This document shows, in pieces, positions 1-64,000 of a stretch of 64,000 nt of DNA (position 1 is the first letter of the stretch; every line of letters begins with the position of its first letter). Origin of the DNA: Roseitalea sp. MMSF_3546 (GTDB taxonomy: Bacteria; Pseudomonadota; Alphaproteobacteria; Rhizobiales; Rhizobiaceae). The notes below the pieces were generated by a model. That model had not been told where the DNA came from and searched no databases. It worked only from the letters and a program-made list of their open reading frames with translations. The stretch covers positions 1 through 64,000 of the forward strand of contig NZ_JASHKB010000015.1 in NCBI RefSeq assembly GCF_030732865.1, written 5' to 3'. The translations under genes were made by a program, and so were the position numbers.

Positions 1-455
1 GCGTCGGTGTAGCAGATGATCCCCGGGATCTTCGCCAGAAGCGTGCCGAGCGCGGCCCAGTTGGACACATAGCCCGAGGTGAAGATCAGCGCGGCGTCCT
101 TGCCGTGCAGATCCGCCAGTTCGGCCTCGAGCCTGACATGGCCGTGATTGGTGCCCGAAATGTTGCGCGTGCCCCCTGCCCCGGTGCCGCAGCGCTCGAT
201 GGCGTCCTGCATCGCCGCGACCACCTCGGGATGCTGGCCCATGCCCAGATAGTCGTTCGAGCACCACACGGTGACATCGTGCGTCGAGCCGTCCTCGCGA
301 TAGCGCGTGGCGCGCGGAAATTCCCCGCGCTTGCGCTCCAGCTCGGCAAAGACGCGATAATTGCCCGCCTCGTGAAGGCCGGCCAGGCTGTCGGCGAAGA
401 ACTCGTCGAAATTCAAGGGCTTGTTCTGCGACACGTCGAGCGCCTTCACCGTCAT
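1..455 (-). CDS. hemA: 5-aminolevulinate synthase, N-terminal part (cut by window edge)
   Basis: The enzyme condenses glycine and succinyl-CoA to 5-aminolevulinate, the first step of tetrapyrrole synthesis by the C4 pathway, using PLP in the cytoplasm. About 151 codons are visible, reading [20 protein letters not shown] at the start and containing [31 protein letters not shown] and [10 protein letters not shown], all characteristic of the ALA synthase branch of the alpha-oxoamine synthases. The catalytic lysine lies beyond the window. The ATG at 455 matches the usual family N-terminus. The gene diverges from cysG, so two tetrapyrrole genes share the 273-bp upstream region. Confidence 0.96.
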
Positions 456-589
456 CACTTTCCTCACTATGCCCGTGCGACCGACCCGCCCGGGCCGAAT
501 TCGCCGCCTATATAGACACGCTCCGCCAAGATTGGAACGCTTCAAAACTGGCGCGATTGTCGCAACCAGAACCGGGCAATTCCTTGACA

Positions 590-606
590 CCGATCAAATC
601 GATCGG
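590..606. repeat. 17-bp inverted repeat in hemA/cysG intergenic region
   Basis: CCGATC-AAATC-GATCGG, two perfect 6-bp arms with a 5-bp spacer, lies in the 273-bp region between divergent hemA and cysG. A TTGACA hexamer ends directly before it (584-589), but no matching -10 is found at 16-19 bp on the plus strand. It resembles a regulator binding site; no protein can be named. On the minus strand TATATA at 509-514 could be a hemA -10, with a poor -35. Nothing else is recognised in the region. Confidence 0.35.
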
Positions 607-728
607 CCCGCCAGGCCCGCTGCCGATCGCACGATATTTCTCCTGTCGGCCCCATTCTTGGGAACCAAATTCTTCTGCATGTCGGCCTTGCCCGGTATTG
701 TGAGGACGGTTTTTCAAACGGGTTCGTC

Positions 729-2129
729 ATGCGCCACTTTCCGATCTTTCTCAATGTCGACGGCCGCCGCGTGATCGTCTCTGGCGCCGGCGAAACCGCG
801 GTGGCGAAATTGCGGCTGCTGCTGAAGACCGGGGCGAGGATCGCCGTTTTCGGCGCCGAACCGGTGGCGCAGGTTCGGCGGTGGGCGGCCGAAGGAAGGC
901 TGACGCTGACCGAACGGCCGATCGCCGCCGGCGATGCGATGTGCGCCGCCCTGCTCTATGCGGCGAACGACGATGCGGCCGAGGATGCGCGGGCGGCAAA
1001 AATCGGGCATGAGGCCGGCGCTCTCGTCAACATCGTCGACAATCTCGAGGACTCCCAGTTCATCACGCCGGCGATCGTCGACCGCGATCCGGTGACCGTG
1101 GCGATCGGCACCGAGGGTGCCGCGCCGGTGCTGGCCCGCAAGATCAAGGCGGACCTCGAGGAACGTCTGCCCGCTTCGCTGGGCGTCCTGACGCGGATCG
1201 GCCAGGTGTTCCGCGCCCGCGCCGAGATGCTCGGCAGTTCCAAGAAGCGCCGCGCCTTCTGGACGCGGTTCTATTTCGGCGCGGGCGATGCGGCGCTCAA
1301 GGCGGGCGGCGAAGCCGCCGTGCGCGACACGCTCGAAACGCTGCTCACCGACGCGCTCGAAACGCACGACGGCCCGGGCTCGGTCGCCTTCGTCGGCGCC
1401 GGACCGGGCGATCCCGCGCTTTTGACGTTGAAGGCCCGCAACGCGCTGCACGAGGCCGATGTGGTGCTGCACGACCGGCTGGTGCCGCAGCCGATCCTCG
1501 AACTGGCCCGGCGCGAGGCGATCATCGTCGAGACGGGCAAGAAGGGTTTCGGACCGGCCTGGACGCAGGATGCGATCAACGATCTGATGATCGATCATGC
1601 GAGCGCCGGCGCCCGCGTCGTCCGGCTGAAATCGGGCGATCCGGCGGTGTTCGGCCGGCTCGAGGAGGAACTGGACGCGCTCGATGAGGCCGGCATCACC
1701 TTCGAGATCGTGCCGGGCATCACGTCCGCCTCGGCGGCGGTGGCCTCCATCGGCCGGTCGCTGACCCGGCGCGGACGCAACGCTTCGCTGCGGATCGTCA
1801 CCGGGCACGACGCCGAAGGCTTTGCCGATCATGACTGGCGGGCGCTCGCCCGGCCCGGCGAAGCGGCGGCGATCTATATGGGGCTGAAGGCGTCGGCCTT
1901 CCTGCGCGGGCGCCTTCTGATGCACGGCGCCGATGCCAAAACGCCGGTCACCGTGGTCGAGAACGCCTCGCGCGCCGACCAGCGGATCGTCGCCGCAACG
2001 CTCGGCAGCCTGCCCGAAGCGCTGGCGGATGCGGGCATCACCGGTCCGGCGGTGCTGCTCTACGGCATCGCGCCGCGCGGCGCGCAGGTCGCCCTCGATG
2101 CATTGCCGGCCCAGGCGGAGGCGGTCTGA
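729..2129 (+). CDS. cysG: Siroheme synthase (uroporphyrinogen-III methyltransferase / precorrin-2 dehydrogenase / ferrochelatase)
   Basis: A 466-residue bifunctional protein making siroheme from uroporphyrinogen III for the sulfite reductase encoded two genes downstream. The N-terminal half (about 1-205) has the NAD-binding GAGETAVAKLRLLL segment and the NIVDNLEDSQFITPAIVDR stretch of the dehydrogenase/chelatase module. The C-terminal half (about 215-460) carries FVGAGPGDPALLTLKA, LKSGDPAVFGR and VPGITSASAAV, the SAM-dependent methyltransferase motifs. Where E. coli CysG has Ser128 (GTSPVLAR), this protein reads GAAPVLAR. The stop overlaps the next start by one base (TGATG), so the genes are probably translationally coupled. 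First gene of the sulfur-assimilation operon. Confidence 0.96.
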   Translation: MRHFPIFLNVDGRRVIVSGAGETAVAKLRLLLKTGARIAVFGAEPVAQVRRWAAEGRLTLTERPIAAGDAMCAALLYAANDDAAEDARAAKIGHEAGALVNIVDNLEDSQFITPAIVDRDPVTVAIGTEGAAPVLARKIKADLEERLPASLGVLTRIGQVFRARAEMLGSSKKRRAFWTRFYFGAGDAALKAGGEAAVRDTLETLLTDALETHDGPGSVAFVGAGPGDPALLTLKARNALHEADVVLHDRLVPQPILELARREAIIVETGKKGFGPAWTQDAINDLMIDHASAGARVVRLKSGDPAVFGRLEEELDALDEAGITFEIVPGITSASAAVASIGRSLTRRGRNASLRIVTGHDAEGFADHDWRALARPGEAAAIYMGLKASAFLRGRLLMHGADAKTPVTVVENASRADQRIVAATLGSLPEALADAGITGPAVLLYGIAPRGAQVALDALPAQAEAV

Positions 2130-2431
2130 TGGCTCGCGAGAAGCACCCACAAATCGTCACGGCAAACGATCTGTTCGAGGGCGACGTGATCTATCTGACC
2201 GCATCGGGCAACTGGTCGCGGGACCATGGCGATGCGGCCGTCGCGCACGATCCCGAGGAGGCCGAGCGCCTGCTGGCGATCGCCCAGGGCCAGCCGAACC
2301 GCATCGTCGGCGCCTATCTGGCCGATGCCACGATCGGCGCGGACGGCCGGCCGGCGCCGGTGCACTTTCGCGAGGCGTTCCGCACGCGCGGGCCGTCCAA
2401 CTATTTCCACGGCAAGCAGGCGGAGGCCTGA
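2129..2431 (+). CDS. DUF2849 small protein of the cys operon
   Basis: A 100-residue soluble protein matching the DUF2849 type that accompanies alphaproteobacterial cysG-cysI pairs. It contains DLFEGDVIYLTASGNWSRD near the N-terminus and a C-terminal VHFREAFRTRGPSNYFHGKQ. No signal peptide, membrane segment or cysteine cluster is present. It starts on the last base of the cysG stop and ends three bases before cysI, so it is cotranscribed with the sulfite reductase. A role in siroheme delivery or sulfite reductase assembly is a guess from position only; no biochemical function is known to me. Confidence 0.88.
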   Translation: MAREKHPQIVTANDLFEGDVIYLTASGNWSRDHGDAAVAHDPEEAERLLAIAQGQPNRIVGAYLADATIGADGRPAPVHFREAFRTRGPSNYFHGKQAEA

Positions 2432-2434
2432 TCC

Positions 2435-4105
2435 ATGTACGCATATGACGATTTCGACGCCGATTTCGTGCGCGCCCGCGTCGCCGAATTTCGCGAGCAG
2501 GTGAACCGCCGCATCTCCGGCGCGCTGACCGAGGACGAGTTCAAGCCGCTGCGCCTGAAGAACGGGCTCTATCTGCAGCTTCACGCCTACATGCTGCGCG
2601 TCGCCATTCCCTATGGCACGCTGAACAGCCGGCAGATGCGGCAGCTCGCGATGATCGCCGAGCGCTGGGACAAGGGCTACGGCCATTTCACCACGCGCCA
2701 GAACGTGCAGTTCAACTGGCCGAAACTGCAGGACGTGCCCGACATTCTGAACGCGCTCGCCGATGTCGAGATGCACGCCATCCAGACCTCGGGAAACTGC
2801 ATCCGCAACGTCACCGCCGACCATTTCGCCGGCGCCGCCGCCGACGAGATCGAGGATCCGCGCCCAACCGCCGAGCTCATACGGCAATGGTCGACCGACC
2901 ATCCCGAATTCCAGTACCTGCCCCGAAAATTCAAGATCGCGATCACCGGCGCACCGAACGACCGCGCGGTGACGAAGGCGCACGATATCGGCCTGCGCAT
3001 GGTCCGCAACGCGGCGGGCGAGCCGGGCTATGAGGTGGTCGTCGGCGGCGGTCTGGGCCGCACGCCGATGATCGGCAAGACCGTCCGCGACTTCCTGCCG
3101 AAGGCCGATCTGCTGCCCTATCTGGAAGCGATCCTGCGGGTCTACAATCTCGCCGGCCGGCGCGACAACAAGTACAAGGCGCGCATCAAGATCCTCGTGC
3201 ACGAGACCGGCACCGAGGAAATCACGGCTATGATCGAACAGGCCTTCGTCGAGCAGAAGGCGCTGTTCGCCGGCCCGCCGGAAGACCTTCTCGCGCGCAT
3301 CGAGGCGGCCTTCGCGCCGCCCGATTTCGACAACACGCAGTCGCTGGCCTTCGACCGGGCGCAGGCGGACGATCCGGTGTTCCGCTCATTCGTCGAAACC
3401 AACGTCACCGAGCACAGGAACCCGGCCTATGGCATCGTGTCGGTGTCGCTCAAGCCGGTCGGCGGCACGCCGGGCGATGCGACGGCCGACCAGATGCGCG
3501 TGCTCGCCGATCTCGCCGAGCGCTACGGCCATGACGAACTGCGCGTTTCCCACGAGCAGAACATCATCCTGCCCCATGTCAGGAAGCCGGACATTCCGGC
3601 GGTCCATGCCGAACTGAAGAAGGCCGGGCTCGCCACCGCCAATATCGGGCTGATTTCGGACATCATCGCCTGCCCGGGCATGGATTATTGCGCGCTGGCG
3701 ACGGCACGCTCGATCCCGATCGCCCAGCAGATCGCCACCCATTTCGACGCGCTCAAGCTGGAGCGCGACATCGGGCCGATGAAGATCAAGATCTCCGGCT
3801 GCATCAATGCCTGCGGGCACCACCATGTCGGCCATATCGGCATTCTGGGCCTCGACCGGGCGGGCGTCGAGAACTACCAGATCACGCTGGGCGGCGACGG
3901 CACCGAGACCGCGACGATCGGCAAGCGCACCGGACCCGGCTTTGCCGCCGAGGACCTGATCCCGGCGATCGAGGCGATCGTCGAGACCTATCTGGATTTG
4001 CGCCACACCGCCGAGGAGACATTCCTCGATGCCTATCGGCGGCTGGGAGCGGGACCGTTCAAGCAGGCGATCTACGCAGAGACCGGCAATGCCCGCGCTG
4101 CGTGA
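2435..4105 (+). CDS. cysI: Assimilatory sulfite reductase hemoprotein (ferredoxin/nitrite-sulfite reductase family)
   Basis: This 556-residue enzyme reduces sulfite to sulfide with six electrons at a coupled siroheme-[4Fe-4S] centre. The cluster ligands are visible as CPGMDYC (C-x5-C, near residue 412) and CINAC (C-x3-C, near residue 456), inside the KIKISGCINACGHHHVGHIG segment. The RQNVQFNW and TSGNCIRNVTADH motifs in the N-terminal half bind siroheme and substrate. It is a single-subunit type with no flavoprotein domain, so electrons probably come from ferredoxin reduced by the downstream fpr product. Nitrite reductase is the main alternative, but operon partners cysG and cysH point to sulfite. 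Confidence 0.94.
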   Translation: MYAYDDFDADFVRARVAEFREQVNRRISGALTEDEFKPLRLKNGLYLQLHAYMLRVAIPYGTLNSRQMRQLAMIAERWDKGYGHFTTRQNVQFNWPKLQDVPDILNALADVEMHAIQTSGNCIRNVTADHFAGAAADEIEDPRPTAELIRQWSTDHPEFQYLPRKFKIAITGAPNDRAVTKAHDIGLRMVRNAAGEPGYEVVVGGGLGRTPMIGKTVRDFLPKADLLPYLEAILRVYNLAGRRDNKYKARIKILVHETGTEEITAMIEQAFVEQKALFAGPPEDLLARIEAAFAPPDFDNTQSLAFDRAQADDPVFRSFVETNVTEHRNPAYGIVSVSLKPVGGTPGDATADQMRVLADLAERYGHDELRVSHEQNIILPHVRKPDIPAVHAELKKAGLATANIGLISDIIACPGMDYCALATARSIPIAQQIATHFDALKLERDIGPMKIKISGCINACGHHHVGHIGILGLDRAGVENYQITLGGDGTETATIGKRTGPGFAAEDLIPAIEAIVETYLDLRHTAEETFLDAYRRLGAGPFKQAIYAETGNARAA

Positions 4106-4790
4106 CCGACAGGCCGAAACGCTTGACTTCCTGCGCGTCGCGCTGGCCGAGCGCCGCTTCGGCGACATCGCCGCGGTGTCCTCGTTCGGTGCCGAATCGG
4201 CGGTGCTGCTGCATCTGATCGCGCGCGTCGATCCGGCAACGCCGGTCATCTTCATCGACACGCGCATGCTGTTCGCCGAAACGCTCGCCTACAAGGCGAC
4301 GCTGGTGCGCCATCTGGAACTGAGCGATGTGCGCACCGTCGCCCCGGACGGTTCGGCGATCCGCGACAGGGACCCCTGGGGCAGGCTGCACCTGACCGAT
4401 CCGGATGCGTGCTGCGCCTTCCGCAAGAGCCGCGTTCTGGACGCCGCGCTCGAGGGCCTTGACGGCTGGATCACCGGCCGCAAGCGCTATCAGGCGGCAA
4501 CGCGCGCGGATATCGAACTGATCGAGCGCATGACGGGCGGCAAGACCAAGCTCAACCCGCTCGCCTTCTGGCACGCCGACGAGGTGGCCGAGTATGCCGA
4601 GGCGTTTGACCTGCCTCAACATCCGCTGACCGGGCACGGCTATGCTTCGATCGGCTGTGCGTCCTGCACCTCGCCGGTCGGGGTGGGCGAGGATGCGCGG
4701 GCGGGCCGCTGGCGCGGCATGGACAAGATCGAATGCGGCATTCACATCGACAACGGCGCGATCGTGCGACAGGCGGGACGCAATGGCTGA
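4089..4790 (+). CDS. cysH: Adenylyl-sulfate (APS) reductase, [4Fe-4S] type
   Basis: A 233-residue thioredoxin-dependent reductase forming sulfite from adenylyl sulfate. The P-loop-like SSFGAESAVLLHL is near residue 31. The pair Cys-Cys in DACCAFRK (about 107-108) and CASC (about 191-194) are the four ligands of the [4Fe-4S] cluster of APS-specific reductases; PAPS reductases of the E. coli type lack them. The C-terminal ECGIHI holds the catalytic cysteine. The ATG at 4089 is chosen because homologous sequence begins there; it overlaps cysI by 17 bases. The gene overlaps the following one by 8 bases. Confidence 0.94.
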   Translation: MPALRDRQAETLDFLRVALAERRFGDIAAVSSFGAESAVLLHLIARVDPATPVIFIDTRMLFAETLAYKATLVRHLELSDVRTVAPDGSAIRDRDPWGRLHLTDPDACCAFRKSRVLDAALEGLDGWITGRKRYQAATRADIELIERMTGGKTKLNPLAFWHADEVAEYAEAFDLPQHPLTGHGYASIGCASCTSPVGVGEDARAGRWRGMDKIECGIHIDNGAIVRQAGRNG

Positions 4791-5265
4791 AACGGGCACG
4801 ACCATGGTGATCGTCACCGATGCGGGCTTTGCGCCGGACGACCGGGCCGGGGCGCTGATGGCCGGAACCTATGGCGAGGTGTCGCTCGACGATCTGCGCG
4901 CCGGCCTGCCCGAGGATCGTCCGCCGCGCATCGGGCTGAACCTTGCGGCCGATGCCGATGCGCGCGCGGTTGCGCCGCACTTCAATTGGCTGGACGCGAT
5001 CACCATTTCGTTCGAGAGCTTTGCCGATGGCCGCGGCTTTTCGCTGGCAACGCAATTGCGCCGGCTCGGCTTTGACGGTCGGCTGATCGCGCAGGGCCAT
5101 GTCATCGCCGACCAGTACGCCCATGCCCGGCGCTGCGGCTTCGATGCGGTGGCGATCGACGCCCGGCTCGCTGCGCGTCAACCGGAAGGCCAGTGGACGG
5201 CGCAGGTCTCGCGCATCGATGTGACCTATCAGAACCGTTTGCGTCAGGCCCCCATTGTCGCCTAA
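4783..5265 (+). CDS. DUF934 family protein of the cys operon
   Basis: A 160-residue soluble protein of the DUF934 type, found next to sulfite reductase and APS reductase genes in many proteobacteria. Recognisable segments are GLNLAADADARAVAPHF, ISFESFADGRGFSLATQLR and DQYAHARRCGFDAVAID. There is no signal peptide and no obvious catalytic motif. The ATG at 4783 lies inside the last codons of cysH, an 8-base overlap that suggests coupled translation. Its conserved company with cysI and cysH supports an accessory role in sulfite reduction, but this is inference from gene order. Confidence 0.9.
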   Translation: MAETGTTMVIVTDAGFAPDDRAGALMAGTYGEVSLDDLRAGLPEDRPPRIGLNLAADADARAVAPHFNWLDAITISFESFADGRGFSLATQLRRLGFDGRLIAQGHVIADQYAHARRCGFDAVAIDARLAARQPEGQWTAQVSRIDVTYQNRLRQAPIVA

Positions 5266-5274
5266 CAGGAACCG

Positions 5275-6108
5275 ATGAGCATGAACGAGATGACGCCGGT
5301 CGCCGGCCTAGCCCAGCCCCTGCAGATGAAAGACGGCCAGACCGTCACCTGGGTGCGCCACTATACCGACCGGCTTTTCGCCTTTCGACTCACCCGCCCG
5401 CAGAGCCTGCGCTTCCGCTCCGGCGAGTTCGTGATGATCGGCCTGCCCGGCGACAACGGCAAGCCGATCCTGCGCGCCTATTCGATCGCCTCGCCCTCCT
5501 GGGACGAGGAGCTCGAATTCTATTCGATCAAGGTGCCGGACGGCCCACTGACATCGCGGCTGCAGAAGATCGAGGTCGGCGACCAGGTGATCCTGAAGAC
5601 CAAGCCGGTCGGCACGCTTGTGGTCGATGCTTTGCTGCCCGGCAAGCGGCTCTACATGCTGGCGACGGGCACCGGCATCGCGCCGTTTGCCTCGCTGATC
5701 CGCGATCCGGAGGTCTACGAGAAGTTCGACCAGGTGATCCTGACACACACCTGCCGCACGAGGGCCGAACTGGTCTACGGCGCCGAACTGGTGGACAACC
5801 TCGTCAACGATCCGCTGATCGGCGAGATGGTCGACGGCAAGCTCGTCTACTATCCGACGACCACCCGCGAGCAGAGCGAAAAGACCGGCCGTGTGACCGA
5901 CAAGATCCGCTCGGGCGAGTTGTTCGCCGATCTGGGCGTGCCGGCATGGGATCCCGGGAACGATCGGGTGATGATCTGCGGGTCGATGGGCCTCAACCTC
6001 GAAATCAAGGAATTGTGCGAGGCGGCCGGCATGGTCGAGGGCGCCAACTCCAAGCCCGGCCACTACGTGCTCGAAAAGGCGTTCGTGGGCGAAGCCGAGG
6101 CAGGATAG
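5275..6108 (+). CDS. fpr: Ferredoxin--NADP(+) reductase
   Basis: A 277-residue FAD enzyme passing electrons between NADPH and ferredoxin. RAYSIASPSW (near residue 63) is the FAD-binding R-x-Y-S motif, and ATGTGIAPFASLI (near residue 124) is the NADP pyrophosphate loop. MICGSMGLNLEIKE belongs to the nicotinamide side. The C-terminus GHYVLEKAFVG matches bacterial Fpr ends. An AGGAA site lies at 5267-5271 just before ATG 5275; ATG 5281 is an alternative start. It is the last gene of the cys operon, nine bases after the DUF934 gene, so it is the likely electron supplier for the ferredoxin-type sulfite reductase. Confidence 0.94.
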   Translation: MSMNEMTPVAGLAQPLQMKDGQTVTWVRHYTDRLFAFRLTRPQSLRFRSGEFVMIGLPGDNGKPILRAYSIASPSWDEELEFYSIKVPDGPLTSRLQKIEVGDQVILKTKPVGTLVVDALLPGKRLYMLATGTGIAPFASLIRDPEVYEKFDQVILTHTCRTRAELVYGAELVDNLVNDPLIGEMVDGKLVYYPTTTREQSEKTGRVTDKIRSGELFADLGVPAWDPGNDRVMICGSMGLNLEIKELCEAAGMVEGANSKPGHYVLEKAFVGEAEAG

Positions 6109-6323
6109 CGCCGGGCGAGGCCGCCTGCCCCCTCATCGGTCTGCGTGTCCCGTGCATGACGTGAGCGTGAGCGGACGCGGCGCCGTGATCGTCGCTCGGT
6201 CCGGCACGGCCGACACCGAACGCCCTGCCCTGGCGCGCCCGTTGAAAAACTCATCGCCATTTGCCCGTCATTGCGCTTAGAAAGCGCCATTGTTCGGCAG
6301 CCGATATTCATGTGGGGGACAGC

Positions 6324-7544
6324 TTGACCAATCACGTCGTCATCGTCGGGGGAAGCCACGCCGCCGTCTCGGTCGCCGACGACCTGCGTAAGCACGGCTT
6401 TGACGGCTCCATCACGCTGGTCAGCGAGGAGGATGTGCTGCCCTATCAGCGTCCGCCCCTTTCCAAGGACTACATGTCCGGGGCGATGAGCCTGGAGCGG
6501 CTGAAACTGCGGCCGGAAAGCTGGTATGCCGACCAGAATGTCCAGGTGCGGCTTTCGTCCCAAGTGATCGGCGTCGACCGCACCGGCCGGGAGATCGCGA
6601 CCGAGGACGGCACGCGCATCGGCTACGACACGCTCGTGCTGGCGACTGGCGCCCATGCGCGCGACCTGCCGCCGGATGTGGGCGGCGCGCTCGAGAACGT
6701 GCACACCATGCGCGATCTGGCCGATGCGGACACGCTGACCGACAAGATGGTCAAGGGCCGACGGCTGGCCGTCATCGGCGGCGGCTATATCGGCCTTGAG
6801 GCGGCCGCCGGGGCGGCCAAGCGCGGCATGGAAGTCACCGTGATCGAGGCGGCGCCGCGGATCCTCAAGCGCGTGGCCTGCCGCGAGACCGCCGATGCCT
6901 TCCGCGCCCTGCATGAAAGCCACGGCGTCAGGGTGCTCGAGAACACCCAGATCGCGCGCATCGTCGATGACGGGGCGGGCCGCGCCGGCGGCGTCGAACT
7001 CGCCGACGGCCAGGTGCTGCCGGCGGACCTCGTCATCGTGGGCATCGGCATCGCGCCGAACGCCGAACTGGCCGAGGCGGCCGGCCTGGAGGTGGCCGTC
7101 GGCATCGTCGTCGACGACCATGGTCGGACCTCCGATCCGGACATCTATGCCTGCGGCGACTGCACGATATTCGACTTCCGCAACATGCCCACGCGGCTGG
7201 AATCGGTGCAGAACGCCCATGACCAGGCCGGCGTGGTCGCCGCCAACATCATGGGCCGCGACATGCGCTACGAGCCGACGCCCTGGTTCTGGTCCGATCA
7301 GTACGACATGAAGCTGCAGATCGCCGGATTCAATCGCGGCTATGACCGCATCGTCGCCCGCCCGGGCCGCCGCGCGGGGTCGGTCTCGCACTTTTATTTC
7401 CAGGGCGACACCTTCCTGGCGGTCGACTGCCTCAACGATGCGGCGACCTATGCCATGTGCCGCAAGATCCTGGCCGACAAGAAGGCTCTGACACCGGCCA
7501 TGGTCGCCGACGAAACGTTCGACCTGCGGGCGTTTGCGAAGTAA
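6324..7544 (+). CDS. FAD-dependent ferredoxin reductase-like oxidoreductase
   Basis: A protein of about 406 residues of the putidaredoxin/BphA4-type NAD(P)H:ferredoxin reductase family. HVVIVGGSHAAVSVADDLR is the N-terminal FAD Rossmann motif, YQRPPLSKDYMSG follows it as usual, LAVIGGGYIGLEAAAGAAKR binds NAD, and IYACGDC is the second FAD motif. The TTG at 6324 is taken as start because GGGGGA lies five bases upstream; GTG 6312 or ATG 6261 are in frame. A 215-bp gap separates it from fpr, so it is probably a separate unit. No Rieske oxygenase or ferredoxin lies nearby, so the partner is unknown. Confidence 0.87.
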   Translation: MTNHVVIVGGSHAAVSVADDLRKHGFDGSITLVSEEDVLPYQRPPLSKDYMSGAMSLERLKLRPESWYADQNVQVRLSSQVIGVDRTGREIATEDGTRIGYDTLVLATGAHARDLPPDVGGALENVHTMRDLADADTLTDKMVKGRRLAVIGGGYIGLEAAAGAAKRGMEVTVIEAAPRILKRVACRETADAFRALHESHGVRVLENTQIARIVDDGAGRAGGVELADGQVLPADLVIVGIGIAPNAELAEAAGLEVAVGIVVDDHGRTSDPDIYACGDCTIFDFRNMPTRLESVQNAHDQAGVVAANIMGRDMRYEPTPWFWSDQYDMKLQIAGFNRGYDRIVARPGRRAGSVSHFYFQGDTFLAVDCLNDAATYAMCRKILADKKALTPAMVADETFDLRAFAK

Positions 7545-7553
7545 GGGTCTGTC

Positions 7554-8429
7554 ATGGGCGAGGACATGCAAACCACCACAGCGTCGCCGCCGGGAGCCGA
7601 GGGCCTGCCGAAGCCCTACGACCCATCGGTCGACGGCGAACGCTGGTGCCCGCTGTGCCAGGCGCGCGCCTGCGAGCCATGGCCGCGCTACAGCCATGAC
7701 GGATGGTCGATCGTCTCGTGCGGCACCTGCCAGTTCGTCTATCTGAAGAACCCCGTCGCCTATGAGGCACTGGTCGAGACCTATGCCTGGGAGCGCACAT
7801 CGGCCGCCGAAAGACAGCGGCGGCGCCGCGAGCGCCCCGTCCTCGACGGGATCAGCCGGGCAACGCGCTGGCGCCTGCGGCTACCGGGATCGAACAAGCA
7901 GACGCGCTATCGCCGCTTTTTCGGCAATGGCAAGGTGCTCGACATCGGCTGCGGCGGCGGCCGGCAACTGCCCGAGCCGATCGTGCCCTTCGGCGTCGAG
8001 CTGTCGCGGCAACTGGCCCGTGACGCCGATGCGCTGATGCGCAAGCGCGGCGGCCATTGCGTGCATGCCGATGCCATCAGCGGCACGCGGAGCTTCGCCG
8101 AATCGAGTTTCGACGGCGTGCTGCTGAGTTCGTTTCTCGAACACGAGATCAATCCGCTTCAGCTTCTGGCCGAAGTGCGGCGCGTGGTTTCGACAAACGG
8201 CCATGTCTATGTCCGCGTCCCCAATTTCGGCAGTGTGAACCGGCGCGTGATGGACAGCAAATGGTGCGGCTTCCGCTATCCCGACCACGTCAACTACTTC
8301 ACGGCCGCATCGCTGCGGCAGATGGCGCAGCGCGCCGGCTTTCGCATGCGCGTTCTCAATGCCTTCACTTTGGCCGTGGACGACAACATCAAGGCGGCGC
8401 TGGAGCCGGTCGAGGCGCCGGCAGCTTGA
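7554..8429 (+). CDS. Class I SAM methyltransferase with N-terminal zinc-ribbon-like segment
   Basis: A 291-residue soluble protein. Residues 32-61 contain CPLC and CGTC, a pair spaced like a zinc ribbon. KVLDIGCGGGRQLPE (near 126) is motif I of SAM-dependent methyltransferases, and FDGVLLSSFLEHEINP supplies the later core strand. This layout is common in Methyltransf_23 proteins of surface-polysaccharide and lipid modification. It starts nine bases after the flavoprotein gene with an AAGGG site upstream, so the two are probably cotranscribed. The substrate cannot be inferred. Convergent tRNA-Ile follows. Confidence 0.82.
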   Translation: MGEDMQTTTASPPGAEGLPKPYDPSVDGERWCPLCQARACEPWPRYSHDGWSIVSCGTCQFVYLKNPVAYEALVETYAWERTSAAERQRRRRERPVLDGISRATRWRLRLPGSNKQTRYRRFFGNGKVLDIGCGGGRQLPEPIVPFGVELSRQLARDADALMRKRGGHCVHADAISGTRSFAESSFDGVLLSSFLEHEINPLQLLAEVRRVVSTNGHVYVRVPNFGSVNRRVMDSKWCGFRYPDHVNYFTAASLRQMAQRAGFRMRVLNAFTLAVDDNIKAALEPVEAPAA

Positions 8430-8476
8430 CGCAATCGCGCGATCGGCGCAGTAATCTATTGAAAAATAATGGTAAA

Positions 8477-8553
8477 TGGTGGGCCCGGAGGGACTCGAAC
8501 CCCCAACCAAGCGGTTATGAGCCGCCGGCTCTAACCAATTGAGCTACGGGCCC
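8477..8553 (-). tRNA. tRNA-Ile2 (anticodon CAU, lysidine type)
   Basis: Read on the minus strand the 77-nt gene folds as a cloverleaf: acceptor GGGCCCG pairs with CGGGCCC, the D arm has GCTCAATTGGTTAGAGC, the anticodon loop is CTCATAA, and the T arm contains GGTTCGAGTCC. The CCA end is encoded. The anticodon arm and variable loop (GGCGGCTCATAACCGCTTGG) resemble the AUA-reading tRNA-Ile, whose C34 is changed to lysidine by TilS, more than initiator or elongator tRNA-Met. Downstream on the minus strand is TTATTTTTC, a likely terminator tail. Confidence 0.93.
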
Positions 8554-8727
8554 CACCCATCGCTGACTAGCCGATGCGCCCGTGATGGGCAAGCAAGACG
8601 CGCCGGCGCGGGCGCGACCCGCAGCGCTGCCGGCGCACGCCCCGGACGCCGCGTCACCTGCGACCACAATTCGCGCCCATTTGCCGGCCATAGGCGCGAT
8701 CGAGGGACGTCATCGAGAGGAACACCC

Positions 8728-9480
8728 ATGCCCCATCCACTGCGCACAACCGCCACCGTCAGCCTGTTTTCCGCCGCCATGGTGGCACTCGCCGCCGGAC
8801 CCGTGCTCGCCCAGAGCCAGCCGGCACGCGAGCCCGCACCGCAGATCAGCGTGTCGGCGACCGGCACGGCGGAGCTTGCGCCCGACATGGCGGTGATCAC
8901 GCTGACCGTCCAGCGCGAAGCGGAGACGGCCCGCGCCGCGCTCGACGAGAACACCGCCGCCATGACCGAGGTGCTCGAGGCGATGAAGGCCGAGGGCATC
9001 GCGGAACGCGACCTTCAGACCGCCAATTTCAACATCCAGCCGGTCTATTCCAACCCGAACGCCGGCAATGGCCGGCGCGAGGAGCCGCGCATCGTCGGCT
9101 ATCGGGTGTTCAACTCGCTGACGGTGCGCATCCGCGATCTGAGCCGGCTGGGCTCCATTCTCGACCGGTCGGTCACGCTGGGCGTCAACCAGGGCGGCGG
9201 CATCACGTTCACCAATGACGATCCGTCCGAGGCGATCGAGCAGGCCCGCGTCCAGGCCATGAGGAACGCCATCGCCAAGGCCGAAACGCTGACCGAGGCG
9301 GCCGGCATCGGGCTCGGCGAGATCCTGTCGATCTCCGAGCACAGCGGCCAGCCGTCGCCACGCCCGATGGCGCGCGCCGCGATCATGCAAATGGCGGCCG
9401 ATTCGGCCCCCGTTCCCGTCGCCGCCGGCGAGAACACCTATCGGGTCGATGTCAATGTGAGCTTCGCGCTCGACCAGTGA
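8728..9480 (+). CDS. Secreted SIMPL-domain (DUF541) protein
   Basis: A 250-residue protein with an N-terminal signal peptide ending AAGPVLAQS (cleavage near 28). The remainder is one SIMPL domain beginning QISVSATGTAELAPDMAVI, with typical VLEAMKAEGIAERDLQTANF and YRVFNSLTVRIRDLSRLG segments and a C-terminal TYRVDVNVSFALDQ. Family members are periplasmic or outer-membrane proteins of unclear role, linked in some bacteria to oxidative stress. ATG 8728 is chosen because it gives a clean signal peptide and has GAGAGGAA upstream; the frame is open further upstream without a convincing start. It converges with the YHS gene. Confidence 0.85.
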   Translation: MPHPLRTTATVSLFSAAMVALAAGPVLAQSQPAREPAPQISVSATGTAELAPDMAVITLTVQREAETARAALDENTAAMTEVLEAMKAEGIAERDLQTANFNIQPVYSNPNAGNGRREEPRIVGYRVFNSLTVRIRDLSRLGSILDRSVTLGVNQGGGITFTNDDPSEAIEQARVQAMRNAIAKAETLTEAAGIGLGEILSISEHSGQPSPRPMARAAIMQMAADSAPVPVAAGENTYRVDVNVSFALDQ

Positions 9481-9490
9481 GCGTGCCGCG

Positions 9491-9994
9491 TCAACCGGCC
9501 GAAAGCGCCGGCCAGTTGGCGTCGCCCTTGGCGACATTGCCGGGAATGTCGCGCTCCCACCGGCTGCGGATGCGGCGCGAGACATTCAGGTAGAGCTTGT
9601 CGTCATGGACGGTGAAGGCGCGCGGGTCGATGTCGGCGGTGTAGCCATTGGCCACCGCATAGGCGCAAAAGCCGCCATACTGGGGCGCATAGCGTGCCGG
9701 ATCGGCGACGAACGCATCGCGATTGGCGGTGCTGGCGAAGTGGTAGACCGCCCCGTCATGGCTGGCCGTGATCGCCGGATCGCCCTTGACCGGCGCGCCT
9801 TGCGTGAAATAGGCGACCGGATCGTGGCCCTTGATCGCCACGCCGCCCTGCAGGTTGAGGCGGCCGGCGCGGGCCCGGCCCGACGCGCCAATGAGCGCGG
9901 CGCCGAGCGCGCCCGCGCCGATCATCAGAACCGAACGGCGGTCGAGTCTCGCAGTCGCCGTCTTCACCTTGCCGCGAACGAAGTGGCTGGGCAT
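9491..9994 (-). CDS. Exported YHS-domain protein (Tat-type signal)
   Basis: A 167-residue protein. The N-terminus has TARLDRRSVLMIGAGALGAA, a twin-arginine signal (D-R-R-S-V-L-M) followed by a hydrophobic core. The rest is a YHS domain: IKGHDPVAYFTQGAPVKGD, YHFASTANRDAFVADPARY, PQYGGFCAYAVANG. The domain is found in metal-handling proteins and fused to transporters or oxygenases; here it stands alone. The C-terminal INP-like segment around YLNVSRRIRSRWERDI is usual for this small family. The upstream region on the minus strand holds a strong inverted repeat (10069-10103). Confidence 0.82.
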   Translation of the reverse strand: MPSHFVRGKVKTATARLDRRSVLMIGAGALGAALIGASGRARAGRLNLQGGVAIKGHDPVAYFTQGAPVKGDPAITASHDGAVYHFASTANRDAFVADPARYAPQYGGFCAYAVANGYTADIDPRAFTVHDDKLYLNVSRRIRSRWERDIPGNVAKGDANWPALSAG

Positions 9995-10068
9995 GTCGCG
10001 CTCCCTTCAGCGTTGAACCGTTGCGGGCAATCTGGCCGCTTGCGGGCGCGCGTTCAAATCGCATCGGT

Positions 10069-10103
10069 TGACGGCCAAACACATTCAGGTGAATCGGCCG
10101 TCA
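10069..10103 (-). repeat. Nested inverted repeat / hairpin at the end of the GNAT gene
   Basis: Outer arms TGACGGCC (10069-10076) and GGCCGTCA (10096-10103) are perfect 8-bp complements. They enclose an inner ATTCA-GG-TGAAT palindrome (10083-10094). The right arm includes the stop codon of the GNAT gene. As RNA it could form a terminator between the GNAT pair and the YHS gene on the minus strand. No U-run follows, so a regulatory site for the YHS gene is equally possible. Confidence 0.4.
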
Positions 10104-10727
10104 GCGCGCCGTTTCCGGCGGCAGGGTGCGCATCCAGTATTCCATCGGCTTTTCGGTCTCGGCGGGCTCGCCGATATCCTTCCAGGCAAAGCGCGTCAGC
10201 ATCCCTTCGACCCGCTCATAGCCGCGCCGGCGCCAGAAATCGTCGAGCGGCACGTAGCCGTCGGGCCGCATGGGATGGTCCGGCGGCCTGACGACGGCCG
10301 AAAATATGACCTTCACAAAGCCCTGCCGGCGGGCCTCGGCCTCGCGCAACTCGAAAAAGCGCACGCCGACGCCACGGCCGCGATAGTCCGGCAGCAGCAC
10401 CGATTCGCCGAAATAGAAGAAATCGTCCGGATCGAGCCCGCGCGCGGCGAACGGTTCGGCGAACTCGGCCTTGTGGCCGGCAAGCGGCGCAGCGGTCGCG
10501 GCCCCCACCAGCGTGTCGCCGTCGAAGGCGCCGGCGACATAGGCGCCTTCGGCCTGAAGATAGGTTTGCAGATAGTCGCGCTCATAGTCCCCATCGCCGT
10601 CGAAAAGATAGGGAAAGGCGCGAAAGACGGTGATGCGCAACCGCGCCAGATCGTCGAAGCGGTCGGCGATGTCGCGACCCGAAAGCGGGCGAACGACAAT
10701 GGCGGGCGCCGTCATGGCACCGCTCAT
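10101..10727 (-). CDS. GNAT family N-acetyltransferase
   Basis: A 208-residue GNAT protein. LLPDYRGRGVGVRFFELREA (near residue 120) is motif A, the acetyl-CoA pyrophosphate loop, with Q/R-x-x-G-x-G/A in the form RGRGVG. FFYFGESVLL precedes it as strand 4. The C-terminal YERVEGMLTRFAWKDIGE fits family members annotated as histone acetyltransferase-like. The ATG at 10727 overlaps the stop of the upstream NTF2-like gene in ATGA, so the two are coupled. The substrate is unknown. Confidence 0.83.
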   Translation of the reverse strand: MSGAMTAPAIVVRPLSGRDIADRFDDLARLRITVFRAFPYLFDGDGDYERDYLQTYLQAEGAYVAGAFDGDTLVGAATAAPLAGHKAEFAEPFAARGLDPDDFFYFGESVLLPDYRGRGVGVRFFELREAEARRQGFVKVIFSAVVRPPDHPMRPDGYVPLDDFWRRRGYERVEGMLTRFAWKDIGEPAETEKPMEYWMRTLPPETAR

Positions 10728-11131
10728 GAGATCTGGGCGATCCACTGGCCGAGATTGTAGTACGTCGTAACGCGGCTGATCCGGCCGTCATCGATGTCGA
10801 AGAAGATGCCGGCGGGGATGGAATAATGCTGGCCGTCGGCCGGCGGGAGGCCCTCGGCGGTGGCCATGTAGCGGCCATCGACGGTGAACTCGGCGGCGGC
10901 GCGGTTGCCGCCTTGCGAGACCATGATCTCGATGTCGCGCAGCGTCTCGTCGTAATGACGCGCCATCTCGGCATTGAAGCGGCGAAAGGCATCGCGGCCG
11001 ATCTCGCGGCCGCCCTGGTTGATGTCGTGGGCGACGTCCTCGTGCAGCAGCGCCTCCATGGCGTCGTAATCGCTGGCGTTGAAGGCCTGAAAATACCGCT
11101 CGATCAGCGCGCGGGTCTCGTCTGCGGACAT
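10724..11131 (-). CDS. NTF2-like / SnoaL-type polyketide cyclase family protein (ketosteroid isomerase-related)
   Basis: A 135-residue single-domain protein of the NTF2/SnoaL fold: LIERYFQAFNASDYDAMEAL at the N-terminus, then VAHDINQGGREIGRDAFRRF, and a C-terminal IFFDIDDGRISRVTTYYNLG. It is usually annotated as ketosteroid isomerase-related. Such proteins may be enzymes or binding proteins and the ligand cannot be read from sequence. It lies first in a two-gene unit with the GNAT gene, overlapping it by four bases (ATGA). Confidence 0.83.
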   Translation of the reverse strand: MSADETRALIERYFQAFNASDYDAMEALLHEDVAHDINQGGREIGRDAFRRFNAEMARHYDETLRDIEIMVSQGGNRAAAEFTVDGRYMATAEGLPPADGQHYSIPAGIFFDIDDGRISRVTTYYNLGQWIAQIS

Positions 11132-11210
11132 GGCTGGGCTCCGTTCAACTGTCTGGGCGCGCAGTTAGGTCCCGCACGCGGCCAGCGCAACCGCGCGAGG
11201 CGGCGGGTCG

Positions 11211-11675
11211 TCAAAGTTCGCCCTCCACCAGATGGTCGAGATATTCGCCGTCATGGGCCATGTCCTGCTCGCGCGCGGTGACGCGGCCGAACATCGAGAT
11301 GCCGGCCTCGTGCACGCTCATCGGATCGCCGGAGATCAGCGGGTGCCAGTCGTAAAGCGGCCTGCCCTCGGCCAGCAGCCGGTAGGCGCAGGTACCGGGC
11401 AGCCAGGCCAAGGCGCCGACATTGTCGGGGGTCAGGCGCACGCAATCGGGCACCTGGGCCTGGCGGTTGTCATAGTCCTTGCATCGGCACGTCGCCGCGT
11501 CGAACAGCCGGCAGGCGACGGTGGTGTAGTGGATCTCCTCGGTGTCCTCGTCGACGAGCTTGGCCATGCAGCACTTGCCGCAGCCATCGCAAAGGCTCTC
11601 CCACTGGGCCGGCGTCATCTCGGCCAGCGTCTTGGTCTGCCAGAAGGGGCGGTCATCGGACGGGTCGGCGGACAT
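11211..11675 (-). CDS. YcgN-family (UPF0260) cysteine-cluster protein
   Basis: A 154-residue cytoplasmic protein of the YcgN/UPF0260 family. The clusters CDGCGKCC (near residue 29), [14 protein letters not shown] and CVRLTP form the conserved Cys set thought to bind an iron-sulfur cluster or zinc. [20 protein letters not shown] and [17 protein letters not shown] are diagnostic of the family. ATG 11675 is chosen because the family begins with a short polar N-terminus before [10 protein letters not shown]. The DCC gene ends 11 bases upstream, so they likely share a transcript. Function is not established. Confidence 0.9.
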
Positions 11676-11686
11676 GACGCTATTCC

Positions 11687-12088
11687 TCAATCGCCGCGCC
11701 GGGCGCGGTGCCAGCGCTGCCAGCGCAGGAAGACGCGATAGCCCAGTTCGGCCAGCTGCCGAAACCCCGGCACGCCGAAAACGAAGGCGAACCGGCGCCA
11801 GACCGGCAATTGACGCCAGATGCGGGCAAAGGCATCCACGCCCACATGCCAGCGATCGCAACCGCGCTCGCGTACGTGAAAACGGCCGAGCAGCTCCTGC
11901 CGCGACTTTGCCGGCGGCAGTTCGGCATCCGCAAGCCCGGTGATGTCGATCCAGTCGATCGTGCCGGCCCGGTCGTGCCGGTCAAAATAGCCGACCTCCA
12001 TGCGGCAGACCGGACAGCCGCCGTCATAGAAGACCTCGATCGGTGCGCGCGCCGCCTCGGCGGGCCGCATGTCGTCGATTGCGCTCAT
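11687..12088 (-). CDS. DCC-family thiol-disulfide oxidoreductase-like protein (DUF393)
   Basis: A 133-residue protein with the name-giving motif [17 protein letters not shown], a thioredoxin-like C-P-V-C preceded by the conserved D-G-x-C, followed by [19 protein letters not shown]. The C-terminal half is rich in aromatic and basic residues ([20 protein letters not shown]), as in other members. Substrate is unknown. It lies between dciA and the ycgN-like gene, all on the minus strand. Confidence 0.87.
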
Positions 12089-12118
12089 GACAACGAGATA
12101 GGGCGCAACGCGGTTCCG

Positions 12119-12604
12119 TCAGGCGCGCGAATTGCCGCGCTCGGCGAGAACGTTGCGGCCGAAGCGGCGCACCGATTCGCGCAGGGCCTCATCGTCGAAG
12201 CCCTCGGCGAGCGCGTCGATGCGCGCGCGCTCGGCCTTGGTCAGCGGGCGCCGGTTCGGCCGGGCAGGTTCGGCGGGCGGGGCGACCTGCTTCTGGACGA
12301 TCTTCACCCGGTCGATCGCCGCGAAACCCATGAAGGCGTTGACGCGGCCGATGATCTCGCCGGTCTGGTGCTGGACATGCAGCCCCGCCGCGCCGCTGGC
12401 CGCGACGACCAGCCGCCCGGGCCGGAAGTCGTCGTCGCCGGGGGCGCGGCGCGGCCATTCGATCTTCAAGGGACAGCTCATCTGCGAGAGCCGGCCGCCG
12501 GCGATCTCGGGCCAGGCCTCGATCAGCGCGACCGAAAGCCCGGCGCGTTTTGCCAGCACCGGGTCGAGCACGGCGTTGACGAGGGCGGAGGCGGGCTTGA
12601 CCAT
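12119..12604 (-). CDS. dciA: DciA-type (DUF721) replicative helicase loader
   Basis: A 161-residue protein. The N-terminal DUF721 domain includes VLDPVLAKRAGLSVALIEAW and a later RPGRLVVAASGAAGLHVQHQ segment, which places it with DciA, the ancestral loader of DnaB helicase in bacteria lacking DnaC. The C-terminal part (about 110-161) is polar and basic (RPNRRPLTKAERARID). It is divergent from mutY with 69 bp between, a pairing of replication and repair genes known from other alphaproteobacteria. Assignment rests on the domain; loading activity is inferred. Confidence 0.85.
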   Translation of the reverse strand: MVKPASALVNAVLDPVLAKRAGLSVALIEAWPEIAGGRLSQMSCPLKIEWPRRAPGDDDFRPGRLVVAASGAAGLHVQHQTGEIIGRVNAFMGFAAIDRVKIVQKQVAPPAEPARPNRRPLTKAERARIDALAEGFDDEALRESVRRFGRNVLAERGNSRA

Positions 12605-12673
12605 CCCGGCATGCTAGCAAAGACGCGTCCCGCATGCATTGATCTTTTTCGCCGGCCCACGCACACAGATGCC

Positions 12674-13750
12674 ATGAACCGCATCGATTCCGCGCCGCGA
12701 CCGGCTTCGGACCTGCTCGCCTGGTATGACCGTCACGCCCGCGACCTGCCCTGGCGCGTGGGGCCGGCGGACCGCGCGCGCGGGGTCCGGCCCGATCCCT
12801 ATCGGGTCTGGCTGTCGGAGATCATGCTGCAGCAGACGACCGTCGCGGCCGTGCGCGCCTATTTCGCGAAGTTCACCGCGCGCTGGCTGACCGTTGCAGC
12901 GCTGGCCGACGCCTCCGAAGACGATATCCTGAAGGCCTGGGCGGGGCTGGGCTATTACTCGCGGGCGCGCAATCTGAAGAGATGCGCCGATGCGGTGGTC
13001 TGCCGCCATGGCGGCGCGTTCCCGGCGGATCTCGACGCGCTGCGCGCCCTGCCCGGCATCGGCGACTACACGGCCGCGGCCATCGCGGCGATCGCGTTCG
13101 ACATCCCCGCGCCGGTCGTCGACGGCAATGTCGAGCGGGTGACCAGCCGGCTGGCGGCGATCGAGACGCCGCTGCCAGGGGCCAAGCCGGCGATCCGGGC
13201 CGAGGTCGCGGCCATGCTCGATCCAACCCGGCCCGGCGACTTCGCCCAGGCGATGATGGATCTGGGCGCGACGATCTGCACGCCGCGAAGACCGGCCTGC
13301 ATGCATTGCCCGCTACGCACCGATTGCCGGGCGCTGCGAACGGGCGACCCGGAGCGCCTGCCGGTCAAGGCGCCGAAGAAGGACAAGCCGCGGCGTCGCG
13401 GCGCGGCCTATGTGATCGTCGATCCGGCCGGCGCGGTGCTGCTCGAAAAGCGCGGGGAGACCGGCCTGCTGGCCGGCATGAGCCAGGTGCCGACCACAAG
13501 CTGGACGGCACGCACGGACGGGGCGACCGGCACCGCCGCCGCTCCGCTCGCCGGGCTCGACTGGACCGAATGCGGGCAGGTCGGCCATGTGTTCACGCAT
13601 TTCGCGCTCGAACTGGCGGTCTGGCGCGCCAGCTATCGGGGCGCGGCGCCCGCGGGGCTGTGGTGGTCGCCGCCCGGCGCACTGGCCGGCGAAGCGCTGC
13701 CCACTGTCATGAAGAAAGCAATCGCCCGTGCTCTACCGGGCGCGTTTTAA
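12674..13750 (+). CDS. mutY: A/G-specific adenine DNA glycosylase
   Basis: A 358-residue base-excision repair enzyme removing adenine opposite 8-oxoguanine. SEIMLQQTTVAAVRAYF holds the catalytic glutamate, ALPGIGDYTAAAIAAIAFD is the helix-hairpin-helix, VVDGNVERV contains the catalytic aspartate, and the C-x6-C-x2-C-x5-C [4Fe-4S] ligands appear as CTPRRPACMHCPLRTDC. The C-terminal third is a NUDIX-like domain that reads 8-oxoG. ATG 12674 gives the normal family N-terminus; the frame stays open almost 1 kb upstream, but that stretch lies antisense to dciA and the DCC gene. Confidence 0.96.
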   Translation: MNRIDSAPRPASDLLAWYDRHARDLPWRVGPADRARGVRPDPYRVWLSEIMLQQTTVAAVRAYFAKFTARWLTVAALADASEDDILKAWAGLGYYSRARNLKRCADAVVCRHGGAFPADLDALRALPGIGDYTAAAIAAIAFDIPAPVVDGNVERVTSRLAAIETPLPGAKPAIRAEVAAMLDPTRPGDFAQAMMDLGATICTPRRPACMHCPLRTDCRALRTGDPERLPVKAPKKDKPRRRGAAYVIVDPAGAVLLEKRGETGLLAGMSQVPTTSWTARTDGATGTAAAPLAGLDWTECGQVGHVFTHFALELAVWRASYRGAAPAGLWWSPPGALAGEALPTVMKKAIARALPGAF

Positions 13751-13761
13751 AGGACGGAACC

Positions 13762-14382
13762 ATGGAAAAGCCCATCCGCCATATCGTGTTCGACGTCGGC
13801 AAGGTGCTCATCCACTACGACCCGTCGCTCGGCTTTCGCGACGTCATATCCGATGAGGACGAGCGTGCCTGGTTCCTGGCCAATGTGTGCACGGGCGCGT
13901 GGAACGTCGAACAGGACCGCGGGCGGCCGTGGGCGGAGGCCGAAGCTGTGCTGATCGCCGCGCATCCCGAATGGGAGCGCGAAATCCGTGCCTTTCGCCA
14001 GAACTGGCGGCTGATGGTGCCGCATGCACTCGACGACACGGTCGCCATCCTCACAGCGCTGATCGAGGAGGGCCGCGACATCACCTTCCTGACCAATTTC
14101 GCCGCCGATACCTTCCTTGAGGCGCAGCAGATGTATCCCTTCCTCACGGCCGGCCGGGGCGTGACGGTCTCGGGCCGGGTCAAGCTGATCAAGCCCGAGC
14201 GCGAGATCTTCGCGCTGCACACGGCGACCTTCGATCTCGACCCGGAGGCGACGCTGTTCATCGACGACAGTGCCGTCAATGTCGAAGGTGCGCGCGCGTT
14301 CGGCTGGCAGGCGGTGCTCTTCGAGGGCGCCGACAAGCTGCGCGCCGACCTGGCGCGCCATGGCGTGCTGCCGGCCGACTGA
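13762..14382 (+). CDS. HAD-superfamily (subfamily IA) hydrolase
   Basis: A 206-residue cytoplasmic phosphatase-like protein. HIVFDVGKVLIHYD is HAD motif I with nucleophile Asp in D-V-G-K, FLTNF is motif II, KLIKPEREIF carries the motif III lysine, and TLFIDDSAVNVEGAR is motif IV. This is the YihX / haloacid dehalogenase-like layout with a small helical cap. It begins 11 bases after mutY with AAAGGA upstream of ATG 13762 and probably shares its transcript. Physiological substrate unknown. It converges with ccrM with only four bases between stops. Confidence 0.88.
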   Translation: MEKPIRHIVFDVGKVLIHYDPSLGFRDVISDEDERAWFLANVCTGAWNVEQDRGRPWAEAEAVLIAAHPEWEREIRAFRQNWRLMVPHALDDTVAILTALIEEGRDITFLTNFAADTFLEAQQMYPFLTAGRGVTVSGRVKLIKPEREIFALHTATFDLDPEATLFIDDSAVNVEGARAFGWQAVLFEGADKLRADLARHGVLPAD

Positions 14383-14386
14383 CCGG

Positions 14387-15565
<1,179 letters not shown>

Positions 15566-15639
15566 TTACCGGTCAGGGTAAAGAACCGGTTCAGCGGCAT
15601 GGTGAACGAAGGGTTACGGCCGCCCAGCGGCCGGCCGGA

Positions 15640-16215
15640 CTACGGCGTGTCGTAGGGACCCTCGTCGAAGCCGACCAGCACCTGCAGGTTGCGGGTGCTG
15701 GGCTCGGGGATGGCGATCTGGTCGTCCTTGTAGATGAACTGGGTCGCACCGGCGCCCTGATTGACCGCCACGTCGAGCCGGCCGAGCTGCGAATAGGGCA
15801 GGTTGTCGCCGGCCTTGATGGCCACGCGCACCGGCAGGTTGACCGATCCGGGCTGGCCGGCCGGACCGTTGACCACACGGCCGGCGGCGGCGATCGTCAT
15901 CAGGAGCTGGCCGTTGCGATAGCGGCAGGTGCGCGTGACGTCCGAGATCGAGGCCTGATAGACCACGTTGTCGGGGTCGCCCTCATTGCCGTCGGTATAG
16001 GTGCGCAGGATGGCGGTGCCCTCGAGCAGCGTCGCGCGCGGGCAGTAGGCGCGCAGATCGGCCTCGGTGAAGACCTCTTCATTGCCCACATCGAGCACCT
16101 CGCGCGGCCCGCCCATCATCTGGCAGCCCGCCAGCGCAAGCAGGCCCGCCAGCGCAAGCCCCCCCTTGAGCCAGGAGCGGTGTCCGGATCGTACGTCACG
16201 CCTGTGCTTGTTCAT
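15640..16215 (-). CDS. Conserved outer-membrane/periplasmic lipoprotein
   Basis: A 191-residue protein with a signal peptide ending in lipobox LAGC (LALAGLLALAGCQMMG; lipidated Cys near residue 29). After it come EVFTEADLRAYCPRATLLEG, a DVTRTCRYRNGQLLMTIAAA segment and a C-terminal VLVGFDEGPYDTP. Two further cysteines could form a disulfide. It looks like a conserved Rhizobiales lipoprotein with no known function. ATG 16215 is used; ATG 16227 is an alternative. It diverges from thrC with 208 bp between. Confidence 0.83.
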   Translation of the reverse strand: MNKHRRDVRSGHRSWLKGGLALAGLLALAGCQMMGGPREVLDVGNEEVFTEADLRAYCPRATLLEGTAILRTYTDGNEGDPDNVVYQASISDVTRTCRYRNGQLLMTIAAAGRVVNGPAGQPGSVNLPVRVAIKAGDNLPYSQLGRLDVAVNQGAGATQFIYKDDQIAIPEPSTRNLQVLVGFDEGPYDTP

Positions 16216-16370
16216 GCCGTCCCACATTGCTGCATTCGTCGTACGGGCCCGGCATGCGTGCCGATTGCGGCAGCATTCGGACCCGGCACGAACCGTCACC
16301 CAGGCACGCGCGGCAATGCGGCGCAAGGGGTTCCGGTCCGGGCCCATTTCCGATAAGGCTCCGGCGCGCT

Positions 16371-16389
16371 TTGTGCAAGCGGTGCACAA
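16371..16389. repeat. 19-bp inverted repeat upstream of thrC
   Basis: TTGTGCA-AGCGG-TGCACAA: two perfect 7-bp arms with a 5-bp spacer, centred about 44 bp before the thrC start in the divergent lipoprotein/thrC region. The spacing and length are those of a dimeric regulator's operator; as RNA it would be a small hairpin in the thrC leader. No named consensus is claimed. Confidence 0.45.
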
Positions 16390-16423
16390 TCGGCTTTCGA
16401 GAAGCGGGCAGGAAACGACCAGG

Positions 16424-17830
16424 GTGAAATACATCTCCACACGCGGGCATGCACCGGCGCTGGGGTTCCGCGATACGGTGCTTGCCGGCCTTGCCGCAGA
16501 CGGCGGGCTCTACCTGCCCGAGAGCTGGCCGCGTCTTTCCCCCGGCGACATCGCCGCGCTGCGCGGCAAGCCGTTCGCCGAGATCGCCACAACGGTGATG
16601 GCGCCGTTCATCGGCGAGGAGATCGACCGCGCGAGCTTCGCCTGGCTGGCCGAGCAGGCCTATGCCACCTTCCGGCACGAGGCCACCTGCCCTGTCGTGC
16701 AGACAGGGCCGAACGAATTCATCCTCGAACTGTTCCACGGGCCGACGCTCGCCTTCAAGGACGTGGCGATGCAGTTGCTGGCGCGGCTGATGGACCATAT
16801 CCTGGCCGAGCGCGACCAGCGCGCAACGATCGTCGGGGCGACGTCGGGCGACACGGGCGGGGCGGCGATCGAGGCGTTCGCCGGGCGCGAGCGCACCGAC
16901 ATCTTCATCCTGTTCCCCCAGGGGCGCGTCTCGCCGGTGCAGCAGCGCCAGATGACCGGTTCGGATGCGGCCAATGTCCACGCGCTGGCGATCGACGGCA
17001 ATTTCGACGACTGCCAGGCGCTGGTCAAGGCGATGTTCGGCCATCGCGCCTTTGCCGACCGTGTCGGGCTGTCGGCGGTCAACTCGATCAACTGGGCGCG
17101 CATCATGGCCCAGATCAGCTACTACTTCACCGCCGCGCTGACGCTGGGCGCGCCCGACCGGCCGGTCTCGTTCACCGTGCCGACGGGCAATTTCGGCGAC
17201 ATCTTCGCCGGCTATGCGGCCGCCAAGATGGGCCTTCCCGTCGAAAGGCTTGTCATCGCCACCAACGACAACGACATATTGGCCCGGACGCTGCAGACCG
17301 GCGCCTACGAGATGCGGTCGGTGGTGCAGACGACCTCGCCGTCCATGGACATACAGGTGTCGTCGAATTTCGAACGGCTGCTGTTCGAGGCATCGGACCG
17401 CGACGCCGGTTACGTCTCCAACGCCATGGAGAACCTCAAGCAGTCACGGCGCTTCGAACTGGGCGCCAGCGTGCACGCGGCCATTGCCGGGGACTTCGCG
17501 GCGGCGCGCACGACCATGGCCGAGGCGGCCGAGACGATGCGCGCGTTGCACAAGGGCGCCCAATACCTCGCCGACCCGCACACGGCGGTGGCGGTGCATG
17601 CGGCGCGGGCGCACGCCGACAAGGTCACGCCGATGGTGGTGCTCGCCACCGCGCATCCGGCGAAGTTTCCCGATGCGGTGCGCGCGGCGACGGGCATCGC
17701 ACCCGGGCTGCCCGAATGGCTGGGCGACCTGATGGCGCGGCGCGAGCGATTCGCCCGACTTCCATCGGACCTGAAAATAGTGGAAGATCACATACTGGCC
17801 CATAGCCGGGCCAGCGGAGGAAACGCGTAG
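16424..17830 (+). CDS. thrC: Threonine synthase
   Basis: A 468-residue PLP enzyme converting O-phosphohomoserine to threonine. LFHGPTLAFKDVAMQLLARL (near residue 103) contains the PLP lysine, GATSGDTGGAAIEAF (near 140) and VPTGNFGDIFAGYAAAKM bind phosphate and cofactor. Length fits the long bacterial/fungal class that starts MKYISTRG; here the start is GTG 16424 (VKYISTRGHAPALGF), with AGGAAA 14 bases upstream. Homoserine kinase thrB lies 8 kb away on the other strand. The M16 peptidase gene follows after about 40 bases. Confidence 0.96.
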   Translation: MKYISTRGHAPALGFRDTVLAGLAADGGLYLPESWPRLSPGDIAALRGKPFAEIATTVMAPFIGEEIDRASFAWLAEQAYATFRHEATCPVVQTGPNEFILELFHGPTLAFKDVAMQLLARLMDHILAERDQRATIVGATSGDTGGAAIEAFAGRERTDIFILFPQGRVSPVQQRQMTGSDAANVHALAIDGNFDDCQALVKAMFGHRAFADRVGLSAVNSINWARIMAQISYYFTAALTLGAPDRPVSFTVPTGNFGDIFAGYAAAKMGLPVERLVIATNDNDILARTLQTGAYEMRSVVQTTSPSMDIQVSSNFERLLFEASDRDAGYVSNAMENLKQSRRFELGASVHAAIAGDFAAARTTMAEAAETMRALHKGAQYLADPHTAVAVHAARAHADKVTPMVVLATAHPAKFPDAVRAATGIAPGLPEWLGDLMARRERFARLPSDLKIVEDHILAHSRASGGNA

Positions 17831-17872
17831 GCGCCCGAACGGCAAGTGCCATCGGGCTGCCGGGGAGTACGA

Positions 17873-19192
17873 GTGGGAATGCCAGTACAGACAACCGTCC
17901 TCGAAAACGGGCTGACCGTCGCGACCCAGCGATTTGACAAGGTCGAGAGCGTTTCGCTCGGCGTTTGGGTGAAGGCGGGCACCCGCAACGAAAAGGACCA
18001 TGAGCACGGCATCGCCCACATGCTCGAGCACATGGCGTTCAAGGGCACACGGACGCGCAACGCGCGCGAGCTCGCCGAGGCGATCGAAAACGTCGGCGGC
18101 GACATCAACGCGGCGACCAGCGTCGAGACGACGTCCTTCTTCGTGCGCGTTCTCAGGCACGACACGCTGCTGGCGCTCGACGTGCTGGCCGACATCCTGC
18201 AGAACTCGAAATTCGATCCCGACGAACTCGAACGCGAAAAGCACGTGGTGCTGCAGGAGCTGGGCGCGGTCAACGACACGCCCGACGACGTCGTCTTCGA
18301 CCGCTTCACCGAGACCGCCTTCCGCCACCAGACCATCGGCCGGTCGATCCTGGGCACGCGCGAGACGATCGGCGCGTTCACTTCCGACATGATCCGCGAC
18401 TATATCGGGCGCGAATATTCCGGCGAGCGCATGGTGATCGCGGCGACCGGCGCGGTCGATCACGATGAAGTCGTCAAAGCCGTCCAGGCGCGCTTTTCGA
18501 CCATGCCGCGCGCCTCCAAGGGCGGCGATCTGCGCCTTGCGCACTATGTCGGCGGCGACTATCGCGAACACCGCGACCTGCAGGACACCCAGCTCGTCAT
18601 CGGTTTCGAGGGCCGCGCCTATCACGTGCGCGACTACTATTGCAGCCAGGTGCTGGCCATGCTGCTGGGCGGGGCGATGTCCTCGCGGCTGTTCCAGGAG
18701 GTGCGCGAAAAGCACGGGCTGTGCTATTCGATCTACGCCTTCCACTGGGGATTTTCGGACACCGGCGTTTTCGGCGTGCATGCGGCGACCGAGCCGGGCG
18801 ACCTTGAAAAGCTCATGGAGCTGATCCTGATCGAGCTGAACCGGGCGGCCGGCGACATCGAACAGGCCGAACTCGACCGGGCACGGGCGCAGTTCCGTGC
18901 CAGCCTGCTGATGGCGGGCGAGAGCGCGCCGGCGCGGGCCGGCCAGCTTGCGCGGCAGATCCTGCTGTTCGGCCGGCCGATCCCGAACGAGGAATTGCTG
19001 CTGCGCCTGGACAATCTGACCGTGTCGCGGCTTCGCGACCTGGCCGGGCGCATCTTTGTGCAGTCCCAGCCGACAATCTCGGCGGTCGGACCGGTCAACC
19101 AGCTCATGGACATCGACACGATCCGCCAGCAACTGGTCAATGGCGGTGCGCAGCCCGCGCCGGTGCACATCAGACGGGCCGCCGTCGGCTGA
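17873..19192 (+). CDS. M16 family zinc metallopeptidase (processing peptidase-like)
   Basis: A protein of about 439 residues resembling the mitochondrial processing peptidase beta subunit. HMLEHMAFKGT is the inverted zinc motif H-x-x-E-H with the distal ligand Glu in the following helix (ARELAEAIENVGGDINAATS). LGGAMSSRLFQEVREKHGLC in the second half is the conserved R/Y region of M16 enzymes. GTG 17873 follows GGGGAG by five bases; ATG 17879 is an equal alternative. A single fused-type cytoplasmic peptidase is expected; substrate unknown. The pair thrC-M16 peptidase is a common alphaproteobacterial arrangement. Confidence 0.9.
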   Translation: MGMPVQTTVLENGLTVATQRFDKVESVSLGVWVKAGTRNEKDHEHGIAHMLEHMAFKGTRTRNARELAEAIENVGGDINAATSVETTSFFVRVLRHDTLLALDVLADILQNSKFDPDELEREKHVVLQELGAVNDTPDDVVFDRFTETAFRHQTIGRSILGTRETIGAFTSDMIRDYIGREYSGERMVIAATGAVDHDEVVKAVQARFSTMPRASKGGDLRLAHYVGGDYREHRDLQDTQLVIGFEGRAYHVRDYYCSQVLAMLLGGAMSSRLFQEVREKHGLCYSIYAFHWGFSDTGVFGVHAATEPGDLEKLMELILIELNRAAGDIEQAELDRARAQFRASLLMAGESAPARAGQLARQILLFGRPIPNEELLLRLDNLTVSRLRDLAGRIFVQSQPTISAVGPVNQLMDIDTIRQQLVNGGAQPAPVHIRRAAVG

Positions 19193-19230
19193 GCCCTGCG
19201 GGACCCGGCGGCGCCCACGGAGACGCGGCG

Positions 19231-19839
19231 ATGTTTGCCTTTTCCAACCGCAGCACTGGCAAGGCCGTCATGGAGGGGCGCCAGGTCCATCTGCGCCACC
19301 CCGAACTCGCCGATCACGAACAATGGGCCGCCCTGCGCGCACAAAGCGCGACCTTCCTCAAGCCCTGGGAGCCGGTCTGGCCGCGCAACGACCTCACGCG
19401 GCCGGCCTTTCGCGCGCGGCTGCGCCGCTACAACAACGAGATCCGCGCCGGCACGGGATATCCGTTCCTTGTGTGCCGCAATGGCGACGATGTGATCCTG
19501 GGCGGGATAACCCTGGGTAACATAAGGCGCGGGGTCGCCCAGAACGGGCAGATCGGCTACTGGATCGGAGCGCGCTTCGCCGGCCAGGGCTACATGACCG
19601 AGGCGGTCGCGCTGATCTGCGAGTTCGCATTCGCCCGCAACGGATTGCACCGCCTTGAAGCTGCCTGTATCCCCGGCAACAACAGATCGATCAGGCTGCT
19701 GGAAAGGAACGGTTTCCACCGGGAGGGTATCCTGGCAGCCTATCTGAAGATCAACGGCGCATGGCGTGACCATGTCCTTTATGCGCGCATCAATCCGCTG
19801 CATGTCAGTGCGGCGGCCTCGGACGGGACGGAACGCTGA
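19231..19839 (+). CDS. RimJ/RimL-like GNAT N-acetyltransferase
   Basis: A 202-residue GNAT protein of the ribosomal-protein acetyltransferase type. The sequence includes LRHPELADHEQWAALRAQS, IGYWIGARFAGQGYMTEAVA (acetyl-CoA loop, near residue 110) and RLEAACIPGNNRSIRLLERN, the R-L-E-A...P-x-N-x-x-S signature of RimJ. The family acetylates N-termini of ribosomal proteins or small substrates; which applies here is unknown. A GGAGACG site precedes ATG 19231. It lies 38 bp after the peptidase gene and 62 bp before the c-di-GMP gene. Confidence 0.88.
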   Translation: MFAFSNRSTGKAVMEGRQVHLRHPELADHEQWAALRAQSATFLKPWEPVWPRNDLTRPAFRARLRRYNNEIRAGTGYPFLVCRNGDDVILGGITLGNIRRGVAQNGQIGYWIGARFAGQGYMTEAVALICEFAFARNGLHRLEAACIPGNNRSIRLLERNGFHREGILAAYLKINGAWRDHVLYARINPLHVSAAASDGTER

Positions 19840-19901
19840 TACCGCAGAGCCCAACGCACCGGCAGGGATGGATCACACTGGCGCCGAGACGGCCGCTGGC
19901 G

Positions 19902-22778
19902 TTGCTCGCCTGTGCGCTGTGCGCCCTCGTGCTCCTGACCGCCTGGCCGACGGCGGCCAACGAGCCGATCAGCATCAACCGCGACGACACGGCGCTCGAC
20001 CTGACCCGGGCCGTGGAAATCTACCGCGATCGCGGCCCCACATTCCGCGTGTCGACCGCACCCGACGCCGAGGGCATCGTGCGCACGATCGAGGTGCAGG
20101 CGACAAGCGAGGAGACCGCCGGCAACTGGGCTGTGCTGGTGCTGACCAACAATACCGATCTTCAGATCGACCGGCTGCTCGTCGCGCCGCGCTTCCGGCT
20201 CGTCAATTCGGGCGTGTTCTGGCCCGATCTGGGCTCGCAGCGGATCGCGTCGATCACCCCGTCGGCGGGCTTCTCGCTCGACCGGGTCGCCGATCCGGAT
20301 GCGGACATCTTCGCCATCACGCTCGATCCGGGCGCGATCATCACGCTGGTCGCCGAGCTTGCCTCTCCCAGCCTGCCCCAGCTCTATCTGTGGGAGGAGG
20401 ACGCCTATCGCGAGATCGTCAATTCCTACACGCTCTATAACGGGATCGTGCTGGGCATTTGCGGACTGCTGGCGCTGTTCCTGTCGATCCTGTTCGTGGT
20501 GCGCGGCACCACCACCTTCCCCGCCGCCGCGCTGCTCGCCTGGTCGGTGCTCGCCTATATCCTGATCGATTTCGGCTTCGTCAGCCAGTTCAGCACCATG
20601 GACAGCGCGGCGATCGGCCGATGGCGGGCCATCGCGGAAGTCGCCATCGTCGCCTCGCTGGGGCTGTTCCTGTTCAGCCATCTGCGGCTCGACCGATGGA
20701 GCGACCGGCTCAGATGGACCGCTTTCGTCTGGCTGCTGAGCGTTCTTGCGCTGGGCGCGCTGGTCACGATCGATCCATCGATCGCCGCCGGGATTGCGCG
20801 CGTCGGCCTGGCGCTGACGGCGGCGTTCGGCCTGCTGCTGATCATCGTGCTCAGCCTGCGCGGCTTCGACAAGGCGATCATGCTGATCCCGGCCTGGGTG
20901 CTGCTGGTCGCCTGGATCTTCGCGGGCTGGATGACGGTGACCGGCGCGGTCGACAACGACATCATCCAGCCGGCGCTTGCCGGCGGGCTGGTGCTGATCG
21001 TCCTTCTGATCGGATTCACCATCATGCAAAGCGCGTTCGCCGGCGGCGCGCTGCAGGAAAACCTGTTCTCCAATGTCGAATTGCAGGCATTGGCGGTCAA
21101 GGGATCGGGCGGCATCGTCTGGGACTGGGACGTGGGACGCGACCGGCTGACCACGACGCCCAATCTGGGTCTGCAACTGGGCCTGCCGGCCAACGCCCTG
21201 CAGGGGCCGGTGCGCAACTGGCTGAAGATCGTCCACCCCGACGATCGCGACCAGTTCCGCGCCGCCCTGGATGCGGCGGTCGAGCAGCGCCGCGGCAAGA
21301 TCGACCTGACGCTGCGGCTGCGCACGGGGGAAACCCAGCACGCCTGGTACAATGTGCGCGCAAGGCCCGTCACCGGCGCCGACGGCTCGGTGATCCGCTG
21401 CATCGGCACGGCCAATGACGTCAGCAGCCAGAAGCGCGCCGAGGAGCGCCTGCTGCACGATGCCGTGCACGACAACCTGACCGGACTGCCCAATCGCGAA
21501 CTGTTCTTCGACCGCATCAAGTCGGCGGCGGCGCTGGCGGCGGCCGGCCAGGGCGTCAAGCCGACAGTGTTCATCGTCGATCTGGACCGGTTCAAGGAGG
21601 TCAATGAAAGCGTGGGCATGAATGCGGCCGACACGCTTCTGATCACCGTGGCGCGGCGGCTCAAGCGGCTGCTGCGCCCGCAGGACACGCTGGCCCGGAT
21701 CGGCGGCGACCAGTTCGGCATCGTGCTGGTCTCGGAGTCGGCGCCGGAGCTGATCGCCAATTTCGCCGAGCAGGTCAAGAAGACGATCAAGGCGCCGGTC
21801 AGCTTCGCCGAACGCGAGATCGTGCTGACACCGTCGGTCGGCCTCGCCACATGGACGGCGGACTGCCGGCGCGGCGAGGAGCTGTTCAAGGACACCGAAC
21901 TGGCGCTGCATCAGGCCAAGCGGTTCGGCGGCGACAGGGTCGAGCCCTTCCGGCCGGCCTTCCGCGACGGCAGCACCAATCTGCTGCAGATCGAATCGGA
22001 TCTGCACCGGGCGATCAGCCGTTCGGAAATCTATCTTGTCTATCAGCCGATCATCCGCGCGGCCGACAATTCGGTCGCCGGCTTCGAGGCGCTGATGCGC
22101 TGGCGCCATCCGCGGCGCGGCGAGATCCCGCCTTCGGAGTTCATCGCCGTGGCCGAACGGTCGGGCCTGATCGCCGAATTGGGTGCGCATGGCCTGGAGA
22201 TCGCCGCGGCGCAGCTCATGGACTGGGACACGGTGATCCGCGACACGCCGGTGTTCATCTCCGTGAACGTGTCCAGCCAGCAACTCGTGCGGCGCGACTT
22301 CACCAGCCAGGTCGCGGGAATTCTGGCGCGCTATCCGAACCGCCGCCACTCGCTGCGCCTTGAGATCACCGAAACCTCGCTGATGGAAAACCCCGAGCAG
22401 AACGTGCGCATCCTCGAGCGGATCCGCGATCTGGGCGTCAAGCTGGCCATCGACGATTTCGGCACCGGCTATTCGTCGCTGTCCTACCTGGCGCGCTTTC
22501 CATTCGACGTGCTCAAGATCGACCAGTCCTTCGTGCAGCCCGACGGGGCGCACCGCGAAGCGCTGCTCAACTCGATCGTGGAGATGGCGCACGCGCTCGA
22601 CCTGTCGGTCGTGGCCGAAGGCGTGGAGAACGAAGAGGACGCGAAGATGCTCGTCGAAATGGGCGCCGACTACCTGCAGGGCTTCGTCACCGGTCAGCCC
22701 GTGTCGGCGGACGAAGCCGCCGCCATGGTGGCCGAACAGAACCCGATCGTGGCCGACGACGAGCAGGCGGCCGAGTAG
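19902..22778 (+). CDS. Membrane sensor with 7TM, PAS, degenerate GGDEF and EAL domains
   Basis: A 958-residue protein. An N-terminal hydrophobic signal (to about 20) is followed by a periplasmic beta-rich region (to about 170), some seven membrane segments (about 178-385), a PAS domain (about 400-510), a GGDEF domain (about 520-680) and an EAL domain (about 695-940). The GGDEF motif reads IGGDQF (near 600), with Gln for Glu, so cyclase activity is unlikely. The EAL domain keeps GFEALMRWRHP, DDFGTGYSSLSYL and AEGVEN, so c-di-GMP hydrolysis is the likely output. TTG 19902 is the first usable start; no in-frame ATG exists nearby. Confidence 0.9.
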   Translation: MLACALCALVLLTAWPTAANEPISINRDDTALDLTRAVEIYRDRGPTFRVSTAPDAEGIVRTIEVQATSEETAGNWAVLVLTNNTDLQIDRLLVAPRFRLVNSGVFWPDLGSQRIASITPSAGFSLDRVADPDADIFAITLDPGAIITLVAELASPSLPQLYLWEEDAYREIVNSYTLYNGIVLGICGLLALFLSILFVVRGTTTFPAAALLAWSVLAYILIDFGFVSQFSTMDSAAIGRWRAIAEVAIVASLGLFLFSHLRLDRWSDRLRWTAFVWLLSVLALGALVTIDPSIAAGIARVGLALTAAFGLLLIIVLSLRGFDKAIMLIPAWVLLVAWIFAGWMTVTGAVDNDIIQPALAGGLVLIVLLIGFTIMQSAFAGGALQENLFSNVELQALAVKGSGGIVWDWDVGRDRLTTTPNLGLQLGLPANALQGPVRNWLKIVHPDDRDQFRAALDAAVEQRRGKIDLTLRLRTGETQHAWYNVRARPVTGADGSVIRCIGTANDVSSQKRAEERLLHDAVHDNLTGLPNRELFFDRIKSAAALAAAGQGVKPTVFIVDLDRFKEVNESVGMNAADTLLITVARRLKRLLRPQDTLARIGGDQFGIVLVSESAPELIANFAEQVKKTIKAPVSFAEREIVLTPSVGLATWTADCRRGEELFKDTELALHQAKRFGGDRVEPFRPAFRDGSTNLLQIESDLHRAISRSEIYLVYQPIIRAADNSVAGFEALMRWRHPRRGEIPPSEFIAVAERSGLIAELGAHGLEIAAAQLMDWDTVIRDTPVFISVNVSSQQLVRRDFTSQVAGILARYPNRRHSLRLEITETSLMENPEQNVRILERIRDLGVKLAIDDFGTGYSSLSYLARFPFDVLKIDQSFVQPDGAHREALLNSIVEMAHALDLSVVAEGVENEEDAKMLVEMGADYLQGFVTGQPVSADEAAAMVAEQNPIVADDEQAAE

Positions 22779-22805
22779 CAACGCCCGGGTTCTTCGCATT
22801 GCGGC

Positions 22806-23414
22806 TCAGGCGTTGCCGCCCTCGCGGATCAGGTTGGCCGCGCCGATCCCAAGACCGGCGATCAGTGCCTCGTACTTGCCGTCATTGTCGTGATCGAAGA
22901 CCAGCGCCGGGTCGGCATCGACGGGCAGCCAAGCATTCTCGCGGATCTCGCGCTCGAGCTGGCCGGCGCCCCAGCCCGAATAGCCAAGGGCGATCGCCGT
23001 TTGCCGCGGGCCATGGCCTTCCACGATCGATCTGAGGATCTCGAGCGTCGAGGTCAGATAGATGCGGTCGGAGATCGGAATCGTTGCATCGATGACGTAG
23101 TCGGCCGAATGCAGCACGAAGCCGCGATGCTCGTCCACCGGCCCGCCGATCCTGACGGGACCGGCCGAAGCATCGACGGCCTGCCGGGTCAGCATGATCT
23201 CGGTGTCGATGCCGGCGTGACCGACCAGTTCCGACAAGGTCATCGGGGCGGGCTTGTTGATCAGGAAACCCATTGCGCCGTCGACGCCATGGGCGCACAC
23301 ATAGACGACCGAATCGGCGAAGACCGAGGTCAGCATGCCCGGCATGGCGACGAGAAAGCGTCCCTCAAGGTCGCCATTTTGGGCGGATTCGGATCGTTTC
23401 GCCATCAACTGCAT
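22806..23414 (-). CDS. YqgE/AlgH family protein (UPF0301)
   Basis: A protein of about 202 residues. LEGRFLVAMPGMLTSVFADS, VYVCAHGVDGAMGFLINKPA and ALGYSGWGAGQLEREIRENA are the signature blocks of the YqgE/AlgH family. No biochemical role is settled for the family; AlgH was first noted in alginate regulation. ATG 23414 is chosen because GGA sits about six bases upstream; ATG 23405 and an earlier start at 23477 are possible. It converges with the EAL gene and diverges from the DsbD-N-like gene. Confidence 0.91.
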   Translation of the reverse strand: MQLMAKRSESAQNGDLEGRFLVAMPGMLTSVFADSVVYVCAHGVDGAMGFLINKPAPMTLSELVGHAGIDTEIMLTRQAVDASAGPVRIGGPVDEHRGFVLHSADYVIDATIPISDRIYLTSTLEILRSIVEGHGPRQTAIALGYSGWGAGQLEREIRENAWLPVDADPALVFDHDNDGKYEALIAGLGIGAANLIREGGNA

Positions 23415-23580
23415 CGATTCCAGCGTAACAGGCAGGGCCGAAATGGCCAGCGCCATAATCGGATATTGGGCCGCCACCTCGGAGAAAATTCAAGCCGGTG
23501 TTGCCTGAATTGCATGCTCACGAAGTTATGAGCGGCGAGCAAAGCGGCGTTTGTTGATCGGTAACGCGGCATCGGCGCAT

Positions 23581-24408
23581 ATGGTTCACATGACAAGGCT
23601 CGCCACGATCGCCGCCGCCGCGGCACTGCTCGCCACCGCTGCGGCGCCTCCCGCCGAGGCCCAGACAACGCCCTGGTTCGACACGGTCGGCGGCGCCGTG
23701 CGGCTCGTCGTCGAGCCGCCCGCACCCGATGCCGAGACGATCCGCGGCGCGCTGGAAATCGAACTCGACCAGGGCTGGAAGACCTATTGGCGCGAGCCGG
23801 GCTCATCGGGCATTCCGCCGCAGGTCGAGATCGGCCACAGCCGCGGCATCGGCGCGGTGGCCATCGGGTTCCCGGCGCCGGTGTGGATCGAAAATCCCTA
23901 TGGCGACTTTGCCGGCTATGACGCACCGGTCGCGCTGCCGCTGACCTTCACGCGCACCGCCAATGGCGCCGCCGAACTCGTCGCCGACGTGTTTCTGGGC
24001 ATTTGCGAGGACATCTGCATCCCCGTGCAGACGCGGTTCGAGCTCAAGGTCGAACCGGCCAATGGCAGCACGCTCGACGGCATGCGCGTCGCACGGGCCC
24101 ACGACCGTTTGCCCGGATCGCCGCATGAGGGCTTCTCGCTTGCCGAGGAGGACGAGGCCGGCCTCATCGCGGTCGACCATCGGGCGGCGGGCAAGACGCC
24201 GCCGGCGGTGTTCGTGCATGCCCGCGACGGCACGCAGTTCCTGCCGCCGATCCATGTCGGCACCCGGGATGGTGTCTCGCGTTACCGGCTCGAACCGGTG
24301 CGTCCATCCCCCGACGGTCGGGCCGTCGATACGGTGGTGACCGTGCGCGCGGGCGAGCACGCCTTCGAGGCGAGCCACGAGGTTCGCCTGGCCGGCGAAA
24401 ATCGCTGA
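23581..24408 (+). CDS. Secreted DsbD N-terminal-domain-like protein
   Basis: A 275-residue protein with a signal peptide (MTRLATIAAAAALLATAAA, cleavage near AEA-QTT). It continues with WKTYWREPGSSGIPPQVE and LGICEDICIPVQ, the conserved C-x3-C segment of the DsbD alpha-like domain found in thiol-redox proteins. There is no membrane or thioredoxin domain, so it is a stand-alone periplasmic member. ATG 23581 gives a short n-region; an earlier TTG frame exists. Role in cytochrome c or disulfide handling is inferred only from the domain. The peroxiredoxin gene follows on the same strand. Confidence 0.82.
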   Translation: MVHMTRLATIAAAAALLATAAAPPAEAQTTPWFDTVGGAVRLVVEPPAPDAETIRGALEIELDQGWKTYWREPGSSGIPPQVEIGHSRGIGAVAIGFPAPVWIENPYGDFAGYDAPVALPLTFTRTANGAAELVADVFLGICEDICIPVQTRFELKVEPANGSTLDGMRVARAHDRLPGSPHEGFSLAEEDEAGLIAVDHRAAGKTPPAVFVHARDGTQFLPPIHVGTRDGVSRYRLEPVRPSPDGRAVDTVVTVRAGEHAFEASHEVRLAGENR

Positions 24409-24491
24409 GAGCCTTTGCTCCCGCATCCGGGTATCAAACGCAGCCAAGCGCGCTATCAGCATCGCAGTTCATCCAGCACAAAGGACATGCG

Positions 24492-24995
24492 ATGCCCATC
24501 GAGACCGGCTCGACCCTCCCCGACATCACCCTGAAATCGATCACCGCCGATGGTCCCGCCGACATTGCGTCGTCGTCCTATTTCGGCGGCAGAAAAGTCG
24601 TTCTGTTCGCCGTGCCGGGTGCGTTCACGCCCACCTGCACGCTCAATCACCTGCCCGGCTATCTCGACAATCGCGACGAGATCCTCGCCAAGGGCGTCGA
24701 CGAGATCGCCGTGATCGCCGTCAACGATCCGTTCGTGATGCAGGCCTGGGCCGAACAGTCGGGCGGATTGGGCAGGATCGGGTTCCTGTCGGACTGGGAC
24801 GGCGCGTTCACCCGGGCATTGGGACTTGAGACCGATCTTTCCGCCGCCGGCCTCGGCGTGCGCTCGGCGCGCTACTCGATGCTCGTCGACGACCGTTCGG
24901 TGGCGATCCTCAATGTCGAGGACAATCCCGGCGCGGCCGAGGCCTCCGGCGCGGCGCGGATGCTCGAAATGCTGTCGGCCGAACCCGTCTCATAG
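24492..24995 (+). CDS. Peroxiredoxin (Prx5 type)
   Basis: A 167-residue cytosolic peroxiredoxin reducing hydrogen peroxide and organic peroxides. VVLFAVPGAFTPTCTLNHLP (near residue 37) contains the peroxidatic Cys in P-G-A-F-T-P-T-C, the Prx5/AhpC-TSA signature, and FVMQAWAEQSGG follows. There is no second strongly conserved C-terminal cysteine, so a one-Cys or atypical mechanism, with glutathione or glutaredoxin as reductant, is likely. ATG 24492 has AAGGAC just upstream. Confidence 0.93.
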   Translation: MPIETGSTLPDITLKSITADGPADIASSSYFGGRKVVLFAVPGAFTPTCTLNHLPGYLDNRDEILAKGVDEIAVIAVNDPFVMQAWAEQSGGLGRIGFLSDWDGAFTRALGLETDLSAAGLGVRSARYSMLVDDRSVAILNVEDNPGAAEASGAARMLEMLSAEPVS

Positions 24996-25122
24996 AGCGG
25001 CCTGTGCCGCAGCCAGAATTCGCCGGGTCCACAAGCGAGAACGCGGACACGCAGACCATGTTCGAGGACGAGCGACGCCGACCGGGCGGGTTCGGGCGCG
25101 GCCGTCCGGGTCGGGCCGGAAT

Positions 25123-25320
25123 CTAGCGATCCAGCCCGGAGCGGGTGCGGATGATCCCAGCGACGACGCCCGCCACCGCCCCGCCGATCACACCCGAACC
25201 GAGCGCTGCCAGCGAGAAGCCGTCGGCGACGAACCAGACCAGCACCGCGCCGATCCCCGCGCCGATCAACGCATAGGCGGCATACCGGCGCGGGTCGTTG
25301 CCGGAGCCGTTATCGCTCAT
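25123..25320 (-). CDS. Small two-helix membrane protein
   Basis: A 65-residue protein with a polar start ([16 protein letters not shown]) and two hydrophobic helices, [16 protein letters not shown] and [20 protein letters not shown], ending in a basic tail RTRSGLDR. Gly/Ala-rich helices suggest tight packing. Start ATG 25320 overlaps the end of rnhA by 11 bases, so it is probably the last gene of the ispH-thrB-rnhA unit. No family was recognised. Confidence 0.65.
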
Positions 25321-25804
25321 TTTCCACCTCGTCGTCGCGGCGGCCACCGCCTGTGGCCTTGAACGGTTTCATCCCCTGTCGCGCCAGTTCGTCGGCGCGC
25401 TCGTTTTCCTCATGACCAGCATGGCCCTTCAGCCAGTGCCAGCGCACGTCATGGCGCCGCGTCGCCGCGTCCAGCGCCTGCCAGAGTTCGGCGTTCTTGA
25501 CCGGCTTTTTCGACGCGGTCTTCCAGCCATTCTTCTTCCAGCCGTGGATCCAGCCCGAAATGCCGTCCTTGACGTAGTTGGAGTCGGTGTAGAGTTCGAC
25601 GGTGTGCGGGCCGCCCTTGAGCGCTTCAAGCGCGCGGATCGCGGCGGTCAGTTCCATACGGTTGTTGGTGGTTTGCGCCTCGCCGCCGGACAGTTCCTTG
25701 CGCCTGCCGTTCCAGTCGAGAACGGCGCCCCAGCCGCCGGGGCCCGGATTGCCCGAACATGCGCCGTCGGTGTAGATGGTGATGGTCTTTGCGTCAGTGG
25801 TCAC
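25310..25804 (-). CDS. rnhA: Ribonuclease HI
   Basis: A 164-residue nuclease cutting RNA in RNA-DNA hybrids. The four acidic catalytic residues are visible: [16 protein letters not shown] (Asp10 equivalent), NRMELTAAI (Glu), [10 protein letters not shown] (Asp) and [11 protein letters not shown] (Asp). The basic handle region [20 protein letters not shown] is intact. The start is GTG 25804, immediately after the thrB stop (TAAGTG), indicating translational coupling. The C-terminal tail is charged and probably flexible. Confidence 0.96.
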
Positions 25805-26770
25805 TTACATATCCAGCCCGTATTCGCGTGCGCTCGCAACGGTTCGGTGAAAGCGCATCTTGCGGATGTATTCGTCGGGATCCTTCTTGACGACCAGCGA
25901 GCCCTCCGGCGTCGTTACCCAGTCATAGAGCCGGGTGAGCATGAAGCGCAGCGCGGCGCCGCCAGCCAGGGTGGTCAGCGCGTCGACCTCGGGGGCGGTG
26001 AGCGCACGGACCGACCGGTAGCCGTTGAGCAGGGCCCTGCCCTTGGTCAGGTTGAAGGCGTGGTCGGGCTCGAAGCACCAGGCATTCAGGCACACCGCGA
26101 CGTCATAGGCGAGCGCGTCCGTGCAGGCGAAGTAGAAGTCGATGATGCCCGTCAGCTCGTCGCCCAGGAAGAACACATTGTCGGGGAAAAGGTCGGCATG
26201 GATGTTGCCCTGGGGCAGATCGCGCGGCCAGCGTGCTTCGAGCTCGACGAGAAACCCTTCCACCTCGGCGATGAACTCGGGCGCCATGTCGGAATTGGCG
26301 GCCAGGCATTGCTGCCAGAGCGGACGCCAGTCCTGAAGCGTCAGCGCGTTGCGGCGCGTTAGCGGGAAATCCCTGCCGGCCAGATGCATGCGCGCCAGCG
26401 CCGCACCGACCTCGGCGCAGTGGGCCGTCCTGGGCCGACGCATCCACACGCCTTCGAGAAACGTCACCATGGCCGCGGGGCGGCCGGCAAGCTCGCCCAG
26501 AACGGCGCCGTCACTGCGGTGCACCGGCTGAGGGCAGGACAGGCCGTTTCGGGCCAGATGCTCCATAAGGCCAAGAAAATAGGGCAGATCGGCAGCGTCG
26601 ACGCGCTTTTCATAGAGCGTCAGGATGAAATTGCCGCCTTCGGCGTGGATCAGGAAGTTCGAGTTCTCCACGCCCTCGGCAATGCCCTTGTAGGACAGAA
26701 GACCGCCGATATCGTATGCGGCCAGGAAAGCGTGCAGCTGGTCCTCGGTGATGTCGGTGTAGACGGCCAC
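25805..26770 (-). CDS. thrB: Homoserine kinase (APH-fold type)
   Basis: A 321-residue kinase phosphorylating homoserine for threonine synthesis. It belongs to the aminoglycoside-phosphotransferase-fold ThrB class used by alphaproteobacteria. Signs are [18 protein letters not shown] at the N-lobe, [19 protein letters not shown] (Brenner-like loop with catalytic Asp, near residue 190) and [19 protein letters not shown] (metal-binding Asp). The start is GTG 26770. It lies between ispH (15 bases upstream) and rnhA (no gap). Confidence 0.94.
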
Positions 26771-26785
26771 GCAGGCTCCGGCTCG

Positions 26786-27799
26786 TCAGGCGGCAGAGCC
26801 GTTCAGGAAGGCCATGTCGCTGGCGGTCAGCGGCGTGTCGCGCAGCGACCGCATGACCGGGAAGAGTTCGTTCTCCTCGGCCGTCAGCGCGATGTCCACC
26901 GTCACGGTCCGGCGTTCGCGCAGTGCCTCGATGATCTCCTCGACGACGATCTCGGGCGCCGACGCGCCAGCCGACATGCCGATCGTCGCCGCCTCGCCGA
27001 TGCGTGACCAGTCGATGTCGGCGGCGCGCTCGACAAGCATGGAATCGGCCGCGCCGTGCCGTTTGGCGACCTCGACCAGGCGCATGGAATTGGACGAGTT
27101 CGGCGCGCCGACGATCAGGAAGATGTCGGTGCCCGGCGCGGCCTGCTTGACCGCCTCCTGCCGGTTGGTGGTGGCGTAGCAGATGCTCTCCGAGGACGGC
27201 GGTGTCAGCGCCGGAAAGCGCGCGGCAAGCGCGGCGATCACGTCGGCGGTGTCGTCGACCGACAGCGTCGTCTGGGTGACATAACCCAGTTGCTCGGGAT
27301 CGGGCACGGCGAGTTCGGCGACCTGCTCGGCGGTCTCCACAAGCGTCACCGCGCCCGCCGGCAACTGGCCCATCGTGCCGACGACCTCGGGATGGCCGGC
27401 ATGGCCGATCAGCAGCACGTGCCGGCCCAGGCGCTGATGGCGCATGGCCTGCTTGTGCACCTTGGAGACGAGCGGACAGGTGGCATCGAGATAAAGAAGG
27501 TTGCGCGCCTGCGCATCGGCGGGCACCGATTTGGGAACGCCATGGGCCGAAAAGACCACCGGGCGGTCGGCATGTTCGGGCGGGATGTCGGCCAGTTCCC
27601 TGACGAACACCGCGCCACGCTCGCGCAGCGCCTCGACGACGAACTTGTTGTGCACGATCTCGTGGCGCACATAGACCGGCGCGCCGTATTTCTTGAGCCC
27701 CAGAACGACGATCTGGATGGCCCGGTCGACGCCCGCGCAGAAGCCGCGCGGCTCGCACAGGCGGATCGTCAACGGCGGCTTTGTGGCGTGCAGGTTCAT
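26786..27799 (-). CDS. ispH: 4-hydroxy-3-methylbut-2-enyl diphosphate reductase
   Basis: A 337-residue [4Fe-4S] enzyme, the last step of the MEP isoprenoid pathway giving IPP and DMAPP. Cluster cysteines lie in [14 protein letters not shown] (near residue 21), [14 protein letters not shown] (near 110) and [12 protein letters not shown] (near 205). The Glu of the proton relay is in [12 protein letters not shown]-adjacent sequence typical of the family. First gene of the ispH-thrB-rnhA unit, with a 116-bp divergent region to hicAB. Confidence 0.97.
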
Positions 27800-27868
27800 G
27801 GGGGAGATGTCGAAGGTTTGAGTGCCGGTGTCAAGACAGCGGGCATTGAGGGATCGAAACGCCCCGCC

Positions 27869-27903
27869 TTGCCAAGCACATGGATAAGTGCATATATATG
27901 CAC
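27869..27903 (+). promoter_or_regulatory. hicAB promoter with 16-bp palindromic operator
   Basis: TTGCCA (27869-27874) and TATATA (27893-27898) with an 18-bp spacer form a plausible sigma-70 promoter. The -10 lies inside a perfect 16-bp palindrome, GTGCATATATATGCAC (27888-27903). HicB proteins with ribbon-helix-helix tails repress their own promoter at such sites, so this is the likely autoregulation operator. A GGGGAGAG ribosome site (27904-27911) directly follows. Confidence 0.6.
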
Positions 27904-27915
27904 GGGGAGAGATGG

Positions 27916-28101
27916 GTGGACAATCGGACGTCCGCTGTTGTTCGGAGGCTGAAAGCTGAGGGCTGGTATCTGGCGCGACATGGGGCGGGTCACGACATCT
28001 ACCGCCATCCGCACATCAAGGGCATCGTCACCGTTCCTCGACACAAGACCTTGTCGCCCGGTGTCTTGCGCAGCATCTCCAAGAAGGCAAACTGGAATTG
28101 A
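27916..28101 (+). CDS. hicA: HicA-type mRNA interferase toxin
   Basis: A 61-residue toxin of the double-stranded RNA-binding fold that cleaves mRNA. The sequence [20 protein letters not shown] contains the catalytic His (near residue 26) in the G-x-G/S-H position, followed by [19 protein letters not shown], the family's C-terminal block. GTG 27916 is preferred to ATG 27898 because GGAGA lies five bases upstream and the length then matches HicA; the ATG lies inside the operator palindrome. Base composition is visibly less GC-rich than the neighbours. hicB follows 17 bases later. Confidence 0.88.
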
Positions 28102-28118
28102 GGATAGGAAAAGGGGCA

Positions 28119-28502
28119 ATGCGATATCCCGCGCTCATCGATGGCACGAAAGGCGCCTATGGCGTTGTTTTTCCGGATCTTGACGGCGTCGTGGCGATGG
28201 GAACGACGATCGATGAAGCGCTCCTCAATGCCGAGGAAGCCTTGCGCGACTATGTGCTCGAGACGGAAGCGGACGGTCTTGCCATCGCCGCGCCTACGGC
28301 GCCGGAGGCTGTCGTCGTTCCACCGGGGTCATCCCTCGTGCTGGTGCCGCTTATCCGTCTGACCGGTCGTACGGTCCGCGCAAATCTGACACTCGACGAG
28401 GGGGTCGCCGCCTTCATCGACGAGGAGGCCAGGCGCAGGAACATGACGCGGGTGAGCTTCATCGAGTGGATGGCGCGGCGTGTCGCCGCCGACGGGGTGT
28501 GA
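28119..28502 (+). CDS. hicB: HicB-type antitoxin and autorepressor
   Basis: A 127-residue antitoxin. The N-terminal half is the degenerate RNase H-like HicB domain (GAYGVVFPDLDGVVAMGTTI, DEALLNAEEALRDYV). The C-terminal half, RTVRANLTLDEGVAAFIDEE followed by a basic helix, resembles a ribbon-helix-helix DNA-binding domain, fitting the palindrome ahead of hicA. GGAAAAGGGGCA precedes ATG 28119. The stop is only three bases from the converging surf1 stop. Plus-strand placement inside an otherwise minus-strand block suggests insertion. Confidence 0.88.
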   Translation: MRYPALIDGTKGAYGVVFPDLDGVVAMGTTIDEALLNAEEALRDYVLETEADGLAIAAPTAPEAVVVPPGSSLVLVPLIRLTGRTVRANLTLDEGVAAFIDEEARRRNMTRVSFIEWMARRVAADGV

Positions 28503-28505
28503 GGA

Positions 28506-29243
28506 TCAGTGCATCCGCCGCCAGACAAAGGCGGCGAGCACGACAACCAGCGCCAGCGCCAGCCCGTACCAGGTGATGGCATATTGCAGGTGGTTGTTGG
28601 GCAGGTCGATGCGGGTGACGCCGCCGACGGGCCAGTCACCTCCCGCCTCGCCTTCGAACGCGTCGATGAAGAAGGGCAACACCTCCTCCGGCGCATAGCC
28701 GGCCCGCTCGACCATCAGCGCCCAGTCCTTCCAGTAATAGACGTTCTTTTCGGGGTCGTTGTCGGGCACGATGAAGGACGGCTTCGCAGCGAGCCGTTCG
28801 CGCGCCAGACCGGTGACCGTCACCGTGCCTTCGGTCAGGCTTCCGGGCCGCGTTTCGGGCTCCTTGAGGTCGAAGGGCACGAAGCCGCGATTGACCAGAA
28901 CGACCGCGCCGCCTTCCATCTCGAGCGGGGTGTAGAGATAGTAGCCCGACGCCCCCTCGTGCGTGGCGAAGAAGTGCTGCTCCCGGTCGTGCACGAAGTT
29001 GCCGGTGGCTTCGACCGGCCGATAGCGGATGTCGCCGCCATCGGCCGCGAGCTCGGCGATCCGGGCGGCGGGGACGGGCGGCGCATCGAGCCGGGCATCG
29101 ATCGTCGCCAGAAGATCCTGTTTCCAGGCAAGGCGCTGGACCTGCCAGTTGCCGAGCATGACGAGCGCGACGAGCACCGGCAGCGCGAACAGCACCACCA
29201 GCCAGGGATAGCGGCGTCTTTCGGGCTGCGCCGGAGCGCTCAT
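28506..29243 (-). CDS. SURF1 family cytochrome c oxidase assembly protein
   Basis: A 245-residue inner-membrane protein assisting heme a insertion into subunit I. It has the family layout: one membrane helix near the N-terminus (WLVVLFALPVLVALVMLGNW, about 14-33), a large periplasmic domain, and a second helix at the C-terminus (AITWYGLALALVVVLAAFVW). VLVNRGFVPFDLK and the terminal NNHLQYAITWYGLA are SURF1 signatures. It follows ctaE after 77 bp. A DUF983 gene often found between them in relatives is absent. Confidence 0.93.
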   Translation of the reverse strand: MSAPAQPERRRYPWLVVLFALPVLVALVMLGNWQVQRLAWKQDLLATIDARLDAPPVPAARIAELAADGGDIRYRPVEATGNFVHDREQHFFATHEGASGYYLYTPLEMEGGAVVLVNRGFVPFDLKEPETRPGSLTEGTVTVTGLARERLAAKPSFIVPDNDPEKNVYYWKDWALMVERAGYAPEEVLPFFIDAFEGEAGGDWPVGGVTRIDLPNNHLQYAITWYGLALALVVVLAAFVWRRMH

Positions 29244-29320
29244 GGCGTTTGGCCTCGCAATCGAAAAGGGCGGCCGCGCACCGATCGCGACCGCCCGGCA
29301 TCATGCCGTTTGCGTGGCGA

Positions 29321-30199
29321 TCAGTGGTGGTAGATCGGTGCGCCCCACGTCCCCCAGATATAGACGACGAAGAACAGGAACAACCAGACAACGTCGACGA
29401 AGTGCCAGTACCAGGCGGCCGCCTCGAAGCCGAAATGCTTTTGCGGCGTGAAATGGCCCGCATGGGCACGGATCAGGCAGACGATCAGGAAGACCAGCCC
29501 GACGAAGACGTGGAAGCCATGGAAGCCGGTCGCCATGAAGAAGGTGGCGCCGTAAAGCGAATCCGAGAACGCATAGGGGGCGACCATGAATTCGTAGATC
29601 TGGACGAACATGAACAGCGCCGCCAGCGCGATGGTCAGCCACAGGCCCAGCTTCAGCCCGTTACGGTCGCCATGCAACAGCGCATGGTGCGCCCAGGTCA
29701 CGGTGGTGCCCGACAGCAGCAGGATCACGGTGTTGTAGAGCGGCAGGCCGAGCGGATCGAGCACTTCCATGCCGGCGGGCGGCCACTGTCCGCCGGTATA
29801 GGCCATGCGGCCGACCTGCTGTGCCTCGTCGTAGAACAGGCTGGCATCGAAGACCGCCCAGAACCAGGCGACGAAGAACATCACCTCCGAGGCGATGAAC
29901 ATGATCATGCCGTAGCGCAGATGCAGCGAGACGACGCGGGTATGATGGCCCTCGCGCGACTCGCGCACCGTGTCCGACCACCAGCCGAACATGGTGTAAA
30001 GGACAACCGCCAGACCGATCAGAAAGGTCCAGGGATTGGCCATGGGAATGCCGAGGAACGAGAACTCGTTACCCTGGGCGCCCTGCATCCAGCCAATGCC
30101 GCCAATGGCCATGATCAGCGCGCCGATCGAGCCGATCAGCGGCCACGGGCTGGGATCGAGAATGTGATAGTCGTGGTTCTTGGCGTGACTTTCAGCCAT
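29321..30199 (-). CDS. ctaE: Cytochrome c oxidase subunit III
   Basis: A 292-residue membrane protein with seven predicted helices. MAESHAKNHDYHILDPSPWP and the MFGWWSDTVRESREGHHTRV loop are typical of aa3 oxidase subunit III. SEVMFFVAWFWAVFDASLF (with the conserved Glu that binds lipid) and TGFHGFHVFVGLVFLIVC follow, and the end reads WHFVDVVWLFLFFVVYIWG. It overlaps ctaG by eight bases at its 5' end. Confidence 0.96.
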   Translation of the reverse strand: MAESHAKNHDYHILDPSPWPLIGSIGALIMAIGGIGWMQGAQGNEFSFLGIPMANPWTFLIGLAVVLYTMFGWWSDTVRESREGHHTRVVSLHLRYGMIMFIASEVMFFVAWFWAVFDASLFYDEAQQVGRMAYTGGQWPPAGMEVLDPLGLPLYNTVILLLSGTTVTWAHHALLHGDRNGLKLGLWLTIALAALFMFVQIYEFMVAPYAFSDSLYGATFFMATGFHGFHVFVGLVFLIVCLIRAHAGHFTPQKHFGFEAAAWYWHFVDVVWLFLFFVVYIWGTWGAPIYHH

Positions 30200-30875
30200 T
30201 GGCGTTATCCCCGATTGTCATTCGGCCCCGGTCCGGCATCGCCGCGCCCATCGTGGCGTCGGGGCCGGACCGTTCGATGGTGAGCGCTGCCCGGTCCGCC
30301 CGCACCGTCTCGGCGGGCTGGTCGATCTTGAAGAAGGTGTAGGACAGGGTGATCGTCGACACGCCCTCGAGCTCCGGCGCATCGACGATCGCCGGATCGA
30401 TGAAGAAGACGACGGGCATGTCCGTGGACTGTCCCGGCTCCAGCGTCGTCTCGGTGAAGCAGAAACATTCCATCTTGTTGAAATAGGCGCCGGCGGCCTG
30501 CGGGGTCACGTTGAAGGTCGCCGACCCCGTCGTCGGCACGTCGCGCCAGTTCTCGGCCCGATAGGCGACCTGCGTGAGCTCTCCGATCTTCAGCGTCACC
30601 TGCCGGTCGACGGGCGCGAAGTCCCAGCCCAGACCGGCGCCCGAATTGGCGTCGAAACGCACATTGATGGACCTGTCGAGCACCTCGACGGGCGATGTGT
30701 CGGCGACCTGGGTCGTGCCGCCATAGCCGGTCACGCGGCAGAACAGGTCGTAAAGCGGGACCGAGGCGTATGCGAGACCGACCATGCCGGCGAAGAAGCC
30801 AAGGCATGCGGCGGCGATGCGCACATTGGAGCGCTGCCTGCCGGTTGCGGTCGTGGTGGGGTCTTTTTCTGCCAT
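30192..30875 (-). CDS. ctaG: Cytochrome c oxidase assembly protein CtaG/Cox11
   Basis: A 227-residue copper chaperone that builds the CuB site of subunit I. One membrane helix (AAACLGFFAGMVGLAYASVP, about 19-38) anchors a periplasmic domain. The copper motif is KMECFCFTETTL, with C-F-C-F as in Cox11. YDLFCRVTGYGGTTQ supplies the further conserved cysteine. ATG 30875 matches the family start. It lies 17 bases after coxF and overlaps ctaE by eight. Confidence 0.95.
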   Translation of the reverse strand: MAEKDPTTTATGRQRSNVRIAAACLGFFAGMVGLAYASVPLYDLFCRVTGYGGTTQVADTSPVEVLDRSINVRFDANSGAGLGWDFAPVDRQVTLKIGELTQVAYRAENWRDVPTTGSATFNVTPQAAGAYFNKMECFCFTETTLEPGQSTDMPVVFFIDPAIVDAPELEGVSTITLSYTFFKIDQPAETVRADRAALTIERSGPDATMGAAMPDRGRMTIGDNANG

Positions 30876-30892
30876 GCTCGCGTGTCGGTTCG

Positions 30893-31054
30893 TCACAGGG
30901 GGCGGTTGAGGATCTCGGGGCCGAACTTGATCACGGTGACGAGGTAGAAGATCACCACGAAGGCGGCGAGCGCCAACGCTAGCGCGATCGAGCGCTTGCG
31001 GCGGGCCGACTTCTGGGCCTTTGTCAGTTCGATCCTGTCGTCTTTGTCGGTCAT
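30893..31054 (-). CDS. coxF: Small cytochrome oxidase protein CoxF
   Basis: A 53-residue protein between ctaB and ctaG. It starts MTDKDDRIELTKAQKSARRK, continues with a single hydrophobic helix (SIALALALAAFVVIFYLVTV) and ends IKFGPEILNRPL. This charged-then-membrane layout and position match the CoxF peptide of rhizobial cox operons. Function is unknown; it may be a small assembly or structural factor. It is easily missed because of its size. Confidence 0.83.
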   Translation of the reverse strand: MTDKDDRIELTKAQKSARRKRSIALALALAAFVVIFYLVTVIKFGPEILNRPL

Positions 31055-31065
31055 CGAAACTCCGC

Positions 31066-31989
31066 TCATGCCAGCACCCGCATGACCACGGTCTCAAGCA
31101 GCAGCGCGGCGAATATGGCGAACAGATAGGTCAGCGAATATCCGAACAGCTTCTTGGCCGGCACCATGGTCGCATCGCCGTCGGGCATGCGCCAGACCGC
31201 GACCGCATGGCGGATGAAAAGGGCACCGAGGGCCATCGCCACCACGCCATAGGCCGGCCCGGCAAAGCCCAGCGGCCAGGGCAGCACAGCCGCGATCGCC
31301 AGCAGCACCGAATAGACGAGCATCTGTGCCTTGGTGTGCCGCTCGCCGGCGACATTGGGCATCATCGGCATGCCGGCGATCTCGTAATCGCGCAGCTTGA
31401 ACAGCGCCAGCGCCCAGAAATGGGGCGGCGTCCACAGGAAGATGATGGCGAACAGCACCAGGCTCTCCAGCGAGACGGTGCCGGTCACCGCGGCCCAGCC
31501 GATCATCGGCGGGAAGGCACCCGCCGCGCCGCCGATGACGATGTTCTGCGGCGTCGAGCGTTTCAGCCACATCGTGTAGATGACGGCGTAAAAGAAGATG
31601 GTGAAGGCCAGAAGCGCGGCCGCCGCCCAATTGGCGACAAGGCCGAGCGTCATCACGGACAGCACCGACAGGATGACGCCGAAAGTCAGCGCCTCGCCGG
31701 CGCCGACCCGGCCCGACGGCACGGGCCGCCCGGCGGTGCGGCTCATCACCGCGTCGATATCGGCGTCATACCACATGTTGAGCGCGCCCGAGGCGCCGGC
31801 GCCGACCGCGATCGCCAGGATAGACACCGCCGCGAGGAAGGGATTGATCGCGCCGGGCGCGACGAGCAGCCCGACGAGCGCGGTGAAGACGACGAGCGAC
31901 ATCACCCGCGGCTTGAGCAGGTCGAAATAGTCGCGCGGCGTGGCTTCCGACACCGCGGCCGGTTGCCGGCTCGATTCGACAACGCTCAT
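31066..31989 (-). CDS. ctaB: Protoheme IX farnesyltransferase (heme o synthase)
   Basis: A 307-residue UbiA-type prenyltransferase with about nine membrane helices that adds a farnesyl group to heme b. The two Asp-rich sites are visible: [20 protein letters not shown] (N-x-x-x-D-x-x-x-D) and [23 protein letters not shown] 31989 overlaps the VOC gene stop as ATGA, so the start is well supported, and the usual [11 protein letters not shown] follows at about residue 21. It sits 11 bases ahead of coxF. Confidence 0.95.
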
Positions 31990-32378
31990 TGGACCACCTG
32001 CGTGGCGGGAAACCATGTGTTGCCCCACGGGTCGATGAAGCCGCCGCGCCGGTCGGTGTCGCCCGGGCGCAGTTCGGGTTCGAACATGGGCGAGGCCCCT
32101 TGGGCGATCGCTCTCGCATAGACGCCGTCGGCGTCGGCGACGTAGACGTGAAGCCAGGCGCTGACCGGCTCGAAACCGCCGCCTGCCTGCCCGACCATGA
32201 TCACCGAATCGTCGATCTTGACCTCGACGTGCCGCACCGTGCCGTCATCATGATCGATCCGGCGCACTTCATGCGCGCCGAACACCGTGCACATGAAATC
32301 CGCCAAGGCCAGCGCGTCCGGCGCTACGAGATACGCCGACACGCTTGAATGGCCATCCGGTTTGAAGTGTGAGGTCAT
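31986..32378 (-). CDS. VOC (glyoxalase/bleomycin resistance-like) family protein inside the cox operon
   Basis: A 130-residue protein of the vicinal-oxygen-chelate fold, PhnB-like subtype: [40 protein letters not shown], a [20 protein letters not shown] segment and the end [13 protein letters not shown]. It lies 13 bases after ctaD and overlaps ctaB by four bases (ATGA), so it is part of the oxidase transcript. Oxidase operons do not normally carry such a gene, and no link to respiration is known. ATG 32378 is the start that gives the usual beta-strand at about residue 12. Confidence 0.83.
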
Positions 32379-32391
32379 ACCCGCTCGATGC

Positions 32392-34960
<2,569 letters not shown>

Positions 34961-35365
34961 GCTTGGTCTCCCGATATTGGCGGACGGCTCGCCTCGGCTT
35001 CGCCCACGAGGCGACGTAGAACCACAATATGCCCATCACCGCAACTGGATCATCGGCCAATTCGTGCGTCATTTCGGCGCTTGCCCGGACGCGGCACAGC
35101 GGCCGGCGGCGCGCCTTCCGATCGCGCCTGGCAAGGCTTGCGACAGGCCGGGCGCCACGCCGCAGACGCCGGTGCGAAGGGTCCGATCTGCCATGTTTTC
35201 GCCCGTTTGCGCCGTTTGTCATGGCCGTAACGCAGCGCAGTGGGGCGCCACGCCGGCATTGGTGACAATCGGCGCCCGGCCATTGCATGATGATGGCGCG
35301 CTGCAAACCGATTCGGCCTGCCGGATCAATCGACCCGCGCACCGGAGCACGACAAGGACCTCGCC
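34961..35365. other. 405-bp divergent intergenic region between ctaC and ialB
   Basis: No convincing gene is seen. A hairpin with arms CGCCTCG and CGAGGCG and a 10-base loop (34990-35013) lies in the ctaC leader. On the plus strand one open frame contains a C-x-x-C-H peptide just before ialB, judged accidental. Promoters for both genes must lie here, but no pair of hexamers with good spacing stood out. Confidence 0.6.
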
Positions 35366-35929
35366 GTGAACCCATCCGCCTCCAACACCGAACACGTGCC
35401 ACGCCATCGCCGGCGCGGCACGCTCGCCACGCTTGCCGTTTCGGCGTGCGCCGCGCTCGCGGCCGCCGCCGCGATCCTCGCCTCGCCGGCGGACGCCCAG
35501 CAGCAGACCGTGCGCGCCAAATACGGCTTCTGGGACCTGCGCTGCGCGACGCCGCCGGGGGCTGCCAACGAGCAGTGCGTCCTGATGCAGGCCGTCGAGG
35601 ACTATGACCGCTCGGAAATCGGGCTTTCGGTCTCGGCGTTCAAGACCGCCGACCGCAAGGCGCAGATCCTGCGCATCCAGGCGCCGCTGGGCGTGCTGCT
35701 GCCGAACGGGCTGGGCCTGCACATCGACGGGCGCGACATGGGCCGGGCCTATTTCGTGCGCTGCTTTGCCGATGGCTGCTATGCCGAGGTCATCCTCGAG
35801 GATCAGCTTCTGGAGAGCCTGAAGAAAGGCAAGACGGCGACGTTCACGGTCTTCGACACGCCCGAGGAAGGCATCGGCCTGCCGGTCGATCTGGCCGGCT
35901 TCACCGAGGGCTTCGAGGCGCTGCCCTGA
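35366..35929 (+). CDS. Invasion-associated locus B (IalB) family secreted protein
   Basis: A 187-residue protein with a long n-region (MNPSASNTEHVPRHRRRG) and a hydrophobic signal core (ALAAAAAILASPADA, cleavage near 45). The mature part has YGFWDLRCATPPGAANEQC, LRIQAPLGVLLPNGLGLHID and YFVRCFADGCYAEVILED, matching IalB proteins with their four cysteines. Named after a Bartonella invasion factor, the family is widespread in free-living alphaproteobacteria, where its role is unknown. The GTG 35366 follows AAGGA. Confidence 0.87.
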   Translation: MNPSASNTEHVPRHRRRGTLATLAVSACAALAAAAAILASPADAQQQTVRAKYGFWDLRCATPPGAANEQCVLMQAVEDYDRSEIGLSVSAFKTADRKAQILRIQAPLGVLLPNGLGLHIDGRDMGRAYFVRCFADGCYAEVILEDQLLESLKKGKTATFTVFDTPEEGIGLPVDLAGFTEGFEALP

Positions 35930-36015
35930 CCGGGGCCGCATGATGCGGGGGTGAAACCGGCCACGGCTCCGCCTAAATGGTCAGGAAACAGACCCTACCC
36001 GAAAGGCAGCCCATC

Positions 36016-37431
36016 ATGCAGACCGGCCTTCTGACCCGCTTCGACATTTCCGAGGCCCGCGTGCGCGATCTCGTCTCCGACACGCTGGGTGCGAGCGATG
36101 ACGGCGAGCTTTTCCTCGAATACCGCGAAAGCGAAACGCTGGGCTTCGACAATGGCCGGCTGAAGACCGGGGCGTTCAACACCGCATCGGGCTTCGGCCT
36201 GCGGGCGGTGGCCGGCGAAGCGGTCGGCTATGCCGAATCGGACGATTTTTCCGAAGCCGCGCTGCGCCGCGCCGCCGACGCGGTCGGTGCGGTCACGCGC
36301 GGGCATTCGGGCCGCTACAGCGAACCGCCGGCGCGCACCAACAAGAAGCTCTACGGCGATCTCAACCCGATCGGCGAGCCCTCCTTTGCCGCCAAGGTCA
36401 AGCTGCTGGAGCAGATCGACGCCTATCTGCGCGGCAAGGACGACAGGGTGCGCCAGGTCTCGGCCTCGCTCGCCGCCTCATGGCAGATGGTGGAGATCGT
36501 GCGCGCCGATGGCGAAATCGCCCGCGACGTCCGGCCGCTGGTGCGGGTCAACATCTCGGTCATCGTCGGCGAGGGCGACCGGCAGGAGACCGGCAGCCAC
36601 GGCATGGGCGGGCGGCAGTCGTTCGGCGACTTCATCGCCACCGAAAGCTGGCAGGCGGCGGCCGACGACGCGCTGCGCCAGGCGCTGGTCAATCTTCAAG
36701 CGCGTCCCGCGCCGGCTGGCACGTTCGACATCGTGCTCGGCAGCGGCTGGCCCGGCGTGATGCTGCACGAGGCGGTCGGACACGGGCTGGAAGGCGACTT
36801 CAACCGCAAGGGCACGTCGGCCTTCGCCGGGCTGATGGGCGAGCAGGTCGCCGCCCGCGGGGTGACCGTGGTCGACGATGGCACGATCGACGAACGGCGC
36901 GGCTCGCTGACCATCGACGACGAGGGCACGCCCTCGGGTCACAACGTGCTGATCGAGGACGGCAAGCTGGTCGGCTACATGCAGGACCGGCAGAATGCAC
37001 GGCTGATGGGCATGAAGCCGACCGGCAACGGCCGGCGCGAGAGCTACCAGCACGTGCCGATGCCGCGCATGACCAATACCTACATGCTGGGCGGCGATGC
37101 CACGCCCGAGGAGATCATCGCTTCGGTCGATGACGGCATCTATGCGGTCTCGTTCGGGGGCGGGCAGGTCGACATCACCTCGGGCAAGTTCGTGTTCGCC
37201 TGCACCGAGGCCTACAAGATCGAGGGCGGCAAGGTGGCCCATCCGGTCAAGGGCGCCATGCTGATCGGCAACGGACCGGACGCGATGCACCGGGTCTCGA
37301 TGGTCGGCAACGACACCAGGCTGGACACCGGCATCGGCATGTGCGGCAAGGCCGGCCAGGGCGTGCCGGTCGGCGTCGGCCAGCCCCATCTGAGGATGGA
37401 CCGGATGACGGTGGGCGGCACCGAGGCGTGA
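36016..37431 (+). CDS. tldD: Metalloprotease TldD
   Basis: A 471-residue TldD subunit. VMLHEAVGHGLEGDFNRKGT (near residue 255) carries the H-E-x-x-x-H zinc motif, and DDEGTPSGHNVLIEDG and DITSGKFVFACTEAYKIEGG supply the remaining conserved blocks including the third ligand Cys. TldD works with TldE(PmbA) to process peptides such as microcins and to degrade CcdA. TldE is not in this window. ATG 36016 follows GAAAGGC and matches the family start; ATG 35977 is less likely. Confidence 0.95.
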   Translation: MQTGLLTRFDISEARVRDLVSDTLGASDDGELFLEYRESETLGFDNGRLKTGAFNTASGFGLRAVAGEAVGYAESDDFSEAALRRAADAVGAVTRGHSGRYSEPPARTNKKLYGDLNPIGEPSFAAKVKLLEQIDAYLRGKDDRVRQVSASLAASWQMVEIVRADGEIARDVRPLVRVNISVIVGEGDRQETGSHGMGGRQSFGDFIATESWQAAADDALRQALVNLQARPAPAGTFDIVLGSGWPGVMLHEAVGHGLEGDFNRKGTSAFAGLMGEQVAARGVTVVDDGTIDERRGSLTIDDEGTPSGHNVLIEDGKLVGYMQDRQNARLMGMKPTGNGRRESYQHVPMPRMTNTYMLGGDATPEEIIASVDDGIYAVSFGGGQVDITSGKFVFACTEAYKIEGGKVAHPVKGAMLIGNGPDAMHRVSMVGNDTRLDTGIGMCGKAGQGVPVGVGQPHLRMDRMTVGGTEA

Positions 37432-37450
37432 CCGGCGCCGGCGACCGGCG

Positions 37451-37469
37451 ATGCATTGTTGCAGTGCAT
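37451..37469 (+). terminator. Stem-loop after tldD, possible terminator
   Basis: ATGCATTG-TTG-CAGTGCAT forms an 8-bp stem (one G-U pair in RNA) with a 3-base loop, 20 bases after the tldD stop. It is followed by GTGTCATTGTT, which is only moderately U-rich, so termination efficiency is uncertain. Confidence 0.38.
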
Positions 37470-37590
37470 GTGTCATTGTTAATTGCCGATGACCTTGCGG
37501 CATGAGAGGGTGATAGGCTGGACAACGGCATGCTGCCGGTGGCCCCTGTGGGTGCAGCGGACGGGGCGGGAAGGGAGCGCTCGACAATTT

Positions 37591-37616
37591 CCATGACACT
37601 CGTTCCATGACACTCG
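37591..37616 (+). repeat. Duplicated start site with five-codon leader ORF
   Basis: CCATGACACTCG occurs twice, at 37591-37602 and 37605-37616. The first ATG (37593) opens MTLVP and stops at TGA 37608-37610, which overlaps the second ATG (37607) of the kinase gene. The duplication therefore creates a tiny leader ORF that ends on the true start. The purine-rich GGGAAGGGAG (37568-37577) is nearer the first ATG than the second. Confidence 0.5.
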
Positions 37617-39157
37617 AACGACAGCGCACCCGCCAAGAGCGGTTCAGCTTCGATCCGATCGTCGCCAAACGGGCGGGGATCGTGCTTTGGTCGTGGTCGC
37701 CGGCACGTCAGCGATTTTCCTGGATCGGCGACGCCGACGGGCTGCATGCCCTGCCAGAGGGCTCGCTCGACGGCTACGAAGCGACGTTTCGCGACGCGGT
37801 CGGCGCCGAACAGGGCGATCGCGTCATGCGCGCGATCGAACGATGCGCGCGCACCGGCGAAGCCTTCACGCTGACATATCACACGCCCAGCCTTGGCGCG
37901 CATTCGCCGCGCTGGCTGGAGTTGACCGCCGCGGGCCATGGCGGCGAGGTGTCCGGCACCTGCCGCGACGTGACCGCGCGTGTCACCGCCGAGGAGGCGC
38001 TCGCCCGGCGCGTAAGGCGCAACGAGAAGATCGAGGCGCTGAGCCGGTTCGCGCTGACCCATTCGGATCTGCAGGCGGTGCTCGACCGGGCCGTGGAGAC
38101 GGCGGCCGAGCTGTTCGAGGTGCCGCTTGCCAAGATCCTGCAATTCGAACGCTCGGCGGATCAGCTCACGCTCAAGGCGGGCATCGGCTGGAATGAGGGG
38201 CTGGTCGGCCAGGCGAGCGTCGGCACGGACAAGGACTCCCAGGCCGGCTTCACGCTGATGAGCGACGAACCCGTCATCGTCACCGATCTTCGCCAGGAGA
38301 CCCGATTCAGCGGACCGCCCTTGCTGCACGATCACGATGTGCGCAGCGGCATGAGCGTCGTCATCGCCGGTGCGGCCGGACGGCCCTTCGGCGTGTTCGG
38401 CGTACATGCGACCACGGTGCGCTCGTTCGACCAGTTCGATGTCGACACGCTCGTCAGCATTGCCAATGTGGTCTCCAGCAGCGCGCGCCATGCCGAGACC
38501 GAGACGCAGTTGCGGCTGCTGGTCGGGGAAATGGCGCATCGCTCGGGGAATCTGCTGCAACTGGTCAACACCATCGCCAACCAGAGCTTCGCCGGAACCG
38601 ACGACCCCGCCAAAGCGCAAAAGGCGTTCCGTGAACGGCTTTCGGCGCTCTCGCGCACCAATGAATCGATTGCGCGCAATGGCTGGGCGTCGACGCGGCT
38701 GACCGGCGTTGTCGAGGAAACGCTGCGGCCCTTTCCGGGCCGCTACGAAATGGAGGGCCGCAACATCGTGCTGCTGCCCGAACTGTGCTTCGACCTGGGC
38801 CTGGTGCTGCACGAGCTTGCCACCAATTCGGCGAAATACGGCACGCTGGGCCAGCCCGAGGGCAAGGTTCGCATCAATTGGCGCGTGGTCCGAACCGGCG
38901 AGGACGGCCGCGTGCTGAAGCTGCAGTGGATCGACGCCCGGACGAGCTTTGGCGGCACCGGTGCGGCGCCCGGCAAGGGCGGTGGAACCGGCTTCGGCTC
39001 CAAGCTCAAGCGCGCGCTGATCGCCGACAAATGGGGCGGCAAATTCGACATCGAGATCGACGACGGCTATCGGTTCGACTGCGCCATTCCCATCGAGATG
39101 GCCGAAGGCGGTGAAAAAGCGGGCAGTCCCGCCGCGCCACCCCTCGCCCCCACTTAG
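37607..39157 (+). CDS. HWE/HisKA_2-type sensor histidine kinase with GAF domain
   Basis: A 516-residue cytoplasmic kinase. A PAS-like region (about 20-130) precedes a GAF domain (about 150-300, with GIGWNEGLVGQASVGTDKDS). The kinase core starts at LLVGEMAHRSGNLLQLVNTI, with phospho-acceptor His near 311. LVLHELATNSAKYGTLGQPE is the N box of the HWE family, and GTGFGSKLKRALIADKWGG the G box. The H box reads H-R-S-G-N instead of the common H-R-V-K-N. No response regulator is adjacent. The start codon choice is discussed with the duplicated start site. Confidence 0.85.
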   Translation: MTLERQRTRQERFSFDPIVAKRAGIVLWSWSPARQRFSWIGDADGLHALPEGSLDGYEATFRDAVGAEQGDRVMRAIERCARTGEAFTLTYHTPSLGAHSPRWLELTAAGHGGEVSGTCRDVTARVTAEEALARRVRRNEKIEALSRFALTHSDLQAVLDRAVETAAELFEVPLAKILQFERSADQLTLKAGIGWNEGLVGQASVGTDKDSQAGFTLMSDEPVIVTDLRQETRFSGPPLLHDHDVRSGMSVVIAGAAGRPFGVFGVHATTVRSFDQFDVDTLVSIANVVSSSARHAETETQLRLLVGEMAHRSGNLLQLVNTIANQSFAGTDDPAKAQKAFRERLSALSRTNESIARNGWASTRLTGVVEETLRPFPGRYEMEGRNIVLLPELCFDLGLVLHELATNSAKYGTLGQPEGKVRINWRVVRTGEDGRVLKLQWIDARTSFGGTGAAPGKGGGTGFGSKLKRALIADKWGGKFDIEIDDGYRFDCAIPIEMAEGGEKAGSPAAPPLAPT

Positions 39158-39252
39158 GCTCGTTGAGCATCACCGCGCCGGGTGCACCGCAACAGGCTCG
39201 CCTCCGGCCGGCACCGGCCGTTCCCCGCGCAAGTCAACGACCGTGTCCTCGG

Positions 39253-39471
39253 TCAGGCGGTCGGCGATGGTCGATCGACGCCGCGTCTGGAGAATTCCTC
39301 CTCAAGGCGCGCTTCCAGGGCCACCAGATCGGCGGGCAGCGGAAGCCCCTCGGCCTTCATCTGTTCGAGTTCGGCATGGATCTGGAAGAGCAGTTCATGG
39401 TCGTCGTGCGGCTGGTTTTCCATCTCGGCGAACAGCATGTTGAGGCGGGTGATCAGTCCATCGAATGCCAT
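39253..39471 (-). CDS. Small conserved hypothetical protein
   Basis: A 72-residue soluble protein, MAFDGLITRLNMLFAEMENQ at the start, then amphipathic helical sequence (ELLFQIHAELEQMKAEGLPL) and a short basic tail RRGVDRPSPTA. It looks all-helical and acidic. ATG 39471 is preferred since the sequence before it is irregular. It faces the HWE kinase gene and lies upstream of the diguanylate cyclase on the same strand. No function can be proposed. Confidence 0.65.
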   Translation of the reverse strand: MAFDGLITRLNMLFAEMENQPHDDHELLFQIHAELEQMKAEGLPLPADLVALEARLEEEFSRRGVDRPSPTA

Positions 39472-39565
39472 GGCGCTTCCTCTTGTGGTCGCGCCGATCA
39501 TCGATGCGTGGGCCGGCGGCGTCGTTGACCGATGTCAATCGCCTCGCAGGCGGCAGGCGCGGCGG

Positions 39566-40621
39566 TCACATGACGCGGTTGCGGCCACCGTCCTTGGCGC
39601 CGTAGAGCTGCTCGTCGGCACGCCGGAACAGCGATGCCGCGGTGTCGTCCGCCCGGAAATCGGCGATACCGATCGAGATCGTGATCTCGCCGATCGGCTT
39701 GCGCGTGCGCGAGGTCACCAGCCGCGCCTCGCTGAGGTGACTTCGCGCCTCGTCGAGCACCGCGCTCGCCTGGGCGCGCGCCATGTCCGGCAGGATGATG
39801 GCGAATTCCTCGCCGCCATAGCGGCTCACACTGCCATGCGATCCGAGCCTGTCGCGCAGGTGATTGCCGACGAATTTGAGCACCTCGTCGCCGATCTGAT
39901 GGCCGAAGCGGTCATTGACCGACTTGAAATGATCGATATCGGCGAGCGCGAAGGTCAATGGCGTGCCGGCCTCCTGCGCATTGCGCAATTCGGCTTCGAA
40001 GGCGCGCTGGAAGTACCGCCGATTGGGCAGGCCCGTCATGGGATCGTGCAGTTCGGCCTCGCGCGACTTCTCGAGCTTTTCCTGAAGCGCGACGATCTCG
40101 TTCTGCGTCTCGCGAAGGCTGTCGCTGAGCTGGCGCGTCTGCGCGCGGATGCGCTGGTTCTCGCGGATGACCAGCGCGATCATCATCTCGAGTTCGGCCG
40201 GCGTCGAGGCCGAATTGAGCGACTGCGTGCTGGTATCGATCGCACCCTGATAGCGCTCGGCCGAGTCGAGATAGGAGCGGATGAAGCTCAGCACGCCATC
40301 CATCTCAGATTGCAGGTGCTCATTGGCCTGACGGGCCAGCCGGTCGGCGTCGTTGTCGACCAGCACCTCCTGGCCGATCTCGGCCAGATCGTATGTGCTC
40401 GGCTCGGCGCCCCTGGCGATCAGCGTTTCGATGCGCCTGTTCAGATCCGGACAGCGGCCGGAGGCATAGGCGTACCAGACATTGTAGACCTCGGGCTCGG
40501 GCGGGGTGTCGTACTGACGCGCCAGTTCGAGCGCCTCGTCCGAAAGCCGGAAGGGGTCGTCCGGGCCGGCATCGCGCCGGACGGGAAGCAGCGGCTGCTG
40601 CGCTGTGGCCTGCTGGGTCAT
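39566..40621 (-). CDS. Diguanylate cyclase (GGDEF domain)
   Basis: A 351-residue cytoplasmic protein. Residues 1-175 form a helical sensor or dimerisation region with a coiled-coil stretch (RQLSDSLRETQNEIVALQEK). The catalytic domain (about 185-351) has DPMTGLPNRRYFQRAFEAEL, LADIDHFKSVNDRFGHQIGD and SRYGGEEFAIIL, an active G-G-E-E-F site. The inhibitory R-x-x-D motif five residues before the active site is not seen. It should make c-di-GMP. The EAL protein at 19.9-22.8 kb is a likely counterpart in the same network. Confidence 0.92.
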   Translation of the reverse strand: MTQQATAQQPLLPVRRDAGPDDPFRLSDEALELARQYDTPPEPEVYNVWYAYASGRCPDLNRRIETLIARGAEPSTYDLAEIGQEVLVDNDADRLARQANEHLQSEMDGVLSFIRSYLDSAERYQGAIDTSTQSLNSASTPAELEMMIALVIRENQRIRAQTRQLSDSLRETQNEIVALQEKLEKSREAELHDPMTGLPNRRYFQRAFEAELRNAQEAGTPLTFALADIDHFKSVNDRFGHQIGDEVLKFVGNHLRDRLGSHGSVSRYGGEEFAIILPDMARAQASAVLDEARSHLSEARLVTSRTRKPIGEITISIGIADFRADDTAASLFRRADEQLYGAKDGGRNRVM

Positions 40622-40689
40622 CGGGCGTGCTCACGTGAAAAGGGCGCCAATGGCAAGGGCGCGGATGAACGGGACGGCGTCGGCATGGT

Positions 40690-41247
40690 TCAGGCCACCC
40701 TTACGCTCTCGTCGCCGGTGTCGGAGATGGCCTGGTCGACCGATCCGATCGCCCAGCGCCTGATCTGGTCCTCGAGTTCGCAATTGACCGCCCGCAGTTT
40801 CTCGACCTCGTCGGCGATCTTGGCGCGTTCGGCCTGCCGGTATTCGTCAAGGCTGGCCTGCAGCGCCTTGTTCTCCTCGCGAAGCGTCTGATTGTCGTCC
40901 CCGATCCGGGTGTCGACACGCGTCTGCAAGGCCTCGATGCGCTCGTTCAGCCTGGCCTCAAGTTCGCCCATCCTGGCAGTGACGGCCTGCGCCTCGGCCG
41001 AACGGACGGTCATCGCCGGCATGATCGCGCCCAGTCCGCCGAAGACGAAAAGGCCCAGCGGGATCAGCGCATAGCCGCGCAACATCTCGGCCATGCCATA
41101 GGCGCCAATGTCGAGCAGCCCGACCAGCAGCACGACAAGCGATGCAAAGGCGACGATTGCACAGACGAACTGGATGAGAACGAGCAGCGTACCGGGCTCG
41201 GACTTGGGCACGGACCCGCCATCCTTCTTCTTGCCGCCCCTGGCCAT
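40690..41247 (-). CDS. Membrane-anchored coiled-coil protein of unknown function
   Basis: A 185-residue protein. The N-terminus is basic (MARGGKKKDGG), followed by two hydrophobic helices (LIQFVCAIVAFASLVVLLVG, about 25-45; LIPLGLFVFGGLGAIMPAMT, about 61-80) and a long coiled coil (about 85-165: AVTARMGELEARLNERIEAL, LREENKALQASLDEYRQAER). The coiled coil would face the cytoplasm. It lies between the diguanylate cyclase and the XRE regulator on the same strand. Its family was not recognised. Confidence 0.68.
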   Translation of the reverse strand: MARGGKKKDGGSVPKSEPGTLLVLIQFVCAIVAFASLVVLLVGLLDIGAYGMAEMLRGYALIPLGLFVFGGLGAIMPAMTVRSAEAQAVTARMGELEARLNERIEALQTRVDTRIGDDNQTLREENKALQASLDEYRQAERAKIADEVEKLRAVNCELEDQIRRWAIGSVDQAISDTGDESVRVA

Positions 41248-41466
41248 ATGAGCCCGCCCTTCAATCCCCGTTTCGTCCGCTCAAGGCGCGCCGCTGCGGT
41301 CGCGCCCTTCACCAAGGGTCCGTCGGACCGGCCGCCGCCAGACCCGGCTGCCGGCAATGGCATCGGGCGGCGGGCAGCGGTCCCGTACGGACCTTCCCCA
41401 CAGCGCAAGTGATAGACCGGCGGTCTTAAGGAAGCGTAAAACACCATGCAATTTCAAAAGCATGGC

Positions 41467-41486
41467 GTCGCAAATGGTCGCAAATG
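41467..41486. repeat. Tandem decamer GTCGCAAATG x2 beside XRE regulator
   Basis: GTCGCAAATG is exactly repeated at 41467-41476 and 41477-41486, between the XRE gene end and the coiled-coil gene start. A related GTCACAAATC occurs at 42003-42012 in the region upstream of the XRE gene. The shared word in both flanks of a regulator gene suggests binding sites, but the evidence is only sequence similarity. Confidence 0.35.
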
Positions 41487-41512
41487 CTGGGCTTTTTCGC
41501 CCGGCTGAAACC

Positions 41513-41893
41513 TCAGTCCAGCCGTGCCAGGAGAGCGTCGATATCGGCAACCAGCCGGTCCGCCTTGCGCCGGATCTCGATGAGCTGGAGGCGGGTTTGC
41601 GGCACATCGATCGGACCGGCGTCGAAACCGGATGGCGGCTCGCCGCGACCGTTGATCAGCCAGGTGGGCGAGACGTTCAACAGCCCGGCCAGCATGGAAA
41701 GCTTGTTCGAGCGCGGCTCGGAGCGGTCGCTTTCCCAGTTCTGCAGGGTCGCCGACTTGACGCCGAGCCGGCGGGCGAGCTGGGCCGTCGACAGGCCGCG
41801 GGCCTCGCGCGCCGCAACGATGCGACCGCCCAGGGTGTCGTCGGCGCCCGGGACGGCGCCATTGATAGGCATGGGTTCTGCAAATACGGACAT
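41513..41893 (-). CDS. XRE-family helix-turn-helix regulator
   Basis: A 126-residue protein. After a short variable start, GGRIVAAREARGLSTAQLAR and LGVKSATLQNWESDRSEPRS (about 22-62) form the lambda-repressor-like HTH, with the recognition helix around KSATLQNWE. KLSMLAGLLNVSPTWLINGR completes the domain. The C-terminal part (RLQLIEIRRKADRLVADIDA) is a helix, perhaps for dimerisation. ATG 41893 is chosen to exclude a cysteine-rich extension. Targets unknown; see the decamer repeats nearby. Confidence 0.8.
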   Translation of the reverse strand: MSVFAEPMPINGAVPGADDTLGGRIVAAREARGLSTAQLARRLGVKSATLQNWESDRSEPRSNKLSMLAGLLNVSPTWLINGRGEPPSGFDAGPIDVPQTRLQLIEIRRKADRLVADIDALLARLD

Positions 41894-42090
41894 GATGAAA
41901 TGGCCTTGGCTTGTTGCGCGGGACGCCGGCAGCCAGCATGCGCAATGGGCGCACGAAGGCGCGCCCGGATGCGACATCAACTGACGATATGAACCCGCAA
42001 TGGTCACAAATCGGACGCGGCGCGCAGCAACGCGCCACGACGAACGGTCGGCGCCGGTCCGGCCCCTCGCCGCGATCCGACCCGGACAGC

Positions 42091-42564
42091 CTACCAGACC
42101 GGCCCGGGGACCGAAAAGACCTCGGTGCGCAATTGCTCGGGCGGGGTTTCGCCCGGATCGTTCGCATAGACCTCCCAGGTCGGGGTGCCCAGGCCGCGGC
42201 CGGTCTTCCTGGCCTCCTGTTCGGCCTGGCCGTAGGCCTCGGCGAGCTTGTCGTAGGGGCCGACATGGACGAAGTGCAGGACCTCGCCGGCGGGCGTGAC
42301 GTCGGCCTTGATCTCGCCCTGCGCCTTGCCGGCATCGTCGGCGCTGACCGGTATGCCGGCGCGAAACGCCATCTGTTCGGGATCATAGGTGTAGTAGACC
42401 GACATCGGCATTCCGGTCGGCGTCAGGCCATGCTGACCGATGAAGGCCATCACCTTGCCGAACGCCTCTCCCATCGCCGCGCCAACGGCATCGGGGTTCG
42501 CCGGTGCGCTGCCTTCGACATAAAGATAGGGCGTCTCGTCGACATTGACCGTCTTGACTTCCAT
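42091..42564 (-). CDS. GyrI-like small-molecule-binding domain protein
   Basis: A 157-residue single-domain protein of the GyrI-like (AraC effector-binding) fold without a DNA-binding domain. Typical stretches are VKTVNVDETPYLYVEGSAPA, YYTYDPEQMAFRAGIPVSAD and VLHFVHVGPYDKLAEAYGQA, followed by WEVYANDPGETPPEQLRTEV. The conserved Glu in the binding cleft (P-E-Q) is present. Members bind hydrophobic or cationic compounds; the ligand is unknown here. ATG 42564 gives the normal first strand. Confidence 0.82.
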   Translation of the reverse strand: MEVKTVNVDETPYLYVEGSAPANPDAVGAAMGEAFGKVMAFIGQHGLTPTGMPMSVYYTYDPEQMAFRAGIPVSADDAGKAQGEIKADVTPAGEVLHFVHVGPYDKLAEAYGQAEQEARKTGRGLGTPTWEVYANDPGETPPEQLRTEVFSVPGPVW

Positions 42565-42664
42565 GTTCGCCTCCCATGCGTGGCCCGACACGGCCCTATC
42601 CTATTGCGGGCGGGCGCCGACGGGCTTGATGCGCGTCAAGGCGCGCGCCGCCCGAAGCACTCGC

Positions 42665-43285
42665 TCATGGGTAGTATCGCGTCACGGCCCATGGAGCCTG
42701 CTCGCCCGCGCGCGTGAAGACGAAACGGTCGTGCAGGCGGAACTTGCCGTCCTGCCAGAACTCGACATAGGTCGGCGACAGGCGGAAGCCGGACCAGTGC
42801 GGCGGACGCGGGATCGGGCCGATGGCATAGCGGGCCGTGTAGCGCGCGACTTCCTTTTCGAGCGCGAACTTGCTTTCGAGCGGCCGCGACTGGCGCGAGG
42901 CCCAGGCGCCGATGCGGCTGCCGCGCGGCCGGGACGCGTAATAGGCGTCGGCTTCCTCGTCCGAAACCACCGTGACCGGGCCGCGCAGGCGCACCTGGCG
43001 GCGCAGCGACTTCCAGTGAAAGCACATCGCCGCCTTCTTGCTGGAAAGCAGTTCCACCCCTTTGCGGCTCTCGAAATTGGTGTAGAAGACAAAGCCGCGC
43101 GAATCGTAGCCCTTCAGCAGCACCATGCGCACATTGGGCAGGCCGTCCGCGTCCACGGTGGCCAGCGACAGCGCCGTCGGGTCGTTCGGCTCGGAGCGTT
43201 CGGCATCGGCCAGCCAGGCCGCGAAGAGCGCCAGCGGGTCGTCGTCCAGCCCGGTGTCACGATCTGTTAACCCAAGCTGCGTCAT
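42665..43285 (-). CDS. pdxH: Pyridoxamine 5'-phosphate oxidase
   Basis: A 206-residue FMN enzyme oxidising pyridoxine or pyridoxamine 5'-phosphate to [23 protein letters not shown] and [20 protein letters not shown] bind [23 protein letters not shown] follows, and the end [20 protein letters not shown] with RYYP is diagnostic. ATG 43285 gives the usual N-terminus; the frame is open far upstream but there it is antisense to other genes. Divergent from the surface lipoprotein gene with 51 bp between. Confidence 0.95.
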
Positions 43286-43336
43286 AGTGGCCTCAATCTG
43301 GGGTTGTTTTGTTCGGCTTGAAGTGCCGGAAGTGAG

Positions 43337-43849
43337 ATGCAAGGCAAATTTGTTCCGCGTGCCGGCAGTGTCAAGCCGATCTTCGCCGCAGCCCGGCGCC
43401 CGGCCATGGCCGCGTTGTGCTGCGCGCTGCTCGCCGGCTGCTCGATGACCGGCAGGGGCGTCGACGACGTGCTGACGACCGGCTCGATCTCCATGGCCGA
43501 GGCGACGCCGTCGATCGCCGTCGACCCGTTCGAGCCACGCGCGGGCGCCGATGCCGGGGCCACGGACCGGCTTATCGACGAGGACACGATCCGGCTGGCG
43601 GTCACGGCGGCCGACCCCGATCGCCTTGTCGATGGCGCCCTGCCCTGGGCCAGCGCGGCCACCGGATCGAACGGCGAGATCACCGATATCGCCGAAATGG
43701 AGATCGCCGGCCAGACCTGCCGGAGGTTCTCGGCCACGCGCAACGCCTATGACGGGGCAAGCCTCTACCGGGGCGAGGTGTGCCTGGACCGCCGCTCGGG
43801 CTGGTGGACCCGCTCGCTGCGCCGGGCGGGCGCGGAGCGGGCGGGCTGA
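43337..43849 (+). CDS. RT0821/Lpp0805-type surface lipoprotein
   Basis: A 170-residue exported protein. The signal peptide ends in lipobox LLAGC ([17 protein letters not shown]), giving lipidated Cys near residue 35. The C-terminal third has the 17-kDa-antigen-like block [20 protein letters not shown] followed by [15 protein letters not shown], with the two conserved cysteines of the RT0821/Lpp0805 family. Function unknown; outer-membrane location likely. ATG 43337 is the first in-frame start before the signal. Confidence 0.8.
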
Positions 43850-43945
43850 GCGGACCGGCGCGCACGCCCGCTTGCGGCGGGGTACTGGAATAGCGCCGCC
43901 TTTCTTCCCATATTCCCAATGAGTTCTGACGCATTGGAGGGATGC

Positions 43946-44917
43946 ATGCGTGACCCGTATGCGGTGCTTGGCGTCCCAAGGACGGCAAGCGCGGCGGAGA
44001 TCAAGTCCGCCTACCGCAAGCTGGCAAAGAAATATCACCCGGATGCCAATCCGGACGACGCGACGGCCAAGGAGCGCTTCGCCGAAGCCTCGCGCGCCTA
44101 TGAAATCCTGGGCGACGGGGACAAGCGCAAGCGCTTCGACAAGGGCGAGATCGACGCCGAGGGCAACGAGATCTTCCGCGGCTATCCGGGCGGCGACGGC
44201 TTCACCGGCGCCGACGGCTTCGCCGACATGTTCGGCAATCGAAGCGGCGGGCGCGGCGGCGCCGGGCTCGATGCCGAGGACGTGCTGCGCAGCGTGTTCG
44301 GCGGCGGCTTCGGCGGGGCCGGCGGTCGCGGCGGGCGGACGTTCTCTCACGTCGATATCGACGAACTGTTCGGCGAACGCGGCGCCGGCATGCATGGTGC
44401 CAAGCGCGCCACTCCGCCCAAGGGCCGCGACATCGAGGTTCCGCTGACCGTCAGCGTCAGCGACGCGATCAAGGCCGGCAAGGCCAAGCTGACGCTCAAG
44501 GACGGACGCACCGTCGCGGTGACGCTGCCCAAGGGTGTCGAGGACGGCCAGGTGATCCGGCTCAAGGGCCAGGGCGAAGCGGGGCCGGCGGGCCATCGCG
44601 GCGACGTGCTCGCCAGGGTGCGGATCAAGCCCGATCCCGACATGCGCATCGAAGGCCGCTCGCTGCTCGTCGATGTCGATGTCGATCTGAAGACGGCCGT
44701 CACCGGCGGCAAGGTGGCCGTGCCCACGCCGGACGGTCGGATCGCGCTGAAGATCGCGCCCTGGACGTCTTCGGGACAGAGGCTGCGCGTTCCCGGACGC
44801 GGACTGCCGGGCAAGGACGGCAAGCGCGGCGATCTCTACGCCATCGTGCGCATCACGCTCGAGGGCGTCGACCGAAGCGCGCTCGAGGCGCTGATGACCG
44901 AGCACGACGCCGCCTGA
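43946..44917 (+). CDS. DnaJ/CbpA-type J-domain co-chaperone
   Basis: A 323-residue co-chaperone. The J domain (1-65) has [20 protein letters not shown] with H-P-D in [11 protein letters not shown] Gly-rich linker (about 85-140) follows, then two CTD barrels ([40 protein letters not shown]). The cysteine-rich zinc finger of DnaJ is absent, so it is CbpA-like. GGAGGG precedes ATG 43946; ATG 43919 upstream is possible. It probably stimulates DnaK ATPase. fabI follows on the same strand. Confidence 0.92.
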
Positions 44918-45020
44918 CCGGCGCCGGCAGCAGCGGTGACGGCGCGGGCATTTGCGCCTTGAAGGCCCGATGCCGCTGTGCAATATCCCGGCTCGTCTCG
45001 ACCTATCCGGAGCAACGGGC

Positions 45021-45833
45021 ATGAGCAGCGGTTCGGGCCTGATGAAGGGCAAGAGAGGCCTCGTCATCGGGCTAGCCAACAATCGTTCGGTCGCCTGGGG
45101 GATTGCCAGATCCTGCGCCGCCCATGGCGCCGAGCTGGCGTTCACCTATCAGGGCGATCCGCTGCGAAAGCGCGTCGAACCGCTGGCCGAGGAGGTCAAC
45201 GGGATCGTCGTGGGCCATCTCGATGTCACCGAGCCCGCAAGCCTTGATGCGGTGTTCGCCCAGCTGCATGAGGTCTGGGGCCGGCTCGACTTCGTCGTCC
45301 ATGCGGTCGCATTCTCGGACAAGGACGAACTGACGGGCCGCTACATCGACACCTCGCGCGACAATTTCGGCCGCACAATGGACGTTTCGGTCTATTCGCT
45401 GACCGAGATCGCGCGTCGCGCCGAGCCGCTGATGACCGATGGCGGTTCGCTGCTGACGCTGACCTATTACGGCGCCGAAAAGGTGATGCCGCACTACAAT
45501 GTCATGGGCGTCGCCAAGGCGGCGCTGGAAGCCAGCGTGCGCTATCTGGCGGTCGATCTGGGACCGAAGAACATCCGGGTGAACGCATTGTCGGCCGGCC
45601 CTATCAAGACGCTCGCCGCTTCGGGGATCGGCGATTTCCGCTACATATTGAAGTGGAACGAATACAACTCGCCGCTGCGCAGGACCGTGACGATCGAGGA
45701 GGTTGGCGATTCGGCGCTCTATCTGCTCTCGGACCTGTCGCGCTCGGTCACCGGCGAGGTGCTGCACGCCGACAGCGGCTATCACGTGGTCGGCATGAAG
45801 GCCGTCGACGCACCCGACATCACCAAGGAGTAG
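45021..45833 (+). CDS. fabI: Enoyl-[acyl-carrier-protein] reductase (NADH) FabI
   Basis: A 270-residue short-chain dehydrogenase finishing each fatty-acid elongation round. [20 protein letters not shown] is the cofactor loop of Fab[21 protein letters not shown] follows, and the catalytic Tyr-x6-Lys is in [37 protein letters not shown] is also characteristic. ATG 45021 matches the family start; the frame opens earlier without support. The phosphatase gene follows after about 30 bp. Confidence 0.95.
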
Positions 45834-45867
45834 CGCGTTTGCCGGTCGGCGGGCGACCCCGGTGCAC

Positions 45868-46464
45868 ATGGCCTTTCAACCTGCCCACCCCTTCTACATG
45901 ATCCGTCATGGCCAGACCGACTGGAACCGCGAGCAGAGGTTCCAGGGCCACAAGGACATCCCGATCAACGAAACCGGGCGCCGGCAGGCCGCCGCCTATG
46001 GCCGGATGCTGGCCGCCGAGCGACGGGACTGGGCGGGCTGGCGATTCGTCGCGAGCCCGCTTTCGCGCGCATCGGAGACCATGGCGATCCTGCGCCGGGG
46101 CCTTGCGCTCGATCCGGAGGATTTCGACCGCGACGATGCGCTGATGGAGGTCACGTACGGACAATGGGAAGGGCATACGCTGGCCGAGCTCGAACCGCTG
46201 CAGCCCGAACTGGTCGCCGCGCGCGAAACCGACAAGTGGACGTTCCTTGCGCCGGGCGGAGAGAGCTACGCCATGGCCGCCGTCCGCGCACGCCGGGTTC
46301 TGGAACGGCTCGACGGGCCGGCGGTCATCGTCACCCATGGCGGGATCATTCGCGGCACGCGGCACCTGCTCGAGGGCATCGATGGCAACACGGCGGTGCG
46401 CGAACCGGTGCCGCAGGACAATATCTACATCTTCGACGGGCGCGCATCGGGTTGGCTGCGCTGA
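45868..46464 (+). CDS. Histidine phosphatase family protein (phosphoglycerate mutase-like)
   Basis: A 198-residue branch-1 histidine phosphatase. [20 protein letters not shown] carries the R-H-G nucleophile, [14 protein letters not shown] the second Arg, [13 protein letters not shown] the catalytic Glu region and [14 protein letters not shown] the second His. Length and the [15 protein letters not shown] block fit the GpmB/CobC-like phosphatases. Substrate unknown. GTG 45862 is an alternative start two codons earlier. It sits between fabI and aroC, all in the same direction. Confidence 0.9.
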
Positions 46465-46534
46465 TCGCGGCCCGCCGGACGGGTTTGCAAGCCCCCATCA
46501 CTGGTCTACAAGCCGCCCAGTTCGGACGTCATCC

Positions 46535-47632
46535 ATGTCGCACAACACATTCGGCCATCTTTTCCGCGTGACCACCTGGGGCGAAAGCCACGGCCCGGCG
46601 CTGGGCTGCGTGGTCGATGGCTGCCCGCCGGGCATCGCCTTCACCGTCGCCGAGATCCAGGCGTTTCTGGACAAGCGCAGGCCGGGCCAGTCGAAATTCA
46701 CCACCCAGCGGCGCGAGGCCGACGCGGTGCGCGTGCTTTCGGGCGTCATCCCCGACGAGGCCGATCCCGACACGCTGATCACCACCGGCACGCCGGTCTC
46801 GATGATGATCGAGAACACCGACCAGCGCTCGAAGGACTATTCGGAGATCAAGGCGCGCTACCGTCCCGGCCATGCCGATTTCACCTATGACATGAAATAC
46901 GGCCTGCGCGACTATCGCGGCGGCGGGCGCTCCTCGGCGCGCGAGACGGCCGCGCGCGTCGCCGCCGGCGCGCTCGCGCGCAAGGTCGTGCCGGGCCTCG
47001 ATGTACGCGGCGCGCTGGTCGCCATGGGCACCGAGGACATCGACCGGGCCAACTGGGACTGGGAGGAAGTGGGCCGCAACCCGTTCTTTTCGCCCGACGC
47101 CAAGGCCGTCGACCGTTTCGCCGCCTATCTCGACGCGATCCGCAAGGACGGCTCGTCGGTCGGCGCGATCATCGAGGTGGTCGCCACGGGCGTGCCGGCC
47201 GGGCTCGGCGCGCCGATCTACGCCAAGCTCGATCAGGACATCGCCTCGCACCTGATGTCGATCAATGCGGTCAAGGGCGTTGAGATCGGCAACGGGTTCG
47301 AAGCGGCGCGGCTGCGCGGCGAGGACAATGCCGACGAGATGCGCATGGGCGAGGACGGCCGGCCGGTGTTCGCCTCCAACAAGGCCGGCGGCGTCCTCGG
47401 CGGCATCGCCACGGGCGAGCCGGTGGTGGCGCGCTTCGCGGTCAAGCCGACCTCGTCGATCATGACGCCGACAAGGTCGGTGACAAAGGATGGCGCGGAG
47501 GTCGAGGTGCAAACGAAGGGCCGGCACGATCCGTGCGTGGGCATCCGCGCCGTGCCGATCGGCGAGGCGATGGTCGCCTGCGCGATCGTCGATCACTATC
47601 TGCGCCATCGCGGACAGACTGGACGGGTATGA
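46535..47632 (+). CDS. aroC: Chorismate synthase
   Basis: A 365-residue FMN-dependent enzyme making chorismate from EPSP, the end of the shikimate pathway. The signatures [40 protein letters not shown] and [20 protein letters not shown] are all present, as is the C-terminal [23 protein letters not shown] 46535 is the family start. The stop overlaps the ribBX start (ATGATG over TGA), so the two are coupled. Confidence 0.97.
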
Positions 47633-48726
47633 TGGCCTACGATCAGGCGAAAGTCGTCGAGGCGCTGCGCGCCTTCGAGGCCGGCGAGATCGTCGTCGTC
47701 ATGGACGATGACGGGCGCGAGAACGAGGGCGATCTGATCGTCGCGGCGGTGCACACCACGCCCGAAAAGATGGCCTTCATCGTCCGGCACACCTCGGGCA
47801 TCGTGTGCGCGCCGATGCCGCCCGAAGAGGCCAAGCGGCTCAACCTGGCGCCCATGGTGGCCGAGAACGACGCCCCGCACGCGACCGCCTTCACGGTCTC
47901 GGTCGACTACAGGCACGGCACGACGACCGGCATTTCGGCCGACGATCGCACGCTGACCGTGCGCAACCTTGCCAATCCCAATGCCGGGGCGGCCGATTTC
48001 GTCCGGCCGGGCCACATCTTCCCGCTGGTGGCGCGTCAGGGCGGCGTGCTGATGCGCTCGGGCCATACCGAGGCGGCCGTCGACCTTTGCCGGCTGGCCG
48101 ACCTGCCGCCGGTCGGCGTGATCTGCGAACTGGTCAATGACGACGGCACGGTGATGCGCGGTCCGCAGGTGACCGAATTCGCGCAAGCGCACGGGCTCAA
48201 GGTCGTATCGGTCGCCGACCTGATCGCCTATCGTCAGCGCAAGGAGACCCTCATCGAGCGGCTGGAGGAGCAGCGGGTCGAGACCGCGGCGGGTCCGGCA
48301 ACGGCCCATGCCTACACCCTTCCATGGGACCCGATGCAGCATCTGGCGATCGTCGTCGGCGATGTGCGCGACGGCGAGGACGTGCCCGTGCGCCTGCATC
48401 TGGAAAGCGTCGTCGACGATGTCTTCGGGCCGCGACGCGATCCGGTCGAGATCCTCCAGCGCATGGTCGCCGAACACGGACGCGGCGTCGTGGTCTATCT
48501 GCGCGAGGGTTCGGTGGGCGTGGCGCGCGGCGCGGCCCGGCCGCTGACCGAAGAGCACGCCGAGGCGCGCGAGCGCGAGAACGAATGGCGCGAGATCGGC
48601 CTTGGTGCGCAGATCCTGCGCGACCTCGGCATTGCGTCGATCCGGCTCTACTCGACGCGCGAACGGCGCTATATCGGCGTTGAGGGGTTCGGCATCCGCA
48701 TCGCGGCGACCGAAAAGCTGGGATGA
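47629..48726 (+). CDS. ribBX: 3,4-dihydroxy-2-butanone-4-phosphate synthase with degenerate GTP cyclohydrolase II domain (RibBX)
   Basis: A 365-residue protein. The N-terminal RibB domain (about 1-205) is complete: [34 protein letters not shown] and [20 protein letters not shown]. The C-terminal domain resembles GTP cyclohydrolase II in outline but lacks the zinc motif C-x2-G-D...R-C-D-C and reads [18 protein letters not shown]. This is the RibBX variant known from proteobacteria, so a separate RibA is needed for riboflavin. The start ATG 47629 overlaps the aroC stop. Confidence 0.9.
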
Positions 48727-48814
48727 GGCCCGCGCCGGGCGATCGCTGGTGGATAAGCATGCCCCAGGCGCGGCCGTGGTGGCGCACCAGGCCCGAACCG
48801 ATTACATATCGGCC

Positions 48815-49744
48815 ATGACGACGCGCTATTTCGAACACGACATCTTTCAGCAGCACATCACGCCGCCGGGCCATCCCGAGCGGGTCGACCGGCTGCGCGC
48901 GCTCGAAGAGGCGCTGTCCGCCGACCCCTTCGCCGCGCTCGACCGCGCCCAGGCCCCGCGCGCGCCCGACGAGGCCGTGCTGCTCGCCCATCCCGAACGG
49001 TTTCTGGACAAGGTCCGCGACGCGATCCCCGAAACGGGCATGGTGCGCATCGACAACGACACGGTGGCGAGCCCCAAGAGCCTGGAAGCGGCCATGCACG
49101 CCATCGGCGCAGCCATGGCGGCGGTGGACGGCGTGTTCGCGGGCACGTTCGACAACGCCTTCGTTGCGGCGCGTCCGCCGGGCCATCACGCCGAAAAGGA
49201 AACGGCGATGGGGTTCTGCCTTTTCAACACGGCCGCCATCGCCGCACGGCACGCGCAGAAGGCCCATGGCGCCGAGCGCGTCGCGATCATCGACTGGGAC
49301 GTCCATCACGGCAACGGCACGCAGGACATCTTCTGGGACGATGCGACGGTCCTTTACTGCTCCACCCACCAGATGCCGCTCTATCCGGGCACCGGCGCGC
49401 GGGACGAGACCGGCGAACATGGCACGATCGTCAATGCGCCGCTGTCGCCGGGCGCGGCGGGGGAAGCCTTTCGCGAGGCGTTCCGCTCGCGCGTGCTCGA
49501 TTCCATCGACGAATTCGGCCCCGACCTGATCATCGTCTCGGCCGGCTTCGACGCCCATATCCGCGACCCGCTCGCCAACATCAATCTGGTCGAGGAGGAC
49601 TTCGACTGGGCGACCGGGCGGCTGATCGAGGCCGCCGGCCGGCATGCCGACAACCGGCTCGTCAGCCTGCTCGAGGGCGGCTATGACCTGCAAGGGCTGG
49701 CCGCCTCGGCGGCGATGCATATCAACCGGCTGATGCGGGGATGA
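48815..49744 (+). CDS. Histone-deacetylase-like amidohydrolase (acetylpolyamine/acetoin-utilisation family)
   Basis: A 309-residue zinc hydrolase of the class II HDAC / acetylpolyamine amidohydrolase superfamily. [20 protein letters not shown] holds the catalytic His pair, [19 protein letters not shown] the first Asp and His zinc ligands, and [14 protein letters not shown] the last Asp. [13 protein letters not shown] ends the core. It probably deacetylates small molecules or proteins; no histones are implied. ATG 48815 gives the standard start. Its stop overlaps the xseB start in ATGA. Confidence 0.92.
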
Positions 49745-50001
49745 CGATCATGGCCGACACCGACCCCAATGCCGACGTCAGCGGGCTGCCCTTCGAAAAG
49801 GCGCTCGACGAACTCGAAAAGATCGTCGATCGGCTCGAACGCGGCGATGTCGCGCTGGAAGAGAGCATCGCCATCTACGAACGCGGCGAGGCGCTGCGCG
49901 CGCGCTGCGACACGCTGCTCAAGGCCGCCGAACTGAAGATCGAGAAGATCAAGACAGGCCGGGCGGGCGAAGCGACGGGCACCGAGCCGCTGGGCGACTG
50001 A
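49741..50001 (+). CDS. xseB: Exodeoxyribonuclease VII small subunit
   Basis: An 86-residue subunit that binds the XseA nuclease. [20 protein letters not shown] and [20 protein letters not shown] are the two helices typical of XseB, with [15 protein letters not shown] after them. The start ATG 49741 overlaps the HDAC-like stop by four bases; ATG 49750 is also possible. In many relatives dxs and tlyA follow xseB; here pirin and a small secreted protein come first. Confidence 0.94.
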
Positions 50002-50119
50002 GGGCGCCGCAGCCGCCGCATGCGCGGGCAGGCTGTGAACGCTGTGTGTCCGATATCGGGCTGCCAGCGCGGTTCGCCGCCGCCTATGTTCGCGCAAACG
50101 AGGCGGCACAGGTGATGTC

Positions 50120-51034
50120 ATGAGCTTTTTTCCCGGACCGGACCCGCAGGCGGGCGATGCCTTTGCGTGCGATGCGATCGAGGCGCTGATCGTGCCCAAC
50201 GCCAAGGATATCGGCGGCTTCGAGGTGCGGCGCGCCCTGCCCTCGCGCCAGCGCAAGCTGGTCGGCCCGTTCATCTTCTTCGACCGGATGGGTCCGGCCG
50301 TCTTCCGCCCGGGCCAGGCGATCGATGTGCGCCCGCATCCGCATATCGGACTGTCGACGGTGACCTATCTGTTCGACGGCACGATCCGCCACCGGGACTC
50401 GCTGGGCACCGAAATGGTCATCGCGCCCGGCGACATCAATCTGATGACGGCCGGACGCGGCATCGTGCATTCGGAGCGCTCGCCCGAGGAACTGCGGTCG
50501 TCGAGGCGGCGCATGTCGGGCCTTCAGACCTGGCTCGCCCTGCCCGACGGCATGGAGGAGATGGCGCCGGCATTCGAGAACACGCCGGCCGACACGATGG
50601 GCCTGATCGATGGCGGCAAGGCGCGCGCCCGCGTGCTGATCGGCGCGTTCCACGGCGTGCGTTCGCAGGTCACGCAATATGCCGAGACGCTCTATGTCGA
50701 CGTCACGCTGGATGCGGGCGGCGAAATCGACATCCCCGCCGATACCGAGGAACGGGCGATCTATGTCATCGACGGGACGATAGAGCTTGCCGGCGACAGC
50801 TTCGCCGCCGACCAGCTTCTGGTGCTCAAGCCCGGCGACCGGATCGTCGTGCGCTCGCCCGGCGGCGGCGCGTTCATGGTCTTCGGCGGCGCGTCCATCG
50901 GCTCGCCGCGGCACATCTGGTGGAACTTCGTCTCCTCGTCGAAGGAACGCATCGAACAGGCCAAGCAGGAATGGCGTTCGGGACGCTTCGACATCGTGCC
51001 GGGCGACGAAGAGGAGTTTATTCCGCTGCCATGA
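50120..51034 (+). CDS. Pirin family protein (cupin-type)
   Basis: A 304-residue bicupin protein. FIFFDRMGPAVFRPGQAIDV, VRPHPHIGLSTVTYLFDGTI and INLMTAGRGIVHSERSPEEL form the metal-binding N-terminal cupin with conserved His residues (H-P-H-I-G-L and H-S-E). The C-terminal part has DRIVVRSPGGGAFMVFGGAS and HIWWNFVSSSKERIEQAK. Pirins act as quercetinases or regulators of metabolism in different bacteria; which applies here cannot be told. Neighbours give no hint. Confidence 0.92.
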   Translation: MSFFPGPDPQAGDAFACDAIEALIVPNAKDIGGFEVRRALPSRQRKLVGPFIFFDRMGPAVFRPGQAIDVRPHPHIGLSTVTYLFDGTIRHRDSLGTEMVIAPGDINLMTAGRGIVHSERSPEELRSSRRRMSGLQTWLALPDGMEEMAPAFENTPADTMGLIDGGKARARVLIGAFHGVRSQVTQYAETLYVDVTLDAGGEIDIPADTEERAIYVIDGTIELAGDSFAADQLLVLKPGDRIVVRSPGGGAFMVFGGASIGSPRHIWWNFVSSSKERIEQAKQEWRSGRFDIVPGDEEEFIPLP

Positions 51035-51101
51035 ACAATTACAGTTAACGCGACGTATTGAGTCCCTTTACTCAAATTTCACTGCGTTCGTTACGTTCAC
51101 T

Positions 51102-51130
51102 TTCACCGCGTTTGTTTGCGCTGACATAAT
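51102..51130 (+). promoter_or_regulatory. Candidate sigma-70 promoter before small secreted protein
   Basis: TTCACC (51102-51107) and CATAAT (51125-51130), 17 bp apart, in a locally AT-rich 143-bp gap after the pirin gene. A small inverted repeat TTGAGT-CCCTTT-ACTCAA (51058-51075) lies ahead of it and may mark the end of the pirin transcript. The expected transcript would begin about 40 bases before the ATG at 51178. Confidence 0.4.
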
Positions 51131-51177
51131 TTCGCCCTGCTACCTTCCGCCCAAAAGATCAAGGGGCGACAGGGCAC

Positions 51178-51534
51178 ATGAAGAACTTCGTATCGACGAG
51201 GCTGCGGCTGGTCATCTCGGCCGTATCGATCATCGTGATGATCGCGAAAAGCGGTGCGGCGGCGCAGCCGAAATACGACCGCGCTCTCGCACTGGCGGTG
51301 GCCGACCGCGTCGGTGCACAGATGGGCGCGATGCGCGGCGGCTTCGCGCTCGACCAGGAGCCGGTGTTCGTGCCCGATCCGGTGACGACCCGGTCGGTGC
51401 CGGCGCATGGTCGCCTGCCCGAACTGCTGCCGCGCGTGGCGCCCTTCAGCGGCCCGGCGAAGCTGCTGATGCGCGAGCGCCCGTACGAGCCCTCGAAGCG
51501 GCCGGTCCGCGTCGTCTTCGTCGGTTCGGTCTGA
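51178..51534 (+). CDS. Small secreted hypothetical protein
   Basis: A 118-residue protein with an N-terminal signal sequence (LRLVISAVSIIVMIAKSGAA, cleavage near AAAQ-PK). The mature part is basic and proline-rich towards the end (PAHGRLPELLPRVAPFSGPA, MRERPYEPSKRPVR) and has no cysteines. No family was recognised. It has its own AT-rich promoter-like region and lies 39 bases before tlyA, with which it may be cotranscribed. Confidence 0.62.
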   Translation: MKNFVSTRLRLVISAVSIIVMIAKSGAAAQPKYDRALALAVADRVGAQMGAMRGGFALDQEPVFVPDPVTTRSVPAHGRLPELLPRVAPFSGPAKLLMRERPYEPSKRPVRVVFVGSV

Positions 51535-51573
51535 CGAGCTTGCGCGGACGCACCGGCTCGGCCATGTCGGGTC

Positions 51574-52323
51574 ATGGCCGCCAGCACACGCAAACGCCTC
51601 GATCATCTGCTCGTCGAGCGCGGGCTGTTCGCGACCCGCTCGCGGGCGCGCGATGCGATCGTGCGCCGCACGGTGCGCGTCGAGGGCAGCGTGATCGACA
51701 GGCCCGCCTTTGCCTGCCCGCCCGATGCGGCGATCGCGGTCGACGATCCGGCCCGCGGCTATGTTTCGCGCGCCGCGCTCAAGCTCAAGGCGGCGCTCGC
51801 GGCGTTCGACGTGCCGGTGGCCGGCGCAGCGTGCCTTGATCTGGGCGCGTCGACCGGCGGCTTCACGCAGGTGCTGCTGGAACACGGTGCGGCACGGGTG
51901 ACAGCCGTCGATGTCGGGCATGGCCAGTTGCATGAAAGCCTGCGCGCCGATCCGCGCGTCCGGCTGATCGAGGGCGTCAATGCGCGCGATCTGAGCCCGG
52001 CGCATCTGGGCGGCGCGGCGCCGCAGGTGGTCGTGTGCGATACGAGCTTCATCTCGCTGACGCTCGTGCTGCCGCCGGCGCTGGCGCTCGCCGCGCCGGG
52101 CGCGCATCTGGTGGCGCTGGTCAAGCCGCAATTCGAGGTCGGCCGCGCGCTGATCGGCAAGGGCGGGCTGGTGGCGCCGGACGACGCGCAGGCGGCCGCG
52201 CGCGACATCGGGGCCTGGCTCGACGCGCAGTCGGGCTGGCGCGCGCGCGGACTAGTCCCCTCGCCCATCGCCGGCGGCGACGGCAATCGCGAATGCCTGC
52301 TCTGGGGCGAAAAGGTCGGCTAG
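51574..52323 (+). CDS. tlyA: TlyA family 16S/23S rRNA 2'-O-methyltransferase
   Basis: A 249-residue RNA methyltransferase. An N-terminal S4 RNA-binding domain (RKRLDHLLVERGLFATRSRA) leads into an FtsJ-like SAM domain: GAACLDLGASTGGFTQVLLE (motif I), VVCDTSFISLTLVLPPALAL and VALVKPQFEVGR. SRAALKLKAALAAF before motif I is diagnostic of TlyA. It presumably methylates rRNA cytidines. Its stop TAG (52321-52323) overlaps the stop of the convergent enoyl-CoA isomerase gene within CTAG. Confidence 0.92.
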   Translation: MAASTRKRLDHLLVERGLFATRSRARDAIVRRTVRVEGSVIDRPAFACPPDAAIAVDDPARGYVSRAALKLKAALAAFDVPVAGAACLDLGASTGGFTQVLLEHGAARVTAVDVGHGQLHESLRADPRVRLIEGVNARDLSPAHLGGAAPQVVVCDTSFISLTLVLPPALALAAPGAHLVALVKPQFEVGRALIGKGGLVAPDDAQAAARDIGAWLDAQSGWRARGLVPSPIAGGDGNRECLLWGEKVG

Positions 52324-53078
52324 CGCTTGCGCCCCATGAAGGCCTTGAAGGCCGCGCGCGCCTCGTGCGATTGCAGCCGCTCGGCGAAATGGTCCGCCTC
52401 GAGCGCGATGCGATCGAGCACGGCCTGCCGGTCGCCCTTGAGGAGCCTCTTGGTCAGCGCCAGGGCCTGTGCGGGCTTGGCGGCGAGCGCCTCGGCCGCC
52501 TCCAGCACGCGCGCCTCCAGCGCCTCGGCCGCGACGATCCGGTAGACGAGGCCCGCCTCGCGCGCCTGTTCGGCGCTCAGCGTCTCGCCCATGGCGAGCA
52601 TGGCGAAGGCGCGCTGATGGCCCATCAGCGCCGGCGCGAGCAGGCTCGAGGCGGCCTCGGGCACCAGACCGAGGTCGACGAACGGCGTCCGGAAGACGGC
52701 GGCGGGCGTGGCAAAGGTCAAGTCGCAATGCAGGTTGAGCGTTGTGCCGATGCCGATGGCGAGCCCGTCGACGCCCGAGACAAGCGGCTTTTCAAGTCGC
52801 GCCACGCGGTCAAGCAAGCAGAACACCTCCGCGCCCATCTGACCGCCTTCGGCAAAGGCGAGGAAGTCGGCGATGTCATTGCCCGCCGAGAAGGCGCCGG
52901 GCCGGCCGAGCACGACGTGGACCCGCACGGTGTCGTCGGCCTCGGCTTCGGCCAGCGCCCGCTCCATGGCGATGTACATGGCGCGGGTGATCGCGTTCTT
53001 CTTGTCGGGCCGGTTCAGCCGGACGATCCGAATCGCGCCATGGCGTTCGACGAGGACGGTTTGGCTGGTCTCGGTCAC
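52320..53078 (-). CDS. Enoyl-CoA hydratase/isomerase (crotonase) family protein
   Basis: A 252-residue crotonase-fold protein. IVRLNRPDKKNAITRAMYIA, GRPGAFSAGNDIADFLAFAE (first oxyanion-hole strand) and SGVDGLAIGIGTTLNLHCDL (second oxyanion-hole loop) are standard. The catalytic region RTPFVDLGLVPEAASSLL places a Glu in P-E-A as in delta3,delta2-enoyl-CoA isomerases (PECI type), more than the two-Glu hydratase arrangement. It starts with GTG overlapping the stop of the acyl-CoA dehydrogenase (GTGA). Role in fatty or branched-chain acid oxidation is likely. Confidence 0.88.
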   Translation of the reverse strand: MTETSQTVLVERHGAIRIVRLNRPDKKNAITRAMYIAMERALAEAEADDTVRVHVVLGRPGAFSAGNDIADFLAFAEGGQMGAEVFCLLDRVARLEKPLVSGVDGLAIGIGTTLNLHCDLTFATPAAVFRTPFVDLGLVPEAASSLLAPALMGHQRAFAMLAMGETLSAEQAREAGLVYRIVAAEALEARVLEAAEALAAKPAQALALTKRLLKGDRQAVLDRIALEADHFAERLQSHEARAAFKAFMGRKR

Positions 53079-54868
53079 GGTCCCACCAGGTGTTCGGCAG
53101 CGGCGTGAAGGCTCGCCGCGCCGTGTTCGACGCGATCGCGCAGGGCGGTGGCCTGCGCCAGAAGGTTTTCGGCATAAAAGCGCGCCAGCGCGATGCGCTC
53201 ACCGGAATCGGGCGCCTCGGCCAGCGCACCCGCGGCCAGACACGCACCGCCGGCGACGAGCCCGAACAGGTGCTGATAGGGCGTTGCGGCGGCGAGCATG
53301 GCCGGCCTGTCGCCGTCGTCGAGCCGGGCCAGCAGCCAGGCGGTGGCGGCGCGCAGATCGGCGAGCGCGGTATCGAGACAGCGCGCGGTTTCGCCCAAGC
53401 CCGGTGCATTCGCCGCCCTGACGCGATCGACGATCGTCGCCAGTTCGTCCAAATAGGCATTCACGCAAGCGCCATCCGACAGTGGCAGCTTGCGCTGGAC
53501 CAGATCGATGGCCTGAATGCCGTTGGTGCCCTCATAGATCTGCGCGATGCGCGCGTCGCGCATGTAGATCGCCGCGCCGGCCTCCTCGATATAGCCCATG
53601 CCGCCATGGACCTGCACGCCGAGCGAAGCGACCTGCGACCCGATATCGGTGGAAAACGCCTTGGCGAGGGGCGTGAGCAGGCCGGCGCGCTCGTGCCAGA
53701 AGGGGCGCGCGTGCGGCGGCGCACCGCGCGCCATGTCGATGGCGTGGGCGCAGGCCTGGCAGATGCCGCGCGCCGCGCCGGTCAGCGCCTTCATGGTCAG
53801 AAGGTTGCGCTGGACGTCCGGGTGCAGGACGATCGGGCTCATGGCGTCGTCATTCCAGCCCGGCGCCCGGCCCTGGCGGCGCTCATTGGCGTAGGCACGC
53901 GCCTTCTGAAAGGCGGCCTCGGCCACGGCGACCCCCTGAATGCCGACGGCGAGGCGGGCATTGTTCATCATGGTGAACATGCAGTTGAGCCCGCGATTTT
54001 CCTCGCCCACCAGCCAGCCGATCGCCCCCGGCGTTTCGCCGAAGCGGCCCTCGCCATAGATCATGGTGCAGGTGGGCGAAGCGTGAATGCCCAGCTTGCG
54101 CTCGATGCCGGAGCAGACGACATCGTTGCGCGCGCCCGTCGAACCGTCCGGTTCGACCAGGAATTTGGGCACCAAAAACAGCGAGATGCCACGCGTGCCG
54201 GCCGGCGCGTCGGGCAGGCGGGCGAGCACGAGATGGACGATGTTGTCGGTCAGGTCGTGATCGCCATAGGTGATGTAGATCTTCTGGCCGAAGATCCGGT
54301 AAGTGCCGTCGCCGGCCGGTTCGGCACGGGTTTTCAGCGCGCCAAGGTCGGAGCCGGCCTGCGGCTCGGTCAGGTTCATGGTGCCGGTCCATTCACCGGT
54401 GACGAGCTTTTCCAGATAGACCGATTTGAGCGCGTCGCTGCCATGGGCATCGAGCGCCTCGACCGCGCCCATCGTCAGCGTCGGGCACAGGCCAAAGGCG
54501 ATCGAAGCCGAACACCACATTTCCATGGCCGCCATGGCGAGCGTCGTCGGCAGGCCCTGTCCGCCATGGGCCCTGGGGCCGGCCAGCGCGTTCCAGCCGC
54601 CGGCGATCCAGTCGGCATAAAGCTGCTTCCAACCGGGCGGCATGGTGACACCGCCCTCGTCACGTCGCGCGCCGTGGCGGTCACCCGGCAGGTGCAGCGG
54701 GGCGATGCGCTCGGTGGCGAACCGGCCGGCCTCGACCAGGATCGCGTCGATCAGATCGTCGCCGAGTTCGCCGGCGTGATCGCCGAGCCGGCCCGCGGCG
54801 AGGGCCTCGCCACGTCCGCAGACGTGCCTGAGCGCGTGGGTGATGTCCGCGACGGGCGCACGGTACAT
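53075..54868 (-). CDS. Acyl-CoA dehydrogenase, long form (DmdC / AcdA-like)
   Basis: A 597-residue FAD enzyme of the long acyl-CoA dehydrogenase class that includes 3-methylmercaptopropionyl-CoA dehydrogenase. TMNLTEPQAGSDLGALKTRA and RIFGQKIYITYGDHDLTDNI bind FAD and substrate, and AQIYEGTNGIQAIDLVQRKL holds the catalytic Glu. An extra C-terminal helical domain (HLFGLVAGGACLAAGALAEA) is typical of this class. The ribosome site is a full AAGGAGG six bases before ATG 54868. Chain length specificity cannot be read. A 16-bp palindromic operator-like site lies 32 bp upstream. Confidence 0.91.
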   Translation of the reverse strand: MYRAPVADITHALRHVCGRGEALAAGRLGDHAGELGDDLIDAILVEAGRFATERIAPLHLPGDRHGARRDEGGVTMPPGWKQLYADWIAGGWNALAGPRAHGGQGLPTTLAMAAMEMWCSASIAFGLCPTLTMGAVEALDAHGSDALKSVYLEKLVTGEWTGTMNLTEPQAGSDLGALKTRAEPAGDGTYRIFGQKIYITYGDHDLTDNIVHLVLARLPDAPAGTRGISLFLVPKFLVEPDGSTGARNDVVCSGIERKLGIHASPTCTMIYGEGRFGETPGAIGWLVGEENRGLNCMFTMMNNARLAVGIQGVAVAEAAFQKARAYANERRQGRAPGWNDDAMSPIVLHPDVQRNLLTMKALTGAARGICQACAHAIDMARGAPPHARPFWHERAGLLTPLAKAFSTDIGSQVASLGVQVHGGMGYIEEAGAAIYMRDARIAQIYEGTNGIQAIDLVQRKLPLSDGACVNAYLDELATIVDRVRAANAPGLGETARCLDTALADLRAATAWLLARLDDGDRPAMLAAATPYQHLFGLVAGGACLAAGALAEAPDSGERIALARFYAENLLAQATALRDRVEHGAASLHAAAEHLVGP

Positions 54869-54899
54869 GGCGTCCTCCTTGGCGCAGCGCTACCGGCTA

Positions 54900-54915
54900 T
54901 TGACGTAAACGTCAA
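54900..54915. promoter_or_regulatory. Operator-like palindrome upstream of acyl-CoA dehydrogenase operon
   Basis: TTGACGTAAACGTCAA has two perfect 7-bp arms (TTGACGT / ACGTCAA) around AA, centred 40 bp before the acyl-CoA dehydrogenase start. Its form recalls binding sites of MerR-family regulators of acyl-CoA and branched-chain amino acid catabolism (LiuR type) in proteobacteria. The regulator itself is not in this window, so the assignment is by resemblance. Confidence 0.55.
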
Positions 54916-55020
54916 ACACAACGTCGGCCGGATCGCCCGACGGTGTGGCGCGTTGCGCCATTGCACAGCCCGCCGCCCGGCTTACATTGTCGTTCAGCAA
55001 TCCACCGAAGGTTCACGATC

Positions 55021-55893
55021 TTGACCCAACTCCTGTCGCCGCTTCTGCCGAAACAGTTCCGCAAGTCGACGCCGATCATCCCGGTGGTGCGGCTGCGCGG
55101 CATGATCGCCGCCAGCGGTTCGCCGGTCCAGCCTGCATTGTCGCTGGCAGTGGTCGCGCCGGCGCTGGCGCGGGCCTTTTCGATCAAGCGCGCGCCGGCG
55201 GTGGCGATCAGCGTGAATTCGCCGGGCGGCTCGCCGGTGCAGTCGCGCCTGATCTACAAGCGCATCCGCGACCTCGCCGACGAAAAGAACAAGCCGGTGT
55301 TCACCTTCACCGAAGATGTGGCCGCCTCGGGCGGTTACATGCTCGCGGCGGCGGGCGACGAGATCATCGCCGATCCGTCCTCGATCATCGGCTCGATCGG
55401 GGTGATTTCGGCCGGCTTCGGCTTTGTCGACGCGATCAAGAAGCTCGGTGTCGAGAGGCGCGTTTACACGGCCGGCCAGAACAAGTCGACGCTCGACCCC
55501 TTCCAGCCGGAGAAAGAAGAGGACATCGAGCGGCTCAAGGCGATCCAGCTCGATGTGCACCAGGTCTTCATCGACCTGGTCAAGGCGCGTCGCGGCGACA
55601 AGCTCGCCGACGACCCGGACCTTTTCACGGGCCGTTTCTGGGCCGGCGAGAAGGCGAGGGAACTGGGTCTGGTCGACGATATCGGCGACATGCGCAGCTT
55701 CATGCGCGCGCGCTTTGGCGAGAACACGATGCTCAAGCTGGTCACCATGCCGCGCGGATTGTTCGGTCGGCGTCCGCCCGTCGGGGTCGGCTGGAACGGC
55801 GGGCTTGATCCGGCCGCGCTGTCGGCGCAATTTTCGTCGGGATTGTTGTCGGCGCTCGAGGAACGCGCCCTGTGGAACCGTTACGGGCTTTGA
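55021..55893 (+). CDS. S49 family peptidase (SohB/SppA-like)
   Basis: A 290-residue serine peptidase. FTEDVAASGGYMLAAAGDEI contains the catalytic Ser in A-S-G-G-Y and SSIIGSIGVISAGFGF is the following conserved block. ISVNSPGGSPVQSRLIYKRI binds substrate. The general-base Lys is expected in LFTGRFWAGEKARELGLVD. No long N-terminal membrane anchor is seen. TTG 55021 is used as start because the protein then begins MTQLLSPLLPKQFRK as in relatives. It diverges from the acyl-CoA dehydrogenase. Confidence 0.89.
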   Translation: MTQLLSPLLPKQFRKSTPIIPVVRLRGMIAASGSPVQPALSLAVVAPALARAFSIKRAPAVAISVNSPGGSPVQSRLIYKRIRDLADEKNKPVFTFTEDVAASGGYMLAAAGDEIIADPSSIIGSIGVISAGFGFVDAIKKLGVERRVYTAGQNKSTLDPFQPEKEEDIERLKAIQLDVHQVFIDLVKARRGDKLADDPDLFTGRFWAGEKARELGLVDDIGDMRSFMRARFGENTMLKLVTMPRGLFGRRPPVGVGWNGGLDPAALSAQFSSGLLSALEERALWNRYGL

Positions 55894-55933
55894 CACGCGG
55901 CGAGCCGCGGGCGGCCGAACGAGCGAGGTGATC

Positions 55934-56125
55934 ATGCCCCAAATCCTGTTTCTGGCCGCCGTGGCCGTGGTCGGCTACCTTGGCTATCGCGCCTTCGTGC
56001 GCGAGGCGCAGAAGGTGTCGGCCCGCGTGCGCCGCGAGGAGCGCGAGCGCAAGACGAAGGCCGTCGGCACGCTGGTCAAGGACCCTGTGACCGGCGAATA
56101 CCGCCCCGCCAAGGACGATGACTGA
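55934..56125 (+). CDS. Small membrane-anchored hypothetical protein
   Basis: A 63-residue protein starting with one hydrophobic helix (MPQILFLAAVAVVGYLGYRA), then a highly charged helix (VSARVRREERERKTKAVGTL) and the end VKDPVTGEYRPAKDDD. The C-terminal D-P-x-T-G-E-Y-R-P is a recurring tail in small alphaproteobacterial proteins. GAGGTG lies before ATG 55934. It follows the S49 peptidase by 40 bases and may be cotranscribed. Function unknown. Confidence 0.75.
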   Translation: MPQILFLAAVAVVGYLGYRAFVREAQKVSARVRREERERKTKAVGTLVKDPVTGEYRPAKDDD

Positions 56126-56238
56126 GCGCGGCCATGCCGGCAAGTGACGGCGGTTGAGCGGATCGGCCGGTCTCAAGCCTGCCGGGCCGGGCAGCGGGCC
56201 GCCGGTATCCATACGCGGCAGAGCCTGGTCGGCAGCGC

Positions 56239-57648
56239 CTACAACACCTTGCCCGGGTTCATGATCGCATTGGGATCGAAGGCCGCCTTTATGCGGCGCA
56301 TCAGATCGAGCGCGACCGGCGACTTGGTCGCGGCCAGTTCCTGGCGCTTCATCTGGCCGATGCCGTGCTCGGCCGAGATCGAGCCGCCATGGGCGCGCAC
56401 GAGCCCGTACACCACCGGCGTGATCCGATCGGTCAGATCGAGGAAGGCCTGCCGGTCCCAGCCGACGGGCTGCGAGACGTTGTAGTGCAGATTGCCATCG
56501 CCCAGATGGCCGAACGGGCACAGACGCGCCTCGGGCACGATGGCCAGGATCGCCTTTTCCGCCTCGGCCATGAAGGCCGGCAGCGCGCTGACCGGTACCG
56601 AGATGTCGTGCTTGATCGAGCCGCCTTCGGGGATCTGGCTTTCGGACATGGCCTCGCGCAATTGCCACAAGGCGAGGCGCTGCGCCTCGCTTTCGGCAAT
56701 GGCCCCATCGAGCACCAGCCCGTGCTCGAAACCGGTCTCGGCGATACTGTCGAGCAGGGCACGGGCATCGTCGAGCGAGCGGCCCGAGGAGATTTCCAGC
56801 AGCACATACCACGGATAGGCCCTGGCCAGCGGATCGCGCATGCCGGGCATGTGGCGCAAGGTGAAGGCAACGCCCATGCGGGCCATCAGTTCGTAGGCGG
56901 TCAACGCCGTGCCGGCCACCGCGCGCGCGCGGCGGAACAGCGCCAGCGCGTCCTCGGGCGAGCCGACGGCGAGGAACGCCGCCGCCTTGCCGCGCGGCCT
57001 GGGGTAGAGCCTGAGCGTGGCGGCGGTGATGATGCCGAGCGTGCCCTCGGCGCCGATGAACAGATCGCGCAGATCGTAGCCGGTATTGTCCTTTTTCAGC
57101 TTGGACAGGCCGTCGAGCACGGAGCCGTCCGGCAGCACCACCTCGAGCCCCAGGCACTGGTCGCGGGCGACCCCATAGGCGAGCGCGCCGGTGCCGCCGG
57201 CATTGGTCGAAAGATTGCCGCCGATCTGACACGAGCCCTGGGCGGCGAGCGAAAGCGGGAACAGCCGGTCGTGGGCCTCGGTGGCATCATGGATCGCCGC
57301 GAGCACGACGCCGGCTTCCACGGTGATGGCATCCGCCTGGGTGTCGATCTCGCGGATCCTGTCGAGCCGGGCGGTGGAGACGATGACGGCATCGCCCGAC
57401 CCGTCGGGAATCTGGCCGCCGACAAGGCCGGTATTGCCGCCCTGGGGCACGATGGCCGTGCCGGTCCGGTTTGCCAGCTCGAGGATCCGGGCAACCTCGG
57501 CCGTTGCGCCCGGACGCAGCACGGCGGCGGCGCGTCCGGTCCAGCGGCCGCGCCATTCGCGCAGATGCGGGGCGACATCGTCGTCGGTCACCGCCGCGTT
57601 GCGGGCGCCGACAATGTCGACGAAGCGCGTACGCAGGGCGTCGTTCAC
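56239..57648 (-). CDS. FAD-binding oxidoreductase, D-2-hydroxyglutarate / D-lactate dehydrogenase type
   Basis: A 469-residue flavoprotein of the VAO (FAD_binding_4) family. TAIVPQGGNTGLVGGQIPDG and GGNLSTNAGGTGALAYGVAR bind FAD pyrophosphate, and FIGAEGTLGIITAATLRLYP ends the FAD domain. The C-terminal domain keeps CPFGHLGDGNLHYNVSQPVG and ISAEHGIGQMKR, with the metal-ligand histidines of D-2-hydroxyacid dehydrogenases. D-2-hydroxyglutarate is the likeliest substrate in alphaproteobacteria; D-lactate or glycolate are alternatives. GTG start overlaps the upstream sua5 stop (GTGA). Confidence 0.9.
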   Translation of the reverse strand: MNDALRTRFVDIVGARNAAVTDDDVAPHLREWRGRWTGRAAAVLRPGATAEVARILELANRTGTAIVPQGGNTGLVGGQIPDGSGDAVIVSTARLDRIREIDTQADAITVEAGVVLAAIHDATEAHDRLFPLSLAAQGSCQIGGNLSTNAGGTGALAYGVARDQCLGLEVVLPDGSVLDGLSKLKKDNTGYDLRDLFIGAEGTLGIITAATLRLYPRPRGKAAAFLAVGSPEDALALFRRARAVAGTALTAYELMARMGVAFTLRHMPGMRDPLARAYPWYVLLEISSGRSLDDARALLDSIAETGFEHGLVLDGAIAESEAQRLALWQLREAMSESQIPEGGSIKHDISVPVSALPAFMAEAEKAILAIVPEARLCPFGHLGDGNLHYNVSQPVGWDRQAFLDLTDRITPVVYGLVRAHGGSISAEHGIGQMKRQELAATKSPVALDLMRRIKAAFDPNAIMNPGKVL

Positions 57649-58637
57649 GGCGCTGGCCTCGGCGCGGCGGCGCGGCGCAGCCGGTCGTTGATCGCTTCGC
57701 CAAGGCCATGGTCAGGGATCGGCTCGACCGCCATGCAGGCCGCGCCCGTGGCGTCGAGCGCGTGCATCATGGCGAACAGATTGGCCGCCGCCTCGGCGAG
57801 ATCGCCCGCCGGCGACAGGTTCTCGACCGCCACGGCCTGCTGCCAGCGAGCGGCGCGGTCCGGCCCGAAGGCCAGCAGCGCCTCGCCCGGTTGCAGCTCG
57901 GCGACATTGAGCCGCACGGCCATGTCCGGCGCGTAGTGCGAGGCTAGCATGCCCGGCGCGGTGACGGCGCCATCGCCTCCGGCGCGGGCGACGGGCCTGC
58001 CGGCGACCTTCTCGATCTGCTCGAGCGGCAGACCGCCGGGGCGCAGGCAGACGATCCGGCCGTCATGAACGCGCACGATCGTCGACTCAACGCCGACCCC
58101 GGTCGGTCCGCCATCGCAGATGAGCGGGACGGCATCGCCGAGGCTTTCGCGTACCGCCGCCGCCGTGGTCGGGCTGATCGCGCCGGAGCGGTTGGCGCTC
58201 GGCGCGGCGACGGGCCGGCCGAGCCGGGCGATCACCGCGCGCGCAACGCCGCGCGGCGCCCGGACCGCGACGGTGTCGAGGCCGGCCGTGACCAGTTCAT
58301 GGACTTTGCTGTCGGGCCGCAGCGGCAGGACGAGCGTGAGCGGGCCGGGCCAGAACGCATCGGCCAGCATCGCCGAGAGCGGGTCGAAGAGGGCGTTGGC
58401 GCGCGCCATGGCAAGCCCGTCGACATGGCAGATCAGCGGGTTGAAGCGCGGCCGGCCCTTGGCCTCGAATATGCGCGCCACGGCCCTGCCGTTCGTCGCA
58501 TCGGCCGCCAGCCCGTAAACCGTCTCGGTGGGAAGGGCGACGATCGAGCCGGCGGCAAGTTCGGCGACGACGCGCGCGATCCCCGAGGCGTCAGGCGCGA
58601 CGATGCCGGTGCCGGCGGTGTGCGCGGGCGCGGTCAC
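57645..58637 (-). CDS. tsaC: L-threonylcarbamoyladenylate synthase (Sua5 type)
   Basis: A 330-residue enzyme of t6A tRNA modification, forming threonylcarbamoyl-AMP from Thr, bicarbonate and ATP. The YrdC domain (about 15-205) has IVALPTETVYGLAADATNGR, IFEAKGRPRFNPLICHVDGL and PVAAPSANRSGAISPTTAAA. The C-terminal Sua5 domain begins after GMLASHYAPDM, the conserved linker HYAP. GTG 58637 is the start. It lies directly upstream of, and overlaps, the FAD oxidoreductase. Confidence 0.94.
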   Translation of the reverse strand: MTAPAHTAGTGIVAPDASGIARVVAELAAGSIVALPTETVYGLAADATNGRAVARIFEAKGRPRFNPLICHVDGLAMARANALFDPLSAMLADAFWPGPLTLVLPLRPDSKVHELVTAGLDTVAVRAPRGVARAVIARLGRPVAAPSANRSGAISPTTAAAVRESLGDAVPLICDGGPTGVGVESTIVRVHDGRIVCLRPGGLPLEQIEKVAGRPVARAGGDGAVTAPGMLASHYAPDMAVRLNVAELQPGEALLAFGPDRAARWQQAVAVENLSPAGDLAEAAANLFAMMHALDATGAACMAVEPIPDHGLGEAINDRLRRAAAPRPAP

Positions 58638-58668
58638 GGCGTCGATCCCGCGCCGCGCGGGCTGACCC

Positions 58669-58683
58669 TTAACCGGCCATTCA
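58669..58683 (+). promoter_or_regulatory. CtrA-box-like sequence
   Basis: TTAA-CCGGCCA-TTCA matches the CtrA full site TTAA-N7-TTAA at seven of eight positions. It lies in the 124-bp divergent gap, about 85 bp before the small secreted-protein gene at 58762 and about 40 bp before the sua5 gene on the other strand. A single near-match in GC-rich DNA is suggestive only. Confidence 0.25.
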
Positions 58684-58761
58684 TCAGTTTCGGAAACGGC
58701 ATTTCAACGCGATCCGGGTAGCTTGCGGGACGGGTGATACAGAAAATCGGGACCGGCGACC

Positions 58762-59148
58762 ATGAAAAACAGCCTGGCAATCCTTGCGGCCGCGAGCCTT
58801 CCTGCGATCGTGGCCACCGCGCCGTCGCATGCCGGCTATACGATCTATCAGGACAGCGCGATGCCGTCGGTTCTGTTCGTCGAGTTCGACGGGCCGGCCG
58901 TCACGAGCGCCGAGGTCATTCCGGCACCGTCGGTGCCGGTGAGCACGCCGCGCGTGATCGACGGTACAAGCCAGGATCCTTTCGTCAACGATCAAGGCGC
59001 GGCGCCGGCGCCGGGGCCGTCCGCCATGGACGAGGATTCCTTCGCGCGCATGGAAGACGAAGGCCCGATCCGCGAAGGCCCGCCGCCGGGCATGCCCGCC
59101 GAGGGCGCGGTGCCCGACGACCTGCTCGACGGCGTGGAACTGCGCTGA
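58762..59148 (+). CDS. Small secreted hypothetical protein, acidic and proline-rich
   Basis: A 128-residue protein with a signal peptide (MKNSLAILAAASLPAIVATA, cleavage near SHA-GY). The mature protein is acidic and rich in Pro, Ala and Gly (SAEVIPAPSVPVSTPRVIDG; MEDEGPIREGPPPGMPAEGA) and looks mostly disordered. No cysteines, no family recognised. ATG 58762 is preceded by GGGACCGG. It converges with glyS; a hairpin lies between. Confidence 0.68.
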   Translation: MKNSLAILAAASLPAIVATAPSHAGYTIYQDSAMPSVLFVEFDGPAVTSAEVIPAPSVPVSTPRVIDGTSQDPFVNDQGAAPAPGPSAMDEDSFARMEDEGPIREGPPPGMPAEGAVPDDLLDGVELR

Positions 59149-59174
59149 ACGTCACGCACGTCCGACAATCGCAA

Positions 59175-59196
59175 CGCCCGGGTCCAATCCCGGGCG
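59175..59196. terminator. Hairpin between convergent genes, likely bidirectional terminator
   Basis: CGCCCGGG (59175-59182) and CCCGGGCG (59189-59196) are perfect 8-bp complements around TCCAAT, followed by CTTTCC on the plus strand and GTTGC on the minus strand. It lies between the convergent stops at 59148 and 59206, so it can serve both transcripts, although U-runs are short. Confidence 0.6.
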
Positions 59197-59205
59197 CTTT
59201 CCGTC

Positions 59206-61626
59206 TCAGCCGGCGATCCTGGCGAAGTCGGCGAGCTTGCGCGTCGTCCGGCGCAGGCCGGACAGGATGGCCAGGCGGTTGGCGCGCAGGGTCGCCTCAT
59301 CGGCATTGACCATCACCGCTTCGAAGAAGGCGTCGACCGCCGGCCGCAATTCGGCGAGGACGGCAAAGGCGCCCTCATAGTCCTCGCGGGCAATGTGATC
59401 GTCGACATGGCCGTCCACGGTCTCGATGACGTTGGCCAGTTCCCTTTCGGCCGGCTCTGACAGGAGCGACCGATCCACGGGGCCGTCGAACGCCCCTGCC
59501 CCGTCCTTCTTCTCCTCGGCGGCGAGGATGTTGAGCGCCCGCTCGGTGCCGACCCGCAGGTTCGCGCCGGTCTCGCTGTCGAGCAGCTTCTGCAGCGCCT
59601 CGACCTTGCGCACGACGATGAGCAGGTCGTCGTTGGCAGCCGTTTCTCCCTCCCCCTTAAGGGGAGGGTGGACCGGCGCGTCAGCGTCGGGCCGGGTGGG
59701 GGGAATGGCGCCGCCCCCCCCATCCCGCTGCTTCGCTTCGCTCGCAGCGACCCTCCCCTCAAGGGGGAGGGAGACGCCCGCCGCCAGCACCGCGTCGATC
59801 AGATCGTGCCGCGCGCCCTGGTCGCGCAGCCAGACCTTTAGGCGGTCATGGAAGAAGGAGAGGAGGTCGGCGGATACGCCATGATGCGACAGGCGCAGCC
59901 TGATCCCGTTCTCCAGCACGATCCGGATCACGCCGAGCGCCGCCCGCCTGAGCGCATAAGGGTCCTTGGAGCCGGTCGGCTTTTCGTCGATCGCCCAGAA
60001 GCCGGTCAGCATGTCGAGCTTGTCGGCCAGTGCCACGGCAATCGCGACAGGATCGGTCGGCACCGTGTCGGTCGGGCCGAGCGGTTTGTAATGGTCCTCG
60101 ATCGCCGCGCAGACGGAGGGATGCTCGCCCTGCAGGCGGGCATATTCGGCGCCCATCTCGCCCTGCAGCTCGGGGAACTCGCCGACGATCTCGGTGGTCA
60201 GGTCGGCCTTGGCGAGATGCGCGGCGCGGCGGGCGAGATGGCGGAGGTCCCGGCGCCCACTCTCCCCCCTTGTGGGGGAGATGTCATCGCCGGCTCGTCC
60301 GGCGGTGACAGAGGGGGGTGTGTCGATCTCGGCACCACTACCCCCCTCTGTCGGCTGCGCCGACATCTCCCCCACAAGGGGGGAGAAGGGGAGCGAGCCC
60401 ACCGAGTCGGCCACCACGTCCACGAGCTCCTCGGCCAGGGCCGCGATGCGCGCGACGCGTTCGCCCTGCGTGCCGAGCCTGGCATGGAACGTCACGCCCA
60501 GATGGTCGAGCTTGGCCATGCGCTGGTCGAGCGGCCTTGCAAGGTCGAGCCCAAATCTGTCCGCCGAGGGCCGATACTTGTCGAGATCGGGCAGGTCCGC
60601 CTGGTCGGTGCTCCAGAAATGCAGCGCATCGGCAAGGCGCGCGCGCACCACCTTGGCGTTGCCGCGCGCGATCTCCTCGCCGCCGTCCCTGGCGGCGATA
60701 TTGGCGACCAGGATGAAGCGGTTGGTCAGCTTGCCGGTCGCCGGGTCACGGCAGACGAAGCATTTCTGGTTGGCCTTGATGGTCAGCCGCACGACCTCGT
60801 CGGGAAGCCGCAGATAGGAAACGTCGAACGTGCCCATCAGCACGACCGGCCATTCGACGAGCCCCGCCACCTCCGTCAGCAGCGCTTCATCCTCGACCAG
60901 TTCGATGCCGTTGGCAAAGGCGAGATTGCGCGCGTCCGTGGCGATGATCCGCTTGCGCCGTTCGGCATCGAGGATGACGAAACGGCGCTCGAGTTCGGCG
61001 ACGTAGTCGTCAAAGCGCCGCACGGTGAACGCTTCGCCCGCATGGAAACGGTGCCCGCGCGTGAGATTGCCCGATGCGATGGCGTCGACCGTGAAGTCGA
61101 CCACCACCGGGTCCTCGGTCTCCGGGCCGAAGGTGCACAGGATCGATTGCAGCGGCCGCACCCAGCGCAGCGAGCCCGGCTCGGCCGAGGCCGCACCCCA
61201 GCGCATCGATTTGGGCCAGGGAAAGTCGCGGATGATCTTCGGCATCGCCTCGGCAATGATCGCCTCGGCGTCGCGACCGGGTTTGCGAATGACGGCGACC
61301 AGAAAGTCGCCCTTCTTGGGGTCGGTCCGCACTTCGGCCTCGTCGACCGAGGCCAGTCCCGCACCGCGCAAAAAGCCGGCGATGGCCTTTTCGGGCGCAT
61401 CGACGCGCGGACCCTTGCGCTCCTCGGTCTGGTCGGCCGAACGCGCGGTCAGCCCGCGCAGATCGAGCGCCAGACGGCGTGGCGTATGGTGCGCGCGCGC
61501 GCCCTCATAGGTCAGCCCGGCATCGACCAGCGCGCCGGTGACCGCCTTGCGCAGATGGTCGGCGGCGTTCTGCTGCATGCGCGCGGGAATTTCTTCGCTG
61601 AGCAGTTCGATGAGCAGGTCGGGCAT
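59206..61626 (-). CDS. glyS: Glycyl-tRNA synthetase beta subunit with two translated palindromic repeat insertions
   Basis: An 806-residue subunit of the alpha2beta2 glycyl-tRNA synthetase; the family is usually near 690-720. The start [20 protein letters not shown] is standard, and [20 protein letters not shown] and [20 protein letters not shown] are typical GlyS blocks. Two segments are foreign to the family: about residues 414-456 ([15 protein letters not shown] ... DDISPTRGE) and about 618-661 ([20 protein letters not shown] ... [10 protein letters not shown]). They are encoded by palindromic elements at 60261-60386 and 59645-59774 and keep the frame. glyQ is not in this window; DUF2207 and lemA lie upstream on the same strand. 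Confidence 0.96.
59645..59774. repeat. Palindromic repeat element inside glyS (downstream copy)
   Basis: Outer arms of 25 bp, 59645-59669 and 59750-59774, are inverted copies with one mismatch. Each is itself nearly palindromic (CTCCCTCCCCCTTAAGGGGA). The roughly 80 bp between are GC-rich with a GGTGGGGGGAA / CCCCCCC region. Read on the minus strand it encodes [16 protein letters not shown] through [10 protein letters not shown] in frame with glyS. It differs in sequence from the other element, so it is a second family. Confidence 0.85.
60261..60386. repeat. Palindromic repeat element inside glyS (upstream copy)
   Basis: Outer arms 60261-60285 and 60362-60386 are perfect 25-bp inverted repeats (TCTCCCCCCTTGTGGGGGAG core). 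A second perfect 13-bp inverted repeat lies inside (60307-60319 and 60340-60352, GACAGAGGGGGGT). Total length 126 bp equals 42 codons. On the minus strand it is read as [15 protein letters not shown] ... [19 protein letters not shown], in frame with glyS. Confidence 0.9.
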
Positions 61627-61683
61627 TAGGGCGGCTTTGCTGGCTGGTGATCGCGCGGGCCATAGCAAGCCCCAAACGCCTTG

Positions 61684-63612
61684 TCACCAGCCGCCGCCAC
61701 CACCACCGCCGCCGCCGCCGCCGGAGAACCCGCCGCCGCCGGAAAAGCCGGACGAGGAGGATTTGGGCGTCGGCATCGAAGCCGTCATCGACTTCGACAG
61801 ATCGCCGGCGATCGCGCCCATCTGATCGCCGATGCGATCGGCCCGGAACGGGTCGCCGCGGTACCAGCGCGGGCCGTGATAGGCGACGGCGGTGGCAACC
61901 CCGGCGGCCGCCGCGGCCGTCAGCCATTTCTGGAAGGCTTCCGACCAGGGCTTTTCGACGCCCAGCGCCACCGCATAGGGCAGCAGCGTCTCGTAATGCT
62001 GCGGCGACATTTCGGGCGAGCCGAGCATGTTCATGCGGTCCTTCTCGGCGACGGACAGATAGCGCTTGAGGCCGGCGATCTCGGCCGAGCGCTTCTGGCC
62101 GAGCGGGGTCGGCGCGCCGATCAGGAAGAAGAACAGCACGTTGACCATCAACAGCGTGACCAGCGCGCCGACCAGAACCGGGCGGTCGATGAGATCGACG
62201 AAGCGGCCAAGGCCCTGGATGCCGACATTGAACACGAAGGTGCCGGCGATGAAGACGAGCACGGCGAAATTGATCTTGCCGCCCAGCCCGGAACGCAGGC
62301 CCTGCGCCGCCCTGACGACCATGAAGGTCAGGACCGCGCCGCCAAAGGCGAGCGGGAGTAGCGCGGCGAAGGTCTCGCCCGCCGCGCCGCCCGCGGCCAG
62401 CGCGGCAAACGTCACCGCCGCCGACAGGGCCAGCCCGGCGATGACATAGCCGATATTGGCCTTGTAGAAGACCGAGCGATGCTCGCCCTCGATCGCCGAG
62501 GTGAACTTGTCGACCATCGACTTGACCAAGGTGCCGTGCCCCTTGTCGATGGTCAGGGCGCCGCCGGCGGAGTCGACCCTGCCGGCCACGGCCTGCTCGC
62601 CGACGGGCAGATCGGCGCCGAAGACCGGCCTGGTGGTGCGCTTCATGGTCAGCGTGCCGGCCTGGTTGTCCAGTTCGAGAAAGCCGCCCACGGCGAGATT
62701 GAGCGTGGCGGCCGACAGCGCGGTGAAGCCCTGCCCCCTCAGCCCGCGATTGGCGATGTAATGGGTGAGCGCCGGCGAGACGCCTTCGGGCGGCTGCCAG
62801 CGCGGCACGACGATCTGCTCGGGCGGGTCGCGCCCGACCCGGTTCCAGGCCCACAACAAAAAGACGATCACGCCGATCAGCCCGGCGATGGCGATCGCCT
62901 CGCCGGCATTGTCGCGCCACCACCAGGCGAGCCGATGCCGGCCCGTGGGCGGGGCGACGAACCCCTTGGGAAAGGCGACGCCGACGGTCAGCCCCTCGCG
63001 CGGGCCGAGCGGCTCTGTCGTCTCGAAATAGGCAATGCGGCCGCCATCGCGCAGTTCGGCGCGGGCATTTTGCGCGCGCGAGCCGAACGGACCGGTGTAG
63101 GCGACCAGATCCTGCGCGCGGGCATCGCCGGGAAGGTCGACCGTCGCGCGGGCGACATCGATCGGAAAAGCCCAGGCATTGCCGGTGACGTTCCAGAACA
63201 GTTCGTCATGGCCGTCCAGGAAGCGTAGCTGCCGGTCGGTGACGTAGCTCAGCCGGTAGGTGTAGGTGCCCGGCTGCAGCATGACATCGGCATCGCCGAT
63301 ATAGACCCGCGCCACCCGGGCCGACCGCTCGACGCGGAAGGGCTCGGGCTCGCCGTTCTTCGTCACGGCCGTGACGTCGAAGCCGACCAGCCTTTCGCGC
63401 CCCGCCTCATCCTCGAACCGCAGGGGAAAATCGCGAAAGATGCCGCGGCGGATCTGCCGGCCCTCGGCGGTGACGCGGATGGTTTCGGTGACATCGAGCG
63501 AGCCATCGGTGTTGATCGCGATGTCGCTGGCAAAGACCTCGATGCGCTCGTCGGCCCGGGCGGGCAGCGCCACCAGCACGAGCGCCAGGATTGCGACGAT
63601 CAGGCGGGCCAC
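61684..63612 (-). CDS. DUF2207 membrane protein with glycine-rich tail
   Basis: A 642-residue protein. The signal peptide (LIVAILALVLVALPARA) leads to a periplasmic DUF2207 domain (about 20-215, with IEVFASDIAINTDGSLDVTE and RRGIFRDFPLRFEDEAGRER). A membrane helix near 235, a cytoplasmic stretch, a cluster of helices around 390-510 and an Ala-rich helix near 570 follow. The C-terminus is FSGGGGFSGGGGGGGGGGGW, common in this family. GTG 63612 is the start. It lies 25 bases after lemA, its usual partner. Function unknown. Confidence 0.88.
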   Translation of the reverse strand: MARLIVAILALVLVALPARADERIEVFASDIAINTDGSLDVTETIRVTAEGRQIRRGIFRDFPLRFEDEAGRERLVGFDVTAVTKNGEPEPFRVERSARVARVYIGDADVMLQPGTYTYRLSYVTDRQLRFLDGHDELFWNVTGNAWAFPIDVARATVDLPGDARAQDLVAYTGPFGSRAQNARAELRDGGRIAYFETTEPLGPREGLTVGVAFPKGFVAPPTGRHRLAWWWRDNAGEAIAIAGLIGVIVFLLWAWNRVGRDPPEQIVVPRWQPPEGVSPALTHYIANRGLRGQGFTALSAATLNLAVGGFLELDNQAGTLTMKRTTRPVFGADLPVGEQAVAGRVDSAGGALTIDKGHGTLVKSMVDKFTSAIEGEHRSVFYKANIGYVIAGLALSAAVTFAALAAGGAAGETFAALLPLAFGGAVLTFMVVRAAQGLRSGLGGKINFAVLVFIAGTFVFNVGIQGLGRFVDLIDRPVLVGALVTLLMVNVLFFFLIGAPTPLGQKRSAEIAGLKRYLSVAEKDRMNMLGSPEMSPQHYETLLPYAVALGVEKPWSEAFQKWLTAAAAAGVATAVAYHGPRWYRGDPFRADRIGDQMGAIAGDLSKSMTASMPTPKSSSSGFSGGGGFSGGGGGGGGGGGW

Positions 63613-63637
63613 GGCCGCATCTCCCCGGCAGGCGGTC

Positions 63638-64000
63638 TCAGTTTCCGAAGGCGACCTGCGGCACGGCGCGGTCGCCGGGGTCCTCGAGCTCGAAATAGTC
63701 GGCCTGCACGAAGTTGAAGGTGTTGGCGACGAGGTTGGAGGGAAAGCTTTCGACCTTGACGTTCAGTTCGCGCGCCGAGCCGTTGTAGTAGCGCCGCGCC
63801 ATCTGGATCTCGCGTTCGGTCTCCTCCAGCGCCTCCTGCAGATCGGCGAAGTTCTGGTTGGCCTTCAGGTCGGGATAGCTTTCGGCGACGGCGAACAGCC
63901 GGCCGAGCGCCTGGCTCAGCAAGCCTTCGGCGGCGGCGCGCCCGGCGACATCGTCCGCCGGCACGTTCTGGGCGCGCGTGCGCAGCTCGGTGACGCGCTC
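63638..64000 (-). CDS. lemA: LemA family protein, C-terminal part (cut by window edge)
   Basis: About 120 C-terminal residues are visible: ERVTELRTRAQNVPADDVAG, then LFAVAESYPDLKANQNFADL, EALEETEREIQMARRYYNGS and FPSNLVANTFNFVQADYFEL. These are the conserved helices of LemA, a protein with one N-terminal membrane helix (outside this window) and a helical bundle. LemA and the downstream DUF2207 gene commonly occur together. Role unknown. The start lies beyond base 64000. Confidence 0.94.
   Translation of the reverse strand, partial: ERVTELRTRAQNVPADDVAGRAAAEGLLSQALGRLFAVAESYPDLKANQNFADLQEALEETEREIQMARRYYNGSARELNVKVESFPSNLVANTFNFVQADYFELEDPGDRAVPQVAFGN

Follow-up and report, generated by a model that had tools for sequence, protein, structure and literature searches.

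A LiuR-like candidate operator recurring upstream of acyl-CoA dehydrogenase and other fatty acid degradation genes in Roseitalea and related bacteria

A short palindrome upstream of an acyl-CoA dehydrogenase (ACAD) operon in Roseitalea sp. MMSF_3546 is probably the operator of a MerR-family, LiuR-like regulator of acyl-CoA catabolic genes. It is quite likely that a repressor of the LiuR clade, most likely the protein termed here MerR-B and possibly shared with its paralog MerR-A, controls fatty acid activation, β-oxidation, and the flavoprotein electron route. The palindrome, TTGACGTAAACGTCAA, lies at positions 54900-54915 of the window, i.e., the whole 64,000-nucleotide stretch that was analyzed (Table 1). 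The earlier note had described it as a 16-bp palindrome, TTGACGT-AA-ACGTCAA, and both 7-bp arms are indeed exact reverse complements with AA in the center. The ribosome binding site AAGGAGG that had been reported ahead of the ACAD ATG is present as described; the upstream position of the palindrome also stands, at a distance of 31 counted bases instead of 32. The closest solved structure to the window ACAD is 8png. A divergent SppA-like peptidase gene uses the same intergenic region as ACAD, and the two genes are also divergent in four other genomes of the genus.

Table 1. Coordinates of the features discussed. G, C, and L handles denote genomes, contigs, and loci.
Feature	Location	Strand	Remarks
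Operator at ACAD, TTGACGTTTACGTCAA (minus-strand reading, towards ACAD)	window, 54900..54915	-	own genome; sequence, conservation
Possible -10 element TAGCGC	window, 54887..54892	-	17 bp past TTGACG; TAG at such spacing conserved with operator
Ribosome binding site AAGGAGG	window, 54874..54880	-	sequence
ACAD, 597 aa, operon gene 1	window, 53075..54868	-	PF12806 C-terminal domain; ATG at 54868
Enoyl-CoA hydratase/isomerase, operon gene 2	window, 52320..53078	-	NF004681 above cut-off; 4-base overlap with ACAD
SppA-like S49 peptidase, divergent	window, 55021..55893	+	TTG start chosen; ORF list start 54943
Site at MerR-A/ACAD2-GST-thiolase-FadB (main β-oxidation operon), 22-bp double operator	G000:C12:39758-39779 (L030:7759-7780)		own genome; conserved widely in family
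Site at etfBA, 22-bp double operator	G000:C5:11736-11757 (L029:7737-7758)		own genome
Site at mdh-sucCD	C25		own genome
Site at long-chain acyl-CoA ligase gene (fadD)	C31:7936		own genome
Site at nitronate-monooxygenase/FabK-like (NMO-like) gene	C31:739		own genome
Site at 123-aa gene, opposite HerA-like gene	C44:140277		own genome
MerR-A	G000:C12:39975-40385		adjoins ACAD2 operon
MerR-B	G000:C10:69272-69655		adjoins gene taken for mgtE from sequence

The palindromic shape by itself is within chance, since the window contains 15 perfect 7-2-7 palindromes and 30 Markov simulations gave 11.7 on average (range 7-23), and no second place in the window matches the palindrome within three mismatches. 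It is the recurrence of the particular sequence, together with its conservation, that is above chance. The whole genome (4.05 Mb in 63 contigs) contains 46 matches with up to three mismatches versus 14 for a reversed control, a count that covers both strands and in which some places are counted twice; with a looser consensus and at most one mismatch, there are 17 places versus three for the control. Across 61 related genomes TTKACGTNNACGTMAA occurs without mismatch 99 times, versus seven times for the control (summed by hand). That the palindrome is a chance structure without function would agree with the lack of enrichment of 7-2-7 palindromes of any sequence in the window, but such a reading is hardly credible when the site recurs and is conserved sequence-specifically across diverged flanks.

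Upstream of the ACAD orthologs, TTKACGTNNACGTMAA with at most one mismatch was found in 24 of 47 genomes, G060 being excluded from the count as its gene starts at the contig start. Within the family the site is present in 23 of 31 genomes and missing in eight; outside the family it is present in one of 16 (G046). An alignment was made of 23 of the 30 upstream regions, picked for the best site and including one (L059) with three mismatches, and of the 14 operator positions that are specified, 12 are shared by 22-23 of the 23 sequences, whereas positions of the upstream flank are shared by 6-14. A site within 300 bp was found in 29 of 80 named loci (L259-L338) from Oricola, Mesorhizobium, Phyllobacterium, Shinella, Chelativorans, Roseibium, and others, versus 0 of 1600 shuffles; these loci partly repeat the genomes of the first set, and the two counts are not independent.

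The earlier note had suggested that further copies in the genome might precede catabolic acyl-CoA genes and a MerR-family regulator. Neighbors were assigned for nine of the 17 near-consensus places of the genome, corresponding to seven promoters, and the first part of that suggestion holds for a portion of the copies: six of the 17 places, at four promoters, precede core fatty acid genes, and three precede mdh, the NMO-like gene, and the 123-aa gene. The second part is borne out, as MerR-A adjoins one copy and MerR-B has a variant ahead of its own gene. Six targets have the site upstream both in our genome and in all four genus-mates: ACAD, the ACAD2 operon, etfB, mdh, the NMO-like gene, and the 123-aa gene. 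Other targets vary: fadD has the site in two of the five genus genomes (our own and one mate), an alkB-like gene in three (all mates), and ETF-QO in four, that is, in the four mates and not in our genome, where no site was found upstream of ETF-QO and the best place has five mismatches.

The genus-mate set comprises 57 sites with at most one mismatch in 47 stretches from the four mates. Twenty of the stretches are at core fatty acid genes, four each are at mdh, the NMO-like gene, and the 123-aa gene, and 15 are elsewhere, with no recognized fatty acid neighbor: four at a DUF2147 gene, four at a 149-aa gene without a Pfam match, and seven others, which include a thioesterase and sites within reading frames. 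The ETF-QO, alkB-like, and DUF2147 identities come from scanning one genus-mate each, the others being matched by DNA similarity, and the alkB-like gene is named from its sequence, its Pfam match being FA_desaturase. The exact operator is found 17-18 bp ahead of the alkB-like start in L211, L222, and L230 (G002, G004, and G001, respectively). A search of our genome with the alkB-like gene gave no match, a result that the search tool treats as uninformative by itself. The 123-aa protein (L028:7312-7683; orthologs in L201, L217, L226, and L237) has a weak, below-cut-off match to DUF2780; in each of the five genus genomes the operator is 18-22 bp ahead of the start, and the gene may also belong to the regulon.

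At three promoters, those of ACAD2-thiolase-FadB, etfBA, and ETF-QO, the operator is doubled: in TTGACGTTTACGCAAACGTCAA two 16-mers overlap with an offset of exactly 6 bp, giving 22 bp in total. There are ten overlapping pairs among the 57 genus-mate sites, all offset by 6 bp, compared with 0.08 expected from simulation, although the ten represent three promoters in four related genomes and so are not independent. The ACAD2 double site is present with at most three mismatches over both 16-mers in 27 of 32 regions, which comprise 21 of 30 MerR-A loci and 11 of 13 stretches from genomes lacking MerR-A; outside this set are nine MerR-A loci, mostly non-family, and two stretches devoid of a site, L253 and L258. 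One tentative explanation, which we hold to be less probable than not, is that two MerR dimers bind on almost opposite sides of the helix, as the 6-bp offset would imply, or that paralogous repressors compete or combine there, with single sites taking one dimer. Interlocked binding of this kind would, as far as we are aware, be without precedent in the MerR family, and the double operators pose a concrete structural question about how this family binds DNA.

Our genome encodes seven MerR-domain proteins, of which two, MerR-A and MerR-B, are LiuR-like; neither scores above the cut-off of any NCBIfam model. MerR-B is present in all 31 family genomes that have an ACAD ortholog, and TTGACTTTTACGTAAA or a near variant (up to two mismatches) is found upstream of its start, mostly at 50-80 bp, in 29 of 30 loci, a count that has no shuffle control. 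The ACAD site is found in 23 of 33 genomes with MerR-B versus one of 14 without (Fisher p about 9e-5), a test confounded by descent because the association follows the family boundary. In a tree of 21 of the 30 MerR-B loci and 29 of the 30 MerR-A loci (all but L094, at a contig end), from which three distant MerR rows were dropped, MerR-B groups with two proteins, a LiuR from Vibrio and a LiuR-like one from Aeromonas, with support of 99/96 but a long-branch warning at the split between A and B. The mean identities of Vibrio LiuR to MerR-A and MerR-B are equal, at 41.1 and 41.6%.

It could be argued that MerR-A is the main protein to recognize the operator, since its gene adjoins both a 22-bp operator copy and the main β-oxidation operon, and that MerR-B controls something else. 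In genomes without MerR-B the motif (up to two mismatches) is upstream of the A-type gene in five of the eight loci read, which makes it probable that MerR-A reads the motif too, and G046, the sole genome outside the family with an ACAD site, has an A-type gene and no MerR-B. We regard this alternative as unlikely, because MerR-A was not found in ten of the 31 family genomes that encode an ACAD ortholog and nine of these ten keep the ACAD site, and because the 22-bp site (up to three mismatches overall) is present in ten of the 13 ACAD2-type regions of A-lacking genomes, the exceptions being L246 with four mismatches and L253 and L258 with no site. MerR-A as an obligatory regulator is ruled out, as most A-lacking genomes keep the sites. 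Both paralogs probably read the site, with MerR-B the likelier principal regulator. On a Paracoccus ferrooxidans plasmid (L100:5462-6384), a tandem pair of MerR genes immediately precedes the same gene order, ACAD-GST-thiolase-hydroxyacyl-CoA dehydrogenase; the best site there has two mismatches.

The position of the operator suggests how it might act. Its first six bases on the minus strand, TTGACG, can double as a -35 hexamer, and the 23 aligned ACAD regions have a second conserved block 17 bp past TTGACG, where the three bases of TAG agree in 17, 18, and 15 of the 23. In the genus the -35-like operator hexamer followed after 17 bp by TAG is found at ACAD in five of five genomes and at etfB in four of five; at ACAD2, TAG is 17 bp past the hexamer TTTACG, counted from the second 16-mer, in five of five. 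This spacing was not seen at mdh (0/5), fadD (0/2), the site of MerR-B itself, or three of the four ETF-QO sites. A stricter consensus promoter scan returned no promoter, and therefore the -35/-10 reading rests on conservation and not on a consensus score. The operator lies 15-27 bp ahead of the start codon at alkB, the NMO-like gene, and the 123-aa gene, close enough to suit repression. The -35-like overlap is, in common with the site itself, its conservation, its shared targets, and the site ahead of the regulator gene, a computed property of the DNA.

Classical MerR activator promoters have the operator within an over-long spacer of 19-20 bp. Activation of this kind was considered and rejected, as TTGACG and TAG are separated by a 17-bp spacer and the operator starts at the -35-like hexamer. 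With the operator overlapping the -35 hexamer, repression lifted by acyl-CoA is the likeliest mechanism. MerR-B bound at TTKACGTNNACGTMAA would cover the -35 hexamer and block RNA polymerase; acyl-CoA from incoming fatty acids would release the repressor; and release would switch on the dehydrogenase/hydratase operon along with three others, ACAD2-GST-thiolase-FadB, etfBA, and the mdh-sucCD cluster. We infer MerR-B binding, repression, and, from the targets, the acyl-CoA inducer. An otherwise unassigned operon thereby gains a probable regulon, a regulator, and a testable class of inducer, namely acyl-CoA derived from fatty acids and, in some genus-mates, also from alkanes.

The earlier note had proposed a LiuR/MerR-type operator ahead of acyl-CoA catabolic genes, for which the fatty acid targets and the LiuR-like MerR genes at copies of the site argue, so that this identification is probable; it had also connected such sites with branched-chain amino acid breakdown, and here the evidence points the other way. 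In our genome, which is 99.5% complete, the Vibrio methylcrotonyl-CoA carboxylase (MCC) query detected one carboxyltransferase of 36% identity, with mmdA as its best model, and the Vibrio isovaleryl-CoA dehydrogenase (IVD) query detected two acyl-CoA dehydrogenases of 31 and 36% identity. The leucine route appears to be absent from the genome, and because IVD and MCC were not found with these queries, control of fatty acid rather than branched-chain amino acid breakdown fits better. The closest solved structure to ACAD2, another target, is 6ijc, which we take to be a DmdC; for this reason methylmercaptopropionate, also named in the earlier note, is still a possible candidate.

In Vibrio campbellii (L099), TTGACGTTTACGTAAG and TTTACGTAAACGTAAA are located between ivd-type genes and liuR-liu. 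The neighbors of the regulator gene encode an acyl-CoA dehydrogenase, a carboxyltransferase, a gamma-carboxygeranoyl-CoA-hydratase-like protein, HMG-CoA lyase, MMSDH, and a thiolase, and it is from these neighbor genes that the protein is recognized as LiuR. The Aeromonas locus (L098) has no site within two mismatches and no recognized liu genes, and consequently the Aeromonas protein adds nothing on function. A classical LiuR operator for leucine, isoleucine, and valine breakdown would account for a motif identical to the one upstream of Vibrio liuR, between the liu and ivd genes, and branched-chain amino acid LiuR regulons are described in passages of PMC5343134, PMC3223726, and PMC7238569. 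Such a function is nevertheless very improbable here, given that no MCC or IVD was found with the Vibrio queries and that no liu or ivd gene is among the recognized targets. The preferred reading, a regulator of fatty acid degradation, suggests instead that a single operator sequence serves branched-chain breakdown in Vibrio and fatty acid breakdown here, the motif having been kept and the pathway exchanged.

Of the known regulators of fatty acid degradation, FadR, PsrA, and FadP are released by acyl-CoA. They belong to the GntR and TetR families, whereas the candidate regulator here is a MerR-family protein; their regulation of fatty acid degradation genes is described in part of PMC5343134. 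LiuR appears as a MerR-family repressor in passages of PMC3223726, and in PMC7238569 the ILV box is connected with growth on butyrate in Rhodospirillum rubrum. The system described here resembles the LiuR/ILV box in having the same operator sequence as that upstream of Vibrio liuR, a MerR regulator approximately 41% identical, and a variant site before the gene of the candidate regulator MerR-B. It differs in its targets, which are fatty acid activation, β-oxidation, ETF, and mdh-sucCD, the leucine pathway genes not having been found. In the open-licence literature searched, we recognized no description of a MerR fatty acid regulator in rhizobia. Kazakov et al. (2009, J Bacteriol 191:52) are said to have proposed that MerR-family LiuR orthologs control fatty acid degradation in 22 alphaproteobacterial species, and the present system is like that regulon, as reported, in having sites ahead of several fatty acid operons that are conserved in relatives, and a regulator gene with its own site (29 of 30 MerR-B loci). 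Control of fatty acid genes by LiuR orthologs in alphaproteobacteria has reportedly been proposed already; the 22-bp double operators with their 6-bp offset are less expected.
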